Position numbers and translations under genes: made by a program. Below, piece by piece: positions 1-60,307 of a stretch of 60,307 nt of DNA. Below the pieces are notes generated by a model, which did no database searches, was not told the DNA's origin, and was given only the letters and a program-made list of their open reading frames with translations. The DNA comes from Candidatus Cloacimonadota bacterium. GTDB lineage: Bacteria; Cloacimonadota; Cloacimonadia; Cloacimonadales; Cloacimonadaceae. Each line of letters starts with the position of its first letter. Position 1 is the first letter of the stretch. Location of the stretch: assembly GCA_017994635.1 (NCBI GenBank), contig JAGOKK010000003.1, forward strand, positions 1 to 60,307, written 5' to 3'.

Positions 1-2073
1 TTTGAGATTACAGATTCTGCTGAAGACGTCAACCTAAACCTCAGCCTGAAAACAGAAGGTATTGAGATGGCAACCGTACGAGTATCCAGTACAGCGGAAG
101 ATGATGTGCGGGAGATCCGTCCCAGCCTGATCCGCCGGAATACCGAAGATATCAAGACCGTTGTTTCTCCGATAGAGGCGGATGTATTCCGGGCGGTGCT
201 TGCTTTGCCCGGAGTGGCCCCCATTTCAGATTTTTCTTCTGGCTTGTACGTGCGCGGGGGGTCGCCCGATCAGAATCTGATTCTTTTGGATGATATCGAC
301 GTATACAATCCCAATCACTTTGGCGGTGTCTTCAGCACTTTCAATAGTGATGCGGTGGAAAACATCGATCTCATCAAAGGAGCTTATCCTGCCAAGTACG
401 GCGGGAGGTTATCCAGCGTGTTGGACGTCACCAACCGTCAGGGAAACCGGGATCATCATCAGGGTACAGCCCGCTGGTCCTTGATCTCCACTTCTGCCAC
501 TCTGGAAGGGCCATGGCGCATCGGAAATCAGAGCGGCAGCTACATGGGATCAATCCGGCGTACCTACCTGGAATTGGTAAAGGCAGCATTTGATGAATTG
601 CCGGATTACTACTTTTATGATGGCCATGTAAAATTGAATTGGGATATCAGTACCAATGACAAGATCTCCACCAGTGCATATTTTGGTCGCGATAAACTGA
701 AGTTTGACGTGGGGCAGCTATTAAAGTTGGACTGGGGAAATCGCACTTTCACCACGCAGTGGGTGCATCTCTTCAATCCCCGGTTGTTTTCTCAATTCAT
801 CATTGCCGGCAGCGATTTTACCAGTTACTTTGATCAAGTATCCTCAGAAGGTGAAAGCGTATTTAAACGTGATAACGGCATCCAGGATCTCAGCAGCAAA
901 GCCATGCTAACCTGGCGCCCCAACAATCAGCATGAAGCAGATTTTGGCTATGAATTGAAGTTTAACAAGACCTGGCTCAAATCCAGCTCCAGCTATCAGT
1001 TTGATGAGAACTCCATGCCGAATGTAGTGGTATCGTCCCTCACCAGTAGTGCTTACGCGCAGGATACCTGGGATCTGGATGCCTTGTGGACTTTGCAACC
1101 CGGGTTGCGTCTTTCCTGGTATCAGAGCCTGGATATCAATCTGGATCAAATCCCGGATGCCTCATACGTGAATCTTGATCCGCGCTTGTCCATTCGCCGC
1201 AAGCTCAATCTGGCTGAAAGCGTCTATGCCAGCTATGGATTCTATCACCAATATCTTACCCTGCTTGCTGCCGATATCAGCACGCCCTTTGACGTATGGT
1301 TCCCCTTGGACGGGAGCTTGAAGCCGGGTAACAGCCATCACTTCCTGCTGGGTTACAAGAACCAGTTTTCGAGAGACCTGGCGCTGGATTTGGAGCTGTA
1401 TTACAAGAGCTATGATAATATCCTGGAATACGATGCGGCTACGGATTATGACTGGGACAATGAGACCGGCACCCTCTCCGATGTATTTAATCAGGGTAAG
1501 GGCTACACTTATGGAGCCGATCTCTTGCTCCGCACCTACTGGCGCGGGCTGGAAGGCTTCATAGGCCTAACATTGAGCAATACCCAGCGCAAGATAGATA
1601 ACATCAATATTGATCCCAATACTTTGCAGGCGCAGAGCTTTTATCCCAAATACGACCGTTCTTATGCCCTGTCCGTAGTACAAACCTTCAATCTCAGCCA
1701 GTTTACCGGCAAACAGGTATTGGGTTCGGACATGAAATTGGGGATCAACTTTTCCCTCAATTCCGGGCAGCCAACCGATAAACCGGAGCGGGTGTATTTT
1801 GATGGGGATGATTATCAGATCATCTCTTCTTACAAGGATCGAGACCGCCTCCCCTCATACTGCCGCCTGGATCTGAGTACCAAGTATGAATGGCAAAAAT
1901 CCTGGGGTTCGATTGAGCCTTACTTTGAGATCATAAACGTGCTGAACCGTAAGAATGTAGGCTGGCGATCCTATACCATCGGTCCCGATGACAATGGTGA
2001 TTTGGGGCTGCAAACCAGCGACAGCACGCAATTTCCCATTCTGCCTTTTGTAGGAGTGAACGTAAAATGGTAA
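1..2073 (+). CDS. TonB-dependent outer-membrane receptor, 5' end outside the window
   Basis: The frame is open from the first base, so the gene begins upstream; an internal ATG at 67 is not a credible start because the preceding codons continue the same protein. What remains is the end of a probable carboxypeptidase-like regulatory domain, then a plug domain with the VRGGSPDQN and LLDDIDVYNP motifs and IDLIKGAYPAKYGGRLSSV (about 75-130 residues in), then a long beta-strand-rich barrel ending in FVGVNVKW with an aromatic C-terminal residue. This is the architecture of Bacteroidota-type TonB receptors that import large substrates across the outer membrane. The substrate cannot be told. It overlaps the following lipoprotein gene by 7 bases, so the two are translated together and probably form a receptor/surface-lipoprotein pair. 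Confidence 0.88.
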   Translation, partial: FEITDSAEDVNLNLSLKTEGIEMATVRVSSTAEDDVREIRPSLIRRNTEDIKTVVSPIEADVFRAVLALPGVAPISDFSSGLYVRGGSPDQNLILLDDIDVYNPNHFGGVFSTFNSDAVENIDLIKGAYPAKYGGRLSSVLDVTNRQGNRDHHQGTARWSLISTSATLEGPWRIGNQSGSYMGSIRRTYLELVKAAFDELPDYYFYDGHVKLNWDISTNDKISTSAYFGRDKLKFDVGQLLKLDWGNRTFTTQWVHLFNPRLFSQFIIAGSDFTSYFDQVSSEGESVFKRDNGIQDLSSKAMLTWRPNNQHEADFGYELKFNKTWLKSSSSYQFDENSMPNVVVSSLTSSAYAQDTWDLDALWTLQPGLRLSWYQSLDINLDQIPDASYVNLDPRLSIRRKLNLAESVYASYGFYHQYLTLLAADISTPFDVWFPLDGSLKPGNSHHFLLGYKNQFSRDLALDLELYYKSYDNILEYDAATDYDWDNETGTLSDVFNQGKGYTYGADLLLRTYWRGLEGFIGLTLSNTQRKIDNINIDPNTLQAQSFYPKYDRSYALSVVQTFNLSQFTGKQVLGSDMKLGINFSLNSGQPTDKPERVYFDGDDYQIISSYKDRDRLPSYCRLDLSTKYEWQKSWGSIEPYFEIINVLNRKNVGWRSYTIGPDDNGDLGLQTSDSTQFPILPFVGVNVKW

Positions 2074-3017
2074 GATACATACTTGTCAGTCTCGTTGCCC
2101 TGTTGCTGCTTGCCGGCTGTGAGAATTACACCTCCGGTCCTCGCTTTGAAGGTGATGTGTATAGCATTGCCGGGATGCTGATCTCAGGAAAATCCATCAA
2201 TACCGAGCACCCGATTTATATTACCCGCAGCTCGGATATTGATTCTTTTGATCCCATGAACATCTTCGTTACTGAAGCCGTGGTGGAAATCACAGATCTG
2301 GACACCAATGAATCCTGGCTCTTGAGCCTGAGTGTGGATATGGAGCAAATGAAGCTGAAGTGGGTGGATCCCGCAGAGCATATCATTCAGCCTTTGCACA
2401 GCTACCGTATTGAGGTTACTATTCCCGGATATGATAAAACCATCTCAGCCCAAACGACTGTGCCGCAGGACGTAGAGGTCAATACGGACTACTTTGGACA
2501 CAACGTGCAAGGCGAAGGATTCTCGGCCGATCCGGAAAATCCAGGCTACATGCTGTATGAAGAATCTGATCTCAGATACCCCTTGGGGATAAATACCTTT
2601 GATGTGGCGGGCTCCCACAATGTGATGGTAGAAATGTTTTGCCTGGAAGAGTTTAGCACCGATCTGGAATTTACCACCGTCATTTTGGGCTCCAGCCACC
2701 CCACTGAAGATATGGAAGATGCGTATTACAGCAGCGGCGAAGGCATTCGCAGGATCAGTTTCCTGGCCAAAATGACCTCTTCTATTCAGCCCGAGCATAC
2801 TGATAATTACATAGTGCTGAGGGATTACAGGCAGGCCTTTGTCTTCTTTGGAAATTACAAGGTTTCAGCCTATATCACCGATGACAACTACTATCGATAC
2901 AAGTATATGCCGGAAGGCTATCTATATGGCGGGGTTCAGAACGCCCTGGGCTACTTTGGCTCCGCTTCGGGATCCGTTTTTTACACCAAGGTGCTAAAAC
3001 AGGCCCCGACTATTTGA
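2067..3017 (+). CDS. Lipoprotein, DUF4249-like, partner of the upstream receptor
   Basis: A 316-residue protein with a lipoprotein signal peptide: MVRY, a hydrophobic stretch and lipobox LLAGC with the acylated Cys near residue 18. The body is beta-rich, with early segments (AGMLISGK, ITRSSDID, VVEITDLD) that resemble DUF4249 proteins, which commonly sit beside TonB receptors in Bacteroidota. The ATG overlaps the end of the receptor and has AGGAG about 10 bases upstream. Its 3' end overlaps the convergent regulator gene by 8 bases. Inferred role: envelope lipoprotein that helps the receptor capture its ligand. The DUF4249 assignment is from general resemblance and is the uncertain part; the lipoprotein nature is clear. 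Confidence 0.72.
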   Translation: MVRYILVSLVALLLLAGCENYTSGPRFEGDVYSIAGMLISGKSINTEHPIYITRSSDIDSFDPMNIFVTEAVVEITDLDTNESWLLSLSVDMEQMKLKWVDPAEHIIQPLHSYRIEVTIPGYDKTISAQTTVPQDVEVNTDYFGHNVQGEGFSADPENPGYMLYEESDLRYPLGINTFDVAGSHNVMVEMFCLEEFSTDLEFTTVILGSSHPTEDMEDAYYSSGEGIRRISFLAKMTSSIQPEHTDNYIVLRDYRQAFVFFGNYKVSAYITDDNYYRYKYMPEGYLYGGVQNALGYFGSASGSVFYTKVLKQAPTI

Positions 3018-5241
3018 TCCCATACCGTTTAATCTTGCGGCAGAGCGTCGATTCAGTCATGTTGAGAAGCTTTGCCGCAGTTTTTTGTTTACCACCGGTT
3101 TTACGCAAGGCTTCTATGATCCGCTCGCGGTCCAGTTCCTTGATATTGTGGTCGATCAAGCTGCCGCTCAAGTGTTTGTTTCTTCTGAAGGCATCAATGT
3201 TGTCCAGGATTTCTCCCGTCCATACCGGTGCGTAGTAAAGGATGAAGATGCGTTCGATGATGTTCTTCAGTTCGCGCACATTTCCAGGGAACTTGTAACT
3301 GCCTAGCCTGTCGTAAAAGCTATCTTTGATCTGGGGTAAACGCTTGGTTGTCTCGCGGGAAAAATCACGGGCGAATTTCTCTACCAAAGGTTTCACATCC
3401 TCGATGCGTTCCCTCAGGGGTGGAATGTTGATCTCGAGCGTATTCAGCCGGTGTAGAAGGTCCATGCGAAACTTGCCGCTTTGAAACATCTCCAGGGTAT
3501 CCTGATTGGTGGAAGATACGATGCGGCACTTGATCGGAATTGGATTTGCTTTGCCCACAGGGATAAAGCTTCTGGTATCCAGCACGCTTAGGAGTTTGAT
3601 CTGAAATTCAGAGGGGATTTCCGATATCTCATCCATGAACAGGGTGCCGGTGCCGGCTTGCTCAAAATAGCCGATGCGTTCTTCTTCTATGCCTGTCAAC
3701 GGGCCTGCTGCAGAGCCGAAAAAATCGATATCAAACAGAGATGGGGAGATCGAGGCGCAGTTCACGGTTATGAAGGGGGCGTTCTTTTGCGCGGAGCTGT
3801 AGTGGATCATCTGTGCCAGAACTTCTTTACCCGTACCGCTTTCGCCCTGGATCAATACGCTGGCTTCCTGGTGCATTGCGGCCAATACTGCACTATCTAT
3901 CACGCGCTTAGCGGCCTTGGTTTCACCGATGAAGCGGGCAGCTTGACGCCGGGTAATCTCCAGCAGTAGATTGTCATATTTCTCGCGTAAGGCCTTGGAA
4001 TCTGCCATGATTTCTTTTAGTTTTAGTTCGCTGGCGTGGCTGTTGCTATTGCGTAAGGTGTTTATGAATGAGGTATTGAGTTCATCCACTTTGGTCATCG
4101 CGGCATAAGCTCGCACAAAATCCTTGCGTTGCTCATAGTAATGTGCGATCAGGCGTGTAACGCGGATCAGTTGCAGAGGCCGGTTGTGTTCCCGGTAAAA
4201 GTGCGATGCTGCCTTGAGGCGCGATATGGCTTCATCCCACTGCTTCAGGGAAATCATGGAAAGGGCGATGTTGGAGCTTAATTCCATCTTCATCTCGTCC
4301 GTTCCCGTCTCGTTGATCAGCTTCTCGGCTTCCAGCTGATATTCGAGGGCTTGTTTGCTCTCTCCCAGATCGTTCAATGTATTCGAGAGTTTATTGTAGA
4401 TGTCAAAATGCGTAAGGGGCAGTTTCACTTTGTTATCGGCAAGAACCTCCAGGCTCTGCTTGAAAAAGAGTACCGAGGCATGATGATCCTTCTGGAGATT
4501 CTTCATGATGCCGTAGTTATAATTCAAATCCACTTTATACGCCGGAATCCGCAATTGTTCGATCAACCCAGATGACAGATGATAAAAGCGTTCCGCAATC
4601 TCGTATTTGCCCAATTGTGAGCATACACTCACCATCTCAATGCAGATCTGCAGGCTTTGGATGCTGATCTGGTTCTGGGACGCCACATCATACGCCGCGC
4701 TGAAGTAGTTCAGCGCCGTTTCTTGCTCTGAGCAGAGATTGTAGATCTGCCCCAGACACCGCAAAACGCTAGTGCGGCAATAGGGATGCTCGGCTTTATC
4801 CAGCCTTTCACTGATCAGTTCCGCTGCATCCTGAACTGGGCCGAAACTGAGGTACTTTTGAGTGATTTGTATGCATTTGGCTAACAAGCTTACATCAGGG
4901 GGGGTGTTCTTCCCTATCAGTTGCGCGGTTTCATCGCTGTAATTCTTTACTGCCTGATGGTCTCCCAAACGCTGGTAAATGCCGATCAGGGCAAAGATAT
5001 TGAAAGCTGCCAGTTCCGGCAGATCAAGCAGGGCAAGCTCGCGATAGTTTTCTATGGCCAAAGCCAAAGCCTCTTCCAGCTTCAATGCACCTAACAGGGC
5101 ATGCACCTTGGCCACTCTGATTGCGGCTCGTTCTTCAGGTGTGAAACTGCCCGATTCTTCATCGATAGCGATGTAGATAAGCGGGTCTCTGGCCATTAAG
5201 ATCATCTGGTGAAGCATTGCGGTGTATGCGTTTGTGGACAT
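3010..5241 (-). CDS. TPR-fused sigma-54-dependent transcriptional activator with altered GAFTGA loop
   Basis: A 743-residue cytoplasmic regulator. Residues 1-400 are helical TPR-like repeats in place of the usual receiver or PAS sensor, with a heptad-like linker at about 400-440. The AAA+ domain has Walker A GESGTGKE (about 464), Walker B TLFMDEISE, an arginine-finger region FRMDLLHRLN and sensor II PGNVRELKNIIER. A Fis-type helix-turn-helix ends the protein (KQKTAAKLLNMTESTLCRKI). The loop that contacts sigma-54, normally GAFTGA, reads GPLTGI at about residue 511. The start ATG has AAGGAG upstream. Family knowledge: such proteins hydrolyse ATP to remodel sigma-54 holoenzyme. No sigma-54 promoter of the -24/-12 type was found nearby, so the target is unknown; the TPR region probably binds a protein or peptide signal. 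Confidence 0.88.
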   Translation of the reverse strand: MSTNAYTAMLHQMILMARDPLIYIAIDEESGSFTPEERAAIRVAKVHALLGALKLEEALALAIENYRELALLDLPELAAFNIFALIGIYQRLGDHQAVKNYSDETAQLIGKNTPPDVSLLAKCIQITQKYLSFGPVQDAAELISERLDKAEHPYCRTSVLRCLGQIYNLCSEQETALNYFSAAYDVASQNQISIQSLQICIEMVSVCSQLGKYEIAERFYHLSSGLIEQLRIPAYKVDLNYNYGIMKNLQKDHHASVLFFKQSLEVLADNKVKLPLTHFDIYNKLSNTLNDLGESKQALEYQLEAEKLINETGTDEMKMELSSNIALSMISLKQWDEAISRLKAASHFYREHNRPLQLIRVTRLIAHYYEQRKDFVRAYAAMTKVDELNTSFINTLRNSNSHASELKLKEIMADSKALREKYDNLLLEITRRQAARFIGETKAAKRVIDSAVLAAMHQEASVLIQGESGTGKEVLAQMIHYSSAQKNAPFITVNCASISPSLFDIDFFGSAAGPLTGIEEERIGYFEQAGTGTLFMDEISEIPSEFQIKLLSVLDTRSFIPVGKANPIPIKCRIVSSTNQDTLEMFQSGKFRMDLLHRLNTLEINIPPLRERIEDVKPLVEKFARDFSRETTKRLPQIKDSFYDRLGSYKFPGNVRELKNIIERIFILYYAPVWTGEILDNIDAFRRNKHLSGSLIDHNIKELDRERIIEALRKTGGKQKTAAKLLNMTESTLCRKIKRYGIK

Positions 5242-5378
5242 TGGAATCTCCTTACTATGGAGGCAAGCTATTTGAAGCTGGACTTTATGTCAATACAAAA
5301 AATTGCATAGCACAAAAGGTTGAAATATCCATTGCTGGAGCAGCCAACAGACCTCTGAGTACCGGGACTTGCAATATT

Positions 5379-6308
5379 TCAAGGCTGTCTTCGCAGTAAC
5401 AGCCACATGAAAAAAGGACAGCCAATTGCCGCCGTTACTACTCCAACCGGTAACTCCATTACAGTCATGCTCTTAGCTATGAAATCAGCTAATGTGAGGA
5501 ATAGAGCACCGAGGATCAGGCACGCGGGGAAAATCTTTTTTTGCGTTCCTGGAATCATCATTCTCACAATGTGCGGAGTGATCAGACCCACAAAGCCGAT
5601 TATGCCCGCATATGATACCACGATGCCGATCAGAACGGAGCTGAGAACAAACACCTGCTTGCGCAATCTGTGTACATCGATTCCCACGCTGGCAGCGTAA
5701 TGATCGGAAGCGCTCATGATGTCCAGTGCTCTGCTTTTCAGGTACAGCCAGATCAGGATGCTGATATTCAGTACGCTGAGCCCAAGGAAGATATGCCATT
5801 CACGATAGCTGAATATTCGGCCCAGGTTACCCATCAAAGTACTCATGATCAATGCAGTATCCTCTCGATTCAAATACATGATCAGGGATATCCCACTGGA
5901 AAAGAACATCCCCACGATTACCCCCGCGATGATCAAACGGCTGCGGTCAAACATGCCGTTCTTTTGAGCCAGACGCCAGACCAGCAACATGGTAAGAATT
6001 GCACCAATGAAACCGCCCAGGGGCATCAGGACGATCAGCCCCAATGCCGCCATGAGTATGCTGCCAAACGCCGATCCCGATGAAATGCCAAGTATATAAG
6101 GCTCCGCCAGTGGATTTGCCAGCATCAATTGATACACAGATCCGATTGCCGCCAGGCTCATTCCAGTGATTACGGTCAGGCACAGCCGGGGTACTCTGAC
6201 CTGCCACAGGATGTTGGGATCGGGATTTCCCCAGAGCAGATACAGGGCAAAGATGCCCAAAGCGATTGGTAGGATCAGTATTGCCAGAGCCTTACCGGAC
6301 CTGCTCAC
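5379..6308 (-). CDS. BtuC/FecCD-type ABC transporter permease
   Basis: A 309-residue polytopic inner-membrane protein with family hallmarks of FecCD permeases: an N-terminal arm with RVPRLCLTVITG, then GSVYQLMLANPLAEPYILGISSGSAFG, and the C-terminal GIIGFVGLITPHIVR loop that contacts the ATPase. It starts with GTG and its first codon overlaps the stop of the binding-protein gene (GTGA), so the two are co-translated. Family members import cobalamin, haem or ferric siderophores. Because the adjoining binding protein is BtuF-like and the window holds a separate cobalamin module, cobalamin is the favoured substrate, but haem or siderophore cannot be excluded. No ATPase gene (BtuD/FhuC type) follows; the next gene on this strand is the sigma-54 activator after a 137-base gap. 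Confidence 0.88.
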   Translation of the reverse strand: MSRSGKALAILILPIALGIFALYLLWGNPDPNILWQVRVPRLCLTVITGMSLAAIGSVYQLMLANPLAEPYILGISSGSAFGSILMAALGLIVLMPLGGFIGAILTMLLVWRLAQKNGMFDRSRLIIAGVIVGMFFSSGISLIMYLNREDTALIMSTLMGNLGRIFSYREWHIFLGLSVLNISILIWLYLKSRALDIMSASDHYAASVGIDVHRLRKQVFVLSSVLIGIVVSYAGIIGFVGLITPHIVRMMIPGTQKKIFPACLILGALFLTLADFIAKSMTVMELPVGVVTAAIGCPFFMWLLLRRQP

Positions 6309-7156
6309 CTGATGCTATCCCTGTAGATATCATAGATTTGACTCAGTTTGCGCAGACCTTCCACGATCCTTGGTCCTGCTCTCTGGATCAGGTCGGGATT
6401 GATGCTATCTTCAAAGAAAATCATGGAATCCCTGATCGCCGGGATGTCCTGCCAGCCTTTGCGGCTTCTAATATTTTGTAGGCTGTCCTGCGAATAGCAG
6501 ATCATAATGTCTGGTTTGGCGGAGATCACATCCTCCGCTTTTACCCGGCTGTAATCTCGTTCCAGAGTGTCAAAGACGTTGTTTCCGCCTGCGATCTCGA
6601 TCAATTCACCCACAAAGGAATTGTCAGCCACGCTCATGATGGGATCGCGATAGATCTCCAGATACACCTTGGGGATGCTCTTACCGGCGTTGCTTTGCCT
6701 CAGCGCGTCAATCTCGTTTTGCATGCTTTGAACCAGGGCTTCGGCTTCTTTATCGGTTCCAGTAATTGCGCCGACACGCTTGATGCCCTCGTAGATTTCC
6801 GCCACACTCTTTGGGTAAACGCTCACCACCTGGTAACCCAGGCGTTCCAGATCCTTACTGATACCCTCTTGCTCCAGCCCAGAACTAAAGATCAAGCTTG
6901 GTTTTATGGCAATCACGTTCTCAGTTTTGATGGCTCCGAAAGCTCCCACTTTGGGGATCTTCAGCAAGCTTGGAGGATAGGTGCATTCGTCGGTCAAGCC
7001 TACGATTCGGTCTTCCAGGCCCAGGGCTGCCAGGATCTCGGCAATCTCAGGAGATAGCACCACGTAACGGATTTCATCCGTTCTCTTGTCAGCTTGTTGG
7101 CAGCTGAGACTCATCAGGATCAACAGCAGCATGATGAAACTTGTTGCTCTACGCAT
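6305..7156 (-). CDS. BtuF-like periplasmic substrate-binding protein
   Basis: A 283-residue helical-backbone binding protein of the BtuF/FhuD class. The N-terminus is a signal peptide ending MSLSC, an imperfect lipobox, so it may be lipid-anchored. Family motifs are VVLSPEIAEILAALG, IVGLTDECTYPP, KVGAFGAIKTENVIAIKPSLIF and, in the C-lobe, VLDTLERDYSRV-type and KPDIMICYS segments. These match the cobalamin-binding BtuF type better than siderophore binders. GAGGA stands about 10 bases before the ATG. It overlaps the permease gene by 4 bases. Unlike the receptor and propeller genes at 24.8 and 27.4 kb, no cobalamin riboswitch is visible in its leader, so if it does carry cobalamin it is controlled differently. 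Confidence 0.85.
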   Translation of the reverse strand: MRRATSFIMLLLILMSLSCQQADKRTDEIRYVVLSPEIAEILAALGLEDRIVGLTDECTYPPSLLKIPKVGAFGAIKTENVIAIKPSLIFSSGLEQEGISKDLERLGYQVVSVYPKSVAEIYEGIKRVGAITGTDKEAEALVQSMQNEIDALRQSNAGKSIPKVYLEIYRDPIMSVADNSFVGELIEIAGGNNVFDTLERDYSRVKAEDVISAKPDIMICYSQDSLQNIRSRKGWQDIPAIRDSMIFFEDSINPDLIQRAGPRIVEGLRKLSQIYDIYRDSIR

Positions 7157-7211
7157 TACGCAGTATTCCTCATTGTTTTTTTCTATACTTCCCTTATACT
7201 ATATCAGGTAT

Positions 7212-7246
7212 TTCCCGCTCGCCGGGCTTTTCTGTGGCGACGGGAT
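7212..7246 (-). other. Leader hairpin ahead of the btuF-like gene
   Basis: TCCCGCTCGCC and GGCGACGGGA form an imperfect 10-bp inverted repeat with one bulged base and a loop of about 12 bases. It lies in the leader of the BtuF-like gene, about 55 bases before its ATG, and has no T-run on either side, so it is not a Rho-independent terminator. A TTGACA hexamer on the minus strand stands at 7270-7275, but I see no convincing -10 box at standard spacing. The rest of 7157-7338 shows nothing further. Confidence 0.35.
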
Positions 7247-7353
7247 AAAGGCTCAGCATATGTGTAAATTGTCAAGCTCAATGTCACCCAATCCTGATTT
7301 CCTGGGGAGTGCTATCCTCGTCAGAAGGCTTGTACCCATATAGTGTGTATCTG

Positions 7354-7465
7354 TTGCCCCCTACCAGCCTGTATTCTCCTCGGACTCCTCCCGAACGCCT
7401 CTCCAATGCAGGTTCGGGTGGCATTCAAGAGGACTCCGAGGAGGATTCAGGCTGGTAGGGGGCAA
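7354..7465. repeat. Palindromic intergenic element A (11-bp-unit family)
   Basis: A 112-bp near-perfect palindrome between divergent genes. The outer 36 bases of each arm (TTGCCCCCTACCAGCCTG... and its complement) match with about four differences. Read outward from the centre, the right arm divides into 11-base units: TTCGGGTGGCA, TTCAAGAGGAC, TCCGAGGAGGA, TTCAGGCTGGT, then AGGGGGCAAG. The left arm reads the same way on the other strand but has three units instead of four. Two diverged relatives are at 28698-28811 and 50094-50207. The element is flanked by a direct repeat TATAGTGT(GT)ATCTGT at 7339-7354 and 7473-7486. It encodes no protein. Confidence 0.8.
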
Positions 7466-7615
7466 GCAATAGTATAGTGTATCTGTCCGCGTCACTATCG
7501 TTGTTAATACACCCTGGATCAGTCACGGTTACAGTCCACAACAGCGTTTCTGGTTGATGGACAATTTGGTTGACGGAAAAGCGTTGTTAAAATGCAGTGT
7601 ATCAATGGGGAAAAT

Positions 7616-9577
7616 ATGAAGAATCAGTATTCGGAAGAGGCCCGCAAGCGGGTTTTTGAGCAGTTGGATGAGTTGACCAGGGTTGAACGTGCCCGGGCGT
7701 TGGAGATTATCGACGAGACCGAGGCATTTTTACGGGATACCGATCTGGATGAGTATCCCATTATGCGTATCAATATCCTGATCGGCTTAGCGCGGTATTA
7801 TGTGAACAGCCGCGATATCGTCGCCGCAGAAACAGTTTTGAACCGTGCTCTTGACATAGCACAGAGTTACGATATTCCCGAAGAAGTGTTCCACGTCAAT
7901 TCCACCATAGCGATCGTCCATTCCATGCGGGGAGATCACCTGAAAGCCATATACATCTGGGAAGATATGCTGGCAATGATGGATAAGGATCACGCAATGC
8001 ATAGGCCTATCATAAACAATCTCGTAGTGGCTTATGGCTATACGATGCAATTCACTCGTGCTGTGGATCTTTGCTATCAGCTCTTGCAAGATCTGGACGA
8101 GGGCGAGGACGATATCGATACACGGGTGTCGGCATTGATCAATCTTGGTAATGCCTACGGTCCCTTGAAAAGCCACGACAAGGCCCTGAAAGCATATCAA
8201 GATGCCTATGAACTGGCCGCGAAAATACAAAATGTACCCTATCAGAGCTATGTGCTGAGCAACATGTCGGGCACTCTGGGCGATCTCAACCGATATCAGG
8301 AAGCCTACGATGCCGCATTGAAAAACTATGAAATCTGCAAAGATTATTACGGGAATGAGCAGATAGCCGATGCTCTAAGTTTATTGGGCTCCACATGCAA
8401 CAGACTGGAACGCTACGATGAAGCCGAGAAGTACCTGCTGGAAGCTCTCACCCTCCGAGATTCAAAATCCGATCGCGTGGGACATCTTAGCAATCTTATT
8501 CACCTTGCCACCATGCATCTGCGGCAATTGCACTTCAACGAAAGCCTGCCCTATCTGGAGGAAGCGGAGCCGCTGGCCATGGAGCTTAGTGTCTTGCATC
8601 ACCAAATCAGCGTGCATAAACTCTACGCGGAATACTATCAAGGGGTGGGGGATTATCAAAAGGCAAATGGGCACTTGCGGCTGATCTCCGATCTACAGGA
8701 TAAGCAATACAGCGAAGTCTCTGAAAAGATGATATCAAAACAGGAAGCCGAGTACCTACGGCGCAAGATCGAGCTTCAAAATGACAATTACCTGAAAAAG
8801 AATGAGGAATTGGAATCGTCCAATCAGCTCATCCAACAGCAATCGGATCAGCTGGAGAAAAGCAATCAGGAATTGCATGCATCCATGGGGATGTTAAATC
8901 GGCTGATCTCCATTATTTCCCACGATGTTCGCGGGCCTGCAGCAAACAGCGCCGCTGCGCTCAGAATGATCCAGGAAGGCAGCTTTTCGGCAGAAGCATC
9001 ACAAGAATTGATCGGGCATATCATCGATAGCCTTGATGGCGTTACCGATCTTTTGACCGAGATTATGATCTGGATCGAATCCCGCAGCTTCAGCAAGGAA
9101 GTGGATCGTTTGATGCAAAATGTAAATGTGATGTCCATCCTTGAGCCCGTGCTGAAGCTGTACCAAAGCCACATAAAGCAAAAAAACATACATCTGAATC
9201 TAAGCTGTCCACACCGTGATTTTGAGACCCATACCGAACCTAACACTCTCAAGATTGTGCTGCGCAATATCGTCAGCAATGCTGTCAAGTTTACTCCAGA
9301 AGGTGGTATAATCACGATTTCCGGAGAGCATACTTCGGAGCATCTCGTTCTCAGTATCCGCGATTCCGGGATGGGGATGAGCAAAGAAGAAGTGGAGACT
9401 CTGCTCACAGAAGGATTGAAATCCAAGCTGGGGACGCAGAAAGAGATCGGAATGGGGCTGGGATTGCGTTACAGCCTGGGGTATCTCAAGCTATTGGGAG
9501 TGGATTTTGAAATCAACAGCGAACCGGGGCATGGCACCGAGTTTGTGCTGAAGCTTCGTTTGGCCAAGTCTGAGTAA
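7616..9577 (+). CDS. Cytoplasmic TPR-containing sensor histidine kinase
   Basis: A 653-residue protein with no membrane segment. Residues about 15-340 are tandem TPR-like helices; 370-425 form a coiled coil (SSNQLIQQQSDQLEKSNQEL). The phosphoacceptor box is ISHDVRGPAANSA (His near 434) and the ATP-binding domain shows the N box (IVLRNIVSNAVKF), G1 (IRDSGMGMS) and G2 (GMGLGLRYSLGYL). I chose ATG 7616 because GGGGA stands 5-6 bases before it; an in-frame ATG at 7592 would add eight residues but lacks a ribosome site. No response regulator is adjacent. TPR kinases of this type are common in Bacteroidota and probably sense a protein partner or internal state. Confidence 0.88.
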   Translation: MKNQYSEEARKRVFEQLDELTRVERARALEIIDETEAFLRDTDLDEYPIMRINILIGLARYYVNSRDIVAAETVLNRALDIAQSYDIPEEVFHVNSTIAIVHSMRGDHLKAIYIWEDMLAMMDKDHAMHRPIINNLVVAYGYTMQFTRAVDLCYQLLQDLDEGEDDIDTRVSALINLGNAYGPLKSHDKALKAYQDAYELAAKIQNVPYQSYVLSNMSGTLGDLNRYQEAYDAALKNYEICKDYYGNEQIADALSLLGSTCNRLERYDEAEKYLLEALTLRDSKSDRVGHLSNLIHLATMHLRQLHFNESLPYLEEAEPLAMELSVLHHQISVHKLYAEYYQGVGDYQKANGHLRLISDLQDKQYSEVSEKMISKQEAEYLRRKIELQNDNYLKKNEELESSNQLIQQQSDQLEKSNQELHASMGMLNRLISIISHDVRGPAANSAAALRMIQEGSFSAEASQELIGHIIDSLDGVTDLLTEIMIWIESRSFSKEVDRLMQNVNVMSILEPVLKLYQSHIKQKNIHLNLSCPHRDFETHTEPNTLKIVLRNIVSNAVKFTPEGGIITISGEHTSEHLVLSIRDSGMGMSKEEVETLLTEGLKSKLGTQKEIGMGLGLRYSLGYLKLLGVDFEINSEPGHGTEFVLKLRLAKSE

Positions 9578-9664
9578 AGGAGTGTCCGGCGGTATTTGTG
9601 ATGAATTGTAGATTACCATGGAATGCAAGCCAGCGCTTGGTGCGTCCAGGCAGGAGGGTTTGAC

Positions 9665-11230
9665 GTGCCTTCCAGTAAGTTTCTGGATACTATACTGCTG
9701 ATCCTGGGGCTCCTGATCAGCCTCCTGGTGGTGGCTTCCATCATTCAATTGATCTTGGGCGGCGACTTACTGCAGACCTTTCAACGCGTTACTTCAAACG
9801 TCATTTACTTCATTTTCGGTCTAACCATCTTTCTCATCATAGTAGTGCTGGTGCTGGAAAATTCATCTCCAGTTCACACTCTGGCCTGGATCATGGTGTT
9901 GATTTTCATCCCCGTGGTTGGCTTTATCTTCTATCTATTCTTCGGACGAAATTGGCGCAAGATCAAGCTTTTTAACCGCAAAGAGCTCTTCGACAAGGAA
10001 CTGCTGAAAGCACTCAGCTATTTGATTCCGGATTTTCACGGTTCCCTCTTGCAGCACAATCTGGAGCACAAGCTGCACCGATTGCTGAAGAACAACAGCA
10101 AAGCAATCCTGACAGGGCACAACCACATTGAGCTTTACAGCGATACGGGGGGTGCCTTCAGCGCCATCTGTGATGCGATCCGCAAAGCCACTCATCATGT
10201 ACATCTGGAGTACTTCTCCATAGCCAATGACAGCACGGGAAACTATCTGAAAGACTTATTGATCGAGAAAGCCGCTCAGAATGTGGAAGTTCGATTCATC
10301 TACGATGATGTGGCTTGCTGGAAGTTGCCGCGCCATTTCAAACGGGCCTTAGTGAAGGCTGGAGTCCATTTTGTCCCTTTCATGCCGGTCTGGATCCCCT
10401 TTTTGAACAGCCGCATGAACTACCGTAATCATCGCAAACTGATAGTAGTTGATGGCCGCATAGCTTTTTTGGGAGGACTCAATATCGGTGATCAATACCT
10501 TGGCAAGGATGCATATTACGGTTATTGGCGGGATTCTGTGGCAGTGTTTGAGGGTGAAGCCGTTCTCAGTATGCAGGCCATCTTTATGGGAGACTGGTTC
10601 TTTGTGAGTGGGGAACGCATCTTTGAGAATAGTAAACGATCAGCATATCTGAATGTGGAGGCTGTGCATCATATCCAACAAATCAGCCCGGTTCAGATCG
10701 TAGCCAGCGGCCCCGATACGAATCACGCCAGCATTCTGCAGCTCTACTTTTCCGCCATTGCAAATGCCCATCGCCAGATCAGGATCAATACTCCCTATCT
10801 CATTCTCAATGAAGCGTTGCTAATGGCTCTGAAGACTGCTGCCATCAGCGGAGTAAAAGTGCAGATCATTCTCCCCGCCAAAGCTGACCACTGGATCGTC
10901 TTCTGGGGCAGCCGTTCATATTTTCAGGAGCTTCTGGAGGTTTCTGTGGAAATCTATGAGTACCAGCGCGGCTTCATGCATGCCAAGATCCTGATTATTG
11001 ACGATGAAATCCTGGGTCTGGGAACGGCCAACATGGATTTGCGCAGCTTTAACCACAATTTTGAGCTCACTGCTCTGGTTTATGAAGATGCTCTTGTGGC
11101 AGAGGCGATAAACTCGTTTGAGATCGACCTGAGCTATAGCAAACAGATTGATCTCGAAGAGTTTAAACGCCGCGGGATCATAGAGCGCAGCCAGGAATCG
11201 CTGTGCCGGCTTTTTTCACCTCTTTTATAG
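9665..11230 (+). CDS. cls: Cardiolipin synthase (phospholipase D superfamily)
   Basis: A 521-residue membrane protein. Two or three N-terminal hydrophobic segments (residues about 5-30, 38-62, 68-90) precede two phospholipase D catalytic motifs: HRKLIVVDG near residue 256, followed by GGLNIGDQYLG, and HAKILIIDD near 438, followed by GTANMDLRSFNHNFE. These are the HxKx4D pairs of bacterial Cls, which joins two phosphatidylglycerol molecules to make cardiolipin and glycerol. Length agrees with the family (about 480-520). I chose GTG 9665 because AGGAGG lies 7 bases upstream; an in-frame ATG at 9623 would add 14 atypical residues ahead of the first membrane segment. The second motif has D instead of G after the Asp, a mild deviation. 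Confidence 0.93.
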   Translation: MPSSKFLDTILLILGLLISLLVVASIIQLILGGDLLQTFQRVTSNVIYFIFGLTIFLIIVVLVLENSSPVHTLAWIMVLIFIPVVGFIFYLFFGRNWRKIKLFNRKELFDKELLKALSYLIPDFHGSLLQHNLEHKLHRLLKNNSKAILTGHNHIELYSDTGGAFSAICDAIRKATHHVHLEYFSIANDSTGNYLKDLLIEKAAQNVEVRFIYDDVACWKLPRHFKRALVKAGVHFVPFMPVWIPFLNSRMNYRNHRKLIVVDGRIAFLGGLNIGDQYLGKDAYYGYWRDSVAVFEGEAVLSMQAIFMGDWFFVSGERIFENSKRSAYLNVEAVHHIQQISPVQIVASGPDTNHASILQLYFSAIANAHRQIRINTPYLILNEALLMALKTAAISGVKVQIILPAKADHWIVFWGSRSYFQELLEVSVEIYEYQRGFMHAKILIIDDEILGLGTANMDLRSFNHNFELTALVYEDALVAEAINSFEIDLSYSKQIDLEEFKRRGIIERSQESLCRLFSPLL

Positions 11231-11239
11231 GATCCTAGT

Positions 11240-14002
11240 ATGGAATTTATCACTGTTGGATTCACCCAAAGCCTCAATGAAGCAGTGTTTTCTGCCATTT
11301 CAGACCACACTGTACTCATCTTTCCCACTCGGGCTTCAGCGGATGCAGCCAGGCTGGAATATCAATCACGTTGGACTCTGCAAGAGCTTACCTGGATCAG
11401 TATGGAGGATTTCCGATCTCTCCTGATATGCATGGAAGCTCCTGTCCCCGAGGACGATAAGCGTCTCATCTGTCTCTGGCAAGTGCTCAGCGACGAAGAT
11501 AAAGAGCACTTTCACCTTAGTGACTTCAGTGACCTCATCTCTTGGGGTTCGCAGTTCTTTGGCTTTTGCGCGGATCTATGCGATGCCAATATCGAGGTAC
11601 TGTCCTTCGAGAAGCACATCGAACAGGCCAATCTGAACCTGAGGATATGGCAGGAAGAGAATATCGCCCGGTTGAAAACCATCCTGACCCGGTATCATGA
11701 CTTCATTACCAGGGCCGGTTTCAGCGATCGCATCTTCCATAAAGGCGCGGCTTTTGCCGAGATGCCCTACACGGGCCATCGCATCATCTCGGTGAACCAG
11801 TACTACTACAGCCAGTTGGAAAAGGATTTGTTGACTGCATGCGAAGCCGCTGGCAACGAAGTATTGCTCTATTACCACGGAGTTCAGCCCGATAAATCGT
11901 CCTGGCTGCCTGGGTTACTGGATCTTGCACAAAGCTGGGATGAACTGACTGTAAAGCCGGATATTACGCTCTATCAATGTGATAACGAACAGCAGGCTAT
12001 ACTCTCGTTTTTAGCCCTGGATGTCCCCGCTTGTGCCATTATCGATGCCAACTTTCATAAGAAGGATTACTCCGTCCTGTTTCCCAAAGAAAAGATCCGC
12101 CTTCCTCACCTCCTTCCCATCAGTGAGACGCTCTGGTACCGGCAACAGCGAGTGCTGCTGGAGATACTGGAAAATCTTCAGGATAGCCCCGGATTCATCC
12201 CCTTGCGGCTGATCTTGAAATACTTCAACTCTTTGCCCATGGTGCGGCCTTACTGTCCTCAGTGGCAAGAAAGTGATCTGCAAGCCTTTTTGAAGGAATT
12301 GTACGCTCTGAATGCGGCGGGGATCCTTTACCTGGATCTATACCCAGAGCGGCAATTTGATTCGGGGCTGATCTTACCCTTCACGCAGGCGCTGTCGGCG
12401 TTGTTAGGGCAAATAGGAGGCATTCACAGCATCAAAGACCTCTCGATTCTGCTGCAGGAGGAACTCAGTCCGCAGCGCTTTTCTTCTGAGCAAGAGCTCG
12501 GTTACACCGATCTAATCGGCCAAGTCTGGAGTGCGATGGCGAATTACGCTGCCACCGAGGTTATGGCCTTCTTCACTTCCTGGGATGATATATATCCCAA
12601 TGTCTATCTGGGGGTCTTTGAAAACTGGCTGGATTTCCTCAAGAGTATCAGGCTGAAGCGTAATCCCATCGCGGATACAGATGCGATCTGGGAACTGAGC
12701 AACCTGCTGGATTCTCGCAACCGAAGTTTTGAGCGTGTGGCTTTTTTCAATCTCGTGGAGGGAGTATTGCCCCAAGCTCCCGGTCCTATCTGGCTGCTAA
12801 ACGAGCATCAACGCAAGGTATTGGGGTTGAAGACCTATGACGATATTCGTTCCTGGGAACGCTATTATTTCTTCCGTCTGATTTTTTGTGCTCGCGAGGT
12901 GATGCTCTTCAGCTATCTTGATGCTGCCAAAGCCATTGATCACAGCAGCTTTATCGGTGAATTGACCGGGTTTTTGAAGCATCTCCCAGAGCTTTATCAT
13001 GTAGATGAACAAACTGTACTGGAAGCCTGGCGGGATCAAAGCCCATTGTGTCCGCCGCCGAAAATCGACCCGGAGCACTATCATGCGCCGGCTGATGCGA
13101 GCTTCTTCACTCTGCCCTGCGAGCCTGAGAAAGACTTTTATGAAGGCCGGAAGATTCGCTGCAACAGCTATGACTTGCAGCTTTTTACCTACAATCCCTT
13201 TGTCTGGTATGTGCGTAGCTTGAAGAAGATCGAGCCTCTCCTCATCCGCCGCCGGGAAGAGATTTCCCCCGTGCTTTTTGGCACATTGATGCATGTCTTT
13301 TTCTCGGAAGTTCTGGGCAATCAGGCCACTCATCACCTGGATTTTGGAGTACTAGATGCTGTGTTTTCTGCAACCGATGGTTTGAAGGGCGAGCTCTTGA
13401 AGATCATCGACAGTCCTGCCTTCCTCTATAGGATGCCCCAAAACTACAATTCAGATTACTTGCGCAGCATCATCTGCGATCGTCTTGCCGATTCTCTGCG
13501 GGAGTTTTACCATCGTTTTTTGAGGCGTAGATGGCAGGGGATACCCTTTACAATGATCCCCGAAGAGGAGTATATGAGAAGCGATGAAAAACGTTACAAG
13601 ATACTCACTCAGTGCGGGGCTGACGCAGATGAATATCAGGTACTCATCCATGGCAAAGCCGATCTGCGCATCGAAAGCGACCACAGCCGATGTATCGTAG
13701 ATTTTAAAACGGGCTCAGCCAATGTGGAGCAATTGATCTTTTATGAATGGATATACTATCTGCTGGAAAATCCCGGCCTGGAAGATCAGGTCCAATCCTG
13801 GTTCTGGATGATTCTGGACATGAAGGCTTCCGATACTGCCAGCAGAATGCCCCAAAAACGTGCCAAGTACCTCGGCGATGTTCATTCTGCCCTGGAAGCT
13901 TGCCTGATGGGAACATACACGCTGGCCGCTACAGGAACTGGGCGTCAGCAGATGCGCGAGATCAGCCGCAGCGATCTCTACCTCCCGGGAGCAAAGCAAT
14001 GA
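11240..14002 (+). CDS. AddB-like PD-(D/E)XK nuclease subunit
   Basis: A 920-residue protein matching the AddB/RecC-like partner of an AddAB double-strand-break resection complex. The centre has an inactivated-helicase-like motif (RVAFFNLVEGVLP followed by LNEHQRKVLGL). The C-terminus carries a RecB-type nuclease: LFGTLMH (His near 684), a GKADLRIE segment, then IVDFKTG near 820 and a Q..E/Y motif. There is no N-terminal Walker A site, and the cysteine that opens the iron-sulphur staple of canonical AddB (CPF) is replaced in LFTYNPFVWYV near 650; no C-terminal Cys cluster is seen. It follows cls by 9 bases and overlaps the helicase gene by 4 (ATGA), strong support for a joint complex. Confidence 0.82.
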   Translation: MEFITVGFTQSLNEAVFSAISDHTVLIFPTRASADAARLEYQSRWTLQELTWISMEDFRSLLICMEAPVPEDDKRLICLWQVLSDEDKEHFHLSDFSDLISWGSQFFGFCADLCDANIEVLSFEKHIEQANLNLRIWQEENIARLKTILTRYHDFITRAGFSDRIFHKGAAFAEMPYTGHRIISVNQYYYSQLEKDLLTACEAAGNEVLLYYHGVQPDKSSWLPGLLDLAQSWDELTVKPDITLYQCDNEQQAILSFLALDVPACAIIDANFHKKDYSVLFPKEKIRLPHLLPISETLWYRQQRVLLEILENLQDSPGFIPLRLILKYFNSLPMVRPYCPQWQESDLQAFLKELYALNAAGILYLDLYPERQFDSGLILPFTQALSALLGQIGGIHSIKDLSILLQEELSPQRFSSEQELGYTDLIGQVWSAMANYAATEVMAFFTSWDDIYPNVYLGVFENWLDFLKSIRLKRNPIADTDAIWELSNLLDSRNRSFERVAFFNLVEGVLPQAPGPIWLLNEHQRKVLGLKTYDDIRSWERYYFFRLIFCAREVMLFSYLDAAKAIDHSSFIGELTGFLKHLPELYHVDEQTVLEAWRDQSPLCPPPKIDPEHYHAPADASFFTLPCEPEKDFYEGRKIRCNSYDLQLFTYNPFVWYVRSLKKIEPLLIRRREEISPVLFGTLMHVFFSEVLGNQATHHLDFGVLDAVFSATDGLKGELLKIIDSPAFLYRMPQNYNSDYLRSIICDRLADSLREFYHRFLRRRWQGIPFTMIPEEEYMRSDEKRYKILTQCGADADEYQVLIHGKADLRIESDHSRCIVDFKTGSANVEQLIFYEWIYYLLENPGLEDQVQSWFWMILDMKASDTASRMPQKRAKYLGDVHSALEACLMGTYTLAATGTGRQQMREISRSDLYLPGAKQ

Positions 14003-17000
14003 AAAACTTCGAAAACCTCATCATCTCCGCCAGCGCTGGCACCGGCAAGACCTATCGTCTATCTTTGGAATACATTGCTCTTATCGTGCGTTACTATGAA
14101 CATGAGGGATTTGCCCTGGATGGCATTCTGGCGCTCACCTTTACTCGAAAGGCTACCTATGAGATCCGCGAGCGCATCCTGGCTCATCTGCAAAGCCTTA
14201 TCCAGCACCAGGATCCCACCCTGCTGGCGGATCTGTGTAAGGTGCTGGGACGCGAGGATGGGAATCTTGATCCCCGAGAAGAGGGGGCTCTCATCTCAGC
14301 ACAGCAGGAGATCATCTGCGACAAACGTAAACTGCAGGTGATGACCATCGACAGTTACATCAGCGGTATCTTTCGCAACATTGTGCGCCCCCTCAGGAGT
14401 ATCGACCGCTATGACATCGATCTGGATGCCATATCCCGTCGTATGCCCTACATCATGAGCCATCTGATGCTTCCCGAGATCCGGAGACGGGTGGATAAGC
14501 TCTTGCAGCGCAGAGTGAAGCCTACCTTGGATTACTATGAAACCTTCTTTGCCGATCTCATCGAGCAACGCTGGCTCTATTATACTATCCTGTATCGCTG
14601 CAAACAAAACGAGTATGAACTACAGGGAGGAGACGAACTGGCCCAATTCAGGGTGGTGATGCAAGCTTTCATGGATCTGATGAGTGATTGCCTGCCCCCT
14701 GATAAGGAATTCGGTTCACTCTTCAATCAGGATTTCCGGGAGATCATGCAGGATAACCTGTCCGACGCCGGTTCCGCGCTGAACGCCTTGATGGAGATTT
14801 GCCAGAATCCTCATGACGCCCATGCCTTGCTAAGGGTGCTTACCAAGAAAAACATCTACAATGCCGTCCGGGTAAAAGGTCCCCGTAAAGAAGAAGCTGA
14901 AAAGCTGCAAAACGGGGCTGCCCGCGCCCTGGCGGATCATCTGTACTTTACTCTGTTTCTCAGCGAACAGCGTGAAATTATCGAGCTCTGGGGCATTATC
15001 CTGGCCGAGTACGACCGCTTGATCTATAAATACAAGAACATGACCTATTCCGATATCAGCTGGTTTACCTTCGAAGCTCTTTTCTCATCGGAGCCTCCGG
15101 CCTTCGATCTCTCTCACGAAAACACTGCTACGGAATTCTATCACTTCCTCACGCACCGCACGCGCTTCATGCTAATCGATGAGTTTCAGGATACCTCGCT
15201 CATCCAATTTAACATCCTCAAACCCATCATCGAGGAGATCAGCTCCGGCTATGGCTCCAAGGATCTGGGGGGAGTAATCGTGGTAGGCGATGAAAAGCAG
15301 TCCATCTTCGGCTGGCGAGGTGGGGAACGCGATTTGTTATTGAATCTCAGGTACATCATTCCCAGCCTGCGCAACGCCAAGACGGAGGTTTTGAGTGATT
15401 CCTGGCGCTCCTCAAAGGATATGATGACCTTCATCAATTCCATCTTCTCGCATCAGGGTATTCACAGCTTTTTGGCCTCAAATGGCATGCAGTGGCAATA
15501 CCCCATGGTCAATTCTGCTATAGGAGATCTGGATGGTAGCATCGAGCTCAAATGTAGCCCTTACTCCAGCACTGGTGAATTGGATAGTAAACGCGCCGTG
15601 TTTGAAGACTTTGTGGACAAGATGATCCTGCCCCGATTGAATAAGGATAACAGGAAGGAGAAGATTGCCATTATCTGCCGCAAGGGTACGCAACTGAACC
15701 TCTTACAATTGATCCTGGAAGAAAAGGGCAAAACTGGAGTGTTTCAACCCTCAGCCTCGATCGTGGATCATCATCTAATAGCCCCGCTGCTGGCGTGGCT
15801 GAAGTTTGTGGCGTACCAGGACGCATACAGTCTGCTAGCCTTTTTACGTAGCGACTATCTGCTGCTTGGCGGTGCTGCCTTGAAAAGAGTGGTGGAAGAA
15901 ATCAATGCCACCAATCAAGAAACCGGTGATCCCGAAAAAGCGCAGTCAGAGCTGCTAAAGCCCTGGTTTGATCTGGCTGCTCGCCATTTACTGCTACACC
16001 CATATCAGATTCTGCGCGATCTTTGTGCCACCATAGTCAGTGACAAGATTCTGGGGAGTAAAAGAGATCAATTGAATCTGCAGGCTTTCATGGCTCTGGT
16101 AAAGGACTGGGAATTGAATCAGTCCACCATGGGATCTTCTATCTCCGATCTATTGGATTACATCGACGACAACCGCCGGCAGGAGTCTTTCAATCAGGTC
16201 TCCATCGAAGGCGAGGAGCACATCCAGCTACTCACTATCCACAAATCCAAGGGGCTGCAGTTTGATCGCGTCTTTGTATTCTACGACCTTTCCGAAGGCC
16301 ACAGCAGCGATTACAATCAGCTCTACTGGAGCTATCGATATAGTAGGTATGCTCCTCCCGATTCCGGCACCTATCCCGGATTTCACGATATCGACGCCTA
16401 TGCCCTCAGTTTTCATTATGCCGATGTGCTGAAAGCTTCCGGTGCAAAAGAGCTGTGGGAAGATAAACAGCGTCAGGCTCTACTGGAAGAACTCAACAAT
16501 CTCTATGTCGCTTTCACTCGCGCCAAGAGCTCATTGCATATTTATTTCACCTACAGGGGGCAAAAATCCTGGGGAGATTACTACGATTCCAAAGGGGAAG
16601 ACGATCTGAAGTTGCCTGCGATTCTGGCCAACGCCTGTATGGATTTCTTTAGCGGCACAGAGTCTGATGCTAATGGTGTCTATCGCTTAGACCGCAGTTA
16701 TCCTCAGACAAGGAAGGACGATAAGCAGGACAAGAGGCAGATCGTGGAACTAAAACTGCAAAAGAGCGCTCTGGGCTGCGAAACTATCGATGATTGGGCG
16801 GCGTATCAACCGCTTTCTGAACAGCTCGATCTGGATTGGAAGGTGGTATATCTGGACAAGCGTCAGCACCTTTTTGGTGATGTAGTGCATTACTATCTTA
16901 GCTTTATTCATTACGATCGCGAGGATGAACATAGCTTTGCCCGACTGCAATGTTTGAACCGCTACGGATCCCTGTTACCTGAGAAGGTCTTGCACACTAC

Positions 17001-17268
17001 TTTCGATCGAAGCCAACAAGAGCTGCAAAAGCATAGCTATCTCTTCGATCCGGAATATGACAAGGTCTTTACGGAGCTACCCGTGGATCACTATCGCATT
17101 GATCGCCTGATGATCAATACCAAGATCAAAGAAGCCCTGGTGATAGATTACAAGACTGGCGGCATTCATGAAGAAGAGCAATTGGATAACTATGTGAAGG
17201 CACTGCAAAGAATCCCGGCATTCTCCGGCTACAGCTTCATCAGCAAGTATGTGATGTTGAATATCTAG
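13999..17268 (+). CDS. AddA-like UvrD/Rep helicase-nuclease
   Basis: A 1089-residue superfamily 1A helicase with a C-terminal nuclease. Helicase motifs in order: I SASAGTGKT (about 9-18), II MLIDEFQDT (about 392), III VVGDEKQSIFGWRGG, IV DSWRSS, V LTIHKSKGLQFDRVFVF, VI LYVAFTRAKS. The nuclease shows LFGDVVH, TELPVDHYRIDRLM, VIDYKTG (about 1049) and QLDNYVKAL. This is the AddA type: it unwinds DNA ends and degrades one strand to prepare RecA loading. The start is ATG 13999, overlapping the AddB-like stop as ATGA; a longer open frame from 13747 lies inside the partner gene and is not credible. No terminator directly follows on this strand; the shared hairpin at 17473-17492 may serve. Confidence 0.9.
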   Translation: MKNFENLIISASAGTGKTYRLSLEYIALIVRYYEHEGFALDGILALTFTRKATYEIRERILAHLQSLIQHQDPTLLADLCKVLGREDGNLDPREEGALISAQQEIICDKRKLQVMTIDSYISGIFRNIVRPLRSIDRYDIDLDAISRRMPYIMSHLMLPEIRRRVDKLLQRRVKPTLDYYETFFADLIEQRWLYYTILYRCKQNEYELQGGDELAQFRVVMQAFMDLMSDCLPPDKEFGSLFNQDFREIMQDNLSDAGSALNALMEICQNPHDAHALLRVLTKKNIYNAVRVKGPRKEEAEKLQNGAARALADHLYFTLFLSEQREIIELWGIILAEYDRLIYKYKNMTYSDISWFTFEALFSSEPPAFDLSHENTATEFYHFLTHRTRFMLIDEFQDTSLIQFNILKPIIEEISSGYGSKDLGGVIVVGDEKQSIFGWRGGERDLLLNLRYIIPSLRNAKTEVLSDSWRSSKDMMTFINSIFSHQGIHSFLASNGMQWQYPMVNSAIGDLDGSIELKCSPYSSTGELDSKRAVFEDFVDKMILPRLNKDNRKEKIAIICRKGTQLNLLQLILEEKGKTGVFQPSASIVDHHLIAPLLAWLKFVAYQDAYSLLAFLRSDYLLLGGAALKRVVEEINATNQETGDPEKAQSELLKPWFDLAARHLLLHPYQILRDLCATIVSDKILGSKRDQLNLQAFMALVKDWELNQSTMGSSISDLLDYIDDNRRQESFNQVSIEGEEHIQLLTIHKSKGLQFDRVFVFYDLSEGHSSDYNQLYWSYRYSRYAPPDSGTYPGFHDIDAYALSFHYADVLKASGAKELWEDKQRQALLEELNNLYVAFTRAKSSLHIYFTYRGQKSWGDYYDSKGEDDLKLPAILANACMDFFSGTESDANGVYRLDRSYPQTRKDDKQDKRQIVELKLQKSALGCETIDDWAAYQPLSEQLDLDWKVVYLDKRQHLFGDVVHYYLSFIHYDREDEHSFARLQCLNRYGSLLPEKVLHTTFDRSQQELQKHSYLFDPEYDKVFTELPVDHYRIDRLMINTKIKEALVIDYKTGGIHEEEQLDNYVKALQRIPAFSGYSFISKYVMLNI

Positions 17269-17463
17269 TGTCCCGTAAACCGTGTAGTGTTACAAGCTGT
17301 TATCCACAGCGTTGTAGCTTCTTTTCGGCGGAGTTTCGTAGTGCCTTCTTGTTATGCATGGTGTCCCTACAGGGCTATTGAAGGCTTATCTTACATATCA
17401 TAGACTATCATTCATGTTCTATGTACGTACTTCCAGATGCTGGGAGACTTTGTCACCGGCCTG

Positions 17464-17496
17464 CAAAAAAAAGGAGCCCGGTGAGGGGCTCCTTTG
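17464..17496 (-). terminator. Rho-independent terminator of the T9SS surface protein gene
   Basis: GGAGCCC (17473-17479) pairs with GGGCTCC (17486-17492) around the loop GGTGAG, extended by flanking A/T pairs. On the minus strand the hairpin is followed by eight T residues, the standard form, ending the gene whose stop is at 17518. On the plus strand the tail is only TTTGATAATT, so it may weakly stop the AddAB unit too. The 195 bases between 17269 and this hairpin show nothing clear besides a lone DnaA-box-like TTATCCACA at 17300. Confidence 0.88.
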
Positions 17497-17517
17497 ATAA
17501 TTAATCTGGTTTGTACA

Positions 17518-20316
17518 TTACTTGGATAGTAGCATTTTGCTGGTGACAGCTTTGCCGCTATTCTGTACGCGGACGAAATAGATACCGCTGGATACAGAAT
17601 TACCCTTGGAATCGGTACCATTCCATACCACGCTGTAATTTCCACTGGTCATTTCATTGTTTACCAGAGTGGTGATTTCCTGACCCTTGAGGTTGTAAAC
17701 CTTCACGGTGGTGGGGCCACTGGTGGGTACACTGTAAGAAATGGTGGTGGTAGGATTGAAAGGATTGGGGAAGTTGCTGGCAGCCAGTGTGAGAGCGGGA
17801 TTGAGCTCGCCTTCGATTGAGGTGCCGGTGTAAACGATCGCGCGGATCATCAGCTCACCCTGAGTAAAGGAAGTCCATCCGGAACCCTGGTTGATCACGC
17901 TGTGTCCGTTTGCAGAAGTATCAACGCCGATCAAGGAAGCATTCGGAGTTTCCCTGATTCCCATGTAGAAGCTGCCATCTTCAAACACGTGCTCGCGAGG
18001 AAGCGAGATATAGTTCCATCCGAGTATCACGTTGGCGGCAGGATATTGAACCTGATCAATCTCAGTCCCCGGCATACCATTGGGTCCGTCGTTATCGAAG
18101 AGACGTACAATGATGGAGGAGGTAGAGAGAGTATGCACGTAGATTTTGGCAAACTTCGGAGTTACAGGGCCATTGTAGAAGTTGTGCAATACAGCCATTT
18201 CACGTGATGAACCAACGCTGTAACCCTGTTCGGCAGTGCCATCATCGTAGTATGATTCTCCATGCAGAGAAGGAACGACAAACGCTGTAGCGACGTTGGA
18301 ACCAGAGGATTCGTTTGCATCGTACATTGCAGTTACATAGTAGGTGTGTACTCCGCCTTCTACGTTGTTGTCGGTATAGGTGAGAACTGTAGAGGCAAGT
18401 TCATCGATCATGATGCCATCGCGATATACTCTGTAACCAGTGGTACGGGTATCTCTTACGTTGTTTTGAACATCTACTTTACTCAGTGAGCCTTCCGCAA
18501 AGGTCGGATTCTGAGGCAATTCACCCAGTACATACTCACGGCCAGCAGCGTCAGCCACGTAAACTTTGATGTTCCAGTTCCCCTCGAGTGAGGCAGCATT
18601 CATCAGAGTATCCCAACCGCCGAGGTTCAGCCAATTGCCATAACCATCTACTGTGGGACCGGCATCGATACCAGCAGGATAACCAGCTTGGGTATTGCAA
18701 CGGAAACCAGCCATGATGGATTGTCCAGCAGGAATGGTGTAAGGAGTGGTGAGAACGACTTCATTCCATTGATCCATTACAGGAGAGGTAACTACTTGAT
18801 CCACCATCAGGGTATTGGCGGAGCCTTTCCATACGCGCACTGAGTACTCGCAATTGGCTTCGTGAGGCACAAACTGGATTTTGGTGATATTCATGCCCAC
18901 ATAGGGGTAAATGCTGTTGGTTTCGCCCATGGCATCCCATTTGGCAGCCACGTCAAAATCAGCTGCGGCATTGGTGCCGATCGCGTCATCATTCTCACCG
19001 CAATACTGCAGCCAGCCTTCTTCGCCACCGCCACCGCCAGAACCGGGAGCGTCCCAATTCAGGGTTACGGTGCTGCCACTAACTTCAGCTGTCAGATTTT
19101 CGGGAGCGGCGATAAACACATCGTTGTAGATCTTGAAATCGTCGATCATGTATCCGGTGCCGATGGGGTCGTCGCTGTCGGATTGGAAATACCAGCGGAA
19201 CTTCACGGTCTGGCCGGCATAGTTTGTGATAAAGCCATCCAGAGTGTAGCTCTCAATAGCGGAACTCCACACATCAGGCGCATCGACATACACGTAGTTA
19301 CTGCCCGCAGGGTCATTGTATGGATTACTCATGGCATACCAGGTAGTACCATTATCCGGGGAGATTTCCCATCCCCAATAGTCGAGAACTGCAAGTGGTG
19401 CAGTCGCAGTGTAATCAGGATCCTCAAAATTGCCCATGATCATAAAGTCAGCCCAGATATCGCCACTGGAGGGCAGAGTGATGGAGGGGCTAACCACGTA
19501 GTTCAACATATTGGGATTGTAGGTATTTGAGGCGTTTTGATTCTTCATCACATGAGTAGGTGATGGAGCGGTGGCTTCAGTGGCAATCTGCCACAGGTCT
19601 CCACCCAGGGGAACCAGGCTGGTCCAGGTCATCTGACCGTCATCGGTACCATTATTGGTATATCCACCAAAGGAGATATCATCCACCATAAAACCGAACA
19701 TATTGGGTTGGTCGGCAGTGGCATAGGCGGGGTCAGAAGCGAAAGCGAAACGGATTTTTACGCTTTGGCCCACATAGGCAGAAAGATCGAAAGTAGCATT
19801 TGTCCATGTCGTCACTACTCCACCCCAGGCAGGAATACCAAGGCCTTCGCCATGTTCGCTACCGAAAGCAAAGGAGTTTTGGAAGTGGTAAGCGGGAGTT
19901 CCGTTGATCACGTTCCAGGTCGTGCCACCGTCCGTGGAGATGCGGATGTTGGCAGAATCCCATCCATCCCATTCTTCGTTCACCGCAGGGGTTTCTAGCC
20001 CCAGTCTCATTTTGAAGGATAGCGTAGCATTAGCTGCGCTGAGAGTACGGGCAGGTGTATCCAACACGAGGTATTGATGATCGTAATAACCACCAATGTT
20101 AGCGCCGGATGCCAGGCTGGGATCACCCATCCACCATACGTTTCCTTGAGTGTCGCCCATGGCATAAATATGCCAGTTGTTCGGGCTTTCTGCACCGTCG
20201 AAATGAGTCCAGTCACCCATGCCGGATTCAAAATCTTCATGATACGCCACCACTTCATACGCGAACGCAGAAGTGATCAGCATTACGGCCAATATTACAA
20301 GCCAATGTTTCTTCAT
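17518..20316 (-). CDS. T9SS-exported surface protein with choice-of-anchor J and FN3 domains
   Basis: A 932-residue secreted protein. A signal peptide (MKKHWLVILAVMLITSAFA) is followed by jelly-roll, choice-of-anchor-J-like units (EDFESGMGDWTHFDG near 28 and a second near 235-400, each with FMVDDISFGGY or YMIDDFKIYND). A Gly-rich linker (about 430) follows an FN3-like segment (PENLTAEVSGSTVTLNWDAP); more FN3 follows at about 640 (GYRVYRDGIMIDEL). The last 85 residues are a T9SS type A sorting domain: NFPNPFNPTTTISY, VYNLKGQEITTLVN, VVWNGTDSKGNSVSSGIYFVR. Inferred role: cell-surface adhesin or polymer-binding protein exported through the outer membrane by T9SS. AAGGAGGA stands just before the ATG. 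Flanked by a promoter candidate and a clear terminator, so it is a single-gene unit. Confidence 0.88.
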   Translation of the reverse strand: MKKHWLVILAVMLITSAFAYEVVAYHEDFESGMGDWTHFDGAESPNNWHIYAMGDTQGNVWWMGDPSLASGANIGGYYDHQYLVLDTPARTLSAANATLSFKMRLGLETPAVNEEWDGWDSANIRISTDGGTTWNVINGTPAYHFQNSFAFGSEHGEGLGIPAWGGVVTTWTNATFDLSAYVGQSVKIRFAFASDPAYATADQPNMFGFMVDDISFGGYTNNGTDDGQMTWTSLVPLGGDLWQIATEATAPSPTHVMKNQNASNTYNPNMLNYVVSPSITLPSSGDIWADFMIMGNFEDPDYTATAPLAVLDYWGWEISPDNGTTWYAMSNPYNDPAGSNYVYVDAPDVWSSAIESYTLDGFITNYAGQTVKFRWYFQSDSDDPIGTGYMIDDFKIYNDVFIAAPENLTAEVSGSTVTLNWDAPGSGGGGGEEGWLQYCGENDDAIGTNAAADFDVAAKWDAMGETNSIYPYVGMNITKIQFVPHEANCEYSVRVWKGSANTLMVDQVVTSPVMDQWNEVVLTTPYTIPAGQSIMAGFRCNTQAGYPAGIDAGPTVDGYGNWLNLGGWDTLMNAASLEGNWNIKVYVADAAGREYVLGELPQNPTFAEGSLSKVDVQNNVRDTRTTGYRVYRDGIMIDELASTVLTYTDNNVEGGVHTYYVTAMYDANESSGSNVATAFVVPSLHGESYYDDGTAEQGYSVGSSREMAVLHNFYNGPVTPKFAKIYVHTLSTSSIIVRLFDNDGPNGMPGTEIDQVQYPAANVILGWNYISLPREHVFEDGSFYMGIRETPNASLIGVDTSANGHSVINQGSGWTSFTQGELMIRAIVYTGTSIEGELNPALTLAASNFPNPFNPTTTISYSVPTSGPTTVKVYNLKGQEITTLVNNEMTSGNYSVVWNGTDSKGNSVSSGIYFVRVQNSGKAVTSKMLLSK

Positions 20317-20429
20317 CGATCCTCCTTATCAGATCATAAGTTATTTCACATTATACTGTATTCATGCTACCGTCTGCCCCACGATCAGCCGCGTATACAA
20401 ACGGATTTGAATATATTACCACTGAAGGC

Positions 20430-20458
20430 ATGCAAAACAGCTTCCAATTTCTTGTCAA
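20430..20458 (-). promoter_or_regulatory. Candidate promoter for the T9SS surface protein gene
   Basis: On the minus strand TTGACA (20458-20453) and TTGCAT (20435-20430) are separated by exactly 17 bases, about 115 bases before the ATG at 20316. The -35 is perfect, the -10 weak. A perfect TATAAT without a matching -35 lies closer (20355-20350) and could be the true -10. Confidence 0.35.
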
Positions 20459-20492
20459 TCTATTTTTGGACAGCATTGTCACAGATAAATAA

Positions 20493-22646
20493 TCAAGTAT
20501 ACTGCAGCCTGTAAAGATCGTAGTACAATCCCTTCTTATCCAGCAGCTCAAAGTGCGATCCTTCCTCCACGATGCGTCCCTTATGCAGCACCAGGATCCG
20601 GTCAACGTGCTGGATCGTGGACAACCGGTGGGCGATGATGATCGAGGTGCGTCCTTTGATGATCTTTTCCAGTGCATCCTGAATCAGGATCTCGGTCTCG
20701 GTATCGATGTTGCTGGTGGCTTCATCCAGGATAAAGATCGATGGATCATAGGCCAATACTCTGGCAAAAGCGATCAATTGCCGTTGTCCGGTGGATAGCG
20801 TGGCACCTCTTTCCATCACTGGTTCGTCGTACTTACCCGGTAGGTTTTGGATAAACTTATCGGCGTTTACATACTTTGCTACCTGCTGTACTTGCTCACG
20901 GCTGAGTTTGCTGTTATTCAGAGCGATGTTATCATGAATGTTGCCGCTGAAGATGAAGACATCCTGCTGCACAATACCCACATTTGATCTGATGTCGGAC
21001 AGAGCGTAGTTTTCCAGGCGTTTGCCATCGATGCGGATCTGCCCTTTTTGATATGGATACATGCCCAAAATCAGGTTTACGATCGAGGTTTTACCGCTGC
21101 CAGTATGTCCTACTAGGGCAATCTTTTCGCCTGGTTTGATCCTCAGATTGATGTCTTTCAGTACCCATTCTTCGTTATTATAGGCCAGCCAGAGGTTTTC
21201 AAATTCGATCTCGCCTTCCAGCTTCTGGTTGGTGGCCTTATCTTCCCGGTAGTCATCAGCTTTCTGGTCCATCAGGTCAAAGATGCGTTCTGCTCCAGCC
21301 AGCGCACCTTGCAACACGTTAAACTTCTCGCTGAAGTCGTTGATAGGTTCAAAGAGCTTGTGTACGTATGCCGTGAAGGCCATCAGCAGACCGATCGTGA
21401 TGGCATTATGCAGGATCTGTCCACCTCCGTACCAAATGATCATCGCCACGGCGATTTGGGAGGAAACATGGATGATGGGGCGGAAGAAGGCAAAGAGCTT
21501 TAGCTGCTTCATCGATGTAAGGAAATAGGTGTGATTGATGCTGGAAAATTCATCCCGTTTGTGACTGTATTGATTGAAGAGCTGGATGATCTTTTGTCCT
21601 GCTATATGCTCGGCCAGAGTCGCGTTTAGCTGTGCCAGATGCTTTCTTACTTCACGGTAGATCACTCTGGTCTTGCTACGATACACTGAGATCACCCACA
21701 CCAGGGCTGGTAAAATCGCCATGCTCACCAGAGCCAGTTGCCAATTCAACACTAGCATCAGGATCACGATTGCGATCACGACTATCACATCCTGCACGAT
21801 TGTGATCACACCCGATGCCAGCATTTCGTCGATGGCGCGGATGTCGTTTGTAACCCTGGTCACCAATCTGCCCACGGGGTTCTGATCAAAATACTTGGTT
21901 GGCATCTTTTGCATGTGCTCAAAAACATCGTGACGCAGGTCGTTCATCGCTTTCTGCGAGAAAGTAGTGGTCAGCACGGCCTGTGTGTAACCGCAGATAA
22001 AACGGATCAAAATGATCCCGAAATACAGCAGAGCCAAAAGCAGTAGCGCATTTGAGGAATCTTTGCGCACTTGCAGACGATCCAGCCGGGGCAGAGAGAG
22101 CATTTGCTCCCTGGCCACGGCGATTTTGCCGCCACCGATCCGGAAGAAACCGGAAAGCTCGCTAATTCCATCCTCAGGATTGGGATCCATTACCAGATGT
22201 TTATTCAAGATCTCCAGATTCTGCGGATTATCATCCACCAGGAAGACAGAATGCGGGCTCAAGATGCCCTGCTCTTCCAGCAGCCTTATATCTCTTACTT
22301 CCATCTTCTGTTTATCGGCGGATGAGATCACTACATAGTGGATGCCGTTGCTGGTATATTCCTTGAACCCTAGTACCTTATTGCGGGTCATAAAGCTCTG
22401 ATACAGTGCTTTATCCGCGAAAATAGCGATGGATTTGTCGGAAACTATGTGATCATCGATTGCAGAACGCTGAATCAAGGGCAAAACAAGCTCCGCCACA
22501 GTCACCAGCATCAGCACAAAGAAGGATATGATTACCCATTTGAGGTAGGGTTTCAGATAATGAGCCATCCTGCCATAGAGTCTGCGATCGTAGATTTTGC
22601 CTTTCAGATCGTCGCTGGTAAAGCCGCCACCATGTCCGTGCATCAT
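20493..22646 (-). CDS. Heterodimeric ABC exporter subunit with long extracytoplasmic insert
   Basis: A 717-residue exporter half with six predicted membrane helices and a C-terminal ATPase: Walker A GHTGSGKTS, Q-loop GIVQQDVFIFSG, signature LSTGQRQ, Walker B IFILDEATSNID with the catalytic Glu, and a switch His in IIIAHRL. About 130 extra residues (roughly 65-195) sit between helices 1 and 2, where the partner has about 20; this stretch is soluble and would face the periplasm. The N-terminus is His/Gly rich (MMHGHGGG). It overlaps the upstream partner by 4 bases (ATGA). The LSTGQ signature is divergent while Walker B is intact, the pattern of the catalytic chain in TM287/288-type asymmetric exporters. 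Substrate unknown: drug, lipid or peptide. Confidence 0.9.
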   Translation of the reverse strand: MMHGHGGGFTSDDLKGKIYDRRLYGRMAHYLKPYLKWVIISFFVLMLVTVAELVLPLIQRSAIDDHIVSDKSIAIFADKALYQSFMTRNKVLGFKEYTSNGIHYVVISSADKQKMEVRDIRLLEEQGILSPHSVFLVDDNPQNLEILNKHLVMDPNPEDGISELSGFFRIGGGKIAVAREQMLSLPRLDRLQVRKDSSNALLLLALLYFGIILIRFICGYTQAVLTTTFSQKAMNDLRHDVFEHMQKMPTKYFDQNPVGRLVTRVTNDIRAIDEMLASGVITIVQDVIVVIAIVILMLVLNWQLALVSMAILPALVWVISVYRSKTRVIYREVRKHLAQLNATLAEHIAGQKIIQLFNQYSHKRDEFSSINHTYFLTSMKQLKLFAFFRPIIHVSSQIAVAMIIWYGGGQILHNAITIGLLMAFTAYVHKLFEPINDFSEKFNVLQGALAGAERIFDLMDQKADDYREDKATNQKLEGEIEFENLWLAYNNEEWVLKDINLRIKPGEKIALVGHTGSGKTSIVNLILGMYPYQKGQIRIDGKRLENYALSDIRSNVGIVQQDVFIFSGNIHDNIALNNSKLSREQVQQVAKYVNADKFIQNLPGKYDEPVMERGATLSTGQRQLIAFARVLAYDPSIFILDEATSNIDTETEILIQDALEKIIKGRTSIIIAHRLSTIQHVDRILVLHKGRIVEEGSHFELLDKKGLYYDLYRLQYT

Positions 22647-24400
22647 GATTCCACCTCCTCATCCTCCAGTTTGGCACGAATGCGCTGTTTCTCAAACAGG
22701 TCGTGATAGATGCCGCCTGCACGCAGTAGGGAGGTGTGGTTGCCGCGTTCTTTGATCACGGCATCGGTAAGCACGATGATCTTGTCAGCGTGCTGGATGG
22801 AAGATATCCGGTGGGCGATGATGATCGTCGTTTTGCCCCTTCTGGCCTCGATCAAACGTTCCAGGATCTGGCGTTCGGTCTTGGTATCCACGGCAGATAG
22901 GGCATCGTCCAGGATCAGTACCTGAGGATTGGTGAGCAGAGCACGGGAGATCGCCACGCGCTGTTTTTGCCCACCTGAGAGCGTTATCCCGCGCTCTCCG
23001 ACCATAGTCTCAAACTGCTGGTCAAATTCCATTATCTCTTCGTAAACGCTGGCAATCCGCGCGGCTTCGTACACATCCTCCAACGCGGCTTCAGGATTGC
23101 CCAGGCGGATGTTGTTGGCAATGGTATCGCTAAAGAGGAAGATATCCTGCGGCACCAGCACCAGATCACGCCGCAACACCTCCAGAGGAATGTGGCTGAT
23201 TTCGTGATCATCGATGTAAATGCTATTCGCGGGGGGATTGTATATGCGCACGAAAAGCTCGATCAAACTGGTCTTGCCACAGCCTGTGGGGCCAACGATA
23301 GCCAGGGTCTCTCCAGCTTCCACATTCAAGGAGATGTCCTTAAAAATGATCGGCAGATCATCGGCATAACGGAAGCGCAGGTCTTTCACCGTGAATTTTC
23401 CAGCAAGCTCTTTGAAATTGGGATTTGCCTGCTTGTCGTCGATCTCCGGGACCTCGCTGAAGATATCGTTCAAACGGTTCAGCGACGCCGTGCCACGTTG
23501 ATACATATCCACGATCCAGCCAATGGCGATCATGGGCCACACAAGCATGCCCAGATACTGGAAGAATGCGATGAAACCCCCGATCGTGATGTCACCTCGG
23601 ATGGCGGAGCGACCGCCAAAATAAAGGGTGATGATCATCGAACAGGCGATGATGAAACCTTGGAAGGGATGGAAGAACCCTGCGATCCTGGCCATGGAGA
23701 TGTTTTGCTTCACAAACTCATCGGAAACCTCGTCCACTTTGGCCAATTCCGCCTTTTCCTGATTGAAGGCCTTCACGATGCGAATACCCGATATGCTTTC
23801 TTGGATTTTTCCGCTCAATGAGGCAAAGCTGGCTTGTACCAGGGCAAACTTTTTGTGCAACTGCTTGCCGAAGAAGGCAATCGTGACCGAAAGAATCGGC
23901 ATCGGGATAATGGCAAGCAGGGTTAGGCGAAAATCAATTGAGATCATGAACGAGAAACTGGCAATGGTCATAAACACAATGTCCATGGCAGCGATCAGTC
24001 CCATGCCAAAGAGCATCCTTACGGCATTCAGATCATTCGTGGCATAGGCCATCAGATCCCCGGTCTTGCTATGATTAAAGAAATTCTGTGAGAGCTTGAG
24101 CAGATGATTGTAAAAATCCTGCCGCAAGCTCTTCTCGATGCGGTGCGAATTGCCAATGATGAGGACGCGCCAGAAATAACGCAGTACCATCACGGCAATG
24201 GACAGAGCAAAAATGATTAAGCCGACCCAGAGGAGGCCCTTTTCGTCAATGGTTCGGTTCTGAATGCTGTCGATGGCATATTGCATTACCTTAGGCATGG
24301 CCAATTGAACCACATCCACGAGGATGAGCATTACTATGCCGCCGCCGATTTGTGCGTAGCTTTTCTTCAGATAGGGAAGAATAGCGTCGAAAGTTCGCAT
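22643..24400 (-). CDS. Heterodimeric ABC exporter subunit with degenerate Walker B
   Basis: A 585-residue exporter half: six membrane helices (residues about 15-290), then an ATPase with Walker A GPTGCGKTS, Q-loop VLVPQDIFLFSD, canonical signature LSGGQKQR, Walker B VLILDDALSAVD and switch His IIIAHRI. The residue after the Walker B Asp is Asp instead of the catalytic Glu. Together with the partner's LSTGQ signature this predicts one active ATP site (partner Walker A/B with this LSGGQ) and one degenerate site, the established pattern for heterodimeric exporters. First gene of a two-gene unit; AAAGGA stands about 9 bases ahead of the ATG. It is divergent from the cobalamin module. A TTGACA hexamer on the minus strand at 24502-24497 may be part of its promoter, with no clear -10. 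Confidence 0.9.
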   Translation of the reverse strand: MRTFDAILPYLKKSYAQIGGGIVMLILVDVVQLAMPKVMQYAIDSIQNRTIDEKGLLWVGLIIFALSIAVMVLRYFWRVLIIGNSHRIEKSLRQDFYNHLLKLSQNFFNHSKTGDLMAYATNDLNAVRMLFGMGLIAAMDIVFMTIASFSFMISIDFRLTLLAIIPMPILSVTIAFFGKQLHKKFALVQASFASLSGKIQESISGIRIVKAFNQEKAELAKVDEVSDEFVKQNISMARIAGFFHPFQGFIIACSMIITLYFGGRSAIRGDITIGGFIAFFQYLGMLVWPMIAIGWIVDMYQRGTASLNRLNDIFSEVPEIDDKQANPNFKELAGKFTVKDLRFRYADDLPIIFKDISLNVEAGETLAIVGPTGCGKTSLIELFVRIYNPPANSIYIDDHEISHIPLEVLRRDLVLVPQDIFLFSDTIANNIRLGNPEAALEDVYEAARIASVYEEIMEFDQQFETMVGERGITLSGGQKQRVAISRALLTNPQVLILDDALSAVDTKTERQILERLIEARRGKTTIIIAHRISSIQHADKIIVLTDAVIKERGNHTSLLRAGGIYHDLFEKQRIRAKLEDEEVES

Positions 24401-24580
24401 GTTTTTATGTCCTTTTACTAATCTGATACACGGGATTACGAGACCGCTGGGCTTAGAATCCTAACGATTTTGCCAAGCTCTGAGTTTGCTGCTTTTTGTC
24501 AATTGCTTTTATGCCATACGAAGGCTATGATGGGCAGAGAAATCATTGACAAAAACAGGTAACAAGAAAAGGTTGCATTC

Positions 24581-24808
24581 GTGACTTGATGGTGCTATAC
24601 ACAGGTAATAGGGAATTCGTGAAACGAAGCGGCCTCCGCCACTGTATGCAGCATAAAGGTTTGCCGTGTCACTGTCATTTATCTGACGGGAAGGCAGGGC
24701 ATCGGCCAGGAATGGTCAAACCGCTGTGAGCCAGGAAACCTGCCAACAAGTAAGGAGCTATCCCGCGGAGTGCGGGAGGTAGGCTCGAAGCAGTTCATCT
24801 CAGGTCAC
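24581..24808 (+). promoter_or_regulatory. Cobalamin riboswitch 1, ahead of the BtuB-like receptor
   Basis: The conserved core of the adenosylcobalamin aptamer is readable in order: GGTGC, AATAGGGAA, GTGAAAC, CCGCCACTGTATGC, GTGTCACTG, GACGGGAAGGC and the B12 box GCCAGGAAACCTGCC at 24730-24744. The whole is closed by a 9-bp P1 helix, GTGACTTGA (24581-24589) with TCAGGTCAC (24800-24808), including one G-U pair. A variable side hairpin TCCCGCGGAGTGCGGGA lies at 24761-24777. The aptamer core is almost identical to copy 2 at 27122. Upstream, 24401-24580 holds opposing TTGACA hexamers (24497-24502 minus, 24547-24552 plus) and nothing else. Confidence 0.95.
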
Positions 24809-24830
24809 AACTATACAGTATGAGGTGAAC
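24793..24830 (+). promoter_or_regulatory. Shine-Dalgarno-sequestering helix of riboswitch 1
   Basis: GTTCATCTC (24793-24801) can pair over nine bases (one G-U) with GAGGTGAAC (24822-24830), which contains the ribosome site 2 bases before ATG 24833. The 5' arm shares its last two bases with the P1 strand of the aptamer, so P1 closure and the sequestering helix interact. This is the form of a translational expression platform; there is no T-run for transcription termination. The same two 9-mers recur in copy 2. Confidence 0.7.
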
Positions 24831-24832
24831 AA

Positions 24833-27043
24833 ATGAGACACAACACACGGCTACGCAGCTCGTTATGGGGGGTGGCTACCCGGATTATGCCCCCTGGGAT
24901 TTCTTGCGGTCCAGGTATAATGCTGATTGCTCTGCTAATGATTAGCGGATTGCCACTATTCGCCAGACAGATCGAGATCAGGATATTGAATACAGATCTT
25001 GAGCCGTTGGCCAATGTACGGGTGCTGGATTCCGATTCAGTGAAGCACAGTGATGAAGAGGGTCTGGTACAGCTACATGTAGATGGTGCCCAGAAGCAAT
25101 TTTCCCTACTCGGATACGAAGATCAGCGCCTGACGCTTTCCCAGATAATGGACTTGCAGGTGATCATGCAGCGCAAGGAATTGCATTATCCCACTATTCG
25201 AGTGCGGGAGCTGGAATATCGCAATCCCATCCCGGCGTTGGATGCAAAACTGATCCATCCAGATACCAATTCCGCGGCAGGCAGCACTTCGGATTTGCTG
25301 CTCACGAGCAGTTCCTTTAGTTCTTCAGATACCCGATTGATGGGTGAAGCTCAGACCATTTCGCTACTGGGGTCCTTCTCCCGCCACACCCTGGTGATGC
25401 TGGATGGCGTTGCTCTCAATGCTGCGGGTGAAGCTTTTGATTTTAGCAAGATTCCCATATCGCAGATAGAACGTATCGAGATCGTAAAGGGGAATGCTTC
25501 TGCGTATGGTGGATCAGCAGCGGTCGGCGGGATTGTAAACATCGTTAGCAAGAGTCCCGTGCGAGCCCATAGCCTGGATCTGGGTGTAAAAGGGACTTTC
25601 GGATCCTTTGATCTCCAGCGGCAGCAGTATCAGCTATCATTGCAGCGGGCGGCCTGGGCTTTTACCCTGGATTATGATCATTACTATGCTCGCAACGATT
25701 TTTCCTATAATGCCTGGTGGGATCCCGATACCTCTTACCGTCGCAACCATAATGCTAAAAAGGCGGACAATATCTTCTTCAAAGGAACTTATGAACAGGG
25801 TAGGAGTCGATTTGAGTACAGCCTGAATCAAGGCTCATTCATCCGCCAGTTGCCGGGTCCGATAAACTTTACCGATATCTACGACGATTCCCGTATGAGC
25901 GGAAGCCACTGGTATCATCATGGGGCATATACCATACAAGGGGATCAAGTGATGGGCGAAGTGAAAGTCTTTCATCACAGCGATGGCAGCGCATTTCGCA
26001 ATCTGGCTTCCTCCAATCCCATCTATCAAAGCCACTACGCTCAAAGGCAGACCAACTATGGCGGACAGGTTAGAACTACCTTCTATTATCGGCAGAGCCA
26101 CTTGGAAGGCGTCACGGAATACAAAACTATGGATTATCGCTTTATCCAGCACGATCAACATAGTGAAGTACGGGGCAGCCGGGATAATCTGGCCGTTGGT
26201 CTGCGCGCGGCGCAAAAGTATGCGATCCACATCGTGAATGCCGATACCAGACTGTCGCTCCGCAGGGATTGGGCAGAGGATACTGCTCATGATACTTGGC
26301 GTATGGAACACGGTTTCAGCTATGAAAGCGAGGTGAAATACAGCCTTAGCGGCAGCCTCGGCACCGGATTTTCTTTGCCCTCTTTGTACGATATGTACTG
26401 GATAGGAGATAGCGAGACGCAGGGAAATCCGGATCTGAAGAGCGAAAAATCATGGGGCTATCACGTAAACGCAGGTCTGGAGCATCCTGGATGGAAACTA
26501 AGCGCGGCATATTATAATAGCGAGATAGAGGATCTCATCCAATGGCGGCAGATATTTCTTTTTGGCAGCAAGTGGAAACCCTTTAATGTGGGCAAAGCGA
26601 AGATCAGAAACTATGAAGTGGAAGCCTTTTGGCAGCCACATAGACTGCTGTCCATGAAAGGCGGGGTCACATTTACAGAAGCCAAAGACTATTCCAGGGC
26701 AGCAGACGGCAGCCCCTCGGCTAGCTATGGCAAGTTTCTGAGCTACACGCCAAAGCAAAAGGCACAGATTGCACTGAAGATCGCCGATGAACAGCGAGCT
26801 TGCACTCTCTCGTGGAGCTACACGGGCGAGCAATTCAGCACTGCAGATAATCTGATCGATCCCTTGCCGGGTTTTTCCAATCTGGATTTAGATCTGCTCA
26901 GAAAGTTCCGGATTGCAGACTGGGAACTGGGAGTACAGGCAGGGCTAAGTAACCTGCTGAACGAACGTTATGAGATTTATGCCTACATTCCCCAACCGGG
27001 TTTTAATTGGAGCTTGAAACTCAGCTTGAACTACAATATCTGA
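24833..27043 (+). CDS. BtuB-like TonB-dependent cobalamin receptor
   Basis: A 736-residue outer-membrane receptor. The N-terminus is unusual: about 28 polar residues precede the hydrophobic signal core (IMLIALLMISGLPLFA), then a short carboxypeptidase-regulatory-like domain (IEIRILNTDLEPLANVRVLD), a plug (LMGEAQTISLLG, LVMLDGVALN, IERIEIVKGNASAYGGSAAVGGIVNIVS) and a 22-strand-type barrel ending with NLLNERYEIYAYIPQPG. The start is supported by GAGGTGAAC, shared with the next riboswitch-controlled gene. The upstream cobalamin riboswitch fixes the likely substrate as cobalamin or a corrinoid, which protein sequence alone could not. No TonB box is evident to me. It precedes the riboswitch-controlled propeller gene. 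Confidence 0.9.
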   Translation: MRHNTRLRSSLWGVATRIMPPGISCGPGIMLIALLMISGLPLFARQIEIRILNTDLEPLANVRVLDSDSVKHSDEEGLVQLHVDGAQKQFSLLGYEDQRLTLSQIMDLQVIMQRKELHYPTIRVRELEYRNPIPALDAKLIHPDTNSAAGSTSDLLLTSSSFSSSDTRLMGEAQTISLLGSFSRHTLVMLDGVALNAAGEAFDFSKIPISQIERIEIVKGNASAYGGSAAVGGIVNIVSKSPVRAHSLDLGVKGTFGSFDLQRQQYQLSLQRAAWAFTLDYDHYYARNDFSYNAWWDPDTSYRRNHNAKKADNIFFKGTYEQGRSRFEYSLNQGSFIRQLPGPINFTDIYDDSRMSGSHWYHHGAYTIQGDQVMGEVKVFHHSDGSAFRNLASSNPIYQSHYAQRQTNYGGQVRTTFYYRQSHLEGVTEYKTMDYRFIQHDQHSEVRGSRDNLAVGLRAAQKYAIHIVNADTRLSLRRDWAEDTAHDTWRMEHGFSYESEVKYSLSGSLGTGFSLPSLYDMYWIGDSETQGNPDLKSEKSWGYHVNAGLEHPGWKLSAAYYNSEIEDLIQWRQIFLFGSKWKPFNVGKAKIRNYEVEAFWQPHRLLSMKGGVTFTEAKDYSRAADGSPSASYGKFLSYTPKQKAQIALKIADEQRACTLSWSYTGEQFSTADNLIDPLPGFSNLDLDLLRKFRIADWELGVQAGLSNLLNERYEIYAYIPQPGFNWSLKLSLNYNI

Positions 27044-27121
27044 TTTCAGATCATATTGCGCATGGATTGTGGATACATGGAAATCCTTGACACAATTTCC
27101 ATGCCAGATAAAGATACTCAT

Positions 27122-27345
27122 GTGACTTGATGGTGCTATACACAGGTAATAGGGAATTCGTGAAACGAAGCGGCCTCCGCCACTGTATGCAGCATAAAGG
27201 TTTGCCGTGTCACTGTCATTTATTTGACGGGAAGGCAGGGCATCGGCCAGAAATGGTCAACCGCTGTGAGCCAGGAAACCTGCCAACAAGTGCTGATCGC
27301 GATCCACGGAGAGAGGGATTTGCGCAGATGTTCATCTCAAGTCAC
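27122..27345 (+). promoter_or_regulatory. Cobalamin riboswitch 2, ahead of the beta-propeller gene
   Basis: The same aptamer landmarks as copy 1, in the same order, with the B12 box GCCAGGAAACCTGCC at about 27270-27284. P1 is GTGACTTGA (27122-27130) with TCAAGTCAC (27337-27345): here all nine pairs are Watson-Crick, the single difference from copy 1 converting G-U to A-U. Over about 169 bases the two copies differ at about three positions, then diverge completely in the peripheral stem (27289-27329) before the shared platform. Upstream, 27044-27121 contains a dyad CATGGAAAT/ATTTCCATG (27076-27084, 27095-27103) whose loop holds TTGACA. The open frame across this region is accidental. Confidence 0.95.
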
Positions 27346-27364
27346 ATAAATAAACGAGGTGAAC
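27330..27364 (+). promoter_or_regulatory. Shine-Dalgarno-sequestering helix of riboswitch 2
   Basis: GTTCATCTC (27330-27338) pairs with GAGGTGAAC (27356-27364), the ribosome site 4 bases before ATG 27369. Arms are identical to those of copy 1 although the spacer between them (ACATAAATAAAC here) differs, which argues that the pairing itself is kept. Confidence 0.7.
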
Positions 27365-27368
27365 AAAA

Positions 27369-28610
27369 ATGAAAAGACTCACAATTGTCCTGGTGCTGAT
27401 GACGCTTTGTCACATCCTCCTTGCCGCAAATGTAATCTGGGTGTTAAACTCTCAATCCAGAACCCTGAGCAGAATCGAACCAGACGCAAACCATGTGAAC
27501 AACAGCTTTTCCCAATTGGGAAATGTGCCCAACAAGGTATTGGTAACCCCAGACTATCTCTATGTTGTAAACTCTGGAGATAACTCTTTACAGAAGATCT
27601 CCAAGACCAGCGGCAATACTGTAGCCAACCATTTCGTCGCCGTCAGCAGCAATCCTTGGGACGCGATCATCGATGAGGATTACATCTATGTAAGCGGACT
27701 CTTTAGTGCTAAGGTGTACAAGCTGGATAGCTCTTCTGGCCAAGTGCTGGCCGCTGTCCCAGTCGGGATCGCACCCGAAGCCATGGCGGTTGCCAATGGA
27801 AAGCTGTATGTAACTAACGCGGGTAACTATGCCCAGAACTACGCGGGCAGTTCAGTATCGGTGATTGATCTGGCATCTTTTAATGTGATTAAAACGATTA
27901 CTACAGGTCTGAATCCACAGTACATAAGGCTTTTTGACGGCTTGTTGCATGTGTCCTGCACCGGAAACTGGACTGATGTAGCGGGCGAGGTCCATGTAAT
28001 AGATCCAGAAACTGATGAGGTAGTGCATATAGTACCCATAGGTGGCTCTCCAGGCAATATCTGGATCAATGGGGATGGTCTGGCCTATGTGGCGGATGGT
28101 AGCGGCTACAGCTTCTACAGCTACGACGCCAATACATTCAGCGTGCTCAACCCTGCCAGCGCTCCTCTGCCTTATGCAGTTTCTGACCTGGCTGGCACGG
28201 CTGGGATGATCGCACTGGTCGATCCCAATTGGGGCTCAAACGCGCAAGTATCAGTCTTAGATCCTGACCTAAGCCCCAGATCCACATTTACTGTGGGGAT
28301 GATGCCTTCCGACATCAAAATGGACGTGGAACCCGTATCCGTAAGTGAACAGATCGCGCCTGTGCCACAAACACTTATCAAGGTCTATCCTTCCCCCATC
28401 CGTGCATCGGCTGAGCTGAAGTTAAAGTCTTTGGCCAGGTACGCGGGAGAATTCCGCCTCTATAACATACGAGGTGAAAGACTCTTTAAAACTCAGATTC
28501 AGGCGGGGGAGGAGAAGTCATTGAGCTTTGACCTGCCGGCAGGAGCTTATATCTACTGTTTTCAGGGATCAAACGAGCGAGCAAGTGGGAAACTCCTGAT
28601 CCTGCCGTAG
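27369..28610 (+). CDS. Seven-bladed beta-propeller with T9SS tail, probable BtuG-like cobalamin-capture protein
   Basis: A 413-residue secreted protein. A signal peptide (MKRLTIVLVLMTLCHILLA) without a proper lipobox is followed by a YncE-like propeller. Seven blade strands can be counted: VIWVLNSQSRTLSRIEP, YLYVVNSGDNSLQKIS, YIYVSGLFSAKVYKLD, KLYVTNAGN..VSVIDL, LLHVSCTGN..VHVIDP, LAYVADGSGYSFYSYD, MIALVDPNWG..VSVLDP. The last 75 residues (KVYPSPIRAS, FRLYNIRGERLF, LPAGAYIYCFQG) are a T9SS type A sorting domain. A cobalamin riboswitch controls it and a BtuB-like gene precedes it. In Bacteroides, BtuG is a riboswitch-linked surface propeller that binds cobalamin and hands it to BtuB, but as a lipoprotein. 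The BtuG-like role is inference from fold, context and control. Confidence 0.78.
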   Translation: MKRLTIVLVLMTLCHILLAANVIWVLNSQSRTLSRIEPDANHVNNSFSQLGNVPNKVLVTPDYLYVVNSGDNSLQKISKTSGNTVANHFVAVSSNPWDAIIDEDYIYVSGLFSAKVYKLDSSSGQVLAAVPVGIAPEAMAVANGKLYVTNAGNYAQNYAGSSVSVIDLASFNVIKTITTGLNPQYIRLFDGLLHVSCTGNWTDVAGEVHVIDPETDEVVHIVPIGGSPGNIWINGDGLAYVADGSGYSFYSYDANTFSVLNPASAPLPYAVSDLAGTAGMIALVDPNWGSNAQVSVLDPDLSPRSTFTVGMMPSDIKMDVEPVSVSEQIAPVPQTLIKVYPSPIRASAELKLKSLARYAGEFRLYNIRGERLFKTQIQAGEEKSLSFDLPAGAYIYCFQGSNERASGKLLILP

Positions 28611-28697
28611 CTGCGCCCATGCGGGGATTTGCTGGCTAACCGCAGGAAAACCCATCCAGATGAAAGCTATGAATCGTGTCACTACATCCAGGCTCAC

Positions 28698-28811
28698 TTG
28701 TGCCCACTATCAGCACGAATGCCACACGAATCCTTCCTGAACTCCTCCCGAATCCAGTTCGGGTGGGGTTCAGGTGGCCTATGAGTGGAGTTCAGGCCAT
28801 CAGAAGGGCTC
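28698..28811. repeat. Palindromic intergenic element B (11-bp-unit family)
   Basis: About 114 bp between the propeller gene and the PAS kinase. From the centre the right arm reads TTCGGGTGGGG, TTCAGGTGGCC, TATGAGTGGAG, TTCAGGCCATC, then AGAAGGGCTC; the left arm on the opposite strand reads TTCGGGAGGAG, TTCAGGAAGGA, TTCGTGTGGCA, TTCGTGCTGAT, then AGTGGGCACAAG. The inner two units match between arms; the outer ones are more diverged than in element A. It is the same size and architecture as elements A and C. The remainder of 28611-28941 shows no other feature, apart from a TTGACA at 28906-28911 without a clear -10. Confidence 0.65.
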
Positions 28812-28941
28812 CACGATCGGCCAGGCATACACTGTGATGCACGATGGATGGAAAACGTAAATCAGACCTGACAATCAATCGCGGGGTTGGTAGGCAATTT
28901 CAAGCTTGACATCTTTTACGCTTTCCTGTCTCTTGCGTAGC

Positions 28942-30120
28942 ATGGAGAAAAAAGAGAGCGTTACGAATATGGATGTACCAAATCAAGATGCCAGAAGTAA
29001 TCTGCGAGGCATTTCACCGGAGCTGTTGCCAAACTTGATGCACAATCTTCCGGGGATGGCATACAGATGCAAGTTTGATGAAAACTTCACGATGCTGTTC
29101 CTATCTGAGGGTTCCGTGGAACTCACCGAGTATGACGCTGGAGATATGCTATACGGCAAGAATATTACTTACGATGACATCACACATCCGGAAGACCAGG
29201 ATAGAGTGCGCAATACCATCCTGTCGGCAGTAAAACACCGCACTCAGTACCAGATGGAATACCGCATTATCACAAAATCCGGGGTAACCAAATGGGTCTG
29301 GGAAAAGGGTAACGCGGTTTACGACCAGAATAAGACTCCCATCTATCTGGATGGGTTCATCACCGATGTCTCGGCTCGCAGGAACGCGGAAGACGACCTG
29401 CAAAAAGCAGCCGATGATCTGGCAGAATTGAATGCCATGAAGGATAGGTTCTTCTCACTCCTGGCGCATGATCTGCAAAATCCGGTGTATGCCATTATAT
29501 CTTTATCTGAGTTTATCTCCGAAAACTATCAGAAGTTCGATGCCCGCGAGATCGAAGACGCCATGCTTCAGGTCAATTCTGCCGCACGAGGCATCTACAC
29601 ATTACTGGAAAACCTTCTGGATTGGGCGCGCCTGCAATCTGGAGAGCTAGAGTGTCAGACCGAGTTTGTTTCTCTATCCAAAGCGATTTCTTACGCGGTG
29701 GATAATCATGCCCGGGCGGCTGCCCAAAAGGGGATCGCGCTGGAGATAGAGCAGGATAGCGATATGATGGTGGAGTGCGATCTCAGGTTGCTCTCCTCGA
29801 TCTTGCGCAATATGATCTCAAACGCATTGAAGTACTCATATCCCAAGAGCAGTGTGAAGGTGGTTCTGCGCAAGTATGAAGGCAGAGCGGGGATTTCTGT
29901 AATCGATAATGGAGTGGGGATAGCCCGTAAGCATCTGGAAAAGATCTTTCGGATAGACAACGAATTGCGTCAGTATGGCACGGCCAATGAATCTGGAAGC
30001 GGTTTGGGGCTGATCCTGATGAGCAGTTTTGCCCAATTGATCGGAGCTGAAGTAAAGGTGGAAAGTAAGCTTAACCACGGCAGCACGTTTACCCTGCTGC
30101 TGGGGGGAAAAATTGATTGA
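28942..30120 (+). CDS. PAS-domain sensor histidine kinase
   Basis: A soluble kinase of about 392 residues. A PAS fold at about 30-145 (MHNLPGMAYRCKFDENF, FLSEGSVELTEYDAGDML, MEYRIITKSGVTKWVWEKG, YLDGFITDVSARR) is followed by a short coiled coil, the phosphoacceptor box LLAHDLQNPVYAI (His near 175), and an ATPase with the N box (LRNMISNALKYS), DNGVGIARKHLEKIF and GSGLGLILMSSFAQLIG. The start is uncertain: ATG 28942 and ATG 28969 are both in frame; a TTG at 28906 is less likely. No response regulator adjoins it. It is followed after 53 bases by a PTS EIIA gene. PAS_3-type kinases sense small molecules or redox state; the signal here is not evident. Confidence 0.87.
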   Translation: MEKKESVTNMDVPNQDARSNLRGISPELLPNLMHNLPGMAYRCKFDENFTMLFLSEGSVELTEYDAGDMLYGKNITYDDITHPEDQDRVRNTILSAVKHRTQYQMEYRIITKSGVTKWVWEKGNAVYDQNKTPIYLDGFITDVSARRNAEDDLQKAADDLAELNAMKDRFFSLLAHDLQNPVYAIISLSEFISENYQKFDAREIEDAMLQVNSAARGIYTLLENLLDWARLQSGELECQTEFVSLSKAISYAVDNHARAAAQKGIALEIEQDSDMMVECDLRLLSSILRNMISNALKYSYPKSSVKVVLRKYEGRAGISVIDNGVGIARKHLEKIFRIDNELRQYGTANESGSGLGLILMSSFAQLIGAEVKVESKLNHGSTFTLLLGGKID

Positions 30121-30173
30121 CGCTATTGGGGGGTAAAAAAAGAATGCAACTTACAATAAAGATTGGGTAGAAG

Positions 30174-30647
30174 ATGAGCACACTATTCAAGCCAGAATTG
30201 GCCAGAATCGTAGAAAGATTCGAATCCAAAGGCGACTGTCTGAACTTCATGGCCGACCTGTTGTCGGAAAGCGGGTGTCTGAGTTTTCCAGACCGCTATC
30301 TTGCGGCAGTGAAGGGTCGTGAGGAGATTATGAGCACCGGTATCGGGCGTGGGATTGCCATTCCGCATGCCCGGGACCTGACCGTAAACTGCTTGCGGAT
30401 AGCTGTTTGCAAAGTGAAGAATCCCCTCGACTTTAACTCGGTAGATGCCCAGCCGGTAAATCTGATCTTCATGATTGCCGTACCACAAAACTCTAACCAT
30501 CAATACATGCAAATCCTGCGCAACTTATCCGAGCATTTGCGGCAAGACGCGAACAGGACCATCCTGCTAAATGCAAGCACCGATATGGAGCTATATGACT
30601 ATGTGCACGCGATTGAAGATACTATTGGCAAGTCTCTGTCTGATTAG
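30174..30647 (+). CDS. PTS EIIA type-2 (PtsN/FruA-like) domain protein
   Basis: A 157-residue single-domain protein. The phosphorylated histidine is in GIAIPHARD (His65), preceded by the family's VKGREEIMSTGIGRG; a later segment, NLIFMIAVPQNSNHQYMQILRNLSEHLR, is also characteristic (the second His of the pair is in NSNHQY). It belongs to the fructose/mannitol/nitrogen EIIA family. No EIIB, EIIC, HPr or EI gene is present in the window, so a regulatory role like PtsN is more likely than sugar uptake. ATG has a weak ribosome site. Its last 47 bases overlap the following outer-membrane protein gene in another frame. Confidence 0.88.
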   Translation: MSTLFKPELARIVERFESKGDCLNFMADLLSESGCLSFPDRYLAAVKGREEIMSTGIGRGIAIPHARDLTVNCLRIAVCKVKNPLDFNSVDAQPVNLIFMIAVPQNSNHQYMQILRNLSEHLRQDANRTILLNASTDMELYDYVHAIEDTIGKSLSD

Positions 30648-31554
30648 CCTGTTGCCCCTGGCAGCTCAAAATGAGAATGCCGGGACCACGGGTTTTGACA
30701 CCTTGAAGCTATTTTACAACGCCAGGACCACGGCAATGGGTGGAGCGGTAAACGGCATTCCCAAAAATGCTGACGCCCTGGATTTCAATCCAGCGGCAAT
30801 CCTGGAAGCGGGACAACGCAGCGTTGCCACTAGCGTTATGGATCATCTGGTGGGCAGCGGGGGCGGTAGCGTGAGCTACGTGTATCCCAAAAATCGCTTT
30901 GTGGCATACGGAGCCAGCCTGCGTTACTGGAACAGTGGCAGCATAGATCGCACTGAGATCAGCGGCACCGGTGAATTGATCGAGACCGGGGAGAGCTTTG
31001 GGGCGCAGAATATAGTAGCATCAGTGACCGGGGCAAGATTTATCAGTCCTGCTCTGGATCTGGGTGGCAGCTTGAAATTTGTGTATGACAGCATAGACGA
31101 CGTCTCGGCTTCAGCCTTGATGGTGGATGTGGGGATCCTGCATCATACCGTAAACGAGAAGATCAAAGTAGGCCTTGGCGTGCGCAATTTGGGATTTCAG
31201 ACTTCCTACTATACAAATGCCAAACATGATGAATCTTTACCCACCACATACACTGCCGGGATCTCCATGCAAATGAAGGAATCCCTGCTGGCAGCGCTGG
31301 ATCTCAGTAAAGCGGCCGGGGAAAACGTCGTTGCCCGCGTGGGAATAGAACATGAATTGAATCCTGCGCTCACTCTGCGGGGCGGTTTCCGGAGCAACGC
31401 CGCCGATTACAATCTGGGTGGATGGCTGGCCTACACCAGTGGTCTTTCTCTGGGTCTGGGCTGGAAGATCAGAGATTTTGATCTGGATTACGCCATGGCA
31501 TCCTACGGTGATCTGGGCATCGCCAATCAAATTACTCTACGCTATAATTATTAA
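30601..31554 (+). CDS. PorV/PorQ-family outer-membrane barrel protein
   Basis: About 317 residues. Signal peptide MCTRLKILLASLCLISLLPLAAQ, then the family signature (FDTLKLFYNARTTAMGGAV, DALDFNPAAI) and amphipathic strands with glycine-rich turns to the end (FDLDYAMASYGDLGIANQITLRYNY). PorV-like proteins are FadL-fold barrels; PorV itself is the T9SS shuttle that hands cargo to the attachment machinery. I place the start at ATG 30601, with GGAG about 10 bases upstream; ATG 30595 is an alternative. Either start lies inside the EIIA gene, an overlap of about 50 bases implying coupled translation. Whether this member works in T9SS or in another envelope task cannot be told. Confidence 0.82.
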   Translation: MCTRLKILLASLCLISLLPLAAQNENAGTTGFDTLKLFYNARTTAMGGAVNGIPKNADALDFNPAAILEAGQRSVATSVMDHLVGSGGGSVSYVYPKNRFVAYGASLRYWNSGSIDRTEISGTGELIETGESFGAQNIVASVTGARFISPALDLGGSLKFVYDSIDDVSASALMVDVGILHHTVNEKIKVGLGVRNLGFQTSYYTNAKHDESLPTTYTAGISMQMKESLLAALDLSKAAGENVVARVGIEHELNPALTLRGGFRSNAADYNLGGWLAYTSGLSLGLGWKIRDFDLDYAMASYGDLGIANQITLRYNY

Positions 31555-31582
31555 AATCCAATACTCTTGAGGATGTTTACTC

Positions 31583-33679
31583 TTGCATTCGTTTTTATTT
31601 GAACTTGGAATTGAAGAACTGCCGGACAATGTGATTCTTCCGGCGATAGAATATCTGGAAAATAGTCTGCGAGATACCCTTCAGAGCAGCTCGCTAGGAT
31701 TTACCGGATTCAATGCTGCCTCCACTCCCCGGCGCCTTGCCCTGATGGTGGACGGTTTACCTGCCCGCCAGGAAGATGTGGAAATCCAAAAAACCGGTCC
31801 CGCCCTGAGTATTGCCTACACTGCAGAGGGTCAATTGAGCCCGGCGGGATTGGGCTTTTTGAAAAAGACTGGTGCCACAAGGGATGATATTTTTACCGAG
31901 CACAGCCCCAAGGGTGATTTCCTGGCGGTACGCTTCACGCAAAGGGGCAAATCATGCCAGGATATCCTGACAGCATGGATTCCCAGTGCGATCATGCAGA
32001 TGCCCCTTCCCAAAAGGATGATCTGGAAGGATAGGAATCTCGGATTTTCCCGACCCATTAGATGGATAGTGGCACTGTGGGATGAAGAAGTACTGGATCT
32101 GGATTTCTATGGGATTAAGGCATCGCGGTATAGCTATGGCAACCGCTACTTGAATCCCGAACAGCCGGTTTTGATCAAAGACTGCGGCCACTATGAAGAT
32201 GCAATGCTAAATGCCCGGGTGGTAGCTAACCGGGATCAGCGCCGCGCGTTGATCGCACAGCAAATGGAAGCGCTATTCACCAGCGAAGACTTCAGCGTGG
32301 TAAAAGATGAGCGTTTACTGGAAACAGTGTGCAATCTGGTGGAGTACCCCACGGCAGTGGCAGGTAGTTTTTCCCCAGATTTTCTCAAATTGCCCGAAAA
32401 AGTGATCACCTCCACCATCAGCCAGAATCAGAAATACTTCTCCGTATATGACGGAGATGGGAAACTGGCCAATAAGTTCGTCTTCATCAGCAACGGCGAT
32501 CCCTCACATGCCCAGATAATCCGCGCCGGAAATGAAAAGGTGGTGCGAGCCAGGCTGGAAGACGCCATGTGGTTTTTTGCTGAAGATTGTAAGAAGCCCC
32601 TGGAAGCATATACCGCTCATCTTTCAGAAGTGGTGTTTCAATCCAAATTGGGTACACTGCAGGATAAGACAAACAGGCTGCTGCAGCTGAGTGGGTATAT
32701 CTGCGACACCTTGCATCTTCCAGAAGAAGTAAAGAACAGAGCTCTGCGCACTGCTCAGCTCTGTAAAGCGGATTTGGTTACCCTGATGCTGGGTGAAAAA
32801 GAGTTTACCAAGCTGCAGGGATACATCGGCAAGCAATATGCCCTGGCCTCGGACGAAGATCCTGAGGTAGCCGAAGGGATTTATGAACACTATATGCCCC
32901 GGGGCAGTAACGATACCTTGCCCTCAAGCCTCAGCGGAGCGATTTGCGCGGTTGCAGATAAATTGGACACGGTAGCCGGAATCATCGGCATCGGAATGAT
33001 GCCCACAGGATCCGCAGATCCTTTTGCTCTACGTCGGGCTGCAGGTGGAATCGTGCAAATCCTGGCAGCTCGTAAATGGCAATTGGACCTTGCGAGCCTG
33101 ATCGAACATGCTTTGCAGTTGTTATCCGAAAAAGTGCAGCTAAAGGCCGAGGTAGAGGATAATGTAAAGAGCTTTTTTGCTCAGCGCGTGGTCTGGCTGC
33201 TCAAAGAATGCGGCATTGCTTACGACGTGGTGTCGGCTGTGATGCAAACCGGCTATGCCTCTCTGGATGATCTGATTGCAAAGGCCAAAGCTCTGGATGC
33301 CCTGAAAAAGGAAGAGTCATTTATTCGCTTGGTGATTGGATTTAAGCGAGTGGCAAACATCATTGCCGAAGTCAGAGATTTTGGAGCGACAGATAGCGGG
33401 CTCTTGGAGCCGGGTGCCGAGCAGGATCTATTCAAGGGTCTGAGCACTTTACGGGCGGAGATCGGTCAAGCTCTGGCAGAGCTGGATTATGCGGCAGCTT
33501 TACAGCACCTTGTAGCTTTTGGCATCCGTATCGACAAGTTTTTTGACGATGTATTGGTAAATTGTGAAGATGCCCGTTTGCGGGCAAACCGCTACGCGCT
33601 ACTAGCCGAAGTGAGAGCGGAATTTCTGCGCGTTGCCGACATCAGCCTGATCGTAGTAGATAACGAAATTGGAGAATAA
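31583..33679 (+). CDS. glyS: Glycyl-tRNA synthetase beta subunit
   Basis: A 698-residue protein, the usual length of GlyS. The N-terminal signature FLFELGIEELPDNV, the FTQRGKS and LPKRMIWKDRNLGFSRPIRW segments, QNQKYFSV and FISNGD, and the HD-like core VCNLVEYP and DKLDTVAGIIGIGMMPTGSADPFALRRAA are all typical of the beta chain, which recognises tRNA-Gly in the alpha2-beta2 enzyme. It starts with TTG at 31583, with GAGGA 9 bases upstream; a nearby ATG at 31573 is out of frame. The catalytic alpha subunit glyQ is not next to it in this window. It is the first gene of a tight run: pta begins on the base after its stop codon. Confidence 0.95.
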   Translation: MHSFLFELGIEELPDNVILPAIEYLENSLRDTLQSSSLGFTGFNAASTPRRLALMVDGLPARQEDVEIQKTGPALSIAYTAEGQLSPAGLGFLKKTGATRDDIFTEHSPKGDFLAVRFTQRGKSCQDILTAWIPSAIMQMPLPKRMIWKDRNLGFSRPIRWIVALWDEEVLDLDFYGIKASRYSYGNRYLNPEQPVLIKDCGHYEDAMLNARVVANRDQRRALIAQQMEALFTSEDFSVVKDERLLETVCNLVEYPTAVAGSFSPDFLKLPEKVITSTISQNQKYFSVYDGDGKLANKFVFISNGDPSHAQIIRAGNEKVVRARLEDAMWFFAEDCKKPLEAYTAHLSEVVFQSKLGTLQDKTNRLLQLSGYICDTLHLPEEVKNRALRTAQLCKADLVTLMLGEKEFTKLQGYIGKQYALASDEDPEVAEGIYEHYMPRGSNDTLPSSLSGAICAVADKLDTVAGIIGIGMMPTGSADPFALRRAAGGIVQILAARKWQLDLASLIEHALQLLSEKVQLKAEVEDNVKSFFAQRVVWLLKECGIAYDVVSAVMQTGYASLDDLIAKAKALDALKKEESFIRLVIGFKRVANIIAEVRDFGATDSGLLEPGAEQDLFKGLSTLRAEIGQALAELDYAAALQHLVAFGIRIDKFFDDVLVNCEDARLRANRYALLAEVRAEFLRVADISLIVVDNEIGE

Positions 33680-34666
33680 ATGCACATCTTACAGACCTTG
33701 AAACTACGCGCCACCGCAATCGGTGGCAACATCGTGTTACCCGAAGCCACCGACGAACGCACCCTGCGCGCGGCTGCAATGATGATACAGGAGAAACTGG
33801 CCCGGGTGACCCTGCTCGGTGATCCTCAAAGCATCCAAAAAGACGCTGCCACACTACAACTGGACCTGGCGGGATGCACTATGATAGATCCTGCCAATTC
33901 GCCCGATACAGCGCGCTTTGCCGATATCTTCTTTGAAAAACGCAAAGAAAAGGGTATTACAAAGGAACAGGCACTAGCCACGATGCAGAATGTACTCTTT
34001 TATGGAGCGATGATGGTGCGTGAAGGCCTTGCTTCCGGGATGGTTGCCGGGGCCGCAAACACCACGGCGGACGTGCTGCGTGCAGCTCTTCAGGTGGTGG
34101 GAGTGATGCCCGGGCTCAAGACCGTATCCTCTTCCTTCATCATGGTATCCCCGCGTGAAAACGAAAACACTTATCTCTTTGCCGATTGCGCGGTAGTGCC
34201 AAACCCCACAGATGAGCAACTGGCTGATATTGCCAGCTCCACCGCTCGAACCAGACGTTCCATATTGGGCGATGAACCATACGTGGCACTGCTGTCCTTT
34301 TCCACAAAGGGTAGCGCGGATCACGAACTGGTGGAAAAAGTACGCTCTGCCAGGAATATTCTGGATGCCCGCAAAGTGGACTTTGCCTATGATGGCGAAT
34401 TGCAACTGGATGCTGCCATCGTGGAGAAAGTGGCAAAGAGCAAAGCTCCCGGCAGCAATGTGGCCGGACGCGCCAACACCTTGGTGTTTCCCGATCTGCA
34501 AGCCGGAAACATTGGCTACAAGCTGGTGCAGAGACTGGGCGGATATGAGGCCATCGGCCCCATCATCCAGGGATTGGCTGCACCGATCTGCGATTTATCC
34601 CGCGGATGCTCCACCGAGGATATCTTCAATACTGCCATCCTCGTGCTACTGATGTCTAAAAAATAA
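33680..34666 (+). CDS. pta: Phosphate acetyltransferase
   Basis: A 328-residue enzyme of the short Pta form, lacking the N-terminal DRTGG domain of the long enterobacterial protein. Motifs: IVLPEATDERTLRAA, FYGAMMVREGLASGMVAGAANTTADVLRAAL, SSFIMV, FADCAVVPNPT, VALLSFSTKGSADH, DGELQLDAAIV, ANTLVFPDLQAGNIGYKLVQRL and GLAAPICDLSRGCS. It interconverts acetyl-CoA and acetyl phosphate, and with acetate kinase yields ATP during fermentation; ackA is not in the window. It begins directly after the glyS stop codon, so it depends on coupled translation or the A-rich GAGAATAA leader. Confidence 0.95.
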   Translation: MHILQTLKLRATAIGGNIVLPEATDERTLRAAAMMIQEKLARVTLLGDPQSIQKDAATLQLDLAGCTMIDPANSPDTARFADIFFEKRKEKGITKEQALATMQNVLFYGAMMVREGLASGMVAGAANTTADVLRAALQVVGVMPGLKTVSSSFIMVSPRENENTYLFADCAVVPNPTDEQLADIASSTARTRRSILGDEPYVALLSFSTKGSADHELVEKVRSARNILDARKVDFAYDGELQLDAAIVEKVAKSKAPGSNVAGRANTLVFPDLQAGNIGYKLVQRLGGYEAIGPIIQGLAAPICDLSRGCSTEDIFNTAILVLLMSKK

Positions 34667-34684
34667 AACATACAGGGGGAAAAG

Positions 34685-35884
34685 ATGGCTATCAAGCTGT
34701 CCAATCGCACCAAATTGATCAAACCCTCGCCGACCTTGAGTCTATCCGCAAAAGCGGGGCAGATGAAGGAGGCTGGCATCGACGTAATCAGCTTTGGAGT
34801 GGGAGAGCCGGATTTTAACACTCCGGATTACATCAAACAAGCAGCCCACAAAGCACTGGATGCCAATTTCACTCGTTACACCGCCAATGCGGGCATACCT
34901 GATCTCAAGAAAGCGATCTGCGCAAAACTGTTACGGGATAACGGTCTGGAATATGCCACAAAGGATATCCTGGTATCACCCGGAGCAAAAGCCTCTATCT
35001 TGAATATACTGATCGCTGCCTGCGATACTGATGATCAGGTATTGATCCCCAGCCCCTATTGGGTTAGCTATCCTTATCAGGCCCTGCTGGCAGACGCGGT
35101 TCCCGTTTACATCCCGACTCGCGAAGCAGATGCCTATAAACTACGAGCTGAGGATTTGGCTGCGGCTATAGCGGCCAGTCCCTGTGCCAAAGTACTGATG
35201 CTGAATTCTCCCAACAACCCCACCGGAACTGTGTACACAAGGGATGAACTGAGCGCGATCGCGGAGCTGTGTGTAAAGCACGACATTCTGGTGATTTCTG
35301 ACGAGATCTACGAAAGATTGGTATACGACGATACACAGCACATATCCATAGCCTCCTTGAATCCCGAAATCAAAGAGCACACCGTGGTGATCAACGGAGT
35401 ATCCAAAGCTTATGCGATGACCGGCTGGAGACTTGGCTATGCCGCAGGCCCCTCCCACATCATAGCTGCTGCGGGAAGGGTGCAGGAACACAGCACATCC
35501 TGCGTGAACTCCATCACTCAAAAGGCCTGCGTGACGGCGTTGAACGAAGAAGATGATTCCATCCAGAATATGCGCATGGAGTTTTGGAAGCGCCGTGATC
35601 GTCTGTTTGAACTCCTGCAGGCAATTCCCCACATTAGCTGTTTCAAACCTATGGGTGCTTTCTACATAATGCCAAATATCCAGTGGTATCTGGATAACAA
35701 TAAGGCTGGGATCCAGGATTCGGATCAGTTCTGCGATCTGTTACTGGAAAAGCATCATGTAGCGTTGGTGGCTGGTAGTTCCTTCGGAATGGACTCCACG
35801 GTGCGGTTTTCCTACGCCAATTCACTGGCAAACATCGAAGAAGGCGTACGCCGTTTCGCCAGATTCCTCGAGGAGATAAAGTAA
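34685..35884 (+). CDS. Class I/II aminotransferase, probably aspartate aminotransferase
   Basis: A 399-residue fold-type I PLP enzyme of the bacterial AspB (subgroup I-gamma/beta) type. N-terminal signature LSNRTKLIKPSPTLSLSAKAGQMK and SFGVGEPDFNTP; substrate and cofactor sites NSPNNPTGTVY, VISDEIYERLVYD and NGVSKAYAMTGWRLGYAAG, with the PLP lysine near residue 240; C-terminal arginine in VRFSYANSL. It transfers the amino group between aspartate or a similar amino acid and 2-oxoglutarate in the cytoplasm. AGGGGGA lies about 6 bases before the ATG. Prephenate specificity is possible in this subgroup and cannot be ruled out. Confidence 0.9.
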   Translation: MAIKLSNRTKLIKPSPTLSLSAKAGQMKEAGIDVISFGVGEPDFNTPDYIKQAAHKALDANFTRYTANAGIPDLKKAICAKLLRDNGLEYATKDILVSPGAKASILNILIAACDTDDQVLIPSPYWVSYPYQALLADAVPVYIPTREADAYKLRAEDLAAAIAASPCAKVLMLNSPNNPTGTVYTRDELSAIAELCVKHDILVISDEIYERLVYDDTQHISIASLNPEIKEHTVVINGVSKAYAMTGWRLGYAAGPSHIIAAAGRVQEHSTSCVNSITQKACVTALNEEDDSIQNMRMEFWKRRDRLFELLQAIPHISCFKPMGAFYIMPNIQWYLDNNKAGIQDSDQFCDLLLEKHHVALVAGSSFGMDSTVRFSYANSLANIEEGVRRFARFLEEIK

Positions 35885-35885
35885 A

Positions 35886-36104
35886 GTGAACGATCTGAAC
35901 GATAAGATTACTGAAAGATGGCAAACGCGCCGCAAGAAAGGGAACAACTGGCCCAGGTTGATCATAATGGTGCTGGTATTGGCTGCTATATTGTACGCGA
36001 TGGGTATATTGCATAAAAGCGCAAATGTGGTGGGCAACGTGCCTTCTGCCTCTACCCAGGATAGCAGCCGCGTGGAGATCCCTGCAGCGGAGCAGACCCC
36101 TTGA
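35886..36104 (+). CDS. Small single-pass membrane protein of unknown function
   Basis: A 72-residue protein starting with GTG one base after the aminotransferase stop. The first 22 residues are basic (TERWQTRRKKGNNWPR), followed by one membrane helix (LIIMVLVLAAILYAMGIL, about 25-42) and a polar, Ser/Glu/Pro-rich tail. By the positive-inside rule the N-terminus is cytoplasmic and the tail periplasmic. Its stop TGA overlaps the next gene's TTG start, so it is embedded in a translated chain and is likely real. I do not recognise a family. Confidence 0.68.
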   Translation: MNDLNDKITERWQTRRKKGNNWPRLIIMVLVLAAILYAMGILHKSANVVGNVPSASTQDSSRVEIPAAEQTP

Positions 36105-36994
36105 GTCTGGTAATCGTTGGATCCATCGGCCTGGATACCATCAGCACACCTGTGGGTAAAGTGCATGACGCCCCCGGCGGATCGGCCGTGTATGGTTCTC
36201 TGGCGGGATCGTACTTCACTCAAGTGAATATTATCGGGGTTGTGGGGCAGGATTATCCTGCCTCCGCCCGCGACTTGCTTCATAAACACGGCGTGAATCT
36301 GGACGGTCTGGAGTACGCCGAGGGCAAGACATTTCGCTGGAGTGGTGAATACAAGGACTGGAACAAGGCCAATACTCTAAAAACCGAGCTGAATGTGTTT
36401 GCCGATTTCGTGCCCAAGATTCCCCAAAATTGTAGAAGCTGCCATAGTTTGCTGCTGGCAAACATCCATCCCGAGCTGCAACTGAAGGTTTTGGAAGAGA
36501 CCAGGAGTTACACTCACGTCGCCTGCGATACCATGAATTACTGGATCAAGGGATGCCCTGGAGCCCTGCGCGAGGTGATCTCGAAAGTACAGATCGTCTT
36601 TATGAACGAAGACGAAGTAAGGGATTTTACTGCGCAACGGGATATCTTTAGGGCAGCTAAGTATGTGTTGGATATGGGACCGGAACTGGTGGTCATCAAA
36701 CGTGGGGAGTATGGCAGCGTAGCGATTTCGCAATCGGATGTATTCTTTGCCCCGGCTTTTCCCATCCACGAAGTAAAGGATCCCACTGGCGCTGGAGACA
36801 GCTTCGCGGGAGCCTTTATGGCCTATCTGGAGGGAGCGCAGCGCGGGGATTTTGAGCATGTCAAGGATGCAATACGTTATGGCACTGTGATGGCAGCCTA
36901 CAATGTGAGCGAGTTCAGTGTGGTCGGACTCCTGGGGATCGATCGGGCAAAAATCGAACAGGACAAGGAAAAATTATGCCGCATGACCAGATAG
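36101..36994 (+). CDS. PfkB-family sugar/nucleoside kinase
   Basis: A 297-residue ribokinase-fold protein. Signatures: the N-terminal GSIGLDTI with PGGSAVYGSL, the central AGDxFAG box as DPTGAGDSFAGAFMAYL near residue 228 (catalytic Asp in GAGD), and LVVIKRGEYGSV. It starts with TTG overlapping the preceding stop (TTGA). The substrate is uncertain: PfkB members phosphorylate ribose, adenosine, fructose derivatives or others. It overlaps purM by 19 bases, so a link to nucleotide metabolism is possible but only inferred. Confidence 0.88.
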   Translation: MSLVIVGSIGLDTISTPVGKVHDAPGGSAVYGSLAGSYFTQVNIIGVVGQDYPASARDLLHKHGVNLDGLEYAEGKTFRWSGEYKDWNKANTLKTELNVFADFVPKIPQNCRSCHSLLLANIHPELQLKVLEETRSYTHVACDTMNYWIKGCPGALREVISKVQIVFMNEDEVRDFTAQRDIFRAAKYVLDMGPELVVIKRGEYGSVAISQSDVFFAPAFPIHEVKDPTGAGDSFAGAFMAYLEGAQRGDFEHVKDAIRYGTVMAAYNVSEFSVVGLLGIDRAKIEQDKEKLCRMTR

Positions 36995-38013
36995 ACAGTA
37001 TTGATTACAAGCAGGCGGGAGTGGATATCGCCGCCGGAGAAAGGGCCGTTAAGGCTATCAAAGATAAGGTGCGCGGCACGTACTCCAAAAATGTGCTGAG
37101 TGAGCTTGGTTCCTTCGGTGGTCTGTATAGGGTGGATAAGCATACCTGGAAAAATCCGATCCTGGTGGCTAGTACGGATGGAGTGGGCACCAAGATTTTG
37201 GTGGCTCTGGCTGCAGGAATATACGATACAGTGGGCCAGGACCTGGTAAATCACTGCGTAAATGACATTCTGGTTCAGGGCGCCATACCCCAGTTTTTCC
37301 TGGATTACATTGGAGTGGGCAAATTGGATCCCCAAGCCATTGAGAAGATTATCGACGGATTTGTAAAAGCCTGCTCAGAAAACGATTGCGCTCTGATCGG
37401 CGGTGAAATGGCCGAGATGCCTGGCTTGTACCAGGGACACGATTTTGATTTGGCGGGCACGATAGTGGGCATGGTGGAAGAAGATCAGATCCTGCCCCGC
37501 AATCATATAATGGCAGGTGACGTGTTGATCGGACTGCCCTCCAGTGGTCTGCATACAAACGGGTTTTCGCTGGCACGCAAAGTGCTGTTTGAACGGATGG
37601 GATTGAGAGTGGATTCATATCTTGACGATCTGGGTACCAGCCTTGGGGAAGCTCTGTTGCAGGTGCATCGCAGCTATCTGCCTCAGATGAAAGAATTCCT
37701 GCCCGATCCCCGGCTGCATGCTCTGGCTCACATCACCGGAGGGGGTATCGCCGGCAACCTGTCTAGAGTCCTGCCAGAAGGCATGGCAGCCCAAATCAGA
37801 CTCAATGATGCCGATATCCCGGCAATCTTCCAGCTTATCGCCAGGGGTGGGAATGTACAGCCGGATGTAATGCGGCAGAGTTTTAACCTGGGAGTCGGGA
37901 TGATCGCGGTGTGTGAAACGGGTCTTGCCGATGAATTACTTCGCCGCTGTTCCGGGCAAATGCTCGGGACGCTGAGCAAATCTGAGGCAGACCAAAAAGT
38001 ATGTTTTGTGTAA
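36976..38013 (+). CDS. purM: Phosphoribosylformylglycinamidine cyclo-ligase (AIR synthetase)
   Basis: A 345-residue protein with the PurM signatures in order: YKQAGVDIAAGERAV, ELGSFGGLY, LVASTDGVGTKILVA, GQDLVNHCVNDILVQGA, FFLDYIGVGKLD, ALIGGEMAEMPGLY, DFDLAGTIVG, GLPSSGLHTNGFSLAR, HITGGGIAGNLSRVLP and FNLGVGMIAV. It makes aminoimidazole ribonucleotide from FGAM with ATP, step five of purine synthesis. Its ATG lies inside the end of the kinase gene, with AAGGAA upstream. It ends the run that starts at glyS. No other pur gene is in the window. Confidence 0.97.
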   Translation: MPHDQIDSIDYKQAGVDIAAGERAVKAIKDKVRGTYSKNVLSELGSFGGLYRVDKHTWKNPILVASTDGVGTKILVALAAGIYDTVGQDLVNHCVNDILVQGAIPQFFLDYIGVGKLDPQAIEKIIDGFVKACSENDCALIGGEMAEMPGLYQGHDFDLAGTIVGMVEEDQILPRNHIMAGDVLIGLPSSGLHTNGFSLARKVLFERMGLRVDSYLDDLGTSLGEALLQVHRSYLPQMKEFLPDPRLHALAHITGGGIAGNLSRVLPEGMAAQIRLNDADIPAIFQLIARGGNVQPDVMRQSFNLGVGMIAVCETGLADELLRRCSGQMLGTLSKSEADQKVCFV

Positions 38014-38024
38014 CTCAGATAAAT

Positions 38025-38090
38025 GCAGTTTTTTCAAAGCGATTCGCTTATACTATATATGGCACGTCGGAAAGAAGTAGAAAAAACTGC
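38025..38090 (+). other. Inverted repeats just upstream of the receptor operon promoter
   Basis: GCAGTTTTTTC (38025-38035) and GAAAAAACTGC (38080-38090) are a perfect 11-bp inverted pair 44 bases apart; the second arm abuts the -35 box. Between them AAGCGATTCGCTT (38037-38049) is a perfect 13-base palindrome. The outer pair could also fold as a weak terminator for purM, though there is no T-run after it. An operator or transcription-control role is inference. Confidence 0.45.
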
Positions 38091-38119
38091 TTGACTGATT
38101 TTTATGGCTCAGATATACG
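38091..38119 (+). promoter_or_regulatory. Promoter of the TonB-receptor/ExbBD/T9SS operon
   Basis: TTGACT (38091-38096) and TATACG (38114-38119) with a 17-base spacer, 97 bases before the start of the receptor gene at 38216. This is the best sigma-70-type match in the window's intergenic DNA. The leader between it and the ribosome site carries no gene. Confidence 0.6.
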
Positions 38120-38215
38120 AGCTTTAAGAGGAATAGCCCTTTTGCTTTTGGGGGCATGTTCCAAAGTAAATTATTATAGAATAGTAAATAAGCCAGGATG
38201 AAGGGAGGTCCGTCG

Positions 38216-41200
38216 ATGCGAAAAATTGCATTGATCCTGCTAATAGTGTTGCTCGTTGGTGTGGCTTACCTCGAAGCTCAGACGACCGGTCGCATAGCCG
38301 TCCGGGTTCGCGATTCTCAGGGGCGTCCCCTGGAATTTGTGAACATCGTGGTAATGCGCGGCACCCAACGGATTTCAGGAGGCCAGACCAATGAAAAAGG
38401 TCAGGCCATTATCATCAACATTCCACCAGGCACCTACACGGTGAAGTTGACTCTGGTCAGCTATGCCCCCATTACCTTCCAGGATGTGAGGGTTCAGGTG
38501 GGTCAGACTGCAAACTTGTCTCCTACCATGAGTATGCAAGGTATCCAGACGGAGACTTTTGTTGTTCAAGCAAATCAGGATGTGGTGGAAAAAGACCGTA
38601 TCGGATCTTCCCATCAGATTGAGATGGATCGTCTCAGCGATTCCACGGTAAAAGACATTGCAGATATCGTGTCCTTACAAGCAGGTGTTACAAACATCGG
38701 AGGCGAACTGCATATTCGTGGTGGCAGAGCCAACGAAGTGAATTTTACTGTGGACGGGATGAGTGTCTCTGACCCAGTGGACGGAGGTAGCGCCCTTTCT
38801 GTGGATATCGACGCCATCAAGGACATGAAGGTGATGACCGGTGGATTCCCGGCGGAGTTTGGTAACGCCCAATCTGGTGTGATCAATATAGTAACTAAGG
38901 ATGGCGATGCTACCTTCTCTGGAAAGATCGAATACAACACAGACCATATCATCGGGGAAGGAAAAAACTCCGATGTTTTTAAGTTTGCCATAGGCGGACC
39001 AATCATTCCCTTTGCCTCTCAAGATCTCAAAGAAAGGCTTACATTTTACTTGAATGGTGGCGGTGAATGGCTCGATGGTAGATTGAAGAACTACTATGAA
39101 TCCGATCCCAACGACGATTACACATTGGGCGGACGCTCTCTTTTGGAGCATGACTATGAAGCTTATGATCCTTACGGTGATAGAGATAGCTTTTTGGGTG
39201 TGGACACCGGGAATAGAAACTACAATGCCTACAATATTAACCTGAAGACCAAGTATGACATCAACCCCGTACAAAAGCTGACCTTTGCCGTTCGTGGTGA
39301 TCGAAATTACGACATGCCCTTTGCTTATGCCTGGCGCTATGCCTTACAGCATTATGCTGTTACTGAAACCATCCAGAAACAGTATATAGCCACTTACGAC
39401 CACGTGTTTAACAATACCATGAACCTGAAGGTTAAGGCCAGCTATTATTCCAAGGATAGCCAACAAGGTCCTCGTGGAATCGACCGTGATAGCTTTATGA
39501 GCTACGATCCAAACGCAGCCAGCAATCCGGAGCAGTACATCAATAACGTCACGCAGGGTATCTACGGATACCGCAGCGTAGATTACGATGGTGACGGTGT
39601 TTACGACATTGGTTATCATCCCGCTAGTAGCTGGCAGTATTACTTGGAAAGCCAGGAATTGCCCCGCGGCATTCCCGGTTTCAATGCTCCGGGATCTATC
39701 TATTCGAACTACATAGACGATACCACTGCTACCATTAATATGCGCGCCGATTTCGAATGGCAAATGAACGAGACCCATTTGGCCAAAACCGGTCTGGAAC
39801 TGATCAGTCATAACATCGAGAAGAATCAGCTCCAAAACTTCCTGACAGTTTATGAAGACCGTCGCCAGGCATATTTGCGTGGCATATACGACATCGCTGA
39901 TTATGACTTTGACAATTGGGGCACAGACAATCAGGTTCCCAGCCAGCTCTTTGCCCTGGAATCCCTTGTCGATACTCCCACCAGTCCTGCCGATCTGGTA
40001 CCCATTTACAAACCTGAAGATTATTACTATGCCGCCAAAGCGTCATCGGGAAAGCGTGATGGTTATTCCGCAACGCCATGGCAAATAGCCTACTATTTGC
40101 AGGACAAGATGGAATGGGAAGGTATGATCGTGAATGCCGGTCTGCGCTTTGATTTCTGGTATCTGGGTAGCAGCTATAAGGTGTTGCAGGATACCGGGAG
40201 CTTCGAGCAGCGTGACTTTGACAAGGACGATCGTTTCCAGATGATGGTTTCACCTCGTTTGGGCGTATCTCACCCGATTACCGAACGTGACGTGCTGCGT
40301 TTTGCCTACAACTATCAGAACCAGTTACCGCAGTTCCAGTATATCTTTACCTCAAAGACCCCTGAAGATGCCAACATTTCTGATGTTGCTATCACTGTGG
40401 GGAATCCAGTTTTGGAACCTCAAATCACCGTTACTTACGAAGTTGGTTTGTCGCACCAGATCAGTGAAGATTACGTGCTGGATATGACTGCATATTACAA
40501 GAATCTCTATAACTATGTTAGCACAGTGAAAGAGCGCAAAGAAGGCGAGGAATCAGTATCCTGGTACCGTTTCATTTCCGAAGACTACGGGTCAGCCAGA
40601 GGTATCGATATGCAGCTTGAAAAAATGCTCTCGAACTTCAATACCTGGAGTATCGCATATTCCCTGGCTTGGGCTCAGGGTAATAACTCCAGCACCGTGA
40701 TCCAGGACGAGAACACTTCTCTGCGCGAGTTCCCTCTGGATTGGGACATTCGTCACAATCTGGGTGTAAACTACACATTCACCGTTGGCCGAGGAGAGGA
40801 ATTCTTTATCCCCTTCACCGATCTCATCCTGCCTCTGGACGATTTCTCGGCCAGTGTAAACTGGAGCTTGGCTTCTGGAACGCCTTACACCCCTCAGAGT
40901 CTGGAAGGAAACTCTATGCTGGATACAAACAGCAAACGCATGGATATATCTCAACAGACAAATCTGCGCATCTCCAAGGGTATTGTGTTGCCCGGAGGAA
41001 CAAATGTGCGCGTTTATATGGACGTTGATAACCTGTTCAAGAATACCACCATTTACAGTGTTTACCCCAGAACAGGCAGCTACACAGAGACTGGCGAAGA
41101 CCTGGAAGATCCTAATGTTCAATACACATATCCCGAAGTTGCTTATGTGTATGGTCTTGCTGCCAGAAATCCCGCAAACTACTCTAACTACCGCGGAGTA

Positions 41201-41227
41201 ACCCTCGGCGTGTCGTTTAACTTCTAA
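38216..41227 (+). CDS. TonB-dependent receptor with carboxypeptidase-regulatory-like domain
   Basis: A 1003-residue outer-membrane receptor. Signal peptide MRKIALILLIVLLVGVAYLEAQ; a transthyretin-like domain at about 24-105 (RIAVRVRDSQGRPLEFVNIV, IPPGTYTVKLTLVSY); plug at about 130-230 (DIVSLQAGVTNIGGELHIRGG, VNFTVDGMSVSDPV, MKVMTGGFPAEFGNAQSGVINIVTKDG); then the barrel, ending LGVSFNF. I use ATG 38216, with GGGAGG 9 bases before it; an ATG at 38198 would add six residues ahead of the signal. Substrate unknown. It heads an operon that also encodes its own energy transducers (ExbB, ExbD, ExbD, TonB) and secreted proteins, which is unusual for a nutrient receptor and recalls OmpA/TonB-driven surface systems. 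Confidence 0.9.
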   Translation: MRKIALILLIVLLVGVAYLEAQTTGRIAVRVRDSQGRPLEFVNIVVMRGTQRISGGQTNEKGQAIIINIPPGTYTVKLTLVSYAPITFQDVRVQVGQTANLSPTMSMQGIQTETFVVQANQDVVEKDRIGSSHQIEMDRLSDSTVKDIADIVSLQAGVTNIGGELHIRGGRANEVNFTVDGMSVSDPVDGGSALSVDIDAIKDMKVMTGGFPAEFGNAQSGVINIVTKDGDATFSGKIEYNTDHIIGEGKNSDVFKFAIGGPIIPFASQDLKERLTFYLNGGGEWLDGRLKNYYESDPNDDYTLGGRSLLEHDYEAYDPYGDRDSFLGVDTGNRNYNAYNINLKTKYDINPVQKLTFAVRGDRNYDMPFAYAWRYALQHYAVTETIQKQYIATYDHVFNNTMNLKVKASYYSKDSQQGPRGIDRDSFMSYDPNAASNPEQYINNVTQGIYGYRSVDYDGDGVYDIGYHPASSWQYYLESQELPRGIPGFNAPGSIYSNYIDDTTATINMRADFEWQMNETHLAKTGLELISHNIEKNQLQNFLTVYEDRRQAYLRGIYDIADYDFDNWGTDNQVPSQLFALESLVDTPTSPADLVPIYKPEDYYYAAKASSGKRDGYSATPWQIAYYLQDKMEWEGMIVNAGLRFDFWYLGSSYKVLQDTGSFEQRDFDKDDRFQMMVSPRLGVSHPITERDVLRFAYNYQNQLPQFQYIFTSKTPEDANISDVAITVGNPVLEPQITVTYEVGLSHQISEDYVLDMTAYYKNLYNYVSTVKERKEGEESVSWYRFISEDYGSARGIDMQLEKMLSNFNTWSIAYSLAWAQGNNSSTVIQDENTSLREFPLDWDIRHNLGVNYTFTVGRGEEFFIPFTDLILPLDDFSASVNWSLASGTPYTPQSLEGNSMLDTNSKRMDISQQTNLRISKGIVLPGGTNVRVYMDVDNLFKNTTIYSVYPRTGSYTETGEDLEDPNVQYTYPEVAYVYGLAARNPANYSNYRGVTLGVSFNF

Positions 41228-41250
41228 ATTATTCCAAGGAGGAATCATAA

Positions 41251-42000
41251 ATGAGAAAGTTCTCGTACATAATGCTGCTGATTGCATTGCTCAGCCTGGT
41301 AATGCCCACAATGGCTTTCGCACAAGAAGCAGTAGAGGAAGCAGCCGCGGAAGTAAGTACCGGCGGATTGGAAAGCTTTGCTGAATTGGTATTTGGCAGC
41401 GGAATGGTAAAATGGTTTAAAGATGGTGGCTGGGCAATGTGGCCCATCCTCATCGTTGCAGTATACGGATTGGCCTATGTCGTATGGAAGTTCATTGCTC
41501 TTATCTATGCCAAGGTTAATCTGAATGCCTTCTTGGGTAAAATCGTTCCCCTTATTCAAAGCAAGAAATATAAAGAAGCAGCAGAAATTGCCAAAGGCAC
41601 TCGTGGTCCTGTGGCAGCGATCATATATGCTGGCCTATTGAAAGCCGATGGCGGTGTGGCTGCGGTGGAAAAAGCCATCGAAAACGCTGCCATGATTGAG
41701 ATGAGCTATCTGGAAAAAGGTTTCCTGGAACTCTCGACGGCAATCACCCTCGCCCCGATGCTGGGATTCCTGGGTACAGTGGCCGGTATGATCAGCGCCT
41801 TTGATGCTATCGCGGCAGCTCGTGCGGTGGACGCTACCATTGTTGCCAGCGGTATCAAGATTGCTCTTATCACCACTGAGGCCGGTTTGATCGTAGCTAT
41901 CCCGGTGCAATTCTTTAACAACATCTTCGTCACCATGGTAGACGGCATGGTGATAGACATGCAGAAAGCGACAGAAAAAGTTGTCGAAGCGATGCTTTAA
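41251..42000 (+). CDS. exbB: ExbB/TolQ/MotA-family proton channel
   Basis: A 249-residue inner-membrane protein. An N-terminal hydrophobic, cleavable-looking segment ending TMAFAQ is followed by an acidic linker, then three membrane helices: about 67-90 (AMWPILIVAVYGLAYVVWKFI), about 165-190 (LSTAITLAPMLGFLGTVAGMISAF) and about 203-225 (GIKIALITTEAGLIVAIPVQFF). The second and third contain the family signature. AAGGAGGA stands before the ATG. ExbB pentamers with ExbD convert proton flow into movement of TonB. The extra N-terminal segment is common in Bacteroidota ExbB. Confidence 0.93.
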   Translation: MRKFSYIMLLIALLSLVMPTMAFAQEAVEEAAAEVSTGGLESFAELVFGSGMVKWFKDGGWAMWPILIVAVYGLAYVVWKFIALIYAKVNLNAFLGKIVPLIQSKKYKEAAEIAKGTRGPVAAIIYAGLLKADGGVAAVEKAIENAAMIEMSYLEKGFLELSTAITLAPMLGFLGTVAGMISAFDAIAAARAVDATIVASGIKIALITTEAGLIVAIPVQFFNNIFVTMVDGMVIDMQKATEKVVEAML

Positions 42001-42018
42001 TCCTTCAGGGAGTATGAG

Positions 42019-42444
42019 ATGAAGATAGGACGTAAAAGGAAAAGCAAGGCGGAGATCCCGACTTCGTCGATGTCCGACATTGCTTTCCTCTTGATCATCT
42101 TTTTCATGGCGACTACTAAGTTCGACGTGAAAGAGGGGATTAGGATAGTCCTGCCCCAGGCAGCTGCAGAAGGCGCTCAGCAGGCTCAGACGATTACTCT
42201 GACTGAGAAAGAGATGACCCGTATGCAGATCATGCCGGATGGGATGATTGTGGTAAATACTGAAGCTCCCCGCTCCTATGAAAGTGGCGAGCTCGATGCG
42301 CTTATTCAGCAAAAGCTGAAACTAAACTCCGAAATGATTTTCAAGGTGATTACGGATCGTGAAGCCAAGTATAACGACATGGTCCGCGTGGTGGATCGTT
42401 TGAAGGCCGCCAAGATCGAGAAAATCTCATTATCGACCAATTAG
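42019..42444 (+). CDS. exbD: ExbD/TolR-family protein, first copy
   Basis: A 141-residue biopolymer transport protein. A basic N-terminus (MKIGRKRKSKAEI) precedes PTSSMSDIAFLLIIFFMATT, the membrane helix with the proton-carrying Asp near residue 22. The periplasmic part follows, with a recognisable ExbD end (VVDRLKAAKIEKISLSTN). It works with ExbB and TonB. ATG lies 18 bases after exbB with GGGAG upstream. A second ExbD follows after 8 bases. Confidence 0.92.
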   Translation: MKIGRKRKSKAEIPTSSMSDIAFLLIIFFMATTKFDVKEGIRIVLPQAAAEGAQQAQTITLTEKEMTRMQIMPDGMIVVNTEAPRSYESGELDALIQQKLKLNSEMIFKVITDREAKYNDMVRVVDRLKAAKIEKISLSTN

Positions 42445-42452
42445 GAGGAACG

Positions 42453-42887
42453 ATGGCCAATCTGCAAAGAAAAAGAAACCGTGATGTCGCCATTCCTAAC
42501 GGCTCGATGTCGGATATAGCCTTTTTGCTGCTGCTCTTCTTCATGGTTAGCACTGTGTTTGTCCAGGAAAAACAATTCTGGGTGGAACGCGATCGCTGGC
42601 CTGTGGCAGAGAGTATCGAGCGCATACCGCGAAATCATACCACCACCATCTATGTGATGAGGGATGAGACTATCCTGATCGATGATGTTCCCACTCGCAT
42701 TGAGACCGCTGAAGATACCTTTGTATATTCCACTCTCGTGCGCAAAAGAGATGAGGATCCCGAATTAGTCGTGTGTTTCAGGACAGATCGGGATACATTA
42801 TATGGAGTAATGTCCGATGTGATGCGCCAACTCCAGGATGCCAATACCCTGGTGGTGGCATTTGAAACCCAGCAACGCAGGGATTAG
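42453..42887 (+). CDS. ExbD/TolR-family protein, second copy
   Basis: A 144-residue paralogue of the preceding gene. The helix is MSDIAFLLLLFFMVSTVFVQ with the same Asp, and the N-terminal NGSMSDIA mirrors the first copy. The periplasmic domain differs (EKQFWVERDRWPVAESIERI; VMSDVMRQLQDANTLVVAFET), so the pair may form a hetero-dimer within the ExbB pore. Tandem divergent ExbD genes are known in Bacteroidota operons. TAGGAGGAAC precedes the ATG. Confidence 0.9.
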   Translation: MANLQRKRNRDVAIPNGSMSDIAFLLLLFFMVSTVFVQEKQFWVERDRWPVAESIERIPRNHTTTIYVMRDETILIDDVPTRIETAEDTFVYSTLVRKRDEDPELVVCFRTDRDTLYGVMSDVMRQLQDANTLVVAFETQQRRD

Positions 42888-42896
42888 GAGGTGGGT

Positions 42897-43532
42897 ATGA
42901 AACAGCAATATACTGACTGGAAAGACTACGCCAACAGCCAATTTGGTAAAGCACTGGCATTGTCACTGACAGTGCTGCTTTTTGCCATGATGGTTACTCC
43001 AAAGATTGAAGCCAGAAAGCAGGTATTTAAATCACAGCAGATGGAGCTGGTGGATATACCGATGGAAGAGCGTGAAAAGATTGAGCCACCCGAAACTGAG
43101 GTGAACATTGAGATTCCTCTGGTAATCAGTGAAGAACTGGGTACTGAGGAATTTGATGTGGAAGCTTATCAGGCAGCGCTGGAAAAAATCGGCAATATAA
43201 ACCAGACCACAGCAGCCAGTTTGACGCAGCACTATGACGATACCCCGGTCAATTTCGTCGCTTACGACGACGCACCAGTGATGATCGGAAACATGAGTCC
43301 TGTTTATCCCGAATTTGCCCGCAGGAACAGAATCCAGGGTACGGTCGTGTTGGAAGTGGAAGTGCTGAAGGACGGCTCTGTGAGAAACATTAAGGTGAGA
43401 CGCTCGGTACCAGGTGGCCTGGATGAAGCTGCCATTGAAGCCGTCCGTAAAGTAAGATTTCAACCCGGAAAAAGCAGTGGTCAACCCGTGGATGTGCTGC
43501 TGATTATACCGGTTGAGTTCAAATTGAATTAA
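42897..43532 (+). CDS. TonB-family energy transducer
   Basis: A 211-residue protein: cytoplasmic start, one membrane helix (about 18-38, ALALSLTVLLFAMMVTP), a charged periplasmic linker with EKIEPPETEVNIEIP rather than a long Pro-rich spacer, and a C-terminal TonB domain (MSPVYPEFARRNRIQGTVVLEVEVLKDG, IKVRRSVPGGLDEAAIEAVRKVRFQPG). The linker is short, so reach across the periplasm is limited or aided by a partner. I take ATG 42897 with AGGAGG just upstream; GTG 42891 overlaps that ribosome site. It completes an ExbB-ExbD-ExbD-TonB set and probably energises the operon's own receptor. Confidence 0.92.
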   Translation: MKQQYTDWKDYANSQFGKALALSLTVLLFAMMVTPKIEARKQVFKSQQMELVDIPMEEREKIEPPETEVNIEIPLVISEELGTEEFDVEAYQAALEKIGNINQTTAASLTQHYDDTPVNFVAYDDAPVMIGNMSPVYPEFARRNRIQGTVVLEVEVLKDGSVRNIKVRRSVPGGLDEAAIEAVRKVRFQPGKSSGQPVDVLLIIPVEFKLN

Positions 43533-43546
43533 TCCGGGAGTGTTTG

Positions 43547-46500
43547 ATGAAAATGAATAAAACCGTGTTCTGCTTGGTGCTGTTATTGCTAGTGGGAAGC
43601 TTTGCTTACGCGGCGATGGCGGTTCCTTCGGCAGGTACGAAGAAACTGGATCTGACCAAATACCACAATGTGGGAAACATTTGGCTGAGGGTCAGCAACT
43701 ACGGTTTCTTTGGCTCCGGTAACGATGCCGTGCCGCAGTATCCTTCACTGGAATACCCTGGTGGTAGCGGAGTAGATTATCTATACCAGGGTGCACTGTG
43801 GTTTGGAGCCAAGAAACAGCGTCGTGATAGCTTGAACCGTAAGCTTTACTGGAAAGTATACCCGCCTTCAGCATCCAATGACACTTTGTTGTATGAGGGT
43901 CAGCCTGGCTGGAATGCTTCCATGGTTCCTGTTCTTGATACTCTGGTTACCGTGGGCTTCGATGGCGATGCTGATCTCTATGAGTTTTTGCCAGCATACA
44001 ACCCGCTATTAGTTTCCAATACGGCACAAGCCGATAATTACGGGCTATACAACGCTCTTGACGGTATTGCCACAGCCTCTACTCGTGCGCAAAAACGCGG
44101 ATATGATGACGATGGCGACGGTCGTATCGATGAGGACTTTGTGGGATATACCTTCCCCTTCAGAGCCGCTAATGAGTTACCAGCTCAGTTCAGTGCTTTC
44201 GCCTCATCTCATCTGGCAGACCTGCCTTCAGCTACCTTTAGCATACTGGATGATCCTGCCGCCGCGGAAATCTGGTTCCCGCTGGGCTTCATGGACCTAT
44301 CTGACCGTAGTTTCACCACATACGCATTTGCCGCACGTCACGATGATGATCATGATGGCCGCTACGATGAAGATGGAGCTCCGGTATCAGAACAGGACTT
44401 TATATCCTATTATTACGATTACTGTCCATTTGGGACTGATGGAGATCGCGATCACGGTTCGTCCCGTGGTGGCAGTCGTCACTACCCTCTGAACGTGCGC
44501 GTGCGCCAGATGAGCTATCAATGGAGCTACGATTACATCAAAAACTTGGTTTATGTAGAATTCAACGTTACTAACATGAACATTGAGGACGAACTCAAAG
44601 ACTGCGCCATGGGCATATATTTCGATGCTGACGTCGGCCCTCAAACCTGGGGCTCGGAAAAAGCTTCCGATGACGTGTCTGGATATGTGAAGGGCGAAGG
44701 TTATGAATTTGCTCATACCCGTGATGAAGATGGCGATGGAGGCTTGACTACCGGTCTGGTGGGAGCGCGTGTTTGTACTCCAGATCCTGAAAAGTTGAAA
44801 TTCCACTGCTGGTATTGGAAAGTAGGTGAAGGTCCCGATGATAGCAATCCCCGCAGCCTCAGCCCCAGCGGCGAAACTGCCAATGAAAAGTACTGGTTGC
44901 TCGTGGGGAAAAACCCCAACCCCTCTTACTACATACCCCTGCGTCCGGAAGGGAACCTCACCGAGTTTGAACAGCCTACTGACAATGACACTCGTTTCCT
45001 GTTCTCATTCTATGGTGCCCAACCCGGTACCCCAGATTATGATGAAACAGACGTATTTGGTAACTATCATAAACGTTGGAACCTGGCTCCCGGCAAGACG
45101 ATGAAGATTGTAGTGGCTGTATTCCCCGGCGATAATCTGCAGGATCTAAAACGTAGCGCTCGCTGGGCTAAAGAAATCTATGGACAGGCTCAGGATCTGC
45201 TTACAGTGGTGCTCCCTGATACATTCCCACATTACAATCCACCGGAACCTCCAGATATTCCTGCTTTACATGTGGAACTGGTAGATAATGGCAACCGCAT
45301 TGACCTCTTTTGGGACAATCGTAGTGAATTCGCCTATGATACAAAGACCGTTTCTACTGCGATCACCGGTTGGCAAGTACCCGGTAGTGAACAATTAAAA
45401 CCCGGATTGGATTCAGACCCTACACCTTACCTATCAAACAACTGGCCAGAAGAATTCCCGGAGCAATTCAGATTTGACGAAAGTGATCCGGATTATTTGT
45501 GGAACAACAATGCACTGGCCAACCCCTGGACATCTTACCGTTTACGTCATGACTTCCAGGGTTACACGGTTTGGGGACGTTCCGGAAGCGGATCTCAAGA
45601 GGATTGGGTGATGGTGAGACGCTGGGACAAGGTTGATACTGCCCAGGATTTTGCGGATTACACCATAAATGCCGATTCAGTGGATCTCTTCCTGGATTTT
45701 GGTGGATACCTTGGCGTAGACAATGATCTACCCAACCGATCCAACGATCCGGATTTGAACCAGCGTGGCTGGCAGGCTACTCCCGAAGAATACGCGAAGT
45801 TTTATCGCCTCGACGAAAACTACGAGCTTATTCCCAACGGAAGCGTGTTTTATGGCTGGCCAATATACAATCCAGATCTCGATTGGACTTCAGATATACA
45901 AGCCACCGCGGATAATATCGCGGAGCAATATCACATGTTGAGTTCTCAGGAGATTGAAATACTCCAAGCCAGACTCTTTATGCACCCAGAACTTGCACAG
46001 CATTCTGATATCTTCGATGCTCTGTATGATCCCAAGCTTATCCCGCTAAAGGCATTTGCCTTCCCTGGCGGAGCTACAGATCCCGATCCGACGGCTGAGC
46101 AACTGGAAACTCTCAAAAAAGAACGCCTGGCTCGCAGGTACTATAAATCCCATATCAGTTATCCCCCCAAAGGTGTGGAGTATTACATAGCAGTTACTGC
46201 TTATGATCGTGGTATTCCATCAAACGATCTGAACTTCCTGGAAACTGGGCGCGATGCTGATGCCAACATGAAGGTAATCTTCCCTGGTACTCTTGCCTCG
46301 GAAAATATGGACAACATCAAGGTGGTGCCAAATCCTTACATTGGTCGGAGTAAGTTTGACGGACGCCTGGAAAACGACGAGAAGGGAGATAAGAGCCGCC
46401 GCTTGTGGTTCATCAATCTTCCGCATACGTGTACAGTACGTATCTACACACTGGCCGGAGATCTGGTGCAGACCCTGCATCATGATGGCGCTGATATGAC

Positions 46501-46675
46501 CGATATCGTAACCATCTCCAAGGCTGCAACCCAGGGTATCGCTGCCGATGGTATGCATTCCTGGAATTTACTGTCCAAACACAACCAGATCATCGCTCCC
46601 GGCGTGTATCTGTTTAGCGTTGAAAACAAAGCCGATGACAAGATCAAAGTCGGCAAGTTTGTAATAATCAAATAG
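43547..46675 (+). CDS. Large secreted protein with calcium-type Asp-rich motifs and T9SS-like C-terminus
   Basis: A 1042-residue exported protein. Signal peptide (NKTVFCLVLLLLVGSFAYAAMA), then a beta-rich body. Three Asp-rich loops of the calcium-binding DxDxDG type are visible: DDDGDGRIDEDF (about 186), DDDHDGRYDEDG (about 266) and DEDGDGG (about 394). The C-terminal 120 residues (NIKVVPNPYIG, CTVRIYTLAGDLVQTL, GMHSWNLLSKHNQIIAPGVYLFSVEN, VGKFVIIK) resemble a T9SS type A sorting domain. GGGAG lies 6 bases before ATG 43547; a TTG at 43544 is in frame but worse placed. Fourteen bases after tonB and ten before a PorV-like gene, so it is likely cargo of that PorV-like protein. Function beyond secretion is unknown. 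Confidence 0.82.
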   Translation: MKMNKTVFCLVLLLLVGSFAYAAMAVPSAGTKKLDLTKYHNVGNIWLRVSNYGFFGSGNDAVPQYPSLEYPGGSGVDYLYQGALWFGAKKQRRDSLNRKLYWKVYPPSASNDTLLYEGQPGWNASMVPVLDTLVTVGFDGDADLYEFLPAYNPLLVSNTAQADNYGLYNALDGIATASTRAQKRGYDDDGDGRIDEDFVGYTFPFRAANELPAQFSAFASSHLADLPSATFSILDDPAAAEIWFPLGFMDLSDRSFTTYAFAARHDDDHDGRYDEDGAPVSEQDFISYYYDYCPFGTDGDRDHGSSRGGSRHYPLNVRVRQMSYQWSYDYIKNLVYVEFNVTNMNIEDELKDCAMGIYFDADVGPQTWGSEKASDDVSGYVKGEGYEFAHTRDEDGDGGLTTGLVGARVCTPDPEKLKFHCWYWKVGEGPDDSNPRSLSPSGETANEKYWLLVGKNPNPSYYIPLRPEGNLTEFEQPTDNDTRFLFSFYGAQPGTPDYDETDVFGNYHKRWNLAPGKTMKIVVAVFPGDNLQDLKRSARWAKEIYGQAQDLLTVVLPDTFPHYNPPEPPDIPALHVELVDNGNRIDLFWDNRSEFAYDTKTVSTAITGWQVPGSEQLKPGLDSDPTPYLSNNWPEEFPEQFRFDESDPDYLWNNNALANPWTSYRLRHDFQGYTVWGRSGSGSQEDWVMVRRWDKVDTAQDFADYTINADSVDLFLDFGGYLGVDNDLPNRSNDPDLNQRGWQATPEEYAKFYRLDENYELIPNGSVFYGWPIYNPDLDWTSDIQATADNIAEQYHMLSSQEIEILQARLFMHPELAQHSDIFDALYDPKLIPLKAFAFPGGATDPDPTAEQLETLKKERLARRYYKSHISYPPKGVEYYIAVTAYDRGIPSNDLNFLETGRDADANMKVIFPGTLASENMDNIKVVPNPYIGRSKFDGRLENDEKGDKSRRLWFINLPHTCTVRIYTLAGDLVQTLHHDGADMTDIVTISKAATQGIAADGMHSWNLLSKHNQIIAPGVYLFSVENKADDKIKVGKFVIIK

Positions 46676-46685
46676 GGAGGGAACT

Positions 46686-47717
46686 GTGAAAAAGAACTTT
46701 GTCATAATCCTTACGCTGGCAGTAATGCTAGTTCCCTTCGCTCTTTCCGCCAAACCCTTCGGCAAGGTGGGAACAGTGGGTTTTCAGTTCCTGAAACTTG
46801 GTGTGGATGCTCGTGCCATCGGAATGGGAGAAGCCTATACCGCGGTAACCGATGATGTATCTTCCACATATTGGAATCCCGCTGGTCTTGCTCCGTCCTT
46901 CCAAAACCAGGTATTCTTCTCTCACACAAATTGGCCTGCCAACATCATGCAGGAATATGCAGCTGCCACCTATACCACTGGCGTGAACACTTTTGCCGTG
47001 TTTGGTAGCGTATTGCACATGGATGATATGGAAGTGATCGATGAAGGGACTTTTGAACATACCGGCGAGTATTTCACCAATAGCAGTGCTGCTTTTGGTT
47101 TGGATTACGCCCAGCAGTTTACTGATAAGTTTTCTGCCGGGGTCGGCGTGAAGTATCTCAGAGAGAATCTCTATGAATACTCCGTAAATAGCTATGCTTT
47201 CGATCTTGGTTCCATGTACAATACCGGTTGGAATAATATCAAGATCGGCATGGCACTGAAGAACTTCGGACCGGACATCCGTTATCGTGTAGATGATGAC
47301 AACGACGGTAGTACGGACGAAGATCCTTTCGATTTGTTCGACAACGATGGCGACGGTGATGTCGATGAAGATGGCCCGGAATTGGAAAGTAAGATTCCGA
47401 TGCACTTTTCTCTAGGCATCTCTGGTGACCTGATGCGTTCTGATAACAGCTATTTGATTGCCTCATTGCAGTTGGATAATGTGATAGATCGTACTGAAAC
47501 ATGGAACCTTGGTGCCGAGTATAAGCTTGGGAATATCTTCCTGAGAGGCGGTTACCAGTTAAACTATGATAGCAATACCTATAGTGTCGGAGCAGGCTGG
47601 CAGGTTCCAACCTCATTGGGTATCTTCAATATCGATTATGCCTATACCGATATGGGCTTCCTGGCTGAAAGCATGCTCAAAAGCGCACATCGCGTGTCGC
47701 TAAAAATGAGATACTAA
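46686..47717 (+). CDS. PorV/PorQ-family outer-membrane protein with Asp-rich insertion
   Basis: A 343-residue barrel protein. Signal peptide MKKNFVIILTLAVMLVPFALSA, then the PorV signature (VGFQFLKLGVDARAIGMGEAYTAV, SSTYWNPAGLA) and further strands to HRVSLKMRY with the usual C-terminal aromatic. Within the barrel, residues about 203-232 form an unusual acidic loop with two calcium-type motifs, DDDNDGSTDEDPF and DNDGDGDVDEDG, like those in the preceding secreted protein. GTG start at 46686 with GGGAGGGA upstream. In T9SS, PorV receives cargo leaving the translocon; position between two cargo genes fits that role. Confidence 0.88.
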   Translation: MKKNFVIILTLAVMLVPFALSAKPFGKVGTVGFQFLKLGVDARAIGMGEAYTAVTDDVSSTYWNPAGLAPSFQNQVFFSHTNWPANIMQEYAAATYTTGVNTFAVFGSVLHMDDMEVIDEGTFEHTGEYFTNSSAAFGLDYAQQFTDKFSAGVGVKYLRENLYEYSVNSYAFDLGSMYNTGWNNIKIGMALKNFGPDIRYRVDDDNDGSTDEDPFDLFDNDGDGDVDEDGPELESKIPMHFSLGISGDLMRSDNSYLIASLQLDNVIDRTETWNLGAEYKLGNIFLRGGYQLNYDSNTYSVGAGWQVPTSLGIFNIDYAYTDMGFLAESMLKSAHRVSLKMRY

Positions 47718-47743
47718 ACTTGAATAAAAATACTGGAGGAACG

Positions 47744-49903
47744 ATGAAAAAACTCTTGTTACTCGTACTGTGCCTGTCCTTTGTATTTGGTGCTGTTTAC
47801 GCAAAAGAAATGCAGCCCACTCAGGACAAAACAGCTATCAAAATGGAAACAAACGGTCGTCCCGTCACCCGTACCCGTGAGGTGCCGGCCTATACCTTTA
47901 CCAAAACCCCCACTCCTCTGATGGTGAACTACTACGACTACATGATTGGAAGCTACAATGGTCTTCCCATTCGTGTGATCACAGATGTAAACTATCCTGG
48001 ATACTTCCTTACTTATCATGGAAGGCGTACCCCTACCGGTACCCGTCGTGCTTTTTATGCTCATCTGGATGCCAATGGCAACCTGATCGGCAACAACGAA
48101 ATCACTGCAGTGACCAATAATGAAGGCTATTCCACCCTTGCAGTAGATCCCGTGTCTGGAAAGCCCATGTACGCATGGCACGCCAATGCTGACGCTGACG
48201 CCGAGTATGAAGTACAATTCACTTCGGATGCTTTCCTCTCAGGTACATCCGGATTGTTCAACGAACTGCAGATCATTGCCGACGGTCCCCACACAGTAAC
48301 TCCCGGCGTTGGTGATCCCACCAGCGATAACGAGTTCATCTGGCCGACCGCTCAGATCGGACCCTCTCCTGTAGCCGGAATGCGCAGAGTGTATGTAGCT
48401 ATGCGCAATAGCGTTACCCACTCCTACGGTCCCAGTGAAAACCTCTACCTCGCCTACGCAGATTTCAATGCCGATATGATCGAAGGCGCTGTCCCACTGG
48501 ATTGGAACCATACCAGCATCCCCGAAATGGATCAATGGAACCATGACGCCACCTGGCGTCGTCCTTTCCATGCCATTGCCACAGATAACCTTGGCAACGT
48601 TTATTATGCCGGTTACCACTTTGCTACCGAAGCCGATGGAACCACCGATATCTCGGAGCAGGATGTGGATATCTTCAAGTGTGATAACTATGGTGAAGGA
48701 ACCTGGGTCCGCATCTCAGAATGGAGTCATATCCCGTCCTGGAATCCTGCCGGTACTCCCGGTGGCACTGGTTATTTTGTTGGTGACGGCAACGTGCCAT
48801 ATCCCGATAACGAACTCGTATGGGCTCTGGCCAATAACAGCCACCTCAATGCCGTAACCGATAACCGCGGTAGAGTGATCTTCCCCGGTATCTGGGCTCA
48901 TAGTACTACTGCCGGTGGATACTGGGCCGATTATCAGGTAGTGAAATCCATGATCTTCAATCCCATCACAGAAGATTTCACCATCTCCGAAATCTACCCC
49001 ATCAAGGATCCCAGCGACACTCACAACCAAGCCTGGACTTCCTGGGACGTAGAAGCTCCCTGGGGCGAACCAGAATACTTCGAAGCAGATGATGGCAATC
49101 TTTATCTGGGACCACAACAGCTCTATCCCTTCCCGCACTGGGATGATACTTTGCACACTGACGCCATGATGTTCCATTACAACAACATCAAGATCTCCGA
49201 AGCCAATGACGAAGGGATGATGGTGTCAGTCTGGCAGGATAGCCGCAGAGCTCTGGAAGCGAACGTAAATAGCGATCCTGATTATGCAGCATTTGCGCAG
49301 GTTCCAGAAATCTACATTTCTGTTTCTTCAAACAATGGCGACAATTGGAGCGAACCCATCATTCTGAACAACGTGGAAGTAACTGAATTTGCCGGAATCA
49401 AACCCATGTGGGTATATCCTGCCGATAAAGTGATCTTCACTGGCATGGATGATGGACACAAAGTTGGTAAGATCGGTTTGATGTTCTACAACGATTACAC
49501 TTGGGGCGCCAATGCCATCAGCCCTGCTGCTCACCCCACCAACGATGGCGGTGAAGTGATGTTTATGGAACTGCAGATTACCTTCCCGATTGCTGGTTCT
49601 AGCACTGAAGGAACCGCTCCTGCCGTAAACAAAATGCTCAATCCGAACTTCCCGAACCCCTTCAATCCTGAAACCACTATCAGCTTTGATATGCCCAAAG
49701 CTGGTAATGCCAGACTGGATGTCTACAACGTAAAGGGTCAGCTGGTGAAGACTCTCTTCAACGGCACAGCTCCTTATGGTAAGACCTCCAAGGTATGGAA
49801 TGGCACCGACAATAACGGCAAAGCCGTTACCAGTGGTGTCTATTTCTACCGTCTGAGCACCGATAACGGAAACGAAACCCGCAAGATGATGCTCATGAAA
49901 TAG
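47744..49903 (+). CDS. T9SS-exported protein, probable propeller-like surface protein
   Basis: A 719-residue secreted protein. Signal peptide MKKLLLLVLCLSFVFGAVYA, then a body with repeated segments typical of sialidase/BNR-like propellers (ITDVNYPGYFLTYHG, YSTLAVDPVSGKPMYAWHANAD, YISVSSNNGDNWSEPIILNN). The final 85 residues are a textbook T9SS type A sorting domain: LNPNFPNPFNPETTISFD, DVYNVKGQLVKTLF, VWNGTDNNGKAVTSGVYFYR and KMMLMK. No catalytic motif is recognised. I chose ATG 47744 with GGAGG upstream rather than TTG 47720. It is the last gene of the operon and is followed by a strong terminator. Confidence 0.85.
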   Translation: MKKLLLLVLCLSFVFGAVYAKEMQPTQDKTAIKMETNGRPVTRTREVPAYTFTKTPTPLMVNYYDYMIGSYNGLPIRVITDVNYPGYFLTYHGRRTPTGTRRAFYAHLDANGNLIGNNEITAVTNNEGYSTLAVDPVSGKPMYAWHANADADAEYEVQFTSDAFLSGTSGLFNELQIIADGPHTVTPGVGDPTSDNEFIWPTAQIGPSPVAGMRRVYVAMRNSVTHSYGPSENLYLAYADFNADMIEGAVPLDWNHTSIPEMDQWNHDATWRRPFHAIATDNLGNVYYAGYHFATEADGTTDISEQDVDIFKCDNYGEGTWVRISEWSHIPSWNPAGTPGGTGYFVGDGNVPYPDNELVWALANNSHLNAVTDNRGRVIFPGIWAHSTTAGGYWADYQVVKSMIFNPITEDFTISEIYPIKDPSDTHNQAWTSWDVEAPWGEPEYFEADDGNLYLGPQQLYPFPHWDDTLHTDAMMFHYNNIKISEANDEGMMVSVWQDSRRALEANVNSDPDYAAFAQVPEIYISVSSNNGDNWSEPIILNNVEVTEFAGIKPMWVYPADKVIFTGMDDGHKVGKIGLMFYNDYTWGANAISPAAHPTNDGGEVMFMELQITFPIAGSSTEGTAPAVNKMLNPNFPNPFNPETTISFDMPKAGNARLDVYNVKGQLVKTLFNGTAPYGKTSKVWNGTDNNGKAVTSGVYFYRLSTDNGNETRKMMLMK

Positions 49904-49921
49904 GGATATTCCCTAATCCAT

Positions 49922-49955
49922 AAAACCCGCAGCTTTATGCTGCGGGTTTTTCTTT
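49922..49955 (+). terminator. Rho-independent terminator of the receptor/T9SS operon
   Basis: AAAACCCGCAGC and GCTGCGGGTTTT form a 12-bp perfect stem around TTTAT, followed by TCTTT, 19 bases after the stop codon of the last gene. It defines the 3' end of the unit that starts at the promoter near 38091. Confidence 0.95.
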
Positions 49956-50093
49956 AGCGATACAACGCACACACCTGATTTACAATGTGAGGGATGACAA
50001 CAGTTTGGGGGCCAAAAAATCATTGATCAATAAATGACTAGTGCATAGATCGGATCATGAATTGGCGCAGGTTGTTGATGACATGTCTGGCCT

Positions 50094-50207
50094 TTGTCTC
50101 CCCTTACTAGCCTCTACTCCTCACGATCTCCTCTTGAAACCCACCTGAACTGGGTTCAGGAGGAATTCAAGTGGAGTTTAGGTAGAGTTCAGGTTGCTAG
50201 AGGGCAA
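50094..50207. repeat. Palindromic intergenic element C (11-bp-unit family)
   Basis: A 114-bp imperfect palindrome between convergent genes. The right arm from the centre reads TTCAGGAGGAA, TTCAAGTGGAG, TTTAGGTAGAG, TTCAGGTTGCT, then AGAGGGCAAG; the left arm on the other strand reads TTCAGGTGGGT, TTCAAGAGGAG, ATCGTGAGGAG, TAGAGGCTAGT, then AAGGGGAGACAA. Ends agree with element A (TTG.C.CC at the left, GGGCAAGCAA at the right). The rest of 49956-50364 shows only a 20-base imperfect palindrome GCACAATCC-AA-GGACTGTGC at 50258-50277. Confidence 0.72.
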
Positions 50208-50364
50208 GCAAGAAGAGTCTATTGATCAGGTAGAGGGGGTTGATTGGTCTAGATAAAGCACAATCCAAGGACTGTGCCTAAACTCATTATGGGAAATGGG
50301 GCGAATCTTGATCACCTGCAGGGAGGAACAGGTTGGCTATCAGATCGTTATGGCTGCTTGACTT

Positions 50365-52230
50365 TCACCCAATGATGTCCACTTTCAGGCAGTGTTTTAA
50401 CCAATCCACCGCGTAAACCACGAAGTGGAAGTATTCATCGTCAGGTTTGGCAGCGGTATCCAGCAGGACGAGCTTGCGCCAGGGCAGGATCTCTGCTTTC
50501 AACTTTCCGTTCACATAGCCTTTCAGGATTGCCTCCAAAGGGGTATGGAGTTTATCCTGTTCGATGTACTTCAAAAACCAGTAGCGATCAGAGCGATTTA
50601 CTGTATCCCTGATCAGCAGGACGCGTTTCTCTATGGATGGGATCAGGGCAGTCAATTCTTCCGAGGAAAAGGCAACATCTTGACCTGAGAGACGGCGGGA
50701 TACCTGCATCTGGTTGATGAGATCCACCACCCTGCGAATGGGGCTGGTGGCGTGCAGATAGGCTTCAGCTCCGATTCCCGGATGATAGGATGCCTGAGTG
50801 GATAGATATGCCGAGCTGCTACGGACTGCCTGGTTCTGATCCACAAACTGACTGATGTTTCGGTATAGCAGGGGGATTTGGTTTATTTTGGCATACGTCG
50901 CGATACTGCGGTTGTAAGTGATCATCAGCTCTTCAATCATCATTCGTGCGGGGCTGAGAGTATCGATCCGTTTCATCTGTACCCTGCCATCCACCACTTT
51001 GAGATTGTAATAGTACCGGTCCTGATCCCGCGGAGCATCCCGCTGTTCCCGTATTCGGTTGCTGATGCGGTGCAACAACTTATACACCGGATTGATTGAA
51101 TCGTGATCCACTTCATGGTAGCTGAGGTTTTCACTGATCCGTATGCTCTCGCTCTTCAGTTCCCAAGCCTTTGCGTTTAGCTCGGAATCCAGGCTGAGAT
51201 ATAGCGACAACACGTTTCTTTCGCCAGACTGGCGCAGAGAAAAAACATCAGAAGAGTACAGCGGAGGCAACATCGGAACGTTTAGTGATGGTAAATATAG
51301 CGATGAAACCCGGGAAAGAGCTTCCTGAAAGAGTGGATGATCCGGATGCAAGCAGAGCGATGGGTTGCTTACATGAATGCCCAGGCGATAGTGATCATCA
51401 ATGCTCTGGAGGCTGATGGCATCGTCATAATCCAGCGTGTCCTCATCGTCGATGCTGAATGCATGAAGTTCTGCATGGGGGAGTTGCGATAGCATCTCAG
51501 GAGCTTCTGGGATCTGCCGGTCAAAAGCAATGGGCAAACCGGAGACCATCAACACGGGATCCCCAGCGTAGTCACCCAGGCGTTCTCGCAAGGATATGGC
51601 AGATTGCTCAATGTCTTTACCGAGCTTGGATCCTGCGATCAGTTTTTCCAGGTCATCGTGGTGGATGCCTTGCAGGATATCGCGCAATTCTTGCCGTAGC
51701 TGGAGGCTGTCTTCATCCGATAGTTCCGCATCCTCCGCAGTAGAACCGGCGATGAACCTGGCTACGGATTCCAGATAGAGGTAACGCATATGCGCTTCAG
51801 TGCGAGCCTGTTCATACGCTAAGCATTCTTCTGGGCTGCGCTGATAGAAACGTTCGTGTTTTTGATAATAGGTTTCGGGGTGTGCCTTCAGGTATAAAAA
51901 GAGGGCGAAGCGTTGATCGTCCTGATTTATCTGCATCTTATCACAGATCTCAGCGAAACTCTCACCCTGCAGTGATATGGGCTCAAAGCCTTCACTGATC
52001 TTCAGCACCTGCTCTTTGAATGAGTATAGCTGCTCTGGACTGCTTGCCTTCTTTGTGTCACTAAGTAGTATGATGCGAGCAGGAGACAGCATTGTGCCGA
52101 TATCCTCAGTGTCTATCAAGAGTGCTTTCCCATTGGCAGTTTCTTTCACATAGCCAAAGCGCAGTATGTTCTGGGAAAAAAAAAGAGCTACCTTATGCGT
52201 AAGCTCTGAGATACTTTGCGGGTGATTCAT
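50365..52230 (-). CDS. RNB-domain exoribonuclease (RNase II/R family)
   Basis: A 621-residue protein. The catalytic RNB domain occupies roughly residues 245-560, with metal-binding Asp residues in SIDDEDTLDYDDAISL (about 264-279), then YRLGIHVSNPS, YLPSLNVPMLPP, ARMMIEELMITYN and YLHATSPIRRVVDL. These are standard RNase II/R motifs for processive 3'-5' RNA decay. The N-terminal part lacks a clear cold-shock domain and the C-terminus no clear S1 domain, so it is a shortened member, like the smaller RNB proteins seen in cyanobacteria and chloroplast-type lineages. AAAGGA precedes the ATG. It lies 30 bases downstream of a tRNA gene on the same strand. Confidence 0.9.
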   Translation of the reverse strand: MNHPQSISELTHKVALFFSQNILRFGYVKETANGKALLIDTEDIGTMLSPARIILLSDTKKASSPEQLYSFKEQVLKISEGFEPISLQGESFAEICDKMQINQDDQRFALFLYLKAHPETYYQKHERFYQRSPEECLAYEQARTEAHMRYLYLESVARFIAGSTAEDAELSDEDSLQLRQELRDILQGIHHDDLEKLIAGSKLGKDIEQSAISLRERLGDYAGDPVLMVSGLPIAFDRQIPEAPEMLSQLPHAELHAFSIDDEDTLDYDDAISLQSIDDHYRLGIHVSNPSLCLHPDHPLFQEALSRVSSLYLPSLNVPMLPPLYSSDVFSLRQSGERNVLSLYLSLDSELNAKAWELKSESIRISENLSYHEVDHDSINPVYKLLHRISNRIREQRDAPRDQDRYYYNLKVVDGRVQMKRIDTLSPARMMIEELMITYNRSIATYAKINQIPLLYRNISQFVDQNQAVRSSSAYLSTQASYHPGIGAEAYLHATSPIRRVVDLINQMQVSRRLSGQDVAFSSEELTALIPSIEKRVLLIRDTVNRSDRYWFLKYIEQDKLHTPLEAILKGYVNGKLKAEILPWRKLVLLDTAAKPDDEYFHFVVYAVDWLKHCLKVDIIG

Positions 52231-52260
52231 CCATTCCTTTCTTTTGCCAAAGCGCTAAGT

Positions 52261-52336
52261 ATGGCGCCCCTAGGAAGACTCGAACTTCCGACCAACGGTT
52301 TAGGAAACCGCTGCTCTATCCTCTGAGCTACAGGGG
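52261..52336 (-). tRNA. tRNA-Arg, anticodon CCU
   Basis: A complete 76-base cloverleaf on the minus strand: acceptor GCCCCTG with TAGGGGC, D arm GCTC-AGAGGATA-GAGC, anticodon arm GCGGT-TTCCTAA-ACCGT (anticodon CCT in DNA), T arm GGAAG-TTCGAGT-CTTCC, discriminator G and an encoded CCA. It reads AGG codons. The RNB ribonuclease gene follows on the same strand. Confidence 0.97.
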
Positions 52337-52453
52337 CGCACCGAGAGGCAATGTTTTTTGGGTGGCTCATTTCGTCAAGTTTACATTGACAAAAGTGAGA
52401 GTATAGCCATCTTGACGCTCATACATAGCTTATTTGGATGAGGAAATATAAGG

Positions 52454-53434
52454 ATGAGAATAGCGATTGTTGGCGCCACTGGAGAAGTGGGCAGAATGAT
52501 GATAACCTGCCTGGAGGAGCTGAATCTTGCTCTGGACTGTCTGGATCTCTACGCTTCGGCCAAATCCAAGGGTACCATGCTTTACTACCTGGATCAGCCG
52601 ATTGAAGTGCAGGAGCTAAACGATGTTTCGTTGACCAATAAATACGATTACGTCTTCTTCTCTGCCGGTGGCGGGGTCGCCAGATCATACGCTCCGATGG
52701 CGGCAGATGTATCAGAGATGGTTATCGACAATTCATCGGCTTTTCGCAAGGAAGATTTTATCCCTCTGGTCGTGCCTCAGATCAATGGGGACCTTCTATC
52801 CACATACAGCGGCATCGTTGCCAATCCAAATTGCAGCACCATTCAGATGGTATTACCGCTGAACGTGCTGGATAAAGCCTATGGCTTAAAGAAGGTGGTG
52901 GTTTCCACTTATCAGGCTGTTTCCGGTAGCGGGCATACCGGTGTGGATACATTGATGAAACAGCGCAAAGGATCCAATCTGAAAGGGATATACCCCGAGA
53001 TCATAGACATGAATGTGATTCCTCAGATCGGTGTTTTCCTGGATAGCGGCTATTGCACCGAAGAAGAGAAGATGGATTCCGAGACAAAAAAAATACTCCG
53101 GAAACCGGAGCTAAAAGTATGTGCCACTACGGTGCGTGTGCCTGTAATCTACGGGCATTCAGCCAGTGTGTATGCCGAGTTTGAAGAGGAAGTGGATCTC
53201 GAGGTTGCCAATCAAACCCTGTCTACTGCCCCGGGAGTGCAGCTACACGAAAATAGCTACATCACCCCCCTGGCAATCGGAAACTCAAACCTGGCCCATG
53301 TGTGTCGCCTGCGTTATGGAACCGATAGAAAATCACTTTGCTTCTGGAATGTGGGGCACAACGTACGCATTGGCGCTGCTGCCAATGCAGTAAGCATCAT
53401 GCATTTGCATGCCAAACAAAGCGGAAAACTATGA
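52454..53434 (+). CDS. asd: Aspartate-semialdehyde dehydrogenase
   Basis: A 326-residue NADPH-dependent enzyme. Cofactor motif IVGATGEVGRMM (5-16), DNSSAFR, IVANPNCSTIQMV with catalytic Cys near residue 129, YQAVSGSGHTGVDTLM, and the catalytic His region VPVIYGHSASVYAEF. It reduces aspartyl phosphate to aspartate semialdehyde for lysine/DAP, methionine and threonine synthesis. The C-terminus (IGAAANAVSIMHL) is intact. It overlaps the next gene by 4 bases (ATGA). TTGACA at 52386-52391 and TTGACG at 52413-52418 lie upstream but no good -10 box is seen. Confidence 0.96.
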   Translation: MRIAIVGATGEVGRMMITCLEELNLALDCLDLYASAKSKGTMLYYLDQPIEVQELNDVSLTNKYDYVFFSAGGGVARSYAPMAADVSEMVIDNSSAFRKEDFIPLVVPQINGDLLSTYSGIVANPNCSTIQMVLPLNVLDKAYGLKKVVVSTYQAVSGSGHTGVDTLMKQRKGSNLKGIYPEIIDMNVIPQIGVFLDSGYCTEEEKMDSETKKILRKPELKVCATTVRVPVIYGHSASVYAEFEEEVDLEVANQTLSTAPGVQLHENSYITPLAIGNSNLAHVCRLRYGTDRKSLCFWNVGHNVRIGAAANAVSIMHLHAKQSGKL

Positions 53435-54564
53435 GCTTTGATCCGCTGATGCTGCGGCATGACTTGCACCGGATACCGGAATTGGCCTATGAGGAGCACA
53501 AAACCAAAGCTCGTCTAAAAGCAGGAATTGAGGCTATAATAGCCGCAGATCCGGATGGGAATGAGCTCTTTGCCCGTAGTGAGTTTCTAAACTCCACAGG
53601 ATTGTTAGTTACCTATCAAGGAGGGGCAGAGGGCGCTCCGTATAAACTCTTTCGGGCCGATATGGACGCTCTGCCACTGAAGGAGGAAACAGGATCTATA
53701 TGCTCATCGGAATATTTCGGCACGATGCATGCCTGCGGACACGATGTGCACATGGCGGTGTTGATGGGCTTGATCTCGAGGGTGAGTTCCGAGCATCCAA
53801 AGCGTAATCTGATGTTTCTGTTTCAGCCAGCAGAAGAGGGAAAGGGGGGCGCACAAAGCGTGCTGGCAGAGGGATTGATCCAAAAATACTCCGTAACGGC
53901 CGCTTATGCCTTGCATGTGGCTGCTAATATGCCGGTGGGTACTATCAGCAGCAAAGCAGGGATCTTTTTTGGTATTCCCCAAGAGTTTGACCTGCATTTC
54001 CATGGTAAAGCTTCTCATGTAGCTTTCCCGGAACAGGGCGTGAACGCTCTGGATGGTGCGCTGGACTTTATGTACTGCATGAAGAAGGATATGGATGAGC
54101 TACAAAGGCGAGAACGGGTTATCTTTCATGTGGGGAAGATGTCTGCCGGGCGCGTTCGCAACGTAATCGCCGATGAATGCGTGCTAGAAGGTACACATCG
54201 TACTCTGAGCATTGCCACCAGGGATGAAGTAAACCGGTTGATTGAGCTTCGCGCGCGGGAAAGCGCCATGGCCATTGGTGCCAAAGCTGAGGTGGAACTG
54301 CTTGGCACTTACGAGGCAGTGGTAAATGATGAAGGCTTGTATGGCAAATTGAAGAGTGTCTGCAGGACACTAAACTACCGATTTGAAGAGGCAGAGACAG
54401 TTATGACTGGCGAAGATTTTGGTTTCTTCACCAGTATGTATCCGGGATTACTATTCTGGTTGGGTAGCGGCAGCGATCATCCCCTGCATTCGCCACGATT
54501 TTTACCACAGGATGAATGTGTCGCGGTTGGCATAGATATGATGTATGCTCTGGCAATCGGCTAA
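53431..54564 (+). CDS. M20-family amidohydrolase, possibly N-acetyl-diaminopimelate deacetylase
   Basis: A 377-residue zinc-type peptidase/amidohydrolase of the M20D type (hippurate hydrolase, IAA-amino acid hydrolase, acetyl-DAP deacetylase). Metal and catalytic motifs: RADMDALPL (about 77), MHACGHDVHMAVLMG (about 100), FQPAEEGKGGAQSVL (about 133), ALHVA (about 165) and TGEDFGFF near the end. The ATG overlaps the asd stop (ATGA); a longer open frame starting within asd is not credible. Fusion of translation with asd suggests a step in the lysine/diaminopimelate pathway by the acetyl route, but substrate assignment in this family from sequence is unreliable. Confidence 0.87.
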   Translation: MSFDPLMLRHDLHRIPELAYEEHKTKARLKAGIEAIIAADPDGNELFARSEFLNSTGLLVTYQGGAEGAPYKLFRADMDALPLKEETGSICSSEYFGTMHACGHDVHMAVLMGLISRVSSEHPKRNLMFLFQPAEEGKGGAQSVLAEGLIQKYSVTAAYALHVAANMPVGTISSKAGIFFGIPQEFDLHFHGKASHVAFPEQGVNALDGALDFMYCMKKDMDELQRRERVIFHVGKMSAGRVRNVIADECVLEGTHRTLSIATRDEVNRLIELRARESAMAIGAKAEVELLGTYEAVVNDEGLYGKLKSVCRTLNYRFEEAETVMTGEDFGFFTSMYPGLLFWLGSGSDHPLHSPRFLPQDECVAVGIDMMYALAIG

Positions 54565-54610
54565 TCCGGGACGGTAAGCAGCCTTCCACCGATGGTGGTC
54601 GGTTTCATCA

Positions 54611-55609
54611 TCACAAAAGCCTGATCGTGTCGTCTTTTCCCATTACTATACGCATTAATTCCACTTTTCGAAATCCCACGGGGAGGATCAGGGTGATCCC
54701 CTCACCATCGTTTTTCTTATCCTGCATAGCGTGGGGGAGGATCTGCTCAGGTTTGGTGGCAAAGCAACGCAGTTTAGGGGGGAGGGGGTATTGCTCCAGA
54801 GCCAGAGCGAAATGAGTATAAGCTTTATGATCTATCAAGCCAAGCTGATTACTGAGTCCCAGGGCGAGATGCATCCCAGCGACCACAGAGTCGCCATGCT
54901 TCCACCTATATGAGCTAATCTCCTCAATAGCATGGCCAAAAGTATGACCGAAATTCAGGATGCGACGCAGGCCAAGATCATGGGGATCGGCGGTGCATAT
55001 CTCCATCTTGAAGCGGGCATATTCCAGTATTATGGAACTTTGGGGAAGATCACCGGGATGGATCTGGCTTAGCCGATCGCAAATCAGGTAGCTTTTCAGC
55101 ATTTCCGCTGTTCCCTGCCTGATATCCTGGGGCTTTAGCGTGTTTAGAAACGCGGAATAGATAATGATTTTCTCTGCAGGATAGAATGTGCCGATGTGGT
55201 TTTTGATCCCCCGATAGTTCATCCCGCACTTCCCGCCGACGGCAGCATCCACCATTGCTAAAAGAGTGGAGGGATACAGGATCAAACGACAGCCACGCTT
55301 GAAGGTGGCCACGGCGTATGACGCGAGATCACAAATGACGCCACCTCCTACTACATGGACATCATCCGAACGGTTCACATTGTTCGAGCTAAGAAAGTCG
55401 TAGATCCTCCGACAGCTTTTCAAGGTCTTCGTATGCTCGGCAGCGGGCAGAAAGAGGATACGGCTATTGACAATTGCCGGGAAAATGTCCGGATAAAGCT
55501 GCCCTAGCCTGGAATCGGCAATTACTATGGATTGATCGCTAAGACGCAATGTACTGGCAAGCTGGATACTATCGGTATTTAGATATGATTCGTTCAAGCC
55601 ATTCCCCAA
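54611..55609 (-). CDS. aroB: 3-dehydroquinate synthase
   Basis: A 332-residue enzyme, slightly short of the usual 350. Motifs: VVGGGVICDLASYAVATFKRG (NAD-binding region), LYPSTLLAMVDAAVGGKCGMNYRGIKNHIG, FYPAEKI, LKPQDIRQGTAEMLKSYLI and LNFGHTFGHAIE (metal ligands). It converts DAHP to 3-dehydroquinate in the shikimate pathway. The start ATG at 55609 has GGGGA only a base or two before it, so the exact start is uncertain. A terminator hairpin lies just upstream, so expression may come from readthrough of the preceding gene. It converges with the M20 gene; between them CCACC-GAT-GGTGG (54586-54598) is a small hairpin. Confidence 0.93.
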   Translation of the reverse strand: MGNGLNESYLNTDSIQLASTLRLSDQSIVIADSRLGQLYPDIFPAIVNSRILFLPAAEHTKTLKSCRRIYDFLSSNNVNRSDDVHVVGGGVICDLASYAVATFKRGCRLILYPSTLLAMVDAAVGGKCGMNYRGIKNHIGTFYPAEKIIIYSAFLNTLKPQDIRQGTAEMLKSYLICDRLSQIHPGDLPQSSIILEYARFKMEICTADPHDLGLRRILNFGHTFGHAIEEISSYRWKHGDSVVAGMHLALGLSNQLGLIDHKAYTHFALALEQYPLPPKLRCFATKPEQILPHAMQDKKNDGEGITLILPVGFRKVELMRIVMGKDDTIRLL

Positions 55610-55610
55610 A

Positions 55611-55637
55611 GATAAAGGATGGGGTGAATCCCCATCC
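55611..55637 (-). terminator. Terminator/attenuator between the secreted propeller gene and aroB
   Basis: GGATGGGG (55617-55624) and CCCCATCC (55630-55637) form a perfect 8-bp stem with loop TGAAT. On the minus strand it begins within the stop codon of the propeller gene and is followed by TTTATCTTT, and aroB starts immediately after. A partial terminator that sets the level of aroB is likely. Confidence 0.65.
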
Positions 55638-58096
55638 TAATCTCTAATGATTGCTATCTTGCCACGCTTCGCGTCTCCATCGGAATCAGTAACCACGAAG
55701 AAATATATCCCGCTGGCCACCAGTTTCCCAGCTTTGTTCTTCCCGTCCCATTCAAAGCGAGCGAAAGGATTCTCTTTCAGCTCGATCACCAGCGCTCCTG
55801 ACGCGGAAAATATGGAGCACTTGTTTGTCCCTTTGGGCATGCTGTCCACAGGGAGATTGACGATCTGAAGGGAACTGACTCCATCAGGCCGGAAGGGATT
55901 TGGGAAAGCCTTTACTTTTCTCAAGGGGATAGCCGGCTTCTGCGTGCGTCCGATGCTCAGTGTATTCAAGCCATCGGGCGTTCCGATCAGCAGATTTCCT
56001 TCAAAGGGATCATAAGAAAGTGAGATCACCCTGTTTGAAAGCAGGGGAGAATTGTCCTGAGCGTAGCTGGTGAATCGCTCAGTAATGGGATTGTACATCG
56101 TAATGCCATAATCAAAGGAGCCCACCCATACGCGTCCGAAAGGATCAGCATAAATGGAATTTGGGACAGTGCTTACGCCACCGAAGAAACGTTCTTCATC
56201 GGCATAATACAAAGTGTCTTCCAGCCACGTAGAGGTGGAAAAATCGTAACGATACCGCTTGATGTATGTGTCATAACGATACCAGTTCGTTTCATCCCAC
56301 ATGTAGAGACCAGAGCCGGAAGCGACGAAATGGTACCATCCGGAATATGGGGTTAAAGTACTGGCTACACCGTATATGGCCCCCGAGAGTAGAGCGGAGG
56401 GTATTTGATTGACCCAATGCTCTCCATTTGATACGGGAATACTATCATCGTTCCAGATACTAAGGCCACGGTCGTATTCAGTGCCAAAGAAGTATTGGCG
56501 GCCATTGTGATATATATTCGTAACGCGCTGTGCGTTATTGTTTTTAAGAGTGAAGTTCGCCACGTGGTTCAGATCAGGATCAAAAACGGTTACCCCGTCA
56601 TCATAGCAGGCCACGAACATATTGCCGTACATATCCTTGTGGATTGCTGGGTTGGTATTCCCCAAGGTTCTGGGGGAGTCTGCAGACCAGCCTGTCCAGT
56701 CAGAACCATCCCATGTGGCTGTCCCCGATGATGTGAGTCTGGTCCAGGTGTTAGTCTCTTCATCCAGGATGCTGATCCCGGAATACCATCCTGTGGCTGC
56801 ATACGAAGCATCCCAAGCTCCAAACCATTTCCGGTTGTGTCCGTCAACGGCCAAACCGATGATGTTATCTGAATGCAAGGGGCTATTGAAAGTGTTATAA
56901 TTAGTCCACTGACCATTATGGTACTTACTAACCCCCAGAGTCCCCTTTGGAACGAGGTCATCGCCGATGTTACCGCTGCAAAACCACATACTGCCATCAA
57001 GGTCAGTGGCGGCAGCGGTAATCCTGGGGAAGCCGATGCTATTGGGATAGAAGAAGACCCACTCTCCATTTTCCCATCTGGCAATACCATCTCCCCAAGT
57101 GCTGATATAGACTTCAGAATCCAGTTCAAAGATACCGCATACTTCATTCAGCCCCAAGCCGTTGCTCCCTCTACGATGTGCTGTAAGTGATCCCGAGGGG
57201 CCGATCTGGCTGAGCAGTAAGGTAGTATCGTTATCGTAGCGTAGTAAGGTCTGGTCCCAATCCCCATAGGCTACCCATAGATTATCGTTGGAATCGAGCT
57301 CAATTGCTGAGACTTCCAGAGTATCAGCCTCGGGGTGGAGGACCAATCTTTCCCACATATTGGGACTGAAGCTAAGATCATTCATAAACACTTTACTACG
57401 GTTAGCAATGGCAATCTTGCTTTGATTTGCGGTGATCAGGTATTGATTTCCAGGTGTCAGCATACCTTCTACCTGCACGGTATGCCATTCGCTGCTTATG
57501 TCCAGTAAATCCAGCTTTACGTAGTTTATGCCGGCATCGGTGGCGAGAACGAGCGTAGAATCGGCGGTCAATTCCAGTCCGGTAATGTTATTACTAAGCA
57601 GATTGGGGATGTTGATGGTATTGTACTGATTCAGCATCAAGGGAAAGCTGACGCCAGGGAGGTAGTAGTACTTTGCCAATCCCTGAGCAGTGGCAACCAG
57701 AATGTAAGATCCCCATTCCAGAATGTCGTTTATCCTTTCGGAAGGTAATCCCAGGGCAATATCCAGATTTTGGAGGCCTTTATCGCCAAGGATGGAGATG
57801 CCATCTCCGGCAGAGCCCATCCATAAATCACCGGTAAAGTTTATATAGCTCAGATTGGTGATTTCGTTTGAGACCAGACCATCACCGGTTGTCCATTGTT
57901 TCAATTCTTGCATCCCAGAGAAATCGTCCCCTTCAGCGCCCTGTACATGCACTACGCCACCCCAGGAGGAGAAATAGATGTCGTTGCCCCGTTTGATGAT
58001 ATCGTAAACGTGATTGGTGTTATTTATGGTTTGCCAGTTTTGTCCACATAAGTAACTAAGGGACAGGAGTATCCATGCAAGTATGAATTGTTTCAT
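55637..58096 (-). CDS. Secreted two-component-regulator-like propeller protein with T9SS tail
   Basis: An 819-residue exported protein. Signal peptide MKQFILAWILLSLSYLCG, then two arrays of Reg_prop/WD-like blades with the characteristic G-D-LW.G..GDGIS pattern (GDLWMGSAGDGISILGDKG; VYISTWGDGIARWENGEW; RVWVGSFDYGITMYNP; LLIGTPDGLNTLSIG). The end is a T9SS type A sorting domain (KAFPNPFRPDG, CSIFSASGALVIEL, WDGKNKAGKLVASGIYFFVV). Such propellers are sensor domains of hybrid kinases in Bacteroidota, but here no membrane or kinase part follows. It overlaps the WecA-like gene by 4 bases. Role unknown; probably surface-displayed. Confidence 0.82.
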   Translation of the reverse strand: MKQFILAWILLSLSYLCGQNWQTINNTNHVYDIIKRGNDIYFSSWGGVVHVQGAEGDDFSGMQELKQWTTGDGLVSNEITNLSYINFTGDLWMGSAGDGISILGDKGLQNLDIALGLPSERINDILEWGSYILVATAQGLAKYYYLPGVSFPLMLNQYNTINIPNLLSNNITGLELTADSTLVLATDAGINYVKLDLLDISSEWHTVQVEGMLTPGNQYLITANQSKIAIANRSKVFMNDLSFSPNMWERLVLHPEADTLEVSAIELDSNDNLWVAYGDWDQTLLRYDNDTTLLLSQIGPSGSLTAHRRGSNGLGLNEVCGIFELDSEVYISTWGDGIARWENGEWVFFYPNSIGFPRITAAATDLDGSMWFCSGNIGDDLVPKGTLGVSKYHNGQWTNYNTFNSPLHSDNIIGLAVDGHNRKWFGAWDASYAATGWYSGISILDEETNTWTRLTSSGTATWDGSDWTGWSADSPRTLGNTNPAIHKDMYGNMFVACYDDGVTVFDPDLNHVANFTLKNNNAQRVTNIYHNGRQYFFGTEYDRGLSIWNDDSIPVSNGEHWVNQIPSALLSGAIYGVASTLTPYSGWYHFVASGSGLYMWDETNWYRYDTYIKRYRYDFSTSTWLEDTLYYADEERFFGGVSTVPNSIYADPFGRVWVGSFDYGITMYNPITERFTSYAQDNSPLLSNRVISLSYDPFEGNLLIGTPDGLNTLSIGRTQKPAIPLRKVKAFPNPFRPDGVSSLQIVNLPVDSMPKGTNKCSIFSASGALVIELKENPFARFEWDGKNKAGKLVASGIYFFVVTDSDGDAKRGKIAIIRD

Positions 58097-59130
58097 TTCT
58101 TTTTCTCCATGCGCATTAAGATGTATGATACTATCACTACCAAAGCCAACATCAGCATCAACAGTGAAAACAGGATCTTTTTGTTGGTGAGGGAAAAACC
58201 AATGGCAATCAGGCCAAAGAGAAAGGTAACGAAATACACGATGATCGATACCGCGCGTTGAGATAGCCCAAAATCCAGCATTGTATGATGAATGTGAGCT
58301 TTATCTGCTTTACTGAAACTGCCGGATCCGATGCGTCTGAAGATGGCAAGTGCCACATCAAGCATGGGAATTGCCAAAGCAGCCAGAGGTATGATCAACG
58401 TAAGCGATGTGATGCCCTTGAACTGAGAGGCACCGGTAGTGGATATAGCTGCTATGTTTAGCGCGATAAACTGGGTACCCGTTTCACCCAAAAAAATCTT
58501 GGCAGGATGGAAATTGAAGCGCAAAAAAGCCAGTAATCCGGCAAAAAGGAATAGCGAAAGACTGATCACCAAGATGTCCTTTTCCATTATGCCCATTGTT
58601 AACAGTACCAGGCAGGTGATCGCGGAGATTCCTGTAGCCAGGCCGTCCATGCCATCGATCAAGTTTATGGCGTTGATCACGACTACGTACCAGATTACAG
58701 TAACAGGGAAGGAAATCCAGCCCAGGATAAAATGCTCACCCAAAGGATTTGTGATAATCTGCACACGATACCCTATGATGTACATCACTACGCCCAATAG
58801 TATCTGCCATAAAAGCTTGTAACGTGCCGGGCTCTCAAAACGATCGTCCAGTAAACCCAGGGTCAACGCCACTGTGCTTACTGCCGAAAGCTCAAAAAAG
58901 AGACGGCTGATATCATCGCCCCGGGTAAAAAGTGAAAGCAGAAGCTGCATCAGGATGATGGGTAGCGCGAAGGATAACCCCCCGGCCTGAGCAGTACTAT
59001 GTTTGTGGATGCGCCTTTCGCTTGGAAGAGCAAGAATCCCATGACGGATGGAAAAACGGATGACGATCGGCACCATTAGTTGAGTGCTAACGAAGATAAA
59101 TATAGCGGCAAGAATGATGTATAGGGTCAT
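58093..59130 (-). CDS. Undecaprenyl-phosphate glycosyl-1-phosphate transferase (WecA/MraY family)
   Basis: A 345-residue membrane protein with ten or so helices and family motifs: KHSTAQAGGLSFALPI near 45, LGLLDDRFESPARYK (metal-binding Asp pair, about 97), INAINLIDGMDGLATGIS (about 155), FLRFNFHPAKIFLGETGTQFI and KADKAHIHHTML with the HIHH motif of the WecA/TagO/Rfe group. It transfers N-acetylglucosamine-1-phosphate (or a related sugar) to undecaprenyl phosphate, the first step of surface polysaccharide or teichoic-type polymer synthesis. No Shine-Dalgarno is visible before the ATG; upstream is repeat-rich DNA. Its stop overlaps the next start (ATGA). Confidence 0.9.
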   Translation of the reverse strand: MTLYIILAAIFIFVSTQLMVPIVIRFSIRHGILALPSERRIHKHSTAQAGGLSFALPIILMQLLLSLFTRGDDISRLFFELSAVSTVALTLGLLDDRFESPARYKLLWQILLGVVMYIIGYRVQIITNPLGEHFILGWISFPVTVIWYVVVINAINLIDGMDGLATGISAITCLVLLTMGIMEKDILVISLSLFLFAGLLAFLRFNFHPAKIFLGETGTQFIALNIAAISTTGASQFKGITSLTLIIPLAALAIPMLDVALAIFRRIGSGSFSKADKAHIHHTMLDFGLSQRAVSIIVYFVTFLFGLIAIGFSLTNKKILFSLLMLMLALVVIVSYILMRMEKKK

Positions 59131-59137
59131 GGTGTAT

Positions 59138-59299
59138 TGATAATTGGGAGTTGAGAATTGAGTATGGCTGACGCAGGGTATGAAGTGCGAAGGCGGGTTT
59201 TCTTGGCACGCGGATTACACGGATTTGGGAGAATTGAGAATTGAGAATTAGTGGTCTCAAATTGAGGATTGAGAATTGAGAGTTGAGAATGGCTGACGC
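59138..59299. repeat. GAGAATT-type microsatellite with duplicated downstream tag
   Basis: Irregular tandem TTGAGAA/TTGAG units occur at 59138-59161 and 59230-59290. Each ends in the same tag, ATGGCTGACGC (59164-59174 and 59289-59299). Between them lies a fragment CACGCGGATTACACGGATTT, a motif I have seen described as scattered non-coding repeat in several phyla. The open frames here are repeat translations, not genes. Confidence 0.6.
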
Positions 59300-59355
59300 T
59301 TCGTGATAGAAACCTGATGCTACTGATAGACTGACCGGACTGAAGGGATTCTCGG

Positions 59356-59439
59356 TGAGTCCCATCGGGACGACATTTCAGATAGCTAAGTGTGTCTCGA
59401 GTAATCTCCTGAGTCCCATCGGGACGACATCTCAGATCA
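59356..59439. repeat. Two REP-like hairpins with GACAT tail
   Basis: GAGTCCCATCGGGACGACAT occurs at 59357-59376 and 59411-59430, each GTCCC-ATC-GGGAC hairpin followed by GACAT and TCAGAT. A related hairpin AGAGTCCTGCCGGGTGAGCGACA follows at 59467. A second direct repeat pair surrounds them (GATGCTACTGA... at 59316 and 59497). No coding signal is present in 59300-59530. Confidence 0.65.
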
Positions 59440-59531
59440 CGACAACGTAATCCATGCCAACACCCAGAGTCCTGCCGGGTGAGCGACAGAAGCTTGATGC
59501 TACTGAGATACTGACTTGACTGATGGACGTT

Positions 59532-59642
59532 GGTGCCCGGGGAATAGCCCCGAGGGGGCGACATTTCATAGCCCGGGGTGTAGCGAAGCGTAACCCCGGG
59601 ATAAAGCGCCGGGGCTCTATCAAGCCCCGAAGGGGCGTCATT
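59532..59642. repeat. REP cluster on the 3' side of the transposase
   Basis: GGGGGCGACATTTCATAG, the 29-base hairpin CCCGGGGTGTAG...AACCCCGGG (59572-59600), and ATCAAGCCCCGAAGGGGCGTCATT (59619-59642) follow one another. The same parts appear in inverted orientation on the other side of the transposase (60119-60217). The last unit runs to within the transposase stop codon. Confidence 0.8.
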
Positions 59643-60099
59643 AATCCTTAACATCTTCCTCATCACTATGAAAAACCCATTTCTTCCAGGCTGCGATGGC
59701 TGACGGGTCATCCAGGTAACGGATCATTTCTTCCTCGAAAGTCATCATCTTATGATGTTCCTCCTGATGCAAGATATAATCCTTAACTTTATCTATATTG
59801 CTTTTGCTCACACTAAATGCGGCGTAACCTGTTTGCCAATGCATGATACCGAATCCACGCTTGTTATACCAACGGCTGCTGAAACTCTTAATGGTGCGGA
59901 CAAAATCTGCCATGCTTTTATCCTTGGGGATTTGGCAAAGCATATGAACATGATCATAGGTGCCACCTACAATAACCGTTTGTCCTCCTGTATCATTGAT
60001 GATACCGGCGATGTAGCGTCGAATTTCTTCATTTATGAATTTTTGTCGCATCTGTAAACCGAAAATGATGTGGACAGTGATCTGACAATGAGAACCCAT
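59641..60099 (-). CDS. IS200-like Y1 transposase, REP-associated type
   Basis: A 152-residue single-domain HUH nuclease. The metal-binding pair is HVH (His50 and His52, in GGTYDHVHMLCQIP), the nucleophile Tyr is at 108 in KVKDYILHQEEHH, and the segments SMADFVRTIKSFSSRWYN and MHWQTGYAAFSVS are typical of IS200-related TnpA. I start at ATG 60099; the open frame continues upstream into REP DNA, where a start at 60183 is not credible. Family knowledge: such proteins cut single-stranded REP hairpins and are thought to spread or maintain them. All catalytic residues are present. The inverted REP clusters on both sides support this role, as opposed to a simple insertion sequence with its own ends. 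Confidence 0.88.
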   Translation of the reverse strand: MGSHCQITVHIIFGLQMRQKFINEEIRRYIAGIINDTGGQTVIVGGTYDHVHMLCQIPKDKSMADFVRTIKSFSSRWYNKRGFGIMHWQTGYAAFSVSKSNIDKVKDYILHQEEHHKMMTFEEEMIRYLDDPSAIAAWKKWVFHSDEEDVKD

Positions 60100-60118
60100 A
60101 AACCTATCCCTTCGTCCT

Positions 60119-60307
60119 AATGTCGCCCCTTCGGGGCTTGATGGTCGTGTGAACTTGGTTCCCGGGGTTTCGCTGCGCTGCACCCCGGGCTATGAAATGT
60201 CGCCCCTCCGGGGCGATAGGGCACGTTTTGGCTTGGGGGACATGATGTATGAGATGGGTGTATTCCGTTTGGTATGTATTAATGTCGCCCCTTCGGGGCT
60301 TGATGGT
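60119..60307. repeat. REP cluster on the 5' side of the transposase, cut by the window end
   Basis: AATGTCGCCCCTTCGGGGCT plus TGATGGT occurs identically at 60119-60145 and 60281-60307. Between are a 29-base CCCGGGG/CCCCGGG hairpin (60161-60189) and CTATGAAATGTCGCCCC with a CTCC-GGGG hairpin (60190-60217). The parts match those at 59532-59642 in reverse order and orientation. The array probably continues past the window. Confidence 0.8.

Follow-up and report, generated by a model that had tools for sequence, protein, structure and literature searches.

A BtuG homologue with a type IX secretion tail in the Cloacimonadota, and a proposed second way to tether the lid of a cobalamin receptor

BtuG, a seven-bladed β-propeller that caps the BtuB receptors of Bacteroides thetaiotaomicron, is reported to be a lipoprotein exclusive to the Bacteroidetes (PMC6143338). 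Lipoprotein-capped transporters are likewise said to be exclusive to that phylum (PMC10404256). A stretch of 60,307 nucleotides from a Candidatus Cloacimonadota genome (assembly GCA_017994635.1, contig JAGOKK010000003.1; hereafter the window) comes from outside it, and raises a question: what does a secreted β-propeller do there, encoded directly downstream of a btuB-type receptor gene, with no lipid anchor and with a C-terminal tail for the type IX secretion system (T9SS)? The answer argued for here, to which we give a probability of about 0.8, is that receptor and propeller capture corrinoids together as a BtuB-BtuG pair, whose BtuG owes its export and anchoring to T9SS and is not a lipoprotein.

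Two riboswitches and a cobalamin-type receptor

The locus reads along the plus strand. Riboswitch 1 (24573 to 24761; RF00174, 82.1 bits) occupies the leader of the receptor gene (24833 to 27043, 736 residues), and riboswitch 2 (27114 to 27301; RF00174, 79.6 bits) that of the propeller gene (27369 to 28610, 413 residues). Both matches lie far above the Rfam gathering score of 31.5, in agreement with the first-pass annotation, which had placed each gene behind its own cobalamin riboswitch. No third one turned up in the rest of the 2.1 Mb assembly, which is 92% complete. The riboswitches are 91.6% identical to each other, as against merely 55% for the 172 bp upstream of them.

Between aptamer and gene, both riboswitches are followed by a ten-pair hairpin that includes the ribosome-binding site. 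In the expression platform of riboswitch 1, folding pairs GUUCAUCUCA with UGAGGUGAAC (24793 to 24830, plus strand; −30.6 kcal/mol over 91 nt, z −3.4); ahead of the propeller gene stands a near copy of this hairpin (27329 to 27365, plus strand; z −3.35). Because the ribosome-binding site lies inside the hairpin, cobalamin control is probably exerted at the level of translation.

The receptor, described from its sequence as BtuB-like, deserves that name. Pfam finds plug and barrel domains, and the top NCBIfam match is the vitamin B12 receptor model TIGR01779, at 115.6 bits and so below its cut-off of 599.7. Foldseek returns BtuB proteins throughout ranks 1 to 8 for the receptor model: the six top matches are BtuB1-3 of B. 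thetaiotaomicron, all BtuG-capped, followed by BtuB of Escherichia coli. It differs from these known receptors in being only about 17% identical to them, in scoring under the equivalog cut-offs set for B12 receptors, and in carrying an additional N-terminal domain before the plug. It is a TonB-dependent receptor of the cobalamin type. Elsewhere in the window (67 to 3017, plus strand), another TonB-dependent receptor gene is followed by one for a DUF4249 lipoprotein-like protein; these are perhaps a separate uptake pair.

Candidate genes for inner-membrane uptake lie on the minus strand, 18 kb from the riboswitch pair, and have no cobalamin riboswitch themselves: a btuC-like FecCD permease (5379 to 6308; PF01032, 246 bits), the sole one in the genome, and a btuF-like substrate-binding protein (6305 to 7156; PF01497, 125 bits). 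BtuC and BtuF, respectively, are their top NCBIfam models, each match being below the model's cut-off. The permease is probably the inner-membrane partner of the BtuB-BtuG pair. Other families of the phylum keep btuD, btuB and btuG together, with btuC and btuF beside them; at three loci (L107, L100 and L120), an ABC ATPase gene is nearby together with btuF, btuC or both. Also present in the genome are genes for methylmalonyl-CoA mutase and for a GTPase of the MeaB type (both named from sequence by inspection), and the mutase is a likely use for the imported cofactor.

A homologue of BtuG

The AlphaFold2 model of the 413-residue protein (mean pLDDT 93.4) contains 28 propeller strands within residues 22 to 319 (27432 to 28325, plus strand), that is, four for each of the seven blades that had been counted in the sequence. 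Searched against the PDB with Foldseek, the propeller retrieves 16 consecutive chains of BtuG1, BtuG2 and BtuG3 at ranks 2 to 17 (E 1e-18 to 1e-15). With the exception of the two-domain chain 8blw_B, their TM-scores by target are 0.74 to 0.80, and the rmsd is mostly about 3 Å. The next unrelated propellers follow at E 4e-12, roughly a thousandfold weaker. The model comparison with BtuG that the first-pass annotation proposed as a check therefore came out as a match.

Sequence searches lead to the same family. Single-sequence phmmer against the PDB reaches BtuG1 chains at E 1e-11, second to 1l0q alone, and a profile built from 54 homologues reaches BtuG1, BtuG2, BtuG3 and 3dsm at E 1e-23 to 1e-19. 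The alignment with BtuG is collinear and starts at the first blade. The protein had been called a BtuG analogue; the likeness to BtuG stands and the status of analogue does not, since phmmer, the profile and a joint tree make the propeller a homologue of BtuG.

The one structure ahead of BtuG is 1l0q, an archaeal S-layer propeller of the YVTN type, which is the top PDB match by single sequence, by profile and by Foldseek E-value. Its superposition, however, is poor (rmsd 17.7, TM by target 0.64), its score derives from and is spread over the repeats, and it has no known link to B12 transport.

Charge and pocket permit a closer comparison. The propeller carries a net charge of −16; that of BtuG2 is reported as −18 (PMC10404256). 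The pocket residues compared are those that the main text of PMC10404256 names; it counts 13 hydrogen bonds without itemising them. BtuG2 numbering was transferred through 3dsm with an offset of 46, which puts all the named aromatics and Thr64 on the correct letter. Tyr239 and Tyr335 of BtuG2 correspond to W201 and W288 of the window propeller, positions that are aromatic in 54 of 54 homologues; Thr64, where the ligand-holding loop ends, corresponds to T32, a threonine in 53 of the 54. The pocket aromatics Trp194, Trp272 and Tyr316 are not retained. BtuG1, which was crystallised with cyanocobalamin (8ptd), also lacks W194 and W272, and has a phenylalanine in place of Tyr316.

Compared with BtuG1, BtuG2 and BtuG3 of B. 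thetaiotaomicron (8ptd, 8bmy, 8okv; PMC6143338, PMC10404256), then, the window propeller is alike in its seven blades, in sequence and fold, in the adjacency of its gene to btuB, in cobalamin riboswitch control, in strong negative charge, and in the aromatic, aromatic and threonine positions just named. It differs in the three missing pocket aromatics, in its home outside the Bacteroides phylum, and in its anchor.

Export, anchor and their distribution

Residues 1 to 19 (27369 to 27425, plus strand) form a Sec signal peptide, with cleavage near LLA-A by inspection and no lipobox cysteine. Behind the propeller come two further elements: a flexible linker (residues 320 to 336; 28326 to 28376, plus strand), proposed as a C-terminal tether, with pLDDT of about 50 at residues 321-330 and below 50 at 326-333; and a β-sandwich (residues 337 to 413; 28377 to 28607, plus strand), separate from the propeller in the AlphaFold2 model. 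The sandwich is a T9SS type A C-terminal sorting domain, matched by TIGR04183 over residues 339-411 at 28.5 bits (cut-off 23). The missing lipobox and the sorting domain noted at first sight are both confirmed. The score is modest, yet a chance match is ruled out, for TIGR04183 matches 54 of 54 homologues of the source phylum (E 0.01 or better). All complete homologues in the Cloacimonadota combine a signal peptide without a lipobox and a C-terminal T9SS tail; neither in them nor in the window propeller does a cysteine stand at the signal-peptide end.

The secretion machinery is encoded in the same genome: SprA at 518.6 bits (cut-off 200), PorU at 617 bits (cut-off 420), and dozens of other proteins with T9SS tails. 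The Cloacimonadota and other FCB phyla are believed to possess T9SS (PMC11285876). The propeller shares with type A cargo (PMC11285876) the Sec signal peptide and the C-terminal β-sandwich sorting domain; it differs in its proposed role, as no described cargo was found that acts as the nutrient-capturing lid of a TonB-dependent transporter. Two other genes of the window touch on this system. Downstream of the propeller, a PorV/PorQ family outer-membrane protein (30571 to 31554, plus strand; NF033709, 118 bits, cut-off 90), from a T9SS-related family, could be a component of it. The 932-residue protein encoded at 17518 to 20316 (minus strand) has a T9SS tail, contains an InhA-like MAM domain and matches fibronectin type III weakly; it is probably surface or secreted cargo.

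The lipidated cysteine and N-terminal linker of the Bacteroides proteins have no counterpart here. In lipoprotein BtuGs, 29 to 68 residues (median 38) separate the lipidated cysteine from the column of Thr64. The Cloacimonadota precursors reach this column after just 29 to 43 residues, counting the signal peptide, and therefore have no space for an N-terminal tether. Since a β-propeller usually brings its N- and C-terminus together in a single blade, a C-terminal tether could hinge at roughly the same propeller edge as an N-terminal one. Fold, homology, linkage and control are those of BtuG and the lipoprotein anchor is absent; the protein is therefore a variant of BtuG rather than a standard member.

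How general is this arrangement? About 101 of 125 genomes of the source phylum encode a propeller homologue at E below 1e-20 (113 with any match), which rules out a peculiarity of one genome or an artefact of assembly. The receptor occurs in 106 of the 125, in single copy apart from one split match. Both genes are present in 97 genomes, neither in 13, the receptor only in 9 and the propeller only in 6. The pair thus recurs across related genomes, where the first-pass annotation had suggested looking for it, and a receptor without a propeller, which would have spoken against the proposal, is rare (9 of 106, just one of those nine genomes being at least 90% complete).

Linkage was assessable at 97 loci with enough upstream sequence. 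At 59 of them the receptor gene precedes the propeller gene on the same strand by no more than 5 kb, the propeller gene has its own B12 box at 37, and one or the other holds at 92. In the window's family the propeller gene usually stands alone behind its own B12 box, often away from btuB; in other families it comes immediately after btuB. Rfam confirmed riboswitches in sampled loci, and among those samples several from outside the window's family had none at the gathering score. Five of the 97 loci (L053, L054, L056, L059 and L118) lack both a btuB in the neighbourhood and a detectable B12 box; four of the five belong to one genus, which suggests that riboswitch control was lost there.

T9SS-tailed BtuG is not restricted to the Cloacimonadota. 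In the Bacteroides phylum, homologues occur in 217 of 395 genomes drawn, and those inspected, which were chosen for long frames and so give no frequency, include 20 with a T9SS tail besides the lipoproteins. Most of the 20 are preceded by a btuB-like gene and a B12 box, with an Rfam riboswitch confirmed at three loci; TIGR04183 matches 10 of the 10 scanned, and one of them (L208) aligns with BtuG3 across the whole propeller at E 4.5e-31. The BtuG family has therefore changed its anchor, between an N-terminal lipid with linker and a C-terminal T9SS tether. A tree of 128 propellers gathers the source phylum into one clade (SH-aLRT 96), adjoining some of the T9SS-tailed homologues from the Bacteroides phylum. 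Four changes suffice to explain anchor state on this tree, whose root and direction are unresolved and in which some long branches meet.

Two side observations belong here. At L167, L170 and L171, and at their relatives L166 and L168, a lipoprotein BtuG is encoded beside a related T9SS-tailed propeller, so that both anchors occur at one locus. Acido-Lenti-1 RNA (RF01687), an RNA of unknown function, matches the window at 59546 to 59600 (minus strand) and L195 at 6242-6466; next to a btuG locus with a T9SS tail, from a different phylum, RF01687 occurs twice.

A proposed capture pair and its alternatives

The proposed mechanism would run as follows. When cobalamin is scarce, both riboswitches would free their ribosome-binding sites, and receptor and propeller would be made. 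Sec would carry the propeller across the inner membrane. Directed by its C-terminal sorting domain, the propeller would then cross the outer membrane by way of SprA, after which PorU would cut off this domain and attach the propeller to a polysaccharide or a lipid on the cell surface. There the negatively charged pocket would catch corrinoids and, as a lid on the BtuB barrel, the propeller would pass them on for TonB-driven import, with BtuF and BtuCD taking over afterward. Relative to Bacteroides, the tether would have shifted from the N-terminus (lipid and linker) to the C-terminus. The cobalamin binding, the chemistry of attachment, the lid complex and the hand-over to BtuB are steps that we infer.

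Of the other explanations, the strongest, though an unlikely one, dispenses with the lid complex: the propeller would be a corrinoid sponge, free or bound to the surface, from which the ligand diffuses to BtuB. A T9SS tether made by the C-terminal linker could indeed hold the propeller away from the receptor, and the gene's frequent separation from btuB in the window's family, where it has its own riboswitch, would suit such a role. The position of the gene directly after btuB in the rest of the phylum does not. Nor do the gene numbers (a single receptor in each genome and, as a rule, a single propeller), or the receptor model, which is nearest to BtuBs that are capped by BtuG.

Could the lid serve some other ligand (haem, a siderophore or another tetrapyrrole) and be regulated by cobalamin only? 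The cobalamin riboswitches argue against this, as do a receptor that both NCBIfam and Foldseek place nearest to B12 receptors, BtuF and BtuC models that rank top for the window's own proteins, and the retention in kind of the Tyr239, Tyr335 and Thr64 equivalents. The idea draws on the BtuG2 pocket residues that are not retained, and on the BtuF, BtuC and BtuD homologues, which fall under curated equivalog cut-offs with haem transporter models scoring close; we consider it very improbable. Finally, an unrelated YVTN-type propeller, S-layer or adhesin-like and located here by accident, as the top sequence match to 1l0q and the recognised YVTN repeats might suggest, is all but ruled out by the fold ranking with its 16 consecutive BtuG structures, by collinearity with BtuG from the first blade, and by a btuB or B12-box linkage conserved across about 100 species.

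The preferred reading remains the capture pair. A broader proposal, which we hold less firmly but still regard as fairly likely, is that the Cloacimonadota and part of the Bacteroides phylum use a second lid architecture, in which a C-terminal tether, the work of the T9SS sortase, keeps BtuG above BtuB, and that secretion route and hinge end have switched repeatedly, with at least four changes of anchor on the tree of 128 propellers.

Precedents were sought in open-access journal papers. No published description of a T9SS-anchored BtuG was found there, in keeping with the earlier remark that none was known, and no precedent joined type IX secretion with BtuB or cobalamin, or the Cloacimonadota with cobalamin. 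BtuH and DUF4465 (BtuJ) are likewise accessory surface B12 binders from riboswitch-linked loci (PMC8941943, PMC13398666). Their fold is other than this propeller, they are reported as lipoproteins (more than 70% of DUF4465) or with periplasmic signals, and those two papers describe no T9SS form of either. For Flavobacterium psychrophilum, a cobalamin riboswitch is reported to precede a TonB-dependent transporter; the passage that reports it mentions no T9SS lid.

On the reading preferred here, a B12 lid now occurs outside the Bacteroidetes, almost universal in another phylum and delivered by a different export route, and T9SS would gain a concrete role in nutrient uptake. The pair also suggests a route of corrinoid supply for methylmalonyl-CoA mutase in a poorly known phylum. 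Moreover, the two anchors would provide a natural experiment on what a lid requires: an N-terminal lipid hinge, or any tether at the propeller edge. Genes now annotated as generic β-propellers with a T9SS tail may be overlooked B12 capture proteins.
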